Source of the DNA: an uncultured bacterium
GTDB lineage: Bacteria; Patescibacteriota; Gracilibacteria; Absconditabacterales; Absconditicoccaceae
Direction of reading: 5' to 3'
Length of the DNA: 42,817 bases
Assembly: GCA_937872535.1 (NCBI GenBank)
Contig: CALMTC010000016.1
Span: 105,081-147,897 of the forward strand
Positions 1-42,817 of this stretch are shown here, in pieces. The notes beneath the pieces are model-generated. The model worked only from the letters and a program-made list of their open reading frames with translations, searched no databases and had not been told where the DNA came from. Positions within the stretch are counted from its first letter, which is position 1. Every line of letters begins with the position of its first letter. Position numbers and translations under genes: made by a program.

Positions 1-2
1 TT

Positions 3-68
3 CGAGATTTCCCTGGTCAAGTTTGGTATCGCTATTCTCCAATAAGACAAGTTCCTCTTAATCCTTAA
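3..68 (+). CDS. 3' end of an upstream gene (partial)
   Basis: One frame is open from the window edge and ends in TAA at 66-68, giving RDFPGQVWYRYSPIRQVPLNP. The other two plus frames also end here, at 43 and 57, so the choice rests only on composition: aromatic and proline rich, typical of a folded C-terminus. No family can be named from 21 residues. The next gene starts 31 bases later. Confidence 0.35.
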   Translation, partial: RDFPGQVWYRYSPIRQVPLNP

Positions 69-99
69 CTAAGCGACTTATTTTTCTTTTGTTTTTTTC

Positions 100-867
100 A
101 TGTCTACAAAAAATGTCACTCAAAGTATACAATTGATACAATGATATTATCATTTTTTGTTGTTGGGGAAATTTCTTGAAGTAGTGATGCAGCATAATGA
201 TCTCAGCTCGTATGCTCAAAAAATTTCTATCTCTACTGGCTTACAGTCGAACTTTACGCTCAATGAGAAAAAAATAAAATCGCTTCTGGGATCAATTTAT
301 AAGCATGCAGATAAAAAAAATTTTTATGGATATTTGGTAGAAATCAGCGCTTTTAAGGGGATGTATAGTGTGATGAGAGAGCTGATAGAAGAGTCTCCAG
401 CGTTTACAGCTTTTTTGGAGAGAATTTTAAAAGATCAGTATTTTATGTTTGATCAGCTTATGAGATTATTGAGAAATATTTTGACTCATAGTTCTTCTTC
501 TCAGGTTATTATTCAAAAAGAATTTACTGATAAGCAAGTTGAGTTTTTGCGCTCCAAAAAATATAAGGTCATAGAGTTTGATTTCTTGTATTCTCGTTTT
601 GTGAGTCAGTGGAAATGAGCTGCGGACTATGGATTTTCTTTGCGTGTTGATCTTAATCGTCTCGATGATGGAGTGAGTTTGTTTGATGTAGTCAGTGTTC
701 ATCATCTTTATTTATTGGCAGAACTTTGTTATAATCTGGTAGAAATTTTTAAAAAAACTGTGATAGAAAAAGATGTGAAATCAAAAAATTCTGGACTGAA
801 ATCTAGGCAACTTGTTTCAAAAACCTTATGAAAAACCTCTTGAAATCAAAGAAGAAAAAGGAAATAA
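100..867 (+). CDS. Unknown protein with a HEPN-like RNxxxH motif
   Basis: Under code 25 this frame runs unbroken for 255 residues from ATG 100 to TAA; TGA-Gly codons lie at 142, 616, 829 and 841. I do not recognise the whole protein. A helical middle part (residues about 75-130) ends in LRNILTHSS, with R125-N126 and H130. This fits the R-x4-6-H motif of HEPN domains, which occur in RNases of toxin-antitoxin, Abi and CRISPR systems (family knowledge). A second long helix follows at about 205-230. The C-terminal 15 residues are strongly basic. The last 95 bases overlap the next gene in another frame, so the two are probably co-translated. The HEPN assignment is inference from one motif; a generic helical protein is the alternative. 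Confidence 0.7.
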
Positions 868-1579
868 TTTTTTTTCATATCAAAAAAGAAAAAACTCTGG
901 TTCTGACTGTGTATTGGTTGTCCCGAGTTTAATTGAAGGTACTATTGATGACTTACATATTTGAAAAACTATTTGTTTCGAAGAATATGAGAATGGCAAA
1001 CTTTTTTCGTGTGTGGGGCTGGAAACAATGGTCAGATTTGATTTTCAGTGAAAAAAAGTGATCATCATGGATAATCATAATCATGCACTTTTTTTTCGAA
1101 TTGAAGCACGAACTGATTGAATTTTTCAAAAATGAGTATCGGTTATTCATATTGATCAACATTCTGATATGACTGAACCTGAAATTTTTTTTGAATTGAA
1201 AGATGATGTTTTTCAATGAGAAAACCAGAAAAAAAACTTTTTGAATTATGTTTTTTGATATGTTAATAGTTTTTTGAATATAGGTAATTTTTTGGTGCCT
1301 GCCTTAAAGAGCTGACTTATCTCTCAAATTATTCAAGTGAGATCTCAATATGCACTTACTGAGCTTGAAAAGAAAATTGATCTTGGGTTTTTTCAGGATA
1401 CTTATATTTTAGATATTGATCTGGATTTCTGGGTAGAACAGATGGGGATTGATGAGGAGCAGTCTCTAAAGATAGTTCGTAAATTATTTGATAGAGCGGT
1501 GTTGGTTACTATAGCTACATCCCCCTATTTTATCGATCAAAGTAAAGCTATTGAGTTGGTGAAGAAAATTTTTTCATAA
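773..1579 (+). CDS. UPF0489 family protein
   Basis: The 268-residue frame opens at ATG 773 (MGNQKILDGN), inside the preceding gene, and closes with TAA at 1577. The family signature is visible: MDNHNHALFFRIEA followed by VIHIDQHSDM, and later DIDLDFW. Conserved His and Asp residues at such positions are typical of UPF0489 (C5orf22-like) proteins, which have an arginase/deacetylase-like core and no settled biochemical role (family knowledge). TGA glycines occur at several places, for example just before KKVIIMDNHNH. No other ATG lies upstream of the conserved core in this frame, so the overlapping start is the most likely one. A TTG at 812 is the alternative. Function unknown; metal-dependent hydrolase activity is only an inference from the fold. 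Confidence 0.8.
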
Positions 1580-1700
1580 AATGTTTTTTAAAAATGTCAA
1601 TCACTATTCTTTTGAATTGTAACTAAAATTTGATCTAAAAGCTGAAAAAAAATACCATACATTAATGCTACTAATGTTTATTTTTTTTACAGATATAGTT

Positions 1701-4700
1701 ATGAAGTCAAAGAAATTGTTGTTATTTTGTATGACTTTTGTTGTTTTTGGTTTTTTTGCAGTGTATCAACTTTTTCAACAAAGAGAACAAGTATATGCGG
1801 CATTTACTGATTGTGCTAATGGGTCTGTTGATGTTGTTGCACAAGATTGTAATGGTCTGCAGGCATTTTATAATAATGTTAATGGTCTAGCTGCGCTTTG
1901 AGCAACTTGGTTTCAGAATGATATTATTTGTGGTTGGCAAGGAATAATTTGTGATACAAGTAGTCCTAAGAAGAAAGTAATTTGAATTTCTTTGTCTTGA
2001 TCGGCTGTTACTCTTTTGAGTGGTCAAGTTCCTTGGGGTTTTTATACTGGTTTGACGAATCTAAAAAGCTTGAGTATCTTATATAATTGAACTACTAATA
2101 CGAGAACAGTTATTTTTTCTAGTAGCTGATTAGCTCTTATTACTTGATTAAATAGTATTTTTCTTTGAGATTGTCCTTCTCCTCAATGTGTTTCTCAACC
2201 CGCAAAAAAAATAAATTTTTCTCCTGCATCTCAGTTTTCTCACTTTACTACTCTTACAGGTCTTAATTTCTTATATTTTAAATGAGTTCCTTTTACAGGA
2301 AATACTTCAACTTTTCAAACTTGGACGCATATGTCTTGATTGAATGAATTGCAGTTAATTAATATGCCTGGTTTTAGTGGTTCTTTAAATGATTTTTCTG
2401 GAGCAAATCTTTTCCCAAATTTGGATTTGTTGACTATTATTTGTGTTCCTTCTATGAATATTGGAGGTACTTTATCTGGTGTTACGAATTTACATAATTT
2501 AGTTGCACTTTCTCTTAACGATTGTCCGTCGATTAATGGTTGAATACCTGATGAAATAGCTCAACTTTCTAATCTGGAAAAAATAAATTTTATTAATCTT
2601 ACATGATTAAATTGATCAATTAGTCCTCAATTTACTACGCTTAGTTCGCTGAAAAATTTTTATGTTTCTACGACTAATCTACAAGGTAATACTACAGAGC
2701 TGTGCTGATTTACAGGATTGCAGACTTTTGAGTTTGGTAATGCTACTTTAACTTGATCTATTCCAGCTTGTCTTTGTGATAATACTAATATGACTACTTT
2801 TTTTCTTTCTCAGGCTTCTTCTACTCCGACTACTTGAAGAATAACTTGACCAATACCTTCTTGTATTGGTAGTGATTTGACTAAACTTACTTCTTTTATT
2901 CTGAATAATTTAAATCTTAGTGGTTTTCAGTTGCCATCTAATTTTGGTAATCTTACTGGATTGACTAATCTTACTATTTCTCAATGAAATCCTAATATTA
3001 ATGGCGTTCCTCAAAACTGGCATCTTGTTTCTACAAATACACTTTGAAGAGCTTATTGATTGACGGGTCCTATTCCTCCTACTTTGAGTGCTTTGACTAA
3101 GTTGCAATCGTTAATTTTGCCTATGAATTCTTTTGTCTGATCTATCCCTGATATTTTTTGACCTATGAAGGCTCTAAGAACTTTGAATCTGTCATGGAAT
3201 CTCGATATGTTAGCTTCATTGCCATCAAGTTTATCTAGTCATACTGGTTTGACTGCTTTAAATCTTGATGCTATCCCTCTTGCTTGATCTTTAAATGGTT
3301 TGTGATGAATGCCTGCTTTGACATATTTAAATATTGCAAGAAATGCTTTCTTTAGTCCATTACCTTTAAGTTATTTTAATGCTGTTTTTCCTTCGAGATC
3401 TGCTAATACTTTTTCTCTTTTTAATAACCTTTTTTATGGTAAAGTACCTTTGTCTGTAGTTACCCCTAGTGTTCTTTGAAATAGAATTCTTAATAACAAC
3501 TACTGTTTAGATTTTTCTGATATTCTTTTTTCACCCTGAGGTACAGATATTCTGGATACTTATCCAAATTGAGCTTGGAGAAATCAACAGTATTGTGCAG
3601 ATATATCTGTTACTGTGACGCAGAGTCCTGTGAATCCAAAACAACTTGATGTAGTGACTTATACTATCTCTTATACTAATACATGACCAAATCCTGTTTC
3701 TGGTTGGAATCTTGATTTTACAAAACCTACTTGGTTGACTGGTATTATTGCTTCTAGGTGATTTTCTCCTGTGTGATGAAATGTTCTTTTTTCTTGATCT
3801 GCTCTTTTGTGAATTTATGCATCGTGATGGTCTAGTTGAGGTATTTATGATTTTTCTACTGGTATTTATAGATATTTTGCTACCACTGGACAGACCTGAC
3901 TCATTGTTCTTACTGGTATTATGCAAGACAGCGGCTTCTCATTAACTCAAATCACTCGTATCAATCATATCACTGGTAGTACTCATTCTGGAAATGAAAT
4001 CGATTTTACTAATAATACTTTTTCTCTCCCAGTTAATACTGCTCAACCTGTTATGAACGCTCTTTCTCCAACTCAATGTACTTATGTTTTGACTAGCTCT
4101 AATCTTCGCTGGTATTATAATGGTCCTCTTGTTAGCTGATTCCTCTGGGAAGTCTCTTCTTCTTCCGGAGTACTTTTTGATGCTAATATTCTCACTTCTT
4201 GAACTGGTAATACTTTGACACCATGAACTACTTTGTATACCGGTACCCAACCTTTTTCTCCTTTTGTTTCTTCTTTAGTTTCTGGAAATACTTATTACTG
4301 GAAAGTAAGACCTTATGTAACTTGGCAAGGTAATACTTATTTTGGAGATGCTACTTCTGATTCTTGTTTCGGTGTAGGAGGTCCTCCATGGTTTGATATT
4401 GCTAATGACAATTGTGATCCTAAAGTCTCAAAAAATATCTCCGCTATCGCCACTTGATATACTTCAACTGGATTACTTGTCGATATCCCAGCTGGGGTTT
4501 GAAATACTTGATTCTTCTATAAAATTATTACTGATCCTCTTGATTGTTCATGATTTCCTACCGGATTCTTGAGTTATACTCCCGGTAGTAATCTTACTTT
4601 TTGATCATGAGATAATGGAAAATATGTTTGTTTTTATGCTCGTGATGAGATCGGTGACCAAGGTTATGCTTTGAGTAATCCTGTTTGTGGTATAGATTCT

Positions 4701-6305
4701 ACTTTACCATCTTGTAGTTTTGATATAGATTCTACACCAGGTGTTTATTACCAGACTGGGTGAGTAACTTATCTTAATACTTGATTCCTTGATTTTGCTT
4801 GGACTGGTAGCGAACTCTTAAGTGGAGTTGAATTTACTCTTTGAGCGTTTACTAATATTTTTAGTTCTGTATTGCCGGTAGCTGATGCTGGTATTTATCA
4901 AAACTTTTTCCTCGGTAGTAGTGAACAAGCTTATACTGTATTTATGCAATGTCAGGATCAAGTCTGATTTACTGGAACAGCTAGTTCTAACTTTTTCCTT
5001 GATATGACAGTCCCATCTATGCCAGTTGTCAATTGTTCAACAAGTTTCTTTGATTCAGATTTTACTATGACTTGGACACCATCCCTCGATGCATGAGTCT
5101 GATTTCAGTCTTATGATCGACAAATAAATCGTACAACTGATAATCTTCCTGTCTTATCAGATACTGTTTCTACTACTTTTCAAAATATTGCTATTAGTAG
5201 TCTTCCTGATTTTACAGGCTATTCATTTACTGTAAGAGGCTGTGACTTCTTGTGAAATTGTTCTGCTTATTCTCAGTGTGATTTTACTGTAATCTCCCCA
5301 GTTTGTGGTGATGGTGTTGTTTCTGCTCCAGAAACTTGTGATGACTCTAATACAAATAGTTGAGATGGTTGTAGTAGTACTTGTACTATAGAAAGTCCTT
5401 CTTGAGGTTGATGAGGTGGTGGGTGAACGACACTCACTCCAGATAATTGTAAATGATGAGATTTTTCTCCTAGTTACTATGACAAGAAGTGTGATGCTCC
5501 TCCAGTGGTGACATTATCATCAGCTCCTGTAACTGCGTTTCTTGATTTTTGTTCTTATAATGATGTTAATTATCTCAGTATTGATTTTTCTGATATTCTT
5601 AAAAATCGTCATAAAGAATCTATTAATCTTTTGCTTGATCTTTGTATTGTTAGATGAATTCCTCAAAAAAATATTTTTCTTCCTGCTAAATCTACGACAA
5701 GATGAGAATTTACTAAGGTTGTTGTAAAATTATTGGGAGCGTGATCATTTGAACCACAAGAAGCTAATGGTAATTCTTCTTATTACGATGCTTTTGGTCA
5801 TTGGTCTGCTACTTATTTTGAAGAGGCTCGTAAGCTATGACTTTTGACTGATTTAGAGAAAAGAACAAATAAATGAGTTACTATCCTACCAGAAGCTTTC
5901 ATAAAACAATCTGAAGCTAAGAAAATTCTTACCAAAGCTTTTCGTTTGATGGGTGCTTCTCAAAGTAATTTAACTGTACTTGATGCTGTTTTTCCTAAAA
6001 ATCTAGCTAATAACGAACTTTCGAGAGACTTTTTTGCTGGTATGATTGTTAAAGTTTTTGATTTGATGTCTGATGATAGTATCTTTTTCTCTTATATTGA
6101 TCAGGTTATGAACAAAAATACACAGGCAACTTTAAGAGCTTTGAATATTTATAAAACTATAGAGCAAAAAAAACTTTCTGTAAGTGAACTTGATGCTTTT
6201 ATTAAAAGTTTTTCTGAGAAATCTCTTTATCGATATAAACAAATGAATGTTAATAGGGCCCTTCTTCTTCAAAAGTTGAATGATTTAAAAAAGAAGAGTC
6301 CGTAG
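1701..6305 (+). CDS. Giant secreted leucine-rich repeat surface protein with SLH-like C-terminus
   Basis: A single code-25 frame of 1,534 residues from ATG 1701; an ATG at 1665 would add 12 hydrophobic residues. The N-terminus KSKKLLLFCMTFVVFGFF is a signal peptide or anchor. Residues about 70-600 are plant-type leucine-rich repeats (units such as LTGLTNLTISQGNPNINGVP and GSIPDIFGPM). Residues about 630-740 look like a DUF11 domain (VTYTISYTNTGPNPVSGWNL). Residues 750-1200 are beta-rich, FN3-like modules with paired cysteines. Residues 1202-1231 are a Myxo-type disulfide repeat (CGDGVV...CDD...SGDGCSSTC). An eight-glycine linker follows. Around 1330-1400 is an SLH-like unit (RGEFTKVVVKLLG...HWSATYFEEARKLG). 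A helical tail ends the protein. Dozens of TGA codons encode its glycines. It is likely a cell-surface adhesin or host-contact protein (inference). A rho-independent terminator follows directly. Confidence 0.88.
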
Positions 6306-6318
6306 TGATTTTATAATG

Positions 6319-6347
6319 AAAAAAGACTGGCTAGCCCAGTCTTTTTT
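6319..6347 (+). terminator. Rho-independent terminator after the LRR surface protein
   Basis: AAAAGACTGG (6321-6330) pairs with CCAGTCTTTT (6336-6345) around a CTAGC loop and runs into a T tract. It sits 14 bases after the stop codon. Confidence 0.9.
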
Positions 6348-6461
6348 GTATTTAATTTTTACTTACTTTATGGTATCTTAAAATTTTTCTTTGAAATGAG
6401 CTTATGATTTAGTAAAATTGTTTTATATTTTTTTGAGCAGAATAAGAATTTTTATTTATGA

Positions 6462-8669
6462 ATGAAGACGATGAACATTGAACAGTATTTGAAGGACAAA
6501 TTGAATGAAGAACAGTATCGTGCGGCGTTGCATGCTGGCACGAGTAGTTTGATTTTGGCGGGAGCGGGGAGTGGGAAAACCAGGACTTTGACTTATAAGA
6601 TTGCGTATTTGATTTTTGGGCAGCAAGTGGCTGCGAAGCGTATCATGGCGGTGACTTTTACGAATAAGGCTGCGAATGAGATGAAGCAGAGAGTGGTCGA
6701 GATTGCTCATCAGATTCAGGCTGATGGTGTGACAGACAAGACTATTTATTTGCATCCACAGAGAGATTTTTTTTGGCTTGGAACTTTTCATTCACTTTTT
6801 CTTAAATTTCTCAAGGAAGAGATCGAAAATGCTAATTTCTGATATACGAAAAATTTTTGAGTGTATGATGAAAATGAGACTCAGTCTGTGATTAAAGATA
6901 TTCTAAAACAGCTTAAAATGGATCAAGATGTCGAGGTGAAAGAGGCGAAGTGATTTATTTCGAAGCTGAAGTGACAAGGTCTGACTTATGAAAAATATAA
7001 AAAAATGGTCAACTGAGACTACGAACAGACGATGGCTATGATTTATGAGTTGTATGAAAAAAATCTCAGGCAGAGCAATGCCATGGATTTTGATGATCTC
7101 TTGCTTTTGCCGTACTGGGTGATGAAAGATCATCCTGAGATCGCAGCTCGTTGGCAGGCTAGATTTGATTATGTGATGGTCGATGAGGCTCAGGATACGA
7201 ACTGGATTCAGTTTGAGCTGGTAAAGTTGGTAGCTGGTGGGCAGGGTAATGTGACTTTTATCTGAGATGATTATCAAAGTATTTATCGCCGACGCTGAGC
7301 GTTGATGGAAAATTTTCTCAATCTCAAAAAAATTTGGTCAGATATGGAAATTTTTAAATTAGAGACAAATTATCGTTCGAAGCCACATATTGTCCATGCT
7401 GGAAGTCATATTATCAAAAATAATACGAAGCAGTACGAAAAAAATATCAAAGCTCATAGAGAATGAGATGATGCGATCAAAGTTTTTGCTTATACTGATG
7501 AGACTGCTGAAGCTTTGTATACGATCGATATGATCAAAAAAATGCAAAAAGAGTGACTCGTGACTCGATGAGATGTAGCGATTTTGTATAGAACAAATGC
7601 TCAGTCTGCTCCTTTTGAGCAAGTTTTGATCCAGGAAGGAATTCCTTATAAGGTCCGATGAGGATTTAAATTTTTCGAGAGAAAAGAGATAAAAGATGTG
7701 ATTTCTTATTACAAATATATCATCAATCCAAGGGATAGTGTTTCTCTCAAAAGAATTATCAATGTGCCAAAAAGAAAAATCTGAGCTGATACGATCACGA
7801 AACTCGAAGAGTATGCTCTCCAAAATGATATGGCACTGACTGATGTGATAGATGGCATCGATCACTTGCCTTTGCCGCTGGGGTCAGGGACTCAGACTGC
7901 TATCAAACAATTTGCTATTACGATGAAATTTCTCAAAAATAATATGGAAAACTTGAAACCTGCTGCACTGATTCAACAGATTGTTAGTACTATCAAATAT
8001 AAAGAATACTTGGTCGTTGCTGAAGGGCAGGAAATCGGTGAGGAAAAATATGACAATGTTTGACAGCTTATCAATATGGCTCAGAGATATGATAATTGAG
8101 CTACAGACTCTGAACTTTTACAGTCTGGTAGTCAGCTTCATCAGCAATTTTTGCAGGAAATAGCTTTGATGACAGATATAGAAGAAAATCAGGATGGGTC
8201 GATCGATGTGGTTAAGTTGATGTCGGTGCATAGTAGTAAGTGACTAGAATTTCCGCTGGTTTTTTTGGTGGGAGTCGAAGAAAATCTTTTTCCTTTGCAG
8301 AAAGCTCAGTTTGAAAAAGATGAAATGGAAGAGGAGAGAAGACTGATGTATGTGGCTATCACCAGGGCAAAAGATCATCTCTTTATCTCGTATGCTGGGT
8401 CGAGAAAACAGCGATGACAGCAAAAATACAATGCTCCGTCGAGATTTGTCGAAGAGCTTCCAGAAAATCTGAAAACGCTTTATTCTCTAGGGAATGGCAC
8501 CGTGGCTGGAAACTTTGCTGCGGCATTTAGTGAAGAAGATCGTGTCATCCACAAACTTTTTGGAGCGGGGACTGTCGTCGAAGTCTGGAAAGATGTGGCT
8601 ATTGTGAAATTTGATAAACCTCAGTATGGCGTGAGAAAAATAGAAGCGAGATTTTTGAGTAAGGAGTAA
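6462..8669 (+). CDS. uvrD: UvrD/PcrA-type superfamily 1A DNA helicase
   Basis: 735 residues, the usual PcrA/UvrD length. Motifs in order: Walker [10 protein letters not shown] (34-41), motif Ia [21 protein letters not shown], Walker B VMVDEAQD (D241, E242), motif [18 protein letters not shown] with Gly encoded by TGA, motif [13 protein letters not shown], motif [20 protein letters not shown], motif [18 protein letters not shown]. The C-terminus has the short Tudor-like end ([17 protein letters not shown]). It is an ATP-driven 3'-5' helicase for excision repair and recombination control (family knowledge). The first plausible ATG is 6462; ATG 6458 is in another frame. The motif GAGCAGAATAAGAATTTTTA lies just upstream and recurs before other genes here. 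Confidence 0.97.
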
Positions 8670-8769
8670 ATCCTCTGTCCTAAAAGACATCTCCTTTTCA
8701 TAAAGGAGAAATAAAACTACTATAAAAATTTATTTTCTGGTGAATGCTGAAAAACTAATGTGTTGTTTT

Positions 8770-9045
8770 AAAGTCGGTAAAGAGTATAGTTTCTATACCG
8801 ATATGTTTTAGAAATACTTTATATTCTTTGTTCCACTTGAAGCTAAAGTGTCTATACCGATAAGCTTTAGAAATCTTTATATCCTTCGCTTCGCTTGAAT
8901 CTAAAGAATCTAAAGTCAATCGGTATTTATTTCTCTCATCCAAGAAAATAAAAAACATTTCTTGGTGGTCGAATTCAAAATCATCGGTATAACTTTCACA
9001 TCCATTTAAATTTTTTTCTAAAATTTTTATGGGATCGAGTAAACA
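8770..9045. repeat. AT-rich dispersed repeat, copy A, with internal tandem units
   Basis: The 417-base gap between uvrD and mnmA holds no gene on either strand. Two related units of about 60 bases lie in tandem (from about 8790 and 8850), each starting TCTATACCGATA and containing TTTAGAAAT, TTTATAT and CTTGAA.CTAAAG. The pieces TATACCGATAAGCTTTAGAA, GAATCTAAAGAATCTAAA, ACATCCAT and AATTTTTATGGG recur in the same order at 21049-21265. Inverted ACCGAT/ATCGGT pairs suggest it could fold. A weak hairpin (CTCCTTT/AAAGGAG, 8691-8708) precedes it. Confidence 0.75.
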
Positions 9046-9086
9046 GGAAATAAACTTTTTTAAGATATTTTTTGGATTTTTTTGAG

Positions 9087-10148
9087 ATGAATATGGACAA
9101 GAAAAAAAAAGTATTGGTTTGAATGTCTGGTGGAGTAGATAGTGCTGTTTCTGCTTATCTTTTGCTGCAACAATGATATGAGGTGGTGGCGGGGTTTATG
9201 AAAAATTATGCTGATGAAAGTAATCCGAATTGTCATACGAGAGAGGATAGAGATATGGCGATCAAGGTTGCTCAACATCTTGGCATAAAAACTTTTGTGA
9301 TTTTTGATTTTCGTGAAGAGTATGATCAGAAAATTATTCAGTATATTTACGATGGATATTTGGCTGGATTGACACCAAATCCAGATGTTCTGTGCAATAG
9401 TGAAATAAAATTTAAGCTTTTTTTGGAGAAGGCTATGGAGCTGGGGTGCGATTTTGTGGCGACGGGGCACTATGCACAGCTTGAAAAAACTGGTGAGATG
9501 GTCAAACTCCTTCGCTGAGTCGATGAAACTAAGGATCAGAGCTATTTTTTGGCGTGACTCAATCAGTATCAGCTGAATCATTCACTTTTTCCGATAGGCG
9601 GGATGCTCAAATCTGAGGTGAGAGCCTTGGCTACTGAGATTTGACTGCCAAATGCTGATCGTAAAGATAGTCAGTGACTGTGTTTTATCTGAAAAGTGCC
9701 GATGGTGGACTTTCTCAAGAAAGCTCTGCCAGTGAAGCAGGGTGAAATAGTTGATCAGACTGGGAAAAAACTAGGCTATCACGATGGAGCTTGGTTTTAT
9801 ACGATAGGGCAAAGACACGGTATCAAACTTCACCAGCAGTACTATGTCGTTTCTACTGATGTGAAAAAAAATATTGTGGTGGTGGATACGAAAGAACAGG
9901 CAGAACTGTCTAGAAATTTTCTCTTTGTGGAGCAGTGGCACTGGATAGGAGAGGAATTGGCTTTCCCGCTGAAATGTGAGGTAAAAATCAGATATAGGCA
10001 ACAACCACATAATGCTCTTTTGACTTCTGATGGTGATGGCAGAATAAAAATTTTATGTGAAGAGGAACAGAGAGCAATCGCTCCTGGGCAGGTGGTGGCT
10101 GCTTATCTTGGTCAAGAGTTGATTGGAAGTGGAATTATTGTAGAGTAG
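9087..10148 (+). CDS. mnmA: tRNA-specific 2-thiouridylase MnmA
   Basis: 353 residues, normal for the family. MnmA adenylates and thiolates U34 of tRNA-Lys, -Glu and -Gln (family knowledge). Visible motifs: PP-loop GMSGGVDS (12-19, first Gly encoded by TGA), AGFMKNY, the nucleophile in LTPNPDVLCNSEIKF (C103), GHYAQ, DQSYFL, and the second catalytic cysteine in DSQGLCFIG (C199). GEIVDQTGKKLGYHDGAWFYTIGQRHG and the C-terminal beta barrel complete the protein. ATG 9087 (MNMDKKKKVL) and ATG 9093 are both possible starts. It follows the repeat region and precedes a clear sigma-70-type promoter for the next gene. Confidence 0.97.
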
Positions 10149-10164
10149 TTTTTGGGATTTTTTG

Positions 10165-10192
10165 TTGACTTTTTTTAAAAAAACCTTATAAG
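10165..10192 (+). promoter_or_regulatory. Sigma-70-like promoter
   Basis: TTGACT (10165-10170) and TATAAG (10187-10192) are separated by 16 bases of T/A tract. The first base of the transcript would be near 10199, and the next gene starts at 10225. Confidence 0.7.
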
Positions 10193-10224
10193 CTCTCAGC
10201 CGGTGAGGCATCAATAAAAAAAAT

Positions 10225-10728
10225 ATGAATTTATTAAAACAAATCTCCAGTTTTTTTACTGGACAAAAGTCTTCTCTGAATGAGGAGCAGAAAAAGTTTT
10301 TTAATGATAAGATCGAAGAGATTCTTATTGAGAAGGAAAATACTGAAGATTCTATTACGGCACTTGTTTATCTTTTTCAACTTGAGGAGGAGATTAATAA
10401 GGTTCTAGGAATTTTATCTTATGATAAGACAGGTTCTGCCAGAGCAAATAGAACACCTAAAGATGAAAGCGTTTCATTTGAGACAGTTTTTATTGTCAAT
10501 ACTTTTAATCCATCTAAACCGGCAAAATCGGCTGCTGAGGTTATAAAGAAAAAAAATATTTTTGAAAAAATGATCTATAAAGATATGAGTATTTCATTTT
10601 GGCAGATTAAAAACTACCAAGCTGAGAGAGATTTTCTGGATCTTTTGGAGTGTATTGAAAAAAAACTGATTAGTTGATTCGTATTATTGTATGATCCCAA
10701 GGCATGTCTTGGGATTTTTTTATTGTAG
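10225..10728 (+). CDS. Hypothetical protein whose frame reads through its terminator
   Basis: 167 residues under code 25, mostly helical and charged (SSLNEEQKKFFNDKIEEILI, ALVYLFQLEEEINKVLGIL), without signal peptide or membrane segment. I do not recognise a family. The promoter is immediately upstream. The codon at 10675 is TGA. If it is glycine, the frame continues for 17 more codons across a strong terminator hairpin and stops at TAG 10726. Ending at the TGA would make a neater 150-residue protein, so the C-terminus is uncertain. Confidence 0.75.
10694..10721 (+). terminator. Rho-independent terminator
   Basis: ATCCCAAG (10694-10701) pairs with CTTGGGAT (10708-10715), followed by a run of T. 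It lies inside the code-25 extension of the preceding reading frame. Confidence 0.88.
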
Positions 10729-10783
10729 AATAATTTTCTTTTAATGGAGCTGAAATTATATAAAATGTTTTTATTCAGGATAA

Positions 10784-11257
<474 letters not shown>

Positions 11258-11270
11258 TAAAACTAATAAA

Positions 11271-11299
11271 AAAAATCTGATATTTTATCAGATTTTTTT
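11271..11299. terminator. Bidirectional terminator
   Basis: AAAATCTGATA pairs with TATCAGATTTT between the convergent rnhA and the minus-strand gene, with A and T tracts on the two sides. Confidence 0.88.
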
Positions 11300-11310
11300 T
11301 AGTTAGTCTT

Positions 11311-12693
11311 TTATTGAACAATAATCTGATCTGCAAATTCTTTTCGTTTTCTTTCTAATGTTTCTATGAAAAAGATTCTTCACTTGCTATCTTTTTGGAT
11401 GATGAAATCTTGGGTCATATTGTTGGTAAGATTTTCATTATTTGAAGAATTGGTACAAATGTAGATTGATATACCACCATTGAATTTAATGTAATTAGGA
11501 TTTTCATCGAGAAAAGTTTTTGATTTGATTTCAGCGATATTCATTTTGGTGTCGCATTTTAGTCCAAGAATTCAGAAATCTTCTCTCGCAAAAAATGACT
11601 GGTAGACTATTTTTTTATTTGGGAAGATAATCTTGAATCACTTTCATGATTCGAATGTGAATGAGTCTGGTGAGATTTTTTGTTCAGTTTTTTGTTCTTC
11701 AGTGCTTGTTTCTATTGTAGAACTTATAGGGGCTGCATTTTTTGCTGACTGTATACTGAATGATAGCTCTGGAATAATTTTGATTTCTCCTTCACAAGTT
11801 GCTTTAGATTTGTCAGTTTTTACTCATTCAGTAGTGATTGTAATTTTTCCGTTTTTATTGGTGTAAGTGAGATCATCTAAATTGCTTATTTTTATATCAT
11901 TCTTTTCACAGTTTTCAGTAATTTTATTTTCAAAATTATTTTTGATGTATTCTTTATTGAGAAAGATGATGTAACTTGAAAGATTTACTAATACTGTGTC
12001 GTCTTTCGGAGAGAGGAGAAATCAATTTTGGTTGTCTTGACTCACTACTCGGTTTTTTGAGTCGGGAAGTTTATAGTAAGTGTTTCGATTGGTCGATGCA
12101 AAAGGCTGAACTGTATTGTTTTCAGGATTTGTGAATTTTTTACAATTTTTGGCTGGATCTTTCTGATCACATAAAAAATTTGATATTTTGAGAACTATTT
12201 CATTATTCTGTTTGATGATAATATCTGATTTTTCTAGTGCTACTTCGTAAGTAGTGTCGTCTTTGAAGTCTATGAAAAGTCATTTTTCTCATAATGAAAG
12301 TGAGTTTTTTTTTGTTATTTTGGGAGTGGTTTCTGTTGATGTAATAACTGTAACTTCTATGATGGAAGTGTTATCTACTTCATTTATTATGTAGCCCTGA
12401 ATATCTACTTGACCACTAAAATTATTGAGATCTATGGAGCTACTTTTGAGTCAGAAGATTTTGTTGTCTTGAGAGATGATGTGAGAAAAAACTTTTGAAT
12501 TTTCAAGATTTGGTCTGATAGTTCCTCTGAGAGAGAGCTGTTGGGCTCAGGAAAGAGTTTCTGATGATGTTCCATCTGTGGTGAAAGAATTGATTGTCGT
12601 GATGAGGGCTATGACAATTGCAAAAGCTGCGGTAATTGCAAAAAATATTTTATAATTTCTTTTTTTTTTACTGTGGATTTTTCTCAGTTCCAT
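11311..12693 (-). CDS. Membrane-anchored hypothetical protein
   Basis: 460 residues read on the minus strand from ATG at 12693 to TAA at 11311. A basic start (MELRKIHSKKKRNYK) is followed by one hydrophobic helix (IFFAITAAFAIVIALITTI, 16-34). The rest is a polar, beta-rich and Thr/Asn/Lys-rich exported part. Cysteines occur in small groups (NFLCDQKDPAKNC; TENCEKND; ATCEGE; LKCDT; YICTN), so disulfides outside the membrane are possible; a DsbB homolog is encoded at 19918. A low-complexity stretch rich in Thr, Glu and Gln lies near residues 330-350. I do not recognise a family. The promoter region holds the TATTCTGG-type AT element 15 bases upstream. It is transcribed away from the small membrane gene at 12750. 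Confidence 0.85.
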
Positions 12694-12749
12694 TGTTTTG
12701 GATTCACCAGAATAAAAATTTTTTATAGTGTTTAATTTTATGATATTTT

Positions 12750-12950
12750 GTGCTTTTTTCTATAGTTGTGCAAAAAACTTCTTTTATCGTTTTCTTACTT
12801 ATAGCATTGAAGTTTATGATTTCAAGTGTAAATTGTTTTCCTCTTGCTATAAAATCTAATTTTCTGGTTTTGTCAATTGCTTTTGCTTGTGCAGTCATAT
12901 CTGCTTTGACAATGGTTTTTTTATTGGTAGAATGGAGTATATTTTATTAG
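12750..12950 (+). CDS. Possible small membrane protein
   Basis: A 66-residue frame starting at GTG has two hydrophobic helices (SFIVFLLIALKFMISSV and FLVLSIAFACAVISALTMV) with a short basic loop. It ends 15 bases before the VirD4-like ATPase gene. Two-helix proteins often precede T4SS ATPase genes (family knowledge), which makes it plausible. There is no ATG, and the frame contains no TGA codon, so a chance open frame cannot be excluded. Confidence 0.45.
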   Translation: MLFSIVVQKTSFIVFLLIALKFMISSVNCFPLAIKSNFLVLSIAFACAVISALTMVFLLVEWSIFY

Positions 12951-12965
12951 CATTTTTAGTTATTG

Positions 12966-15900
12966 ATGGATTATAGTCAGTGTAAGACTTTGCTAGATGC
13001 AGTTTTGAGAGCTGATATTGGGCAAAAGGCTAATTGATCTAGATTGATGACTCAAGCTTGGTGAAGTAATAGAAACAGCTGTATTACTCAGTTTGGGGGG
13101 CTTTCTGAAATCCAAAAATATGTTGATTCTTTTAGAATTAATGAATGATCTTCTGATTCTCTTATCTCTACGGCTGCTGTTTCGGATAAACCGAAGAGTG
13201 TCATTCAAACTACTACTAAAATTACAGATAGTTCAACTATATCTTCTTTTTTTGATGCTTATTTGAATCAAGAAATATTTTCTACTCTAGGCTATTCTCT
13301 CTTGGTTATTATTTTTATTATGGTTTTTTATAGACTGATTCGTTATCTTCTCGAATTTTTGTATGATGTTTTCAATTCTGATAGACTTATTTATTTAAGA
13401 GTGATGCAGACGAGATGAGACTCGAAGAGTGATCGTGAAGCTGAAAAAGAATTGGCTAAAGATATGAAGGAAAAAATTGGTCGTATGGCTCAAATTTATA
13501 ACAATCTCCATAAACTTGGTGACTTATCTGCTCGAGATGGTTTTATGAATTGGCTTTTCAAAAAATCTAAAATAGTTCTGATTTATCAGTATGAGAATGG
13601 TCTTTTGAATTTTATTATTTGAGTTTATCCTGAGTATAAAAAAATTGTAGAAGGTGCAATTTCTGCTCAATTTTCTGGATCGTCTATTGAAACTATTCCT
13701 ATGCCAGATTTTTTTAAGAAAAAATACAAAGATATTACAGTTTTGGAACCAACAAGAGATGTGGTCTATCCGATCAAAGTCTATAAAAATATGCCCGATG
13801 ATCCGATCAATAATATTGTTGATGCAATTGGTAAAATTAGTTCTAATGATACGGTGACGGTTATGTTGCCGATTAAACCTGTCTGAAAATGGTACAATAA
13901 AAGAGCGAAATTTGTTGCAAATGCTTTGTTTAAAAAAGAAAAATCTATTGCAGAGTGAACACCTCGATGGAAGTATATTATTATGCCTTGGAAGGTGCTA
14001 GATTTTTTCATATCTGGTCCAACTCAGGAAATGATGACTTATTTTAATCCTGATGGAGCTCATGGAGATCCAATGATTCGTATGGTGAAAGCAGAAGAAG
14101 ATTCTGTCCAAGCGATGGGTGAAGAGTCTGCTAATCATGCTTTTTCTTCTGGGCTTATTTTATTGACGACCTCAGATAGTGAGGAAAATCTTCAACTTAA
14201 TGTAGATAGTCTTGTGAGTGCTTATTCTGTCTTTGAGGATCAGTATGCTAATGCTCTTAGTGAGAGTAATTTCAAGGCTGATTTGATGGGATTTTTTTTC
14301 AAGCCGATGCGATACTTTGCTTTTAAATTTAAACTCACTAATTTTTTCTTCAACTATAATATTTTTTCTGTAAATGCTCTTTCGAGTGTTTATCATTTTC
14401 CAGATGGAGTTTATAATCGTAGTCCAATTATTAAATGGATGGATTACAAGGTTTTGGCTGCGCCAGATAATGTGCCAGTTCCTACTGACTATAGTGGTTA
14501 TATTATGACAGGAATCGTGGCTGAGGAGTATAAAAAATGAGTACTCTCAGATTTGCTTGAATGATTTTCTCATCCAAATGTCGCAGATAAGGTCGAAGAT
14601 GTGGAGAAGCTGGTTCCGTTGGAACAGTATAAGTCTGGTGATTTAGCTAGTAAAGAACTCGTAGAAAAAGATGGGAAAAAATTTGTAAAAACAACAGAAA
14701 AACAAACAAAACGCGGTTTTAAAATTTATAAAGATGCTCTTTTGATGGGAGTAAATATTTATAGAAATCAGTATACTCCGATTTATATTAAGAGAAACGA
14801 TAGAACGAGACATCACTATGTTATTTGAAAATCGTGAGGTTGAAAATCGGTCTTTATTGGTGCTTTGGCTAGACAGGATATCTGGAATGGTGATGGAGTT
14901 TGTGTTATTGATCCCCATGGTGATCTTGTGGAAGGAATTTTGGAGTATGTGCCAAAGGAGAGAGCCAGAGATATAATTTATTTTGATGCAGGAAATGAAG
15001 ATCGTCCTATGGGTCTAAATTTGTATGAAATTGATAATATTGATCAGGCTGATAGAGTAGTGAATGATGCGACTGAAATTTTTATTAAGATGTTTGGATC
15101 TGAGATTTTTGGTCCGCGTATTCAGGAATATTTTAAATATGGAAGTCTGACTTTATTGGAAGATTTTGAGGATAGACCTACACTTTTGGATGTACCAAGA
15201 CTTTTTACTGATGAAACATATAGAGAGTATAAGACGAAAAATGTGAAAAATGCTGTGGTAAAAAATTTCTGGGAGAAAACTTATAATGCCATGGGTGATA
15301 GAGAAAAACAAGAAATTATCCCGTACTTTACTTCAAAATTTGTATCGTTTAATACGAACAGATTGATTAGAAATATTATTGGACAGACTAAGTCGGGTTT
15401 CAGATTTAGAGAATCCATGGATAGTTGAAAGATTCTTTTAGTGTCACTTTCCAAAGGTAGAATCTGAGAAATTAATGCCCAGCTTCTTGGTATGATCTTG
15501 GTATCTCAAATCTATAATGCTGCGATGTCGAGAGCTAATATTCCTGAAGAACAGAGACGCGATTTTTATCTTTATGTTGATGAGTTCCAAAACTTTGTTT
15601 CTGGTACTTTTGCTGATATCTTGTCAGAAGCCAGAAAGTATAGACTTGCTTTGATTATGGCGCATCAGTATATCGCTCAGCTTGAATGACCAAAATCTGA
15701 TGCTGGTGGAAAAGGTGATGTAAAAGCTGCTGTTTTTGGTAACGTTGGTAGTATGATGTCGTTCAAGGTCGGTGCGCCCGATGCTGAATTTCTTGAAAAA
15801 GAGTACGCTCCTGTCTTGTCGGCTCAAGATATTGTTTGAATTTCAAATTATAAAGCTTATGTAAAACTCAATATTAATAATTCTACTTCGAGAGTTTTTA

Positions 15901-16184
15901 GTATGGATACACTTTGGACGCAAGATTATAGAAATAAGAAAATTGCTGCTATTTTGAAAGAATATAGTGCTAAAAAATATGGTAGAGCAAGGGAGTATGT
16001 CGATGCTGAAATTATTGCAAGACTTGGATTGAGTAGCGAGGAGGAAGCTCCAGCTGATGAGACTACAGAAAAAGCTAACTCAGAAACTACAACTGAAACT
16101 CCAGAACAAAATGCAGAAGCTGTGGCTCAGGAAAGTGTAGTGGAAGAGAATACTCAAACTGAAGAGAATACAACAACATCTTAA
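12966..16184 (+). CDS. VirD4/HerA-like membrane-anchored secretion or conjugation ATPase
   Basis: 1,072 residues. A hydrophobic segment (YSLLVIIFIMVFYRLIRYL, about 106-124) anchors it. A mixed alpha/beta region of about 450 residues follows. The P-loop is VIGKSGGGKSVF (621-628; three of its glycines are TGA). GVCVIDPHGDLVEGIL follows, and the Walker B strand is YLYVDEFQNF near 870. The next strand, LALIMAHQYIAQL, is typical of coupling-protein ATPases. The last 50 residues are an acidic, Thr/Glu/Gln-rich tail. Such proteins energise DNA or protein transfer through type IV secretion machines (family knowledge). No relaxase, VirB4 or other T4SS subunit is visible nearby, so the substrate is unknown. 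CPR genomes commonly carry this type of ATPase with type IV pili. Confidence 0.88.
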
Positions 16185-16278
16185 AAAAATATTATTCTGG
16201 TTTATGTGAAAAAATAATTTGGAAAAATAGAGACGAAATTTATTATAGATACAAAAAATTCTATCCCTACATAAAAAA

Positions 16279-16302
16279 TAGACGCGATTAATCGCGTCTC
16301 TA
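16279..16302. repeat. Palindromic repeat, GACGCGATTAATCGCGTC core (copy 1)
   Basis: A perfect palindrome flanked by TA on the left and TCTA on the right. It lies in the 289-base gap 16185-16473, which holds no gene. The gap also contains a second copy and the phrase TCGCAATGACGAG (16359-16371). Confidence 0.85.
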
Positions 16303-16407
16303 TAGAAAATAAATTTCTCGGAAATGTCGCTTAGATAAAATTGTCTGTGATAGATAGACAATGTTCGCAATGACGAGATGTGATGGCGAAAAAAATCCTA
16401 TTGAATG

Positions 16408-16433
16408 TAGAGACGCGATTAATCGCGTCTCTA
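16408..16433. repeat. Palindromic repeat, GACGCGATTAATCGCGTC core (copy 2)
   Basis: Same core as copy 1, extended to a 26-base perfect palindrome with TAGA and TCTA ends. The GC content is well above its surroundings. It lies 40 bases downstream of the minus-strand dus stop codon, so it may also act in termination. Confidence 0.88.
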
Positions 16434-16473
16434 GGAGGAATTTTTTTGCAGAAAATTAAATTTTTTGATGATT

Positions 16474-17502
16474 TTATGATAGGAAGTTTTCGATTTCTGC
16501 TTTGAGAGATTTATAGTCTTTTATTTGGGCGACTTTGGTTTTAAATTCTTTATTGCCAATGAGGCCAGTGACATAGTTGAAAAGATATTTTCTATATTCG
16601 ATGACTGATCTGAGATCTCAGTCTGAGATGGAGTCTGTATCTGCTGCGAGTTTGATTATTTGGTCGTAGGTTGGCATAGGAAATTTTTCTTCAAAAGAGT
16701 CTTGGTGTGTTTTGAGATAACGATCACAGGCTATTGTGAGGTGAAGATGATTCATACATAGTTCGTAAACTTCTTCTCTGGAGGGCTGATGATCGACAAA
16801 AATCCAAGGATTCCCAATGGCTGCTTGGCCAATCATTACTCAGTCTAGATTTTTGCAGGCTTCAAGAGCTTGCTCATGAGATTTTATTCCACCGTTTCCA
16901 ATGACTTTACACTTTTCTCAGAGTTCTTTTTTGACTTTGTAGATAAATTCTCGATCTACATCTCCGCTGTGAGACTGTTTGTAAGTTCTTCCATGAATGG
17001 TGATCATCGGAATGAACTGACCAGCTTCGAGAATAAAATCAAGTTGATCTTTTTTGTCTTCGACTGTGAGACCAGCTCTAGTCTTGATACTGAAAGGAGT
17101 TTTGATTGATTCGCTCAGTTTTTTGAGAGTAGAGATGGTTTGTTTTTTATCTCTCAGCATACCAGCTCCGCCGCCACATGCCATGACTTTTGGTGATGGA
17201 CAACCAATATTTAATTCAATACCAGAAAAAAAATATTTTTTATCAATATCTTGAGCAGCTTTGATAAGCATATCTTCATTGCCACCGTAGATCTGTGCGA
17301 TGAGCGGTGTTTCGAATTCGGTTCTGATGATGTGATGAATAAGTCTGGATGGATTTATGCAGTAGCCGTCAGCGTTCATAAATTCTGTCCACAGTCATAA
17401 TTTGTGGTCGGGGTTTTTATTATATTTGTCAAAAATTTGTTTGACGATTATTCTATATGCAGAATTTGTAATTCCGTCCATTGGTGCGAGTCAGAGTATC
17501 AT
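16474..17502 (-). CDS. dus: tRNA-dihydrouridine synthase
   Basis: 342 residues from ATG 17502. This FMN enzyme reduces uridine in the tRNA D-loop (family knowledge). Motifs: LGLAPMDGITNSAYR at the start, LIAQIYGG, the active-site cysteine in ELNIGCPSPKVM, the flavin-binding SIKTRAG, TIHGRTYKQSHSG, VIGNGGI and VMIGQAAIGNPWIF. The spacing after the catalytic cysteine (ACGGGAGML) and the helical C-terminal tRNA-binding domain are normal. Which Dus subfamily it belongs to cannot be said. TGA glycines include the one in LGLAPMDG. It shares a bidirectional terminator at its 5' side with the CAP gene, so it has its own promoter. Confidence 0.95.
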
Positions 17503-17520
17503 GATTGATTTTTTGATCGT

Positions 17521-17558
17521 AAAAAAGCTACTAAAGATTATCTCTTTGTAGCTTTTTT
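17521..17558. terminator. Terminator between the CAP gene and dus
   Basis: AAAAAAGCTAC pairs with GTAGCTTTTTT across a 16-base loop. On the minus strand it lies just after the CAP-gene stop and ends in a T tract; on the plus strand the T tract is equally good. Confidence 0.85.
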
Positions 17559-17578
17559 GAGTTTTATTGCTAGGAAAT

Positions 17579-18280
17579 TTATGGAGATGCGAAGACTTGG
17601 ACTCGATAGTTATTGTAAAATCAAATTCCTATTTCAGTAAACTTGGGATCTAGGATATTAGCTTTGTGTGATTCACTGTTCATTCGAGATTCCATTGCTT
17701 CTGCTGCTGTGGTTTGACCTTGTGCTATATTTTCTCAGAAGCTCGTTCGAGCATATCAGTAAGCATCGATTCTGTCCTGGGTCGTAGATCAATCTGGTGA
17801 AGTGTGGTCGAAGAAATTGAGATTATTCATCAAGCTAGAAAAGTCCTGAGCTATGAGATTGAGTGTAGAGTTGATCTTTACAGGAGCTAATCACTGAGCT
17901 GCTCTTTGCTGGTTTACTCTGTCTAAAATTTCTATTCTGATTCCAATAATTTTGTTCTGTAATTCATTGCTTGCCACTACTGAAGAGAGTTTTTCTTCTA
18001 TCAATCCAATTATTCCATAAAGTATATTTACTGATCTTTCTGGAAGTTCTACTGTGCCCAAAATATTTCTCAGTTGTTGAATAACTTTTATTCTCAGTGT
18101 ATTCCTGTCACGAATAATTTTTTTTTCTATCTGGTTTGCTATGGTGCGAGCTATTGCTTTGTCTTCATCAGTCAGGGAAAAATCTGCCGTCAATGAGGGA
18201 GATTGGGCGACAACAATCTGATTGACTAGAGGGCTTCCTAAAGCTAGTAGAATACTTATACTAATGAATAATTTTTTCAT
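17579..18280 (-). CDS. Secreted CAP-superfamily (SCP/PR1-like) protein
   Basis: 233 residues from ATG 18280. MKKLFISISILLALGSPLVN is a signal peptide, with likely cleavage after VVAQ. Residues 25-130 are helical. The CAP domain fills the C-terminal 105 residues: LNLIAQDFSSLMNNLNFFDH, SPDGSTTQDRI, SFGENIAQGQTTAAEAM, MNSESHKANIL, and a closing FTEIGIGFY. The His and Glu residues of the CAP cavity are present (DH...GENIA...ESH). CAP proteins are secreted and have varied roles (adhesion, proteolysis, lipid binding), so the exact job is unknown. Five or so glycines use TGA. A candidate structured leader lies upstream. The frame stays open to about 18430, but the signal peptide argues for the 18280 start. 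Confidence 0.92.
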
Positions 18281-18388
18281 GGTATAGTATGATGAAAAGT
18301 AGATAGAGTTTGGTAGAGGCATAGTCGACGAGAAGAAATACAGCTCGTCATGCGATAATTTTGCTTTAGATTTTTGTTTTGTATTTCG

Positions 18389-18434
18389 AACTCTGAGGTG
18401 GAGACGATCCAGAGTTGTCATACTTTTCACCTTA
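18389..18434 (-). other. Possible structured leader upstream of the CAP gene
   Basis: The 306-base gap between the CAP gene and truD has no convincing gene. On the minus strand, AACTCTG and CAGAGTT (18389-18416) form a hairpin whose loop contains CACCT. This is complementary to AGGTG just upstream (near 18430), so an H-type pseudoknot is possible. An inverted CATGG..CCATG pair lies near 18565. Confidence 0.3.
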
Positions 18435-18586
18435 CAGGCGATGACCTTAGATCTTTGTAAATACTGCCTTTAATACCTGTGCTTTTTTACAATCTTTGGC
18501 CCTAGAAAAACTTTTGTAATTTTGTTTTGGAAAGTGTTTCGCTCGTTGAAACGACATGGTTTTTCCATGTTCCTTGCCACTATGGT

Positions 18587-19786
18587 TTATTTTTTCTTGA
18601 TTACAAGGGTTTTTTGTTTTTTCATATTGTTATTTTCATTGTTTTCTTTTTTCTTGTTGACTTGTCTTGAAATTTCTCTTTCGAGATGATCTATGAAAAT
18701 GGTCGCATAGCTTCACTGTCCTAGTGTGAACTGCAAAATACATTGATCACCAGGAAATGAAATTTGCATTTTTTTTGGTTGGATTTTTATTGGTCTTCTG
18801 ATTCCGTAAATTCCAAATTTTTTTCGTAATGAAAGATCTTTTTCTGTTAAATCAAAATCTTTTAGTATTTCTTTCTCCAGTTGGTAAGCAGATTCTGGGT
18901 TGTCTGATTTGGTTGGAATTGCTAAATCAAAACCAGGAACTGGTCACATAATTTCTTCTCTTCATTCAGGAGTTTTTTGGCAAATATCTCATAAAATTTT
19001 TTTATCTCATCGACCTTTCTGGATTCTTTTTTTCAGGTAAGCGTTGAATAAAAAACTCGAAAATGCTTGTACTTTGAATTTTTTTTCTCCTGCTGAATTG
19101 ATATCTCATTCTAATTTCATTGAAGGAAATTGTAATAAATCTTGACCGATTCTTCGGTTTCAACCAGTGAATCAAAATTTTTGAGTTCAGAAAAAATTTC
19201 GCATTCATTTTTTTTGAATTTCTTCAAAAGCTGTGGTGAGATTTTTTTTAAAATCTTCGTGATTTGTATTTTTTGGTTTTTGAAGTTTGATGGTAAATAT
19301 ATTGTTTTCGTGAGAAGAAATTTTTATCGGAGAATCTGATGAAAGCACTTGTGTGATTGATATATTTTTGATTTTCAGACTCAGAATTTTTTTTGTATCA
19401 GTTCTAAATAATCTTTTTGGGATGCTGATTCGCTGTCGTGTCGTGGCATCTTTATCTTTTAATCCTCCAAATCAAATCTCTCTTGGTGGTATCTGAAATT
19501 TTTTTGCTAAGATTTCGATGGCTTGAAGTGTGGTGAGATCTTCTTTTTTGATTTCTCGTCGTCGAAAATCTCATTTATCTGTCGATTTTGGTTTTTCTCT
19601 TTGTTCTTTTACTGAAAATGAATGTTTACTTTTTTCAAAGATGAAAAATTCTGGTTTTTTTAAAATTTTTTTACTGGTCTTTTTTTTATCTGTGAATTTT
19701 TTTCAGTTTTCATTAAATTTTCAAGGTCTTTTTGACTCTCGTTCTTTATTTTTTAGTTCTTTCGATTTATTGACGACTTTTTTCAT
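18587..19786 (-). CDS. truD: tRNA pseudouridine synthase D
   Basis: 399 residues from ATG 19786. TruD converts U13 of tRNA-Glu to pseudouridine (family knowledge). The catalytic motif is IGFGGLKDKDATTRQ with D111. MRNFFGTQKFGFTGGN matches the NYFGxQRFG motif, with four of its glycines encoded by TGA. The C-terminus QFTLGQGSYATIFIDHL is the usual TruD ending. Residues 1-60 form a Lys-rich extension (VNKSKELKNKERESKR) that bacterial TruD proteins normally lack, and the last 25 residues are a second basic Asn/Lys tail. Both tails may bind RNA (inference). The gene is followed by a leader-like gap and then the CAP gene. Confidence 0.94.
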
Positions 19787-19917
19787 TGGTGTTTGAGAGG
19801 GCTAAAGTAGTTTTATGGCGGTCTATTATAGTATATAAATAATCGACTCTTTTGCAACTTGTCGCTTTATTTTTTTGTAAAAATGAGTATAAGCACATAT
19901 TTATTTTTCGTTTTGTA

Positions 19918-20361
19918 ATGAAAAAAATTGCTTTATGGGGAATTTTTCTGATTTCTTTACTTGGGCTTATTGGATCTCTTTATTACTCGAACTTTGGTGA
20001 TTTTGTCATTGATCTTATGAACTGAAAACTTTTTGTTTGACCTGGCTTAGAGCCGTGTCATCTCTGTCGACGAGCCAGAATTTTCACTTATCCGATCGTT
20101 TTGATCAGTGGAGTAGCACTTTTGACTAGAGATTATGTTGTGTGAAAATATATTTTACCGATGAGTTTATTTGGAATCGCTCTGGAGGGCTATCATTACC
20201 TTATTCAGGCTTTTTCGTTGCATAACTGATTTTGTGATCCGGATAATCCTTGCTCGGCGCTCGATGTTATTTACTGGGGTTTTGTGACTATTCCGCTTCT
20301 GAGCTTGATTGCATTTATCTTGATAACTATTGCTTCTCTGGTTTTGATTCAGAAAAAATAA
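19918..20361 (+). CDS. dsbB: DsbB/BdbC-type disulfide bond formation protein
   Basis: 147 residues with four hydrophobic helices. The first periplasmic loop carries the redox pair PCHLCRRA (C47, C50). The second loop carries NGFCDPDNPC (C106, C112). This matches DsbB-like quinone reductases that reoxidise a DsbA partner (family knowledge). ISGVALLTRDYV and LEGYHYLIQ fit the VKOR-like/DsbB four-helix layout. No DsbA is visible nearby. The cysteine-rich exported proteins in this window (the LRR giant, the anchored protein at 11311) are plausible clients (inference). A bidirectional terminator follows. Confidence 0.93.
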
Positions 20362-20370
20362 GTTTCTAAT

Positions 20371-20407
20371 AAAAAACTCCTTGGCTCGGTAGTTGAGGAG
20401 TTTTTTT
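20371..20407. terminator. Bidirectional terminator between dsbB and the SH3-like gene
   Basis: AAAAACTCC (20372-20380) pairs with GGAGTTTTT (20397-20405), with A and T tracts on both sides between two convergent genes. Confidence 0.87.
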
Positions 20408-20428
20408 GTTTTCCAGAATATACTTTTT

Positions 20429-21007
20429 TTATTTGATTTGAGTGATGATGTAGTTCAGAATGGTTTCTCGTTTTGGTTTGGTTTGTTTGAGAGATTCTAG
20501 TTTTTGAGAGATTTTGGTTGTGAAAATTTTTTGGGCTGTTGAGTCTCATGGAAATTTATTTTTGGCAGTAGATAGAATCTTTTCTACGACAAAATCAGCT
20601 CTGTTTTTGAGAAGAGGAGCTAGTGAGCTAGCGAGCTGGTTCGTATAATCAGTGGTAGTGTAGGTCGTAGTGTAGTAGTCTGGAGTAGTCATTCCAGCTG
20701 GCTTGTTGGGAGCTCAGTCTGGAGAGGTGGTGGAGAGAAGTCGAGCGCCGACTCGGCCTATTTTTCCATCTTTGGTAAGGATTTTGAGTCGTCAATCTCA
20801 GTCAGCAATGATTCTTACTTTTGTATTCAAAGATAATGAAAATGATACTTCTGAATTTTCCATACAAGGAATATTTCTTACTTTTGCTGCTGTAGTAACA
20901 ATGGCTGGATAATCTTTTTCGATGATTTGAGCTTGTAGACACTGTTCACTAGCGTGAGTGAGTCAGAAAAATGCGATGGAAATTGTAGAAAAAATAATTT
21001 TTTTCAT
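20429..21007 (-). CDS. Secreted protein with bacterial SH3-like domain
   Basis: 192 residues from ATG 21007. The signal peptide is MKKIIFSTISIAFFGLTHAS. Residues about 35-90 resemble an SH3b fold (AAKVRNIPCMENSEVSFSL, TKVRIIADGDGRLKILTKDG, IGRVGARLLS). A Thr/Tyr/Pro-rich linker (TTPDYYTTTYTTTDYTNQ) follows. A helical basic C-terminus (FTTKISQKLESLKQTKPKRE) ends it. SH3b domains often bind cell-wall peptides (family knowledge); the assignment here rests on pattern only. Its two cysteines could form a disulfide. Confidence 0.82.
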
Positions 21008-21048
21008 TTTTGTGATAGTGAAATTTATGGTAAATGGAGAAAAAATTA

Positions 21049-21265
21049 TTTATACCGATAAGCTTTAGAAATACTTTATACTAGAACTTTCGAAAGAAGT
21101 AGTTTGATAGATGTATATAATTGGTCCTATCATAAAATCTTTTTTGATTTTATTACTGGTCCAATTTATCTTTATATTCATCGTTACACTCGAATCTAAA
21201 GAATCTAAATGCAATAGGTATAACTCTTACATCCATAAAAATCTTTTTTCAAATTTTTATGGGGT
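21049..21265. repeat. AT-rich dispersed repeat, copy B
   Basis: The 347-base gap 21008-21354 holds no gene. It shares with 8770-9045, in the same order, ATACCGATAAGCTTTAGAAA, GAATCTAAAGAATCTAAA, GGTATAACT..ACATCCAT and AATTTTTATGGGGTCGA. The middle differs (about 100 bases unique to this copy). Confidence 0.75.
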
Positions 21266-21307
21266 CGACTATAAAGAATTGCTGAAGGATTGGAGTTTTT
21301 TAGGTGG

Positions 21308-21338
21308 ATTGCCACCCCCGCAGTACTGCGGGGCAATG
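21308..21338. repeat. GC-rich perfect palindrome hairpin
   Basis: CCCCGCAGTACTGCGGGG (21316-21333) is a perfect 18-base palindrome. It is extended by ATTGC/GCAAT on either side. It lies 17 bases downstream of the HTH gene stop on the minus strand, without an adjoining long T tract. Confidence 0.7.
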
Positions 21339-21354
21339 ACCGGAACAAGCTTTT

Positions 21355-21924
21355 TTATTTACCAGCAGCAGCTACGATGAGGATGATTACTATGATCAAA
21401 ATAATGCCGACATAGACCATACCTTTAATTTTTTCTGTCTTTACTCCGATCTGAAGTTCTTGAATTTTTTGCTCAAGTTTTTCTTTTTCGATGAGGGTAT
21501 TCTGTTTTTCTTGATTGTAGTCTGGGAGAGCAATCATATGCTGTATTTTGCTTTCTAGTTCTCCGATTCTTTGCTGGAGCATGAAAACTAGTCTGTTTTT
21601 TTCTTCGACTTGTTTATCTTTATCTGTGAGGAGGTCGAAAAATTTGTCCAACTTTTTGTCTAAAGCTGATGCAGATGGGATGGCTGGTAGATTTTCTTGG
21701 CTTTCAAAATCTCAGCTCATAAGCTCAGATGGTGCTGTCTCTTGGCGAAGAGCTCCAAATTCAATATGAAGAGATTGTACTTCAACTTTTGAGAGAAGAA
21801 CTTTGTTTGCAATTTTTTTATAAGTCAATCTTCCAGACTTGATATATCTATCTATTGTTCTTGTTGAAATTCAGAGTAGTTCAGATGCATTTTCTCTTGT
21901 GATAGTGTATTGATTTTCAGCCAT
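21355..21924 (-). CDS. Membrane-tethered helix-turn-helix (excisionase/MerR-like) protein
   Basis: 189 residues from ATG 21924. The N-terminal 45 residues form an HTH of the excisionase/MerR type (YTITRENASELLGISTRTID followed by RYIKSGRLTYKKIANKVLL). A linker follows, then a coiled coil (LDKFFDLLTDKDKQVEEKN through QRIGELESKIQ to about 155). The C-terminus is one membrane helix (GMVYVGIILIIVIILIVAAA). The HTH is thus held at the membrane by its C-terminus, a layout suited to sensing or to chromosome or plasmid tethering (inference). It is last in a minus-strand run with the two small membrane proteins upstream. The TTATTCTGG AT-rich element lies about 17 bases before the start. Confidence 0.88.
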
Positions 21925-21970
21925 TTTGCCTTAGAAAAAACCAGAATAAAAAATTTTTATGGTGATCGAG

Positions 21971-22210
21971 TTAGATGTCCATATGATCACTTAGATTTCT
22001 TGATTCCCAGACGAGAGCTTGGATGTAAAGTGTTGATAAAACTCATAATGTTGTCCCTAGTAAGACTGTGACAATGTAATATGGTACGAATGGTAATGCT
22101 CAGAAAAGGAATGGAACAGATGAAACGCTGCCATCGATCAGTTCTTGAAAAAAAACTATAATAAGTATAATGCTAGTAATTATCATTCCAGTGAGGTAAA
22201 GTGCTTTCAT
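21971..22210 (-). CDS. Small membrane protein, two or three helices
   Basis: 79 residues from ATG 22210. Hydrophobic segments: LYLTGMIITSIILIIVFF, VPFLFGALPFVPYYIVTVLL and LGVLSTLYIQALVW. Two glycines are TGA. It starts one base before the stop of the upstream holin-like gene, so they are certainly one transcript. No family recognised; the two-helix-plus layout recalls LapA-like proteins, but no motif confirms this. Confidence 0.8.
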
Positions 22211-22211
22211 T

Positions 22212-22601
22212 TTAGAGAATTTTTTTGAAAATAAAATGGAGAATAGAGATGACGACTGATAGAATTAAGATTTGGATAATGTTTCAAAGTATGATTTCAA
22301 CTCCTAGATTTGCTTCTGATACTAGTCGCTGAAAGAGATAGAAAAGGAGAATAGTAACTATAATATTGAGTGGAAGAGAGAGCAGTCAAAGAGAAAGAAC
22401 TTTTACTGGGAAGAGAATAAGTTCGATAAGTCCGCCTACGATACTGATTGTAAAACCAAATATCGCTCATAAGATGATGAGATTTAATGGAGTAGTGGCT
22501 GAAGCAGGTGAGATTGCAAATCCTAATTCTGGTAAAAATTCTATCACCAAAAAGAGGATAAGGGCATAAGCTAGAGTGCTTGCTATTATTCTTCCTATCA
22601 T
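22212..22601 (-). CDS. Four-helix membrane protein resembling the phage holin 4-TM family
   Basis: 129 residues from ATG 22601 with four membrane helices (STLAYALILFLVIEFL, LIILGAIFGFTISIVGGLIE, LGLLSLPLNIIVTILLFYL, IIQILILSVVISILHFIF). The spacing and the VLSLGLLSLPLNI stretch fit the PF04020-type (mycobacterial 4-TMS holin) family, which is chromosomal and of unknown function in most bacteria. Three or more glycines are TGA. It is first in the operon with the small membrane protein and the membrane-tethered HTH protein. Confidence 0.82.
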
Positions 22602-22779
22602 TTTTTGTTTTGGTTAATAAAGTTGATTCTGGTTCTTTATAGATAAAGTTGATTGAGAATTCAAGAAATTTTTCCCATTCTCAAAAAGACTCTTATTTTT
22701 ATAATTTCGATTTACTTCTCAGAGTTTCCACTTTTCGTAATTAAGTTTTTTATCTTTTTGATCGGCTTTTGTAGTTGTC

Positions 22780-22807
22780 TTGATTTAATGAGGGCAAAAA
22801 ATATACT
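22780..22807 (+). promoter_or_regulatory. Promoter for the tRNA pair
   Basis: TTGATT (22780-22785) and TATACT (22802-22807) with a 16-base spacer, 20 bases before tRNA-Arg. The gap 22602-22826 holds no convincing gene. Confidence 0.6.
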
Positions 22808-22826
22808 CATTGCGTTCGTAGAAGAT

Positions 22827-22897
22827 GACCCCATCGTTCAACGGATAGGACACAGTCCTGCGAAGACTGTAATGCAGGTTCGATTCTTGCTGGGGTC
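22827..22897 (+). tRNA. tRNA-Arg, anticodon GCG
   Basis: 71 bases. The acceptor stem is GACCCCA/TGGGGTC, the D stem GTTC/GGAC, the anticodon stem CAGTC/GACTG, and the T stem GCAGG/CTTGC with loop TTCGATT. The anticodon loop CTGCGAA places GCG at 34-36, reading CGC and CGU as arginine. CCA is not encoded. Confidence 0.88.
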
Positions 22898-22904
22898 GAA
22901 TGAT

Positions 22905-22978
22905 GGTATCGTGGCGGAGTGGTCCAACGCAGGAGCCTGCAAAGCTTTACAACCATGGGTTCAAATCCCATCGATACC
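22905..22978 (+). tRNA. tRNA-Cys, anticodon GCA
   Basis: 74 bases, 7 bases after tRNA-Arg. The acceptor stem is GGTATCG/CGATACC. The anticodon stem GGAGC/GCTTT contains two G-U pairs, and the loop CTGCAAA gives anticodon GCA. The T stem is ATGGG/CCCAT. CCA is not encoded. Confidence 0.9.
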
Positions 22979-23018
22979 TTTCAATACTGCAAATATACAG
23001 GAGAATAGTAAAATATTA

Positions 23019-23047
23019 AAAATCCCATGTGATGGGGATTTTTTTTC
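23019..23047 (+). terminator. Terminator after the tRNA pair
   Basis: AAATCCC pairs with GGGATTT around ATGTGATG and is followed by a T tract, about 40 bases after tRNA-Cys. Confidence 0.85.
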
Positions 23048-23123
23048 AAAAATTTTTGTTGTAAAAAAGAAGAAAAATCGTACTCTGAGGGGGTGTTTTT
23101 TAGGATTTTAGCAAGTTGACGAT

Positions 23124-24119
23124 ATGTATAAGAGGTTTGATATCCAACAGTTGACAGTGATTAAGAATAATTTTTTGCAACGCGTAAAAAGTGCGATGAA
23201 GAATGAACGCGCACCACTTTTTAAACAGTTTTTGAGCGCTATTTTTAAAGAATGAAACAGTGTTTATTACTATGAATCGGGGAGTCCGTCTATCAGATTT
23301 GCTCGTTTGGCAAATGGTGAAGTTATGATTACTGATGAGGTCGATAAAATAGAATTTCTCGCTGATGAGACGGCTTTGACTACTCTTCATACTTTGCTGA
23401 AAAATGATAAAAAAATCCAAACTGCTAAAAAAAACTCTCAGAGCATTTCTTCTCTTTTGGAAGAAAGTTTTTCTTCTGGTAGTTATGATCTTATTAATGA
23501 AAAGCCCTATCTAGTCTATGATATTGAAACTACTTTTGAGGTGGATGATCTGAAAAGTCAAAAGTTCGTGATGGCTTATTTCATCGATTCTCGTGATAAA
23601 AAATATAGATATGTAGCTGAACAGTCTTTGGAAAAATTTGTCAAATTGATGCTTGAATTTGATGGCTATATCGTCTGATATAATCATATTTTTTTCGATA
23701 ATCCTGTGGTGATTTATAATTTGTGACTTTCAGATGCAGAAATTGAAACTTTAAATAAAAAAAGTATTGATGTGTTTTTGTTTCTTTGGAATTTAACGGG
23801 TAAGAGAATCGGCTTGGGAAAAGCATGATGAGCTCTGCTTGGGTTTGGAAAGACACTGGAGTCGGGAGCTGAAGGTGCAAATCTGATCAAAGAGTATCAA
23901 AAAACTCACGATGAGGCTGTGTTGAAAAAAGTCCAGCTGTACTGTAAAAATGATGTGAAACTGACTCTTTATCTGATGCTTTATCTGCTTCATTATCAAA
24001 AAGTTTTTATTGATGGAGAGGAGTGTTCATTTGATTTAGATCAGTTTATGAATTTTTCTTCTGATACAGATAAAAATAAGGAGATAAATGAACAATCTCT
24101 TAATCAGGCACTTTTTTAG
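23124..24119 (+). CDS. PolB-type DEDDy 3'-5' exonuclease next to dnaE
   Basis: 331 residues from ATG 23124. Exo I is LVYDIETTF (D133, E135). Exo II is GYNHIFFDNPVV (N187, D192; the Gly is TGA). Exo III is LYCKNDVKLTLYL (Y273, D277). The Y-x3-D arrangement is that of DEDDy exonucleases related to DNA polymerase B proofreading domains, not the DEDDh arrangement of DnaQ (family knowledge). Residues 1-120 are a charged N-terminal region with no recognised domain. The stop is one TAG codon, 18 bases before the dnaE ATG and in the same frame. Probable role: proofreading partner of the adjacent polymerase (inference from position and family). Confidence 0.88.
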
Positions 24120-24137
24120 TTTTTTTGCAAAAAGACG

Positions 24138-27062
24138 ATGAGTTTGATGAGTATTCATGAGTTTGAAATTCGTTTTATGGCATACGAAGGTATGAATAAA
24201 TTTTTGCAACTTTGACTTTCTGAGAGTGATATTCTCAATGCTGCTTCTATCAGTTCTCGTGGTCAATTGACAAATAAACTTACTGAAACTCTTCCTGAAG
24301 AATTAAAAAAAATTACTCTGGATACTTATACTCCTTTCAAATTTGATCTTATCAAGAGAGTCGGTGCTAAAAAAATTTGAAATTTTACAGTGGCTGATTA
24401 TATCGAGCGTTTGGAGTATGAGTGCAAAGTTATTAAGGAGATGGGATTTAATGAGTATTTATTGATTGTCCAAGATTTTATCAATCGAGCAAAAGATCAT
24501 AAAATTGCAGTCTGACCTGGTAGATGATCTGCTGCTGGTTCTTTGTTGACTTGGTTTATTGGAATTACTGATGTGGATCCTTTGCTTTATGGGCTTCTTT
24601 TTGAAAGATTTCTTAATCCTGCCAGAATTTCTATGCCCGATGTCGATATTGATTTTGAGGATACTCAGAGAGAAAGAGTGGTGGAGTATGTCAAACACAA
24701 ATATGGTGAAGACAAGGTGGCTTATATCGGAACTTATATGAAAATGGCTAGTAAAGCAGCATTTAAAGATGTGGCTAGAGCTTTGGGGATGCCATTTGAA
24801 AAAGCTAATCTGATCTCGAATCTGATTCCTATGAAGGCTACTTTGCAGACTTTGATGAGTCATGAAGAAACTCCTGAGGAGCTCAAAAATTTCTATGAGA
24901 GTGATGAGCTAGTCAAAAAAACTCTCGATATGGCTACTATTTTGGAAGGGAATATTAGACAAGTTTGAGTTCATGCTTGTGGAATGATTATCTCACCAAA
25001 GCCACTGACTGAGTTCGCATCTGTTCAATATCCTGTAAAAATTGATAAAAATCAAACTTCTCAGCCTATAGTGACTCAACTTGATGGTAAAAATCTCGAA
25101 AAAATCTGATTACTTAAGATGGATTTTTTGGGGCTCAGAAATTTGAGTATCATTAAAAACTGTATCAAAATAGTCAAAGCAAGGTATGAAAAAAATAATG
25201 AACAGTTACCAGAAATTTTTTCTCGTTATCTTGATACGATGTGATTTTATCCACCGCTTGATGACGAGCGAACTTATAAAAAAGTTTTGCAGCAGTGAGA
25301 TACATCCGGGGTGTTTCAGTTTGAATGAGATGGAATTAGAAACTTTTTGATGAAACTGAAACCGACTGATATCAATGATATTATAGCGATGGGAGCTCTT
25401 TATCGTCCTGGACCGATGGAGTTCATTCCCAATTATATTCGTAGAAAACACTGAGAAGAAGATATAAATTATATGCTTCCAGAAATTTATGATGAGGTGG
25501 TTCGCTTGTATGGTGAAGAAACAGCCGAAGAAGAAAAGAGAAAACTTATTGAAGATCTGAGTCCTTTTTGTGATGTGACTTTTTGAATTGTCGTTTACCA
25601 GGAACAGTTAATGTTTATGGTGCAAAAAATGGCAGGATTTTCACTTGCAGAGGCTGATAATTTGAGGCGTGGAGTTTGAAAAAAAATCAAAGAAGTGATT
25701 GAAAAAATTAAAGGAGAATTTATCGAAAAAGCTGCTACTTTCAGAAATTATAAACCAGAAACTTCGAGATATGTTTATGAAAAAATGGTAGAACCGGCAG
25801 CATTCTATTCATTTAACAAATCTCACTCGGTAGCTTATGGGCTCATTTCTTATCAGACTGCTTATTTGAAAGCTCATTTTCCTATAGAGTTTCATGCTGC
25901 TTTGCTGAGATCTGTAGAGGACGATACGGACAAGATGAGTAAGTTTATTGATGAGATTAAACAGCACTGATTGCCTATTTTTGCTCCTGATGTGAATGAG
26001 TCTTTCAACCATATCGCTGCTATCAATGATTATATCAGACTTGGTTTTGTCTGTGTGAAGTGAGTTGGAACTGAAGTTTGAGAGTTTATTGAGCAGGAGA
26101 GAAAAAATGGTGGAGTCTTTACTGACCTCGAAAATTTTTTGAGAAGGTGTGAAAAAGTTATCAATAAAAAATCTCTGGAATCCTTAACAAAGGCTGGAGC
26201 GCTTGATAATTTTATTGATCGCAATCAAATTCTTCATAATGTCCAGTCTGTTCTTGATCGAGTCAAACATTCTGGTGGGCAATCTGATGGGCTTTTCTGA
26301 GCTATGATGCCAAATCGTCTTGAACTGAAAAAAGTGGACTTGGTGACGAAGATGGAAAAACTTCTCTATGAGTACGAGGTTTTCAAAACTTTCGTTTCGG
26401 CACATCCTTTTGATGGACTCTACCATTATCTGAAAAAATTTAATTTTCTGAGTACTGTGAAAGAAAAAGAAAATTTCTGAGCTTATAGGATGCTTTGTTA
26501 TATCAAGAATATTCAGAGAGCGAAGAAAAAATGATTTTTTGTCCAAGTAGAGGATATTTCTGATCAGCATGAACTTTTTTTTAAAGATGTTTTGGATTTC
26601 CAAAAATTTGATATCCTCGTGATTTATGGCTTTAAGGCAAGAAATTTTCGTGTGCAGAAAATTGTCAAAGTGACTCTTGATCAATTGATTGCTGATGCTC
26701 AAAAAGTCGGAAAATATAATCCTGATGAAACTGTGGTGAAGGTCAAAGAAGCTAGACGTCAAGCATCTGGAGATCAACAACCTGCCGAGTCCGCTCCGAT
26801 CATTGATGAAGAACATTTTGCAGAAGAAACACTTTTAGATGAAGAAAAAAATGAATCTGTAGCTGTCTATCAAAATGATGAGACTGATGAATCTTTACAG
26901 ACAGTTTTTCAGCTACCTAGTGATATGGTCACTTTGCAAAAAATGATGAAAATTTTGAAAGAATATAGAGGCGAAAATGAAATTACTCTTTGAGAAAAAA
27001 AATATCTGATTTCTGATGAATGAAAAGAACTTTTACAAGAATTATTGGCTTGATGAGTTTAA
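24138..27062 (+). CDS. dnaE: DNA polymerase III alpha subunit lacking the PHP domain
   Basis: 974 residues. The sequence enters the DnaE palm directly: [20 protein letters not shown] near residue 88, VGPGRGSAAGSLL (two TGA glycines), [20 protein letters not shown] with catalytic D170 and D172, then [83 protein letters not shown]. An OB-fold and a variable C-terminus follow ([20 protein letters not shown]). Only about 85 residues precede the palm; standard DnaE has a PHP domain of about 280 residues there. Upstream in the same frame, across a single TAG, is a DEDDy exonuclease. It synthesises the chromosome (family role). The end overlaps rnhB by 10 bases. Confidence 0.96.
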
Positions 27063-27760
27063 AAAAAAGCTCTGGTTATCAGAAAACATGGAAACAATTT
27101 TCTAAAAAAAAGGCTCATGATTGCTTGGTTTTTTTTGTTGATGAGGCTGGTAGAGGGCCATTGGCGGGGCCCGGGGCCGGCTGGGTTGTTTCTTTTTCTT
27201 GGAAAGGCGGAAGCTCGCTTTTTTGGGATTTCAAACTTTTTTGTGGGGCTGAAAGAGAAAATCTTTATGAGTTTTTGGTTTCTGAAAAAAAACTTTTTTT
27301 TGCTTCTGGCCGAGCGAGCGCTGATTTTATTGATCGTTATGGGATTGTCAAAGCTCTTCAAAAGTCTATCATTGATGCTTGCAAGAAAATTATTCTAAAA
27401 ATGGAAAACTCTGTTTCCAAAAAAAATATGAAGTTATCAGAAATAAAATTTTGGATGAAAGAAAATAATGTTTTGTTGGTTATTGATGGAAATAGTAGTT
27501 TTTGATTGGATAAAAAACTGGATATTGAAGTGGCGAAAATTATCGATGGAGATGCTTTGGTGGCGGAAATTGCGATGGCGTCGATTGTAGCGAAGGTTGA
27601 AAGAGATGATTTTATGAAAAAGCTGGCGAAGCGTTATCCAGGATATGGATTTGAGATTCATAAGGGCTATGGTACGGTTCGTCATCGTGTTTTGATCAGA
27701 GAATGTGGTTTGTCGAAAATTCATAGAAAAACTTATTGTAAAAAAATTTTAGAGTCTTAG
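27053..27760 (+). CDS. rnhB: Ribonuclease HII
   Basis: 235 residues from ATG 27053, overlapping the dnaE stop; an ATG at 27020 is possible but would deepen the overlap. Motifs: FFVDEAGRGPLAGPGAGWVV (D30, E31), VLLVIDGNSSFGLDKKL, and KIIDGDALVAEIAMASIVAK, which supplies the remaining acidic site; HKGYGTVRHRVLI follows. It incises DNA 5' to single ribonucleotides and degrades RNA primers (family knowledge). A short GC-rich run (27165-27187) encodes the GPLAGPGAG part and contrasts with the AT-rich surroundings. Its place after dnaE fits primer or ribonucleotide removal. Confidence 0.95.
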
Positions 27761-27770
27761 TATTGTTTTT

Positions 27771-29531
27771 ATGACATTGCAGATTGAAAATTTTTCTCAT
27801 TTTCCTCATCAGCCTTGAGTTTATATTTTTAAGAATAGGCAGGGCAGTATTTTGTATATTTGAAAAGCAAAAAATCTTAATAAAAGAATTAAACAATATT
27901 TTTCTGCTGGTTCTGTGCGAAAGCAAGAAATGGTAGCAACGGCTGAAAGTGTTGATTTTATTCTAGCTGATAACGAAAGTGAAGCGCTTTTTTTGGAGGA
28001 TAATTTGATAAAAAAACATAAGCCTCCTTACAATAATTTGCTCAAAGGAGACAATAGTTATGTGTATATTAAGATTCCTCATACTGAATTTCCTGAGATT
28101 TTTTTGACAAAATTTAAGCAAAATGATGGAGCTTTGTATATTGGTCCAAAGTATATGAGAAATGAGCTGAAAAAATTATTACAGTTTTTGAGGCAACTTT
28201 TTCAGTATAGATGATGTAAGTCGACTCAGTTTAGACAGGGTTTGCTGTGTAGCGATTTTTTGTTTGGGAGTTGTAAAGGGCGATGTGTTTTTGCTAAGCT
28301 AGGCCAAAAAAATGAGTCAGAATTTCTCCAAAAAGCTGAAAGTCTGGGTCTGGTAGTTGATAGAACTCGTGAAAGTTATCAGCAAGAATACAAGATGATG
28401 ATCGGGCTAATCGTTGATTTTTTTGGTGGAAATATCAAACCGATTAAAACTGAAATTCTGAAAAGAATTCAGGAAAGTGTCGAGAAACAGCACTTTGAGC
28501 GAGCTGGAAAACTGAGAGATATTTATACTCACATTGAGACTTTTGTGGAAAAACAACGCGTGGTTTTGAGTGAACCGTTGACGGGAAAATTTTACCTCAT
28601 TAAAAAAATCTGAATTTATACTGTCTATAGTTTGGTGATTTTTTTTGAAGGAAGGGCAGTGGATATTATTACTCACAAGGAAAAATCTGATGAAACTGAT
28701 CTTGATGAAATGATAAGAATTTTTGAGCGTGAATTTGGAGAGTTTTATATTGTACCAGAATTTTCTTCTGATGAAGTGCCATTTGGTTTTCAAAAATCAG
28801 AATCCCGTGGAAAGAACGGATTGTGATCTTCGCGGGACCACAAACCTATGAAAAGTGGAAAACCTTGAAAAAAAATAATACAGGATATTTTGGGTATTTT
28901 GGAAAATGCGATTAGCGGGTTTATTCTGAGTTCTTCTGGTGAAAAGCTGAGTGTGATGAATGAGTTGCTTGCTACTTTGCAGTCTAGGTACTGACTTTCT
29001 CAGTTTCCTTATAGAATTGAGTGTATCGATATTTCTCATCTGAGTGGTGGCTGGATATCTGGTGGTTTGAGTTCTATGAGTTCGGGAATTTTAAATAAAA
29101 CAAGATATAGAAGATATAAAATTCGTAGTGTGACCGAGCAAAATAATGACTATCAGTCTCTGGAAGAGCTTATGATTAGAAGATTTTTTGGTGGTGATCA
29201 ACATTATTTGCCAGATCTTTTTATTCTTGATGGCTGAAAGTGACAGCTTGGTGTGGTAAAACAGCTTCTGGAGCAGTCTCCTAAGCTCCAAAAAATTTCT
29301 GCTCAGATTCAGTTTGCATCTCTTGGAAAATGAAAAGCGAGAAAGGCTTCTGGAAGAAACCAGTGAGCTTCAGAAATTTTGTTTATTTTGCAATCTGATT
29401 GAGAAATTGTCCAGCGTGAAATGATTTACGATGATGCTGATAGGCTCTTGACGAAACTCAGAGACGAAGCTCATAGATTTGCTAATCAGTATAGAAAAAA
29501 ACAAATGTCTCTTGAACTCAAAAAAAAATAA
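27771..29531 (+). CDS. uvrC: Excinuclease ABC subunit C, apparently without the C-terminal HhH domain
   Basis: 586 residues. The N-terminal GIY-YIG nuclease reads PGVYIFKNRQGSILYIGKAK, with ADNESEALFLEDNLIKKHKP and YIGPKYM following. A UVR motif region (RIQESVEKQHFERAGKLRDI) lies near 240. The C-terminal RNase H-like nuclease has RIECIDISHLSG, PDLFILDGGKGQL, ASLGKGKARKA and LRDEAHRFANQYRKKQ. The protein stops about ten residues after this point. Typical UvrC continues with a tandem helix-hairpin-helix DNA-binding domain, which is missing here. TGA glycines include the ones in LDGGKGQ. The gene starts 10 bases after rnhB, so both are in the dnaE operon. Confidence 0.95.
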
Positions 29532-29576
29532 TTTCTGAAAATGCTGAAAAAATTTATTCTGGATATTGCTGAATAT

Positions 29577-29624
29577 TATAGACGCGATGGATCCAAATGT
29601 AGACGCGATTTATCGCGTCTCTAT
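29577..29624. repeat. Palindromic repeat, GACGCGAT core (copy 3, one and a half units)
   Basis: A half unit TAGACGCGAT (29579-29588) is followed by a full palindrome TAGACGCGATTTATCGCGTC.. (29600-29623). It belongs to the same family as 16279 and 16408. It lies 46 bases after the uvrC stop. Confidence 0.82.
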
Positions 29625-29645
29625 AAATATGGAAAAAATTTATGA

Positions 29646-29700
29646 TGATTAAAAAACATTTTTCTTATTTTATTCCTGCTGGACGAGTAGCAGGATAATA
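29646..29700 (+). other. Hairpin in the uvrC-ftsK gap
   Basis: The 309-base gap 29532-29840 has no convincing gene. CCTGCT (29675-29680) pairs with AGCAGG (29689-29694), with AT flanks that extend the stem, and there is no long T tract. A 17-codon frame (ATG 29646 to TAA) passes through the hairpin; I regard it as chance. Confidence 0.35.
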
Positions 29701-29840
29701 ATTTCTATTTTTCAGATCTTGTCAATCGTAAAGATGTTTATAATTTAAAAACTCAAGTTTAGTGATGAGTAAGTAGGTTGAAAAAAAGCTTGTAATTGCT
29801 ATTGTTTGAGATGTTTTTGTGATTTATTTTTGGTGAAAAG

Positions 29841-32009
29841 ATGGGTCGTAGGAGGAGAAAAGGTTTATGATTAACGCTCAATAAATATAGGATCTGATTG
29901 CCGTTTGTTGTTTTGGGGGCTTTGTATTTTTTTGTGTTGAGTTTGGCTGATGGATCACCAGTATTGAAAGTGCTTTCTGAAAATGCTGCTGTTATTTTTT
30001 GACAACAGTGAACTGATGCTTTTTTTGCCGTTTGTATTATGGTAGGATTGTATGTTTTGATTAAACCTCATCTCATCAAACTTATTCTCAAACAATTTCT
30101 TCTTCTTTTTTTGATTATCTCTGCGATTTTGAATTTTCCAATTGTTGATGGAATGTCAAAAAATTATATGCAGTTTGGTGGTTATCTTTCACGACCTTTA
30201 CTTTGGTCTTTGGATTATTTGTTTGGTGGTAAAGATATTGCTACCAAAGTTTTTGTTATTATTCTTTTTCTTTTGGTGATTGTCTGGATTATTGTTTCTT
30301 TCAATATTAAACTTCCTGCTATCAAGCTAGAAATTCCTCAGTCTTCTAAAAAATCTACGAAACAAAGCGATAGAGATTTAAAGAAAAAACTAAGAGATGC
30401 TCAGCAAGAGGATGAAGAAGATTATGATACTGATGATGAACCAGAAGAAGAGGACTATGAAGAGCAAGAAACTGCCGTAAAATCTGGTTCGATTCTTAAG
30501 GATTTACTCAAACAAAAAATTACTGGTAAGCTTAATCAAAAAACTGCTGAGAAAAAAATTGAACATCGTATTACTTTTGCTTCTGATAAGCCTACTTTTG
30601 ATGCTGATAATCTTGAAGCTCCTTCTGGACAAGTTCAACAGGTTGATGAAGCTTATATGGTCGAAAAAGCTAAGTGACTTCAAAGTAAACTGTCTGAGTT
30701 TTCTATCCCTATTGAGATCAAATGATTTGATATCTGACCGTCTGTGGTACAGATGAAATTTAAGCCTGAAGCAGGAATAAAACTTTCTTCAATAGAGAGT
30801 TTAAAAAATGATATTACGCTTGGAGTAAGATCAAAATCACTAAGAATAATTGCACCAATTCCAGGGACAGATTTGGTAGGAATTGAAATTCCTAATCCAA
30901 AACCTGAGATGGTGAGACTGAGAGAGGTATTGTGTTGAAATGATTTCCATTCTCTTATGGAAAAAAGTATGACTAATCTGGCTCTTGGAAAATGAATCGA
31001 TGGGAAATCTGTTATTAAACCTCTTGAAGATATGCCTCATTTGCTGGTGGCTGGATCGACTGGATCTGGAAAATCGGTCTGAATCAATGATTTTATTTTG
31101 TCGCTAATTTATCAAAACTCGCCATCTGAGCTGAAATTTTTGATGGTAGACCCTAAGCAGGTAGAGCTTTGACTGTATGACTGAATTCCTTATCTCTTGG
31201 CTCCGATTATTACTAAGCCTGATGTTGCTCTGAGAGGTTTGAAATGGGCAGTTAATGAAATGGAAAGAAGATATGAACTTTTGAAAAATTCCAGAGTAAG
31301 AAATTTGAAAGAATATAATAAGAAATTTCCAGACGAACAACTTTATCGTGTAGTGATTGTGATTGATGAGTTGGCAGATTTGATGATGTCTGGAAATAAA
31401 AAAGACACTGAAACTTGCATTACTCGTATTGCTCAAAAGGCTCGTGCTGTCGGTATGCATCTGATCGTGGCGACTCAGAGACCGTCGGTCAATGTTATTA
31501 CTGGTCTTATAAAAGCTAATATTCCTACGAGAATTGCTTTTGGAGTGGTTTCTCAGATTGATAGTAGAACGATTCTTGATATGAAATGAGCTGAAGATTT
31601 AGTCGGAAAGGGTGATATGCTCTATATGGATCCTAATACGAAATACCCGTTGAGAATTCAAGCTCCATTCGTAAGTACTGAAGAAAGTGAAAAGGTGGTT
31701 GAGGAGATTAAAGAAAAATATATGAAAGGCATCAATGAATCTGATATTTACAACGCTGATCTTGTAGCGATTCTTGAAGGTAAAAATGAGTCGATTTCGT
31801 TTTCTTGACTTGGAGATACTTCTGATGATGATGAGCTTGTCAACCAAGCTATTGAGATTATTATGGAGACGAAAAAAGCTTCTGCTACGATGCTGCAGAG
31901 AAAACTTGGTGTTTGATTTGCTCGTGCTGCTAGAATTATGGATATCTTGGAAGCGAAAGGTGTCGTCTGACCTCAAGAGTGAGCTAAACCGAGGGAAGTA
32001 TTAGTCTAA
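29841..32009 (+). CDS. ftsK: DNA translocase FtsK
   Basis: 722 residues. Four N-terminal membrane helices ([63 protein letters not shown]) are followed by an acidic linker ([20 protein letters not shown]). The motor has [16 protein letters not shown], Walker [15 protein letters not shown] (405-411), [12 protein letters not shown], Walker [13 protein letters not shown] and [20 protein letters not shown]. The gamma winged helix closes the protein ([20 protein letters not shown]). It pumps DNA during division and chromosome dimer resolution (family role). TGA glycines occur throughout, for instance in SVGIND. The linker is shorter than in E. coli, as in most Gram-positive and CPR proteins. Confidence 0.97.
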
Positions 32010-32021
32010 TTTTATTTTTTT

Positions 32022-32213
32022 ATGATCCTGATGGATTTTTTACTCGATCTCCTGAAGTTCCCTTTTGAAGCTAGTAATCAGAATAATAAATTTGTTAGAT
32101 TTTTGAATTTTATGTTTAGAGATTTCCCAGCTTATCTTTGGTCAAAGCCTTCAATTTGGCGTTTACTGATGTTGCCGATGTTGTTGATTTATAAGATCTT
32201 TAAAAAATTTTAA
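32022..32213 (+). CDS. Small hypothetical protein after ftsK
   Basis: 63 residues, 12 bases after the ftsK stop. It is basic and aromatic (FLDLLKFPFEASNQNNKFV, FRDFPAYLWSKPSIW), with a short hydrophobic C-terminus (LLMLPMLLIYKIFKKF) that could be amphipathic or a membrane segment. It contains no TGA codon and matches no family I know. Its position suggests co-transcription with ftsK and perhaps with the following pilin genes. Confidence 0.6.
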   Translation: MILMDFLLDLLKFPFEASNQNNKFVRFLNFMFRDFPAYLWSKPSIWRLLMLPMLLIYKIFKKF

Positions 32214-32233
32214 TTTCTGGTGAATTTTTCACT

Positions 32234-32725
32234 ATGCAACAATTCTTTTCTCAGAAAAAATATAAGGCTTTTACTCTTATCGAAATGCTGATTGTTATTT
32301 CGCTGGTTGGTATTGCTTTGACGATGGTGGGCAGATTTTCTTTTTGATCGATTACTCAGATTCAAGCTCAGATAGAGAAAGAGCAGTTTACAAATTTTTT
32401 TTATGAGACGGTAAGCACAGTTTTGAGTTCTAATAGTATCCAGTGAAAAAAATTTTCTCGTGTTACTCTCACTGCTACTGGAGATAAGGTCGTGGCTCAG
32501 TATTCATGAGAAAATTCTTTTACTCAAAACTTTAATTTTCAGCAGTATAGTCTGAGTGGCTGATTTTCTGTGGAACTTGTTCCTTATAAACTAGGCTGTG
32601 CAATGAGTGATGGGCAGAGCTGACAGTACTTGAATTTTTCGCTTCAGTATGCTGGACAGAGATTGCCGCATTGTTTTGTATTGGACACTTATAGTTGTAA
32701 AATTGCTCAGGTGAGATGTTTTTAG
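32234..32725 (+). CDS. Type IV pilin-like protein (pseudopilin 1)
   Basis: 163 residues. The class III signal KYKAFTLIEMLIVISLVGIA carries the prepilin F-T-L-I-E box, here with Ala instead of Gly just before the cleavage site. A globular C-terminal domain has three cysteines (LGCAM, PHCF, YSCK). It starts a run of four pilin-like genes. It is probably a minor pilin or competence pseudopilin (inference). Confidence 0.88.
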
Positions 32726-32820
32726 ATTTAGTGGTGTTTTCTTTTGACCTCCCTTTCCCTTTGACAGGCTCAGGGACCAGGAGGTAGCTCAGGGAACGAA
32801 ATTTATTTTATATTCACCAG

Positions 32821-33444
32821 ATGAAAAAACTTTGACTTACTTTGATAGAAATATTGATTGCGCTTTTTATTTTTGGAGTAGGAATTCTCAGTATTTTATC
32901 GATGATTACGAAAAATCTATGAGCAATTGATACGATTAGACTACAGAGTCAGAGTACTTTTTTTGCGAAGGAATGACTGGAGCTGATTGAAAATCTCAGA
33001 GATTCTATGGCTTTGAGAGGGAGGAAACGAAACTGTTTGCTAGAAAATACGGGGACTGATTTGACTGAAGAAACTCTTTGTTCTTTATTTGCTTTGGGGA
33101 CTGGGCAGACGAGCCAGATTGTTAGGATGTGACTTGATCAAAATGGTGTCTATGCTGTGATGCCGTATGAGGGTGGAACTGATTTTGATAGCTTGTTTTC
33201 TGCTGCGAGACTTTTTTATCATACAGGCTTGGTAGCGGATAGACAAACTTTTTGGTACGATTATGATCAGACTGGAAAACCTACTGAATTTGCTAGATAT
33301 TTACTATTTAGTGGATTTTTTTCTCAGCCAGATGCTGGTATTCTTTCTCCCGATATGATTATAAAAGTTCAATCGGTGGTGCTTTTTAGAAGAGGCTCTA
33401 AAACTGGGCAAACAATTCTTGAAACATTTTTATCTCAAAGATAG
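32821..33444 (+). CDS. Type IV pilin-like protein (pseudopilin 2, PilV-like)
   Basis: 207 residues. The N-terminus KKLGLTLIEILIALFIFGVG is a very short class III signal in which the cleavage-site Gly is encoded by TGA. PilV-like features follow (LGAIDTIRLQSQSTFFAKEG, then LELIENLRDSMA). The 95-base gap before it carries GC-rich direct repeats (GGCTCAGGGACC and AGCTCAGGGAACG, 32767-32799). It is four bases from the next pilin gene. Confidence 0.88.
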
Positions 33445-33448
33445 TTCG

Positions 33449-34036
33449 ATGAAGAAAACTTTGAAGTGATTTACTTTGATAGAAATCTCGATAGCGATAG
33501 CTTTGATGGGGATGCTGTTGGTCAGTGTTTTTAGAAGCTATAACACTATTGCGACTATTGCTGCTAGAATTGAGCAGGAAAAAATTTTGAATAATGAAAT
33601 TCTTTTCTTGAGTCAGGCTCTGGATACTGAAACTCAGTGACGCACTGTCGATTTTTCTCAGTATGCTCAACAAGACTTAGTAGCTAGTAACTGATATAGT
33701 GCGGATCTTTTCTTGACCTGAGGAGATGGTGCGATTCATATTTTTGCTCAAGGCTCTGGCTGTAATGCGTTGAGTTTTTGATCTGGAAATGGCTCTTGTG
33801 CTATTATGATGGATAAAAATGGTCAAATTACTGCTTTGACTAATCCTGATTTACTTTTTATCAAAGGACTTTCATTTAAAATTATTCCTTATCGTGAGAA
33901 TTTACCAGATATTGTTTCTTTGAAAGATTGGTATAAGCCAGGATTTTGGATTTTTTGAGATTTTTCTATTAAGAGATTTGGGACAAACTGGTCCAGCAAT
34001 GTATCGTTGTCAGTACAAGATTTTTATAGTTTGTAA
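33449..34036 (+). CDS. Type IV pilin-like protein (pseudopilin 3, PilW-like)
   Basis: 195 residues. KKTLKGFTLIEISIAIALMG is a class III signal; the cleavage Gly is TGA. The rest has few charges, one cysteine pair (SGCNAL, SGNGSC) and GFWIFGDFSIKRFG near the end. Its place after the PilV-like gene and before a PilX-like gene is the usual minor-pilin order V-W-X (family knowledge). Confidence 0.86.
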
Positions 34037-34044
34037 GTTTCATC

Positions 34045-34938
34045 ATGAATTTTTGAAAAATGAAAAAATCTGGTAATGTCAGTGTAACGGTTATTATGAT
34101 TATGATTGTCTCATCTTTTTTGGGACTTTTGACGATGCAGTATGTGCAAAATCTTCTCAAGGTGAATAGCTCTTACTATCAATATTATAGAGCTTATTAT
34201 CTAGCAAAATGAGCTGCTGATCTTGCTTTACTAAAAATTCAAACGCAGCCTATTTGATTTCAAGATAGTGTACTGAGTGGCTCTGAAACTGTGAAAAATA
34301 ATGTAGACTGTATATCTGGTCGTTGTTTTTTTGAGTATCAGATCTTTGCTACTCAGCCTATTTTGAGTGATGAGATTCTAGATTTTTCTCAGAGCTGTAC
34401 TACTGCAAAAAAAATTTCTCTTCAACCATGAGAGAGTGAAATTATTCCGCTTTTTGGACCGACAGGTTCGACAGGTCAGGAGCTGTCTCTCATGACACCT
34501 TATCAAATAGGTTTGTCTGTTACTTTGTCTCAGAGTAATGTTCAAGCTATTTTTTCTGGGGCTGAATCTCTGGGAATCTGACTTGTTTTAAATTCTAGTG
34601 GCTGACTTGCTGATTTTTATCAGCAGCACCCTTCTTTTGAGTCATTTCAGGTGGTGAGCTGATTTGATATCTCGAATCAAGCTACTAATCTTATTAAAAC
34701 TTATCTTTCTTATCTTAATCCTGATCTTCTTAATCAAGATAATTATCTGGTTATCAGTAATTTTTCATCGACTTCTGCGCTTGATTTTTGTCTTCAGACT
34801 GATGTTTCTCTCCCGACTAGAAATGTTGTGATTCAGAGCAAGTGATATTTTTTTGGGAAAGAGATAAATCTTACGGCGGTGAGAAAAATTACTATTCCAT
34901 CTTTTGTACTGAGTAGTTTTACTGAGCTTAGTCCTTAG
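34045..34938 (+). CDS. PilX-like type IV pilus assembly protein
   Basis: 297 residues from ATG 34045 (or 34060). GNVSVTVIMIMIVSSFLGLL is a single hydrophobic N-terminal helix without the FTLIE box; PilX-like proteins share this G-x helix (family knowledge). YYQYYRAYYLAKGAADLALL matches the conserved YYAAEAG-type region. The C-terminal portion is large, beta-rich and Ser/Asn-rich with paired cysteines (DCISGRC). TGA glycines are frequent. A strong terminator closes the pilin operon. Confidence 0.82.
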
Positions 34939-34963
34939 GTTTAGACAGGAAAATTTTGTAAAG

Positions 34964-34996
34964 AAAAAACTAGGATCTCTTTGTTCCTAGTTTTTT
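34964..34996. terminator. Bidirectional terminator after the pilin operon
   Basis: AAAAAACTAGGA (34964-34975) pairs with TCCTAGTTTTTT (34985-34996). Convergent genes lie on both sides. Confidence 0.92.
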
Positions 34997-35007
34997 CTTT
35001 GATATTT

Positions 35008-35601
35008 TTAGAGCTGGTTGTAAAGATCATTGAGTTGAGATTTTTTTTCCTCATTAGCTTTTGCTGTTTCTTTGCTGAATGTCATAGTATCAAATACTAA
35101 TTTTCGTCTTTTCACTCTCGATTCTCTCTGTGCAAGAACTGCAGCTTTTTCTGTTTTTTCTTCTTCAGTCTTTTTTTCTGCATCGTCTTCAGCAATCAAA
35201 ACTTGGAGATTCATTTGTTCTTCTACATAAATTTCATAGAGTCTGAGAATTTGGAAACCTCGTAGCTCTGATACTTTTTTGACGACGACTTTGTCTCAGC
35301 TAGCTACTGTGATGAGGAAGTCGTATTCTTCTCCTTCGGTAACTTGAGTATCGAGAGTCCCTTCAGAGGAGTAAGAGGCTGCTACGAGTTGCATAAGTAA
35401 TTTTCGATCAAAATCTGTTTGGAGTTCTGTTGGTACTTTGTATGCCACTGTTTCAAATTGTTGGACATATTCTTTGTACCAGATTTGATCAGAAATATTT
35501 CCTTCTATTGGTCAAAAAAATTTTTCATATTTGAGTACAGTTTCTTTTTTCTCTTCTTTTTCTCTAAGTTCTTCGATGTAAGCTGTAAGATTGAACAACA
35601 T
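35008..35601 (-). CDS. Hypothetical charged protein
   Basis: 197 residues from ATG 35601, soluble, with one TGA-Gly. It begins with a helical charged part (YIEELREKEEKKETVLKYEK). A central region of mixed beta strands (EEYDFLITVASGDKVVVKKV) follows. The tail is a coiled-coil-like acidic and basic mix (AEKKTEEEKTEKAAVLAQRE). I recognise no family. It follows the coiled-coil gene by 27 bases and is likely co-transcribed. Confidence 0.82.
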
Positions 35602-35628
35602 GGTTATACTGAAATGAACAGATAAAGA

Positions 35629-36090
35629 TTAATTTTTACGAGAAGATGTAGTCTTTTTAGTTTTAGAACCAGATGAAATACTTTTTTTAGTTTTTTTTAC
35701 TTTAGATTCGGGTTTGGAAATTTGTTGGATAGTTTTTGTGATACCCTCTTTGATTTGGGAGTATTTATCATAAAGATTAGAGAGTAGCTCTTCGTGATCT
35801 GTGGAGATGGAATCGGTGATAGTGTTTGTGAGGTGAGAAATTTTGGATTCAATCTGGTCTATTTCTCCTTGCATATAAGCTTTAATATCTTTGATGTTTC
35901 ATTGATAATCTACATCTTCTAGGTCGTTGATGACTTTTTTATTGAGATGAAGTAGCTCAAAAAAGACTGTTTTTATTTTGCTAGTAAAGGAGTGTTGGTT
36001 TTTTAGTTTTTCAGATATTTTGGGATTTTTTCGAAGAGCTATAGTCTCTCAAGCTAAAACTCCGAGCAAAAAACTTCAGATATTTTTCAT
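35629..36090 (-). CDS. Membrane-anchored coiled-coil protein with a basic tail
   Basis: 153 residues from ATG 36090. The N-terminus MKNIGSFLLGVLAGETIALR is a short hydrophobic anchor like that of YtxH-type proteins. Then helices (LKNQHSFTSKIKTVFFELLH and QGEIDQIESKISHLTNTITD) lead to a Lys/Ser-rich tail (KKTKKSISSGSKTKKTTSSR) resembling histone-like or nucleic-acid-binding tails. The YtxH resemblance is pattern only. Three TGA glycines. It is first in an operon with the hypothetical gene at 35008. Confidence 0.8.
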
Positions 36091-36146
36091 AGTTTTTTTG
36101 ATTGTAAATACTTTTTTTTAGTCATTTTTGGTGCTGTTGCAATAGT

Positions 36147-36178
36147 AAAAAGACCTCTCAATATGAGAGATCTTTTTT
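36147..36178. terminator. Terminator after the small hypothetical gene (minus strand)
   Basis: The stem AAAAAGA.CTCTCA / TGAGAGA.TCTTTTTT is built from two arms with one bulge each. It lies between minus-strand genes, 9 bases beyond the stop of the gene at 36187. Confidence 0.8.
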
Positions 36179-36186
36179 AGTTTAGG

Positions 36187-36402
36187 TTAAATATGTTTTT
36201 CTAATTGTTTTAGGTCATAGAAACTGACCATATTTACCTTTTCGGATCTGATGTAATTTTTCTCAGTATCCATTTGTTCAATGCTTTTCAGAATGACTTC
36301 AGCTTCTATGCTGATTATCATTTTTCTCTGTGTTGCAATTTGCAACATTGTTTTTGCTTTTTCTGGAGTGATTTGCAGTTCTACTGTTGGATTTTGTACC
36401 AT
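36187..36402 (-). CDS. Small hypothetical protein
   Basis: 71 residues from ATG 36402, with no TGA codon, no signal and no membrane segment. It is mixed helical and beta (VELQITPEKAKTMLQIATQR, then KMIISIEAEVILKSIEQMDT). It is flanked by terminators on both sides, so it is a single-gene unit. The tight framing by terminators supports a real gene; the function is unknown. Confidence 0.7.
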   Translation of the reverse strand: MVQNPTVELQITPEKAKTMLQIATQRKMIISIEAEVILKSIEQMDTEKNYIRSEKVNMVSFYDLKQLEKHI

Positions 36403-36464
36403 GTTTTTTTTATTTGAGGTTGCTGTATAATTTAAAAAACTAAAATATCAAGGGGAAAAAAAGA

Positions 36465-36506
36465 AAAACTCTCTTACCCGACAAACTAAATCAGTAAGAG
36501 AGTTTT
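36465..36506. terminator. Bidirectional-type terminator
   Basis: AAAAACTCTCTTAC (36464-36477) pairs with GTAAGAGAGTTTT (36494-36506) across a 16-base loop. Confidence 0.88.
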
Positions 36507-36520
36507 CTTGAAATTATGAA

Positions 36521-37150
36521 CTATTTTTGAATTGTAGAACCTGTATTTGCTGCTGTTTTGCTAGCTGTTTTTTCAAATTCTTTTTTCATCATTCTCATTC
36601 ATTTTTTTTCTCATCTTAGTCAGTGGTTATCTGACTGTTTCTCTAATCAAAGTTCTTCTGCTAGTTTTTCAGCAGTCTGGCGAGCTTTGTGCATTTCTAC
36701 GAATTTCTGAAACTTTTCTGATGTATTGATTTTTTCTGCTAGAGGAGTATTCACTACAAGTTTCTGAAATGTAGCGAAATCTCATTTTTCAATCACAGCA
36801 TCAAGCTCAGCTTTTTTTGCTTCGCGAAGCGTTTTCATTTCTTCCATCAACTTTTTAACCGTTTCTTGATCCTTGTTTTTCATAGCTTTGTGCAAAGCTA
36901 CCATTTTCTCGAATTCTTCTTTCGTCGGAATCTTCTTCTCGCTAGCTTTTTCTGAAATGAATTTCTTGAAAGCTTCGTAGTCTCATTTTTCCATAATTGC
37001 TGAAAGCTCAGGATTCTGTTGCATGAATGCTTTTACTGGTCATTTTTCCATACCTTTTTCTGCTGGGTTGAAAGCGAAAGTCGCTGCTCCCATAGTGGCA
37101 ATAGCTGAAATTACAGCAAGACTCATAACAAGCTTTTTTGACTGGTTCAT
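36521..37150 (-). CDS. Secreted helical protein with repeated EKGDxxxF motif
   Basis: 209 residues from ATG 37150. The signal peptide is MNQSKKLVMSLAVISAIATM, with likely cleavage after ATFA. The mature protein is highly charged and helical with an internal repeat: AIMEKGDYEAFKKFISEKAS (about 51-70) and AVIEKGDFATFQKLVVNTPL (about 117-136). In both repeats the Gly is TGA. A Gly/Lys-rich stretch (SDNHGLRGEKKGMRMM) precedes the C-terminus. Such short repeat proteins are common in CPR envelopes; the role is unknown. Base usage is less AT-rich than the neighbours, suggesting strong expression (inference). Confidence 0.85.
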
Positions 37151-37261
37151 ATGTAGTGGTAAAAAACTAAACTGTCGTTTTTGACGACGCTGGCAGTATA
37201 CTGATAAATCTTAAACTAACCTTAATGAAAAATAATGGCTTATTTACTGCTTTCTAATTAT

Positions 37262-37289
37262 AAAAAACTCCCCAGCTGAAACTGAGGAG
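37262..37289 (-). terminator. Terminator after the LRR gene
   Basis: Read on the minus strand, CTCCTCAG and CTGGGGAG pair with one mismatch around TTTCAG and lead into TTTTTT, six bases after the stop. Confidence 0.8.
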
Positions 37290-37294
37290 GTAGG

Positions 37295-38074
37295 CTATGA
37301 AGTAATAACTTTTTTTCGATTTCTACCAAAGATCACTATTTCTTCCAGATTATTTGCTCTTTGTAAGGCAAGCATATCTAAAAAATTATTGGAATTGAGG
37401 TATAGTCTTTTGAGATTTTTTAATTCACTCAAAGTCGTGAGGTCGGTAATTTTGTTTCTCGTAAGGTCAAGAAATAGAATTTTTGCTAGATTTTTTAGTG
37501 GAGAGATATCATCAATTTCATTCCCACTAATATCTAATGTTTTAATCTTTTTGAGATTAACAAGTGGCGAGATGTCGTAGATATGATTCTCTGTAAGAGA
37601 GAGATGTCTAAGCTCTTTGAGACCACCTACCACCGACAGATCCGACAGATTGCTAGCATTGATACTGAGGTGTGTAAGATTTTTCAAAGAAGAAAGATCT
37701 GGTAGATTGTCAATAAAATAAAGTGAAAGATGTGTAAGATTTTTCAGAGAAGAAAGTCCAGAAATCTCTTTATACCAAAAAAAAGATAGATTGGTAAGTG
37801 TCTCTATCTCTCCTAATGGAGAAAGATTAAGAGATTCTTTTTTTTGGGGTGAGGCACTTATATGAAGAAGTCTTAGCTTTTTTAATGTTTCTAAGCGAGA
37901 AACATCTGAAATAAGAGCTTCTTCGATCTCTAAATGTGTGAGATTTTTAAGATTGCTTAGAAATATTGGAATTTCTCTTAATTCTATGTCTTCAATACTC
38001 AATTTGTGAATTGAATCATGGATTTTGGGGTTTTTTGCCAATTTTTCCAGCTGTGGTTTGGTTTTTATTTTCAT
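37295..38074 (-). CDS. Leucine-rich repeat protein, internalin-like repeats
   Basis: 259 residues from ATG 38074, without TGA codons or a signal peptide. At least nine LRRs of the 22-residue internalin type are visible, for example SLKNLTHLSLYFIDNLPDL, SLKNLTHLSINASNLSDLSV, ELRHLSLTENHIYDISPLVN and NLKKIKTLDISGNEIDDISP. The N-terminal 20 residues resemble a short cap. No anchoring domain is seen, so it is probably cytoplasmic and protein-binding. The complete absence of TGA in a gene of this size is unlike its neighbours and could mean recent arrival from a standard-code genome (inference); a coincidence of low glycine use is the alternative. Confidence 0.9.
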   Translation of the reverse strand: MKIKTKPQLEKLAKNPKIHDSIHKLSIEDIELREIPIFLSNLKNLTHLEIEEALISDVSRLETLKKLRLLHISASPQKKESLNLSPLGEIETLTNLSFFWYKEISGLSSLKNLTHLSLYFIDNLPDLSSLKNLTHLSINASNLSDLSVVGGLKELRHLSLTENHIYDISPLVNLKKIKTLDISGNEIDDISPLKNLAKILFLDLTRNKITDLTTLSELKNLKRLYLNSNNFLDMLALQRANNLEEIVIFGRNRKKVITS

Positions 38075-38158
38075 ATTTTTTGTTTCCTTGCTCTATTTTT
38101 ACTTATCTTTTTTATGAAAATCAAATGATTTTATAGAGTAATCAGAATTTAATTTTTT

Positions 38159-39346
38159 TTAGGTAGATTGTTTGTTTTCTTTGGAGATGATGATGGCAAT
38201 GATGACTAGAAGTATACATAAGGCAAAGAAAATATGAGACAAACTAAGGAAAATTGATCAAATCATAAATGTGAGGGCTCCAATTATTTCTCCTATTCTT
38301 ACAAAGAATTCTTGGAGTCCTGTAGTGATGCCAGATTGGTTAGTTTTGACTAGACTTGTGAGTAGACCGGCAGCTATAGGATAAATCCCGGCTATTCAAA
38401 TTGAAGAGATGAGGCTGCTTACTATGATAACAAAAAAGTTGTGAGTGATAGTCAGAGGTAAAAATCACATAATTACCAATAAAATACATATCAGTAAAAC
38501 TTTTTTTGGATTTGAGTGATCGGATCGAACTGAAAGAAAATAGCTTGAAGAGTGAGGAAGACGAATTGCTACGAAGAGCAGAGCAATGAGTGAAAGTGAG
38601 AAATCGTAGGATTTGGTTAGAAGTGGAATGAAAAGATAGGAGATGTAATTTAACATACCGTAAACAGAAACCAGAAAGAAAATTTTATATGTTTGAGGAG
38701 AAAGTTTGTGAAAAGATTTTAGAAAATTGAGAGAAAATTCAGATATTTTTGTGATGAGAAATTTATTTGAATGGTTTGTCGATTTTGGTTCTTCTATTTT
38801 ATTGTCAATGAGGAGACCTATCAAAGATCCTATCATGATTCAAATGAAAAGTCGAGAAATATCCAAATAAAGAATTAAAATGGAAGCAAGGAGCGCTCCG
38901 ATTGCATGACCTAAAAATCCAGCTGTCCAAAATGCTCAGAAAATTCAACTTTGTTGAGATGGAGTCGAGTGAAGGCGGATGAGATTCTGGTAGGAAGTTA
39001 CTACTAGTGGGTTGGCTAGTCCATTGAGAATCATGGCTATGATGAAAAGTCGGATACTCTGAAAAATTCCTGCTGCGCTATAAAAGAGGGCAGTGAAAAT
39101 ATAGAGAATTTTTCATCGTCTGATTAGTGTTACATTTGGGAGGTAAGTGTCTAAGTATCAGACTGGGATAGTGAAAAAAGCTTTCAGTAGTGCATAGAGA
39201 GCTGTCATTGCTCCAACTAGGGTGATGTTGCCAACGATAGAGTCGGTGTAGATTGAAAAAAAAGTATCTCAGCCAATTCACCAGCCAGCGAAGAGGAAAA
39301 AAAAGGAGAGATTTATTTGGCTGAGAGGAGAATATTTTTTTTTCAT
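38159..39346 (-). CDS. Major facilitator superfamily transporter
   Basis: 395 residues from ATG 39346. About twelve hydrophobic helices are visible; the first reads INLSFFFLFAGWGIGGDTFF. The loop after helix 2 has VGYLDTYLPNVTLIRRGKIL, a variant of the MFS loop motif. A long basic loop lies in the middle (about 195-215: NKIEEPKSTNHSNKFLITKI). The substrate cannot be inferred. Many TGA glycines fall in the helices. It ends 13 bases upstream of nothing coding on its side and starts 13 bases after the M16 protease stop, so they are one operon. Confidence 0.9.
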
Positions 39347-39359
39347 TTTTGATGATTTT

Positions 39360-40583
39360 TTATTCGATATGATAGATGAAAAGATTTTCTTCATTGAGTA
39401 GATGACAGATATTTTTGAGATCAGAGAGAGTGACTTTTTGATAACTTTCAAGAATTTGATCGAGAGTTTCGATTTTATTTTCGATCAAATACTGAGAACC
39501 TATGAAGTCAGAGCATTCGTCTGAAGATTCGATTCCCATCTGAGTTTTTCCTTTCATATAACTGACGGCTTTGTCGAATTCTTCCTGCGAAATATCTCCG
39601 TCAGCTATTTTTTTGATTTCTTCTTTGATGGCTTGGAGACCAAATTCAAATCTGGCTTTTTCGATACCTGCTTTGATGAAAAAAAGTCCATCGAAACTAT
39701 CGGCAGAGTGTGAGGCAGAAATATAGTAACACAGTCACTTTTTTTCTCTGATTTGCTGAAAAAGTCTGGACGACATATTTCCTCCGAGAATAACTCCAAG
39801 GAGGCTAGCTGCGTATCTTTCTGGCTGGCTGAGAGAAAATCCACGAGCTGAGATAATGAGATGGTTTTGCTCTGTTTTTTTATTGAAAAAGTCGTGTTTT
39901 TTTGCTGGTGTATGGATAGAGTATGGAGTCACCAGAATTTTTTTCTTTTCAGGAAGTGGTCAGAATTCATTTGCGATTTGATCTTCGAGAGCTTTTTGAT
40001 CGATAATTTTCCCTGCGACGACGATGACGAGATTGTCCTTGGTGTAGAGGTTTTCCTTGTGAGCAAAAAGATCTTCGCGGGTAAATTTTTTGATGTTTTC
40101 TTCGGTTCCGATGATAGATCGACCGTAGCAATTATCTCCGTAAAAAAATTGTTTTCGCTTGTTATTTACGAGTCTTTGAGGTATATCTTCATACATTTTT
40201 AGTTCCTGAATGACGACACCTTTTTCTCTCTCCATTTCGTCTTGTGGAAACTGAGCATGAACGAGCATATCTCCCAAAACTTCGATGGCTTGGTGGATAT
40301 AATCTGGAGCACATTTCACGAAATAGCCTGCATACTCGTCACCTGTGTAGGCATTGAACGAGCCACCAAACTGGTCGACTGCCTGGGCGACGCTGTGAGG
40401 AGTCGGAAATTTTTTTCCACCTTTGAAAAACATATGCTCTAAAAAGTGGCTAATTCCATTATTTTCTCTGATTTCATAGTTGCTTCACGCTTTTACAAAA
40501 ATTTCTATCGTGACTGAATTTACCTCTGGCATCGGAGCAAAAACTACTTCTACTTCTGCTATTTTCTTGATTTCATGTTTCAT
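39360..40583 (-). CDS. M16 family zinc metallopeptidase
   Basis: 407 residues from ATG 40583. The inverted zinc motif HFLEH (H46, E49, H50) lies in ENNGISHFLEHMFFKGG, and the third ligand Glu is in EREKGVVIQELKMYED. R/Y motifs near the C-terminus (GGNMSSRLFQQIREKKGLCY) are typical of the catalytic M16B beta subunit. It degrades oligopeptides or processes proteins (family knowledge). It is followed by the MFS gene. Upstream is the recurrent CCAGAATAAAAATTTTTAG element, on the same strand as the gene. Confidence 0.95.
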
Positions 40584-40827
40584 CTTTCTTTGCTGAATTT
40601 TCTAAAAATTTTTATTCTGGAAAACCTCCCCTGCGGCCCCTTTCTGTAAGGAGGGAATAGTGTGGGAAAGTATTTTTTCTCTTTTTTATAGTAGCGAAAT
40701 GGTCGTGAGATGGAAGAGATTTTTGGAGGATATGGTTAGTTTTTTTCGTAAAAAATAATTGTAATTGAGGAAGTATTATTTAGAGTTTTTGAGTGGGGAG
40801 AAATTTATTTTTTTGAAGGTAATAATT
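40584..40827. other. Divergent intergenic region with GC-rich and AT-rich elements
   Basis: It separates the minus-strand M16 gene from the plus-strand cas12a fragment. It holds the AT element (40601-40619), a CCTCCC..GGAGGG inverted pair (40625-40656) and no convincing gene. Confidence 0.5.
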
Positions 40828-41478
40828 ATGGAGAAATCTATTTTTGATGGTATGACAAATTTGTATAGTTTAAGTAAAACCTTGAGATTTGAGCTGAAAC
40901 CTGTGGGGAAGACTTTGGAAAATATGAAAACGAATTTAGCCTATGATGAATCATTACATACATTTCTTAACGATCAAAATATCGAAGATGCTTATCAAGT
41001 TCTGAAACCAATATTGGACAAATTACATGAAGAGTTTATCACTATAAGTCTCGAAAGTGATAAAGCAAAAAATATTGATTTTTCTGGTTACTTGGATTTG
41101 AAACTTCAAAAAGAAAAAGTTGATAGCGAAATATGAGTAGTAAACAAGAGAAACAGTAGCAAAAAAACATGAGAAATAGAAACAGAAGAAAAAAAGTTAA
41201 GATGAGAGATTGTAAAATTATGGAAGATAGGTGGTGATGCATTCTTGAAAAAATGAGTTATAGTTGAAGATGCTTCTGAAGATTGAGAAAAAAATCCAGG
41301 TAATAAAGAAAAAAAGTGATGAGTTAAAGTTTTGCTTGAAAAATGAATTCTTAATGCAATCAAGACAGAGTTAGAAAATAATGAGATGATTTTCGATGAT
41401 TTCTACTATTGTAGATTGCTAGCTAGAACAGGTACAGATACTATCGATTATAACATCCAAAAAATTTGAGAAAAATAA
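40828..41478 (+). CDS. cas12a: Truncated Cas12a (Cpf1) N-terminal fragment
   Basis: 216 residues, where Cas12a is normally about 1,200-1,300. The start MEKSIFDGMTNLYSLSKTLR continues FELKPVGKTLENMKTNL, the Cas12a WED-I signature; AYQVLKPILDKLHEEFI and NIDFSGYLDLKLQ fit the first REC1 helices (family knowledge). Residues 115-175 (EKKLRGEIVKLWKIGGDAFL, VLLEKGILNAIK) still resemble REC1. After about residue 185 the resemblance stops, and a Cas12a-type direct repeat lies in frame. The frame closes at TAA 41476. A good ribosome site GAAGG sits 8 bases before the ATG, so it may be translated. RuvC, Nuc, PI and REC2 regions are absent, so no cleavage can be expected. Eight or more TGA glycines lie in the frame. 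No cas1, cas2 or cas4 is present nearby. Confidence 0.85.
41398..41416 (+). CRISPR. Single Cas12a-type direct-repeat core inside the cas12a fragment
   Basis: GATTTCTACTATTGTAGAT differs by one base from the conserved Cas12a repeat end AATTTCTACTATTGTAGAT. TCTAC (41402-41406), TATT loop and GTAGA (41411-41415) form exactly the crRNA pseudoknot hairpin. It is in the sense orientation of the gene. No second copy was found on either strand, so this is a solitary unit and not an array. The bases 3' of it (from 41417) would be the spacer position. Confidence 0.75.
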
Positions 41479-41608
41479 TATCAGAATGCGAAGAAAAAAG
41501 TTCTTTTATGATGAGCCATAGTTTAGATTTCAAAGAAAGAAAACCAAATGGATTATGAATGTTTTCTTTTAGAATCACTAGACGATTTGATGACCATGAT
41601 GATCAATG

Positions 41609-41627
41609 AGCAGAATAAAAATTTTTA
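41609..41627 (+). promoter_or_regulatory. Recurrent AT-rich element CAGAATAAAAATTTTTATC
   Basis: It lies 12 bases before the deacetylase start. Near-identical elements precede uvrD (6439), rnhA (10777), and, on the minus strand, the M16 gene (40619). The reverse version precedes the genes starting at 12693 and 21924. It may be a promoter or operator. The 161-base gap 41479-41639 is otherwise empty of genes. Confidence 0.4.
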
Positions 41628-41639
41628 TCTTTTTCAGAA

Positions 41640-42365
41640 ATGATGAAAAAAATATTTTTTAGTATAGTTGGTATTATTGTTATTTGTTTTGGATTTTTTT
41701 ATCTTTCAAAGTCGAGGAGTTTTCAGTTTTTTGGCGGTATGGTAAATAGTATAAAGACGGATAAGAATATGGTGGCTTTGACTTTTGATGACGGGCCGAC
41801 GAGTGGGAATAGTGAGAGAGTCTTGGAGATTTTGGCGAGACATGCTGTGAAGGCTAGTTTTTTTGTGATAGGGCAGGAGATTGAAAAGTGTCCAGAATGT
41901 CTGAAGAGTATCATAGAGGCTGGGCACCAAGTGGGTAATCACTCGTATTCTCATCAGAGAATGGTTTTTAAAACGCCGAGTTTTATTCAGGAGGAGATTA
42001 AAAAAACTGATGAACTTATAAGAAATGCTAGCTATAGCGGGGAAATTTTATTTAGGACGCCTTATGGAAAGAGACTTTTTTTGGCAACTTATTATTTGTG
42101 GAAGTATCGTAAACCTAATGTTTTCTTTGATGTAGAGCCAGAAACTTATGTGGCGGGGCACAAAAATATTGTCGATTATGTTCTTCAAAATACTCATTCT
42201 GGAAGTATTATTTTGCTTCATCCTATGTATGGAACTGGTAATCAATCATTGGCGGGGCTGGATGAAATTATTAGCAGTCTAAAAGCTAGATGATTTCAAT
42301 TTGTGACGGTTGACGAGCTTATGAAGGCGACTGGAGTGAGGCCAAATTTTTGGTTTGTCAGATAG
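41640..42365 (+). CDS. Membrane-anchored polysaccharide deacetylase (NodB homology, CE4)
   Basis: 241 residues from ATG 41640 or 41643. The N-terminal helix IFFSIVGIIVICFGFFYL is an anchor or signal. The NodB domain starts VALTFDDGPTSG (D50, D51). It continues SFFVIGQEI and GHQVGNHSYSHQRM, whose two histidines with D51 bind the metal. RTPYGKR and IILLHPMYG are the remaining catalytic motifs. It removes N-acetyl groups from peptidoglycan or another glycan outside the cell (family knowledge). One TGA-Gly occurs near the C-terminus (KARGFQF). It shares the strand of the cas12a fragment but has its own AT element upstream. Its 3' end overlaps the convergent transposase frame. Confidence 0.93.
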
Positions 42366-42817
42366 TTTTTTGTGCTGTTGCAGCGAAAAGTTTACACTTA
42401 GTGGATAAGATAATGAAGAGGTAAGTTTTTGCAAGGGAGTACAAGACATATTGAGTCAGTAGTGTTTTCTCTTGTTGTTATAATACGACAACCGAAGGTT
42501 GTTGTGGTAAGATAGTTGGTCGATAGACCAATCTATTTTCCGATACTTTACACACCTTTCTTTCCATGTTTTATGATACCTTTCGATTTTCCCATTATGT
42601 TCTGGACAATACGGTGCATTTCTGTACCATGTTATTCAGAGATCTTCAATCGCAAGTTGGAATCTCGAGCTAAACTCTCTTCCTTGGTCGGTTCTAATTG
42701 CTTGGATCACAAAGGGAGAGTTTTTTTGTAAATGGAGAAGGAAGTTTGCACTCTCATAATCCCCATGTCACTCATACACTTTTGAGTAAACCCACCTCGA
42801 ACAATCATCTATTGCTG
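42279..42817 (-). CDS. DDE transposase (rve/IS481- or IS3-like), partial
   Basis: The frame enters from the right window edge and reads AIDDCSRWVYSKVYEGHGDY, then IRTDQGREFSSRFQ and NAPYCPEHNGKIERYHKTWK. These give the D-D-34-E catalytic set of the retroviral integrase superfamily. The C-terminal part NNKRKHYGLNMSCTPLQKLT is the usual end of such transposases. After it the frame runs another 45 codons to a TAG inside the deacetylase gene, so the element's natural end is probably near 42370-42420. Three TGA glycines in frame show that it is adapted to code 25. The 5' part lies outside the window. Confidence 0.85.
42370..42817 (-). mobile_element. Insertion sequence, right part cut by the window edge
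   Basis: The element carries the DDE transposase on the minus strand. Its left end is likely near 42370-42390, where TGTGCTGTTGCAGCGAAAAG begins; GTGCTGTTGCA also occurs at 36131. Neither the opposite terminal repeat nor a target duplication can be seen here. Confidence 0.6.

What the first reader, a model, noticed from the sequence alone, without database searches (positions are those of the whole stretch)
1701..6305. 1,534-residue mosaic surface protein
About 500 residues of plant-type LRR are fused to DUF11-like, FN3-like, Myxo disulfide and SLH-like parts. I know no named protein with this exact order. In an episymbiotic lineage this is a candidate for host recognition.
Basis: partly seen in the sequence, partly recalled or inferred. 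Interest (0 to 1): 0.58.

Follow-up and report, generated by a model that had tools for sequence, protein, structure and literature searches.

The report
Wall-anchored surface protein with leucine-rich front
This is a real, very large exported protein of a tiny recoded bacterium, most likely held to the cell wall by its tail so that a leucine-rich binding front is displayed outside; it is one of a set of such proteins with exchangeable fronts, and a short, apparently lineage-restricted motif beside the tail is the least explained part.

Summary
The ORF is real: 1701-6305, + strand, 1,534 codons open only when TGA is read as glycine (64 TGA of 143 glycine codons, like most neighbours). The LRR part is real homology: 76 bits against a family LRR protein, best of 500 shuffles 7. 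The C-terminus is a diverged S-layer homology (SLH) triplet: weak alone, but a profile of nine modules from this genome matches solved SLH domains at 3e-11. The myxo-disulfide repeat is secure; DUF11 and FN3 are weak. The N-terminus looks like a signal peptide. Nine other ORFs in this genome, mostly large, share the C-terminal module with other fronts (beta-helix, DUF11, beta-propeller); none shows an LRR. LRR+SLH-type proteins recur in at least five other genomes of the 49 held for the family, in other orders. So: a wall-anchored modular surface protein, a new variant of a known kind. Binding to a host cell is plausible and untested; a plant origin is neither needed nor tested. Unexpected: after a glycine run sits D-x-C-x-x-G-D-x-S-x-S-Y-Y-D-x-x-C, found in 53 of 353 class genomes, all in three families whose sampled motif genes contain TGA in 66 of 68 cases, 0 of 229 genomes in other families, and 0 of 87 outside the class.

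The parts
1701..6305 (+). Whole gene, 1,534 codons, genetic code 25
   Evidence: TGA is 64 of 143 Gly codons
1701..1802 (+). Putative signal peptide (residues 1-34; hydrophobic core, cleavage guess VYA|AF)
   Evidence: sequence; hydropathy; no predictor run
1842..1955 (+). LRR N-cap of LRRNT_2 type (residues 48-85, CxWxGIxC)
1956..3605 (+). Plant-specific-class LRR solenoid and C-terminal cap (residues about 86-635; borders approximate)
   Evidence: strand spacing 24-28 over much of a low-confidence model
3600..3749 (+). DUF11-like match (residues 634-683; the domain probably runs further)
   Evidence: both under cut-off
5010..5267 (+). FN3-like domain (residues 1104-1189), weak
   Evidence: E 7e-4
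5301..5396 (+). Myxo disulfide repeat / DUF4215 (residues 1201-1232)
5403..5426 (+). Glycine run
5442..5492 (+). D-x-C-x-x-G-D-x-S-x-S-Y-Y-D-x-x-C motif (residues 1248-1264)
5538..6065 (+). Diverged SLH triplet (residues about 1280-1455)
6075..6302 (+). Shared C-terminal tail of about 75 residues, separable from SLH

Best explanation
The gene makes a Sec-exported protein that is held non-covalently on the cell wall by a C-terminal SLH triplet, probably through a pyruvylated secondary wall polymer, and that displays a long LRR solenoid on a stalk of DUF11/FN3-like and cysteine-rich domains. The LRR face binds a protein or glycan outside the cell. In this lineage the C-terminal anchor is a common chassis and the front is the exchangeable part; here the front is an LRR. 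Shown by sequence: LRR homology, myxo-disulfide repeat, SLH homology via paralogues, the shared C-terminal module with different fronts, one candidate pyruvyltransferase gene. Inferred: export, wall binding, ligand binding, and that the ligand sits on a host cell.
For: LRR homology far above 500 shuffles and to solved LRR ectodomains. The profile of nine C-terminal modules matches solved SLH domains: Sap 3e-11, Paenibacillus S-layer SLH 9.4e-11, SbsB 1.9e-8. Twelve places with this module in the genome, two of them short or weak; nine paralogues were read, and in the six of them scanned with Pfam the fronts differ: Beta_helix in three, DUF11 in three (one shared), beta-propeller repeat in one. 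One PS_pyruv_trans gene, 32.8 bits, over cut-off. LRR+SLH-type proteins in at least five other family genomes. Published relatives carry 8-10 SLH proteins and large adhesion-domain proteins (passages read).
Against: SLH in this protein alone is under Pfam's cut-off, and only the first repeat keeps a TRxE-like signature (TRGE; the TRAE motif is recalled), so wall binding may be weak or altered. PS_pyruv_trans also occurs in genomes for other purposes (9 of 14 controls). Both structure predictions were poor (mean pLDDT 42.9 and 40.3) and give no independent support. No expression, export or binding data. The LRR may be a spacer rather than a binder.
Confidence: 0.66

Rival explanations
1. It is a host-recognition adhesin of an episymbiont: the LRR face binds a specific molecule on the host bacterium (a narrower form of the best explanation).
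For: Lineage inferred from code 25 and relatives; characterised relatives with this code are epibionts or predators with giant adhesion-domain proteins (passages). LRR proteins were proposed for adherence in oral Saccharibacteria (passages). Type IV prepilin-like ORFs lie in the same window (by eye).
Against: No host is known for this genome and no ligand is shown. LRR fronts are patchy: 8 of 353 class genomes by this query, so they are not a general requirement of the lifestyle.
Confidence: 0.35
2. It is a structural surface-layer component or stalk, the LRR serving as a spacer.
For: SLH anchor, long repetitive make-up, about ten proteins of this build in one genome.
Against: An N-cap and LRR block seen on only this one of the ten ORFs read suggests a special job; S-layer lattice proteins are usually one or two per cell (recalled).
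Confidence: 0.2
3. It collects or binds environmental polymers (polysaccharide, extracellular DNA, protein debris) rather than cells.
For: Several sibling fronts are right-handed beta-helices, a fold common in polysaccharide-active proteins (recalled).
Against: No enzyme domain in this protein.
Confidence: 0.2
4. Assembly or annotation artefact: two genes joined, or an ORF open only because code 25 is assumed.
For: The genome is a draft in 23 contigs.
Against: 1,534 codons without TAA/TAG; most neighbouring genes use TGA for Gly in like proportion; the C-terminal part has paralogues with the same module, the closest 46% identical over 339 residues.
Confidence: 0.02

Closest known systems
SLH-domain surface proteins (B. 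anthracis Sap, Paenibacillus S-layer SLH, SbsB), incl. those counted in Absconditicoccus and Strigamonas
   Same: C-terminal SLH triplet recognised by profile; similar number per genome as published for relatives
   Different: Repeats diverged below the Pfam cut-off; an extra C-terminal tail and a Cys/YYD motif in front; LRR front
Secreted bacterial LRR proteins of the plant-specific class (here G009, 414 aa; G034, 972 aa)
   Same: Signal-like start, LRRNT-type N-cap by eye or profile, LxGxIP-type repeats; G034 also has the myxo repeat and the same C-terminal tail
   Different: No SLH match in G009 or G034; the repeats here are far more degenerate
LRR+SLH-type proteins of the same family (L106, L107, L108, L120, L122, L148)
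   Same: LRR, glycine run, Cys/YYD motif or a near variant, SLH-type C-terminus
   Different: Different order and partners (two LRR blocks, beta-helix before LRR, PKD); another SLH subfamily (A3); LRR class of L122 and L148 not settled
Plant LRR receptor kinases (GSO1, FLS2, BRI1 ectodomains)
   Same: Repeat class and N-cap
   Different: No transmembrane-kinase part; domain order and anchor are bacterial
Giant surface proteins of Vampirococcus lugosii
   Same: Large proteins with DUF11 and fibronectin domains in a related lineage (passages)
   Different: No LRR or SLH mentioned in the text searched

Membership tests
SLH-anchored wall protein | SLH domain, usually three in tandem | tested here: met
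   Profile of nine modules vs solved SLH, 3e-11; alone under Pfam cut-off
SLH-anchored wall protein | Export signal at the N-terminus | tested here: inconclusive
   Hydrophobic N-terminus and AxA-like site by eye and hydropathy; no predictor
SLH-anchored wall protein | Pyruvyltransferase (CsaB type) in the genome | tested here: inconclusive
   One PS_pyruv_trans gene, over cut-off; that it is CsaB was not shown
SLH-anchored wall protein | Binding to the secondary wall polymer | not testable with these tools
   Needs a pull-down
Plant-specific-class LRR protein | Tandem 24-residue repeats LxxLxLxxNxLxGxIPxx | tested here: met
   Homology above shuffles, PDB 1.1e-39; degenerate, strict repeat model failed
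Plant-specific-class LRR protein | LRRNT-type cysteine cap | tested here: met
   21.0 bits vs cut-off 20.7; 13.8 bits
DUF11 protein | DUF11 over cut-off | tested here: not met
   21.5 vs 24.6 bits
FN3 protein | FN3 match | tested here: inconclusive
   No Pfam match; chitinase A1 FN3 7e-4
Host-recognition adhesin | Shown binding to a host cell | not testable with these tools
   Needs an experiment

The most novel reading that the evidence does not exclude
The glycine run plus D-x-C-x-x-G-D-x-S-x-S-Y-Y-D-x-x-C motif is a lineage-specific attachment, cross-linking or maturation signal of the surface proteins of the recoded (TGA = Gly) Patescibacteria: a common chassis that lets them swap binding fronts (LRR, beta-helix, propeller) on a diverged SLH anchor, so that the set of fronts beside this motif is the cell's repertoire for recognising other cells.
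Probability: 0.3. Interest if true: 0.62.

Novelty: new variant of a known kind. Interest (0 to 1): 0.42.

Why it matters
Which surface proteins let ultra-small episymbionts choose a host is open. The shared C-terminal module and its motif give a simple way to list much of the surface repertoire of a recoded genome, including proteins whose SLH is too diverged for Pfam, and LRR fronts are concrete candidates for binding tests.

Tried and rejected
Plant-to-bacterium transfer: not needed by the data; the N-cap in the class is concentrated in this family, but no tree was made. Recent foreign gene: rejected, TGA share like most neighbours. SLH read from Pfam alone: inconclusive, replaced by the paralogue profile. 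Strict 24-residue LRR model: failed on this protein (E 21 on the real protein, best shuffle E 0.01), reported as against. AlphaFold on the LRR part and the C-terminal part: poor, not used for fold search. Named relatives through genome contigs: none in two scans. The motif in IMG/VR: none. The LRRNT match in G007 was dropped as chance: it lies antisense inside a ClpB-like ORF and holds stops. The one match outside the family (G574) is short and under cut-off. Papers: searches for LRR with Gracilibacteria and for SLH domain with Candidate Phyla Radiation gave two papers and one paper; 'SYYD' with Patescibacteria gave none; 'plant-specific LRR' with bacteria and horizontal gene transfer gave none. 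This covers only the held open-licence library.

Full report
What is there. The ORF at 1701-6305 (+) is real. It reads 1,534 residues under code 25 with 64 in-frame TGA and no other stop. TGA makes up 64 of its 143 glycine codons, against 18 of 47, 12 of 47, 17 of 49, 22 of 59 and 14 of 25 in five window genes of the same script; a sixth (M16-type peptidase) uses 3 of 27 and the Cas12a fragment 9 of 16 (the gene labels there are mine, read from the sequence). An in-frame ATG at 1665 would add 12 residues; the start at 1701 gives a basic start and hydrophobic core. The window is the end of a 147,897-base contig of a 1.25 Mb draft genome in 23 contigs.

LRR part. Pfam LRR_14 matches at 4.9e-8 but under its gathering score; phmmer against the PDB gives plant receptor ectodomains, GSO1 first at 1.1e-39. 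Because such proteins are rich in L, N, S and G, I made a shuffle control: phmmer scores of the real LRR part are 76.4, 72.3, 66.2, 54.0, 52.3 and 40.0 bits against six LRR proteins of related genomes; the best of 500 shuffles was 9.4 bits over these, and the reversed sequence was negative. Against L106, L108 and L110 of the same family the scores are only 8.3, 9.8 and 19.7 bits, so those fronts are not close relatives of this one. LxxLxL-like motifs: 12, shuffle mean 3.5, maximum 9 of 2,000. A strict 24-residue repeat model failed on this protein, so the repeats are degenerate. The AlphaFold model without alignment is poor (mean pLDDT 42.9) though its strands are spaced 24-28 residues over much of the block.

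C-terminal module. SLH is under cut-off in the protein. But residues about 1190-1531 recur in the genome, the closest copy at 46% identity over 339 residues. Nine C-terminal modules including this one were aligned, and their profile matches solved SLH domains: Sap 3e-11, Paenibacillus S-layer SLH 9.4e-11, SbsB 1.9e-8. The profile finds 13 rows in the genome, which I read as 12 places, two of them short or weak. Nine paralogous ORFs were read (L018 is cut at its front by a stop). Six scanned with Pfam give Beta_helix in three, DUF11 in three (one of them also Beta_helix), a beta-propeller repeat in one, SLH over cut-off in three. L018, L019 and L024 were not scanned with Pfam; the first two were scanned with NCBIfam. 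None of the six Pfam-scanned paralogues shows an LRR, and none of the nine is hit by blastp with the N-terminal 640 residues. The genome has one PS_pyruv_trans gene, as a pyruvylated wall polymer would need.

A separable tail. The last 75 residues align with tails of other proteins; the profile finds them in 10 of 49 genomes of the family at E 0.01, with seven rows in this genome. The three weakest genomes are at 6.8e-4, 0.0011 and 0.009. Seven of the ten rows that made the profile are from this genome, and the profile's own members match by construction. In G034 the tail ends an LRR+myxo-disulfide protein with no SLH match.

How common is the LRR front. With this LRR part as query: 3 of 379 genomes of the phylum sample, this one included, and 8 of 353 of the class, this one included. 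LRRNT_2 gives 9 of 353; after dropping the antisense G007 match, seven are in this family of 49 and one, weak, outside. Reading these and the motif loci, LRR proteins with a glycine/Cys/YYD linker and an SLH-type C-terminus are found in G429 (two), G031, G012, G431 and G438, thus at least six of 49 family genomes with this one. The SLH call in these rests on weak Pfam matches (L120 0.0015, L122 0.0046, L106 0.015; none listed for L107, L108, L148) and on profiles built here; the A3 profile matches solved SLH only at 0.031. Their motif is exact in four and a near variant in L106 and L107. Order and partners differ, so the exact order here stays unique in what was searched.

The motif. D-x-C-x-x-G-D-x-S-x-S-Y-Y-D-x-x-C, written as a DNA pattern that accepts TGA as glycine, occurs in 53 of 353 class genomes, all in three families: by my count of the listing 22 of 49, 8 of 27 and 23 of 48; 0 of 229 in all other families; the backward pattern gives 0 everywhere. 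In a phylum sample of 94 genomes only this genome has it; 87 of them lie outside the class. IMG/VR has none. I fetched 60 stretches around matches and with earlier loci read 68 distinct motif ORFs (of 111 rows by my count: 52 of 55, 10 of 15, 6 of 41 by family). In all 68 the motif lies 64-390 residues from the C-terminus (median 193), with four or more glycines in the 20 residues before it in 64 of 68; 66 of 68 ORFs contain TGA codons. Pfam SLH is seen at E 0.01 in 28 of 68 C-terminal parts, SH3_3 in 4, a sortase domain in 1; with SLH profiles freed of the motif columns, 42 of 68 match, no shuffled control does, and 26 of 68 do not match. These profiles hold some of the 68 sequences. Of 53 ORFs that do not begin at the edge of a stretch, 47 have a hydrophobic stretch in the first 90 residues, against 9 of 24 window ORFs over 250 residues (a crude test, and the 24 include ORFs that are not genes). 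NCBIfam gives no model that most of the 68 share. Its role is unknown; a disulfide-closed linker is the plainest reading, a lineage-specific attachment signal the boldest.

Literature. Passages read: relatives in Absconditicoccaceae carry 8-10 SLH proteins and large proteins with fibronectin and other adhesion domains, use code 25, and cas12a is mentioned (PMC13059738); Vampirococcus has giant proteins with DUF11 and fibronectin domains (PMC8080830); Gracilibacteria metaproteome passages name pili and VCBS proteins (PMC11452946); LRR proteins are proposed for adherence in oral Saccharibacteria (PMC7739484); LRR classes, among them plant-specific (PMC5976695). Abstract and outline read: Leptospira LRR proteins bind host glycosaminoglycans and integrins (PMC11629876). 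Thus SLH-anchored large adhesin-like proteins in this lineage are known; the LRR front on such an anchor and the motif I did not find in print in searches (open-licence library only; hits of 82 were read only as a listing apart from PMC9530719 and PMC13059738, passages).

Verdict. A real, probably exported and wall-anchored modular surface protein, one of about ten on a common anchor, with an LRR front. The mechanism of display is fairly well supported by homology; the binding partner is a guess.

Noticed in passing
window 40765-41478 (+): ORF of 237 aa matching only the N-terminus of Cas12a (TIGR04330 5e-16, profile 4-106 of 1288), likely a remnant; no CRISPR-like repeat array in 40500-42817.
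   Followed up: partly
window 42279-42815 (-): Transposase/integrase-core-like ORF at the very end of the contig (by eye only).
   Followed up: no
window 37295-38092 (-) and G000:C12, C4, C2: Further LRR ORFs of cytoplasmic look with no in-frame TGA under the matches; 0 of 6 and 0 of 20 glycine codons in two of them, against 64 of 143 in the main gene, perhaps recently gained.
   Followed up: partly
window 32204-34938 (+): Three prepilin-like ORFs (FTLIE or LTLIE) and a fourth ORF in a row, as for a type IV pilus cluster (by eye).
   Followed up: no
window 773-1579 (+): Gene just upstream matches UPF0489 (7.6e-12).
   Followed up: no
L048:1-2709 (G360) and L052:845-6685 (G676): Other Patescibacteria carry the LRR class fused to a subtilase-like part (by eye) or as a 1,946-aa protein with several LRR blocks.
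   Followed up: no
L020:5889-8972 (-): One paralogue ends with a peptidoglycan-binding domain (PG_binding_1 2.5e-5) after the SLH-type module.
   Followed up: no
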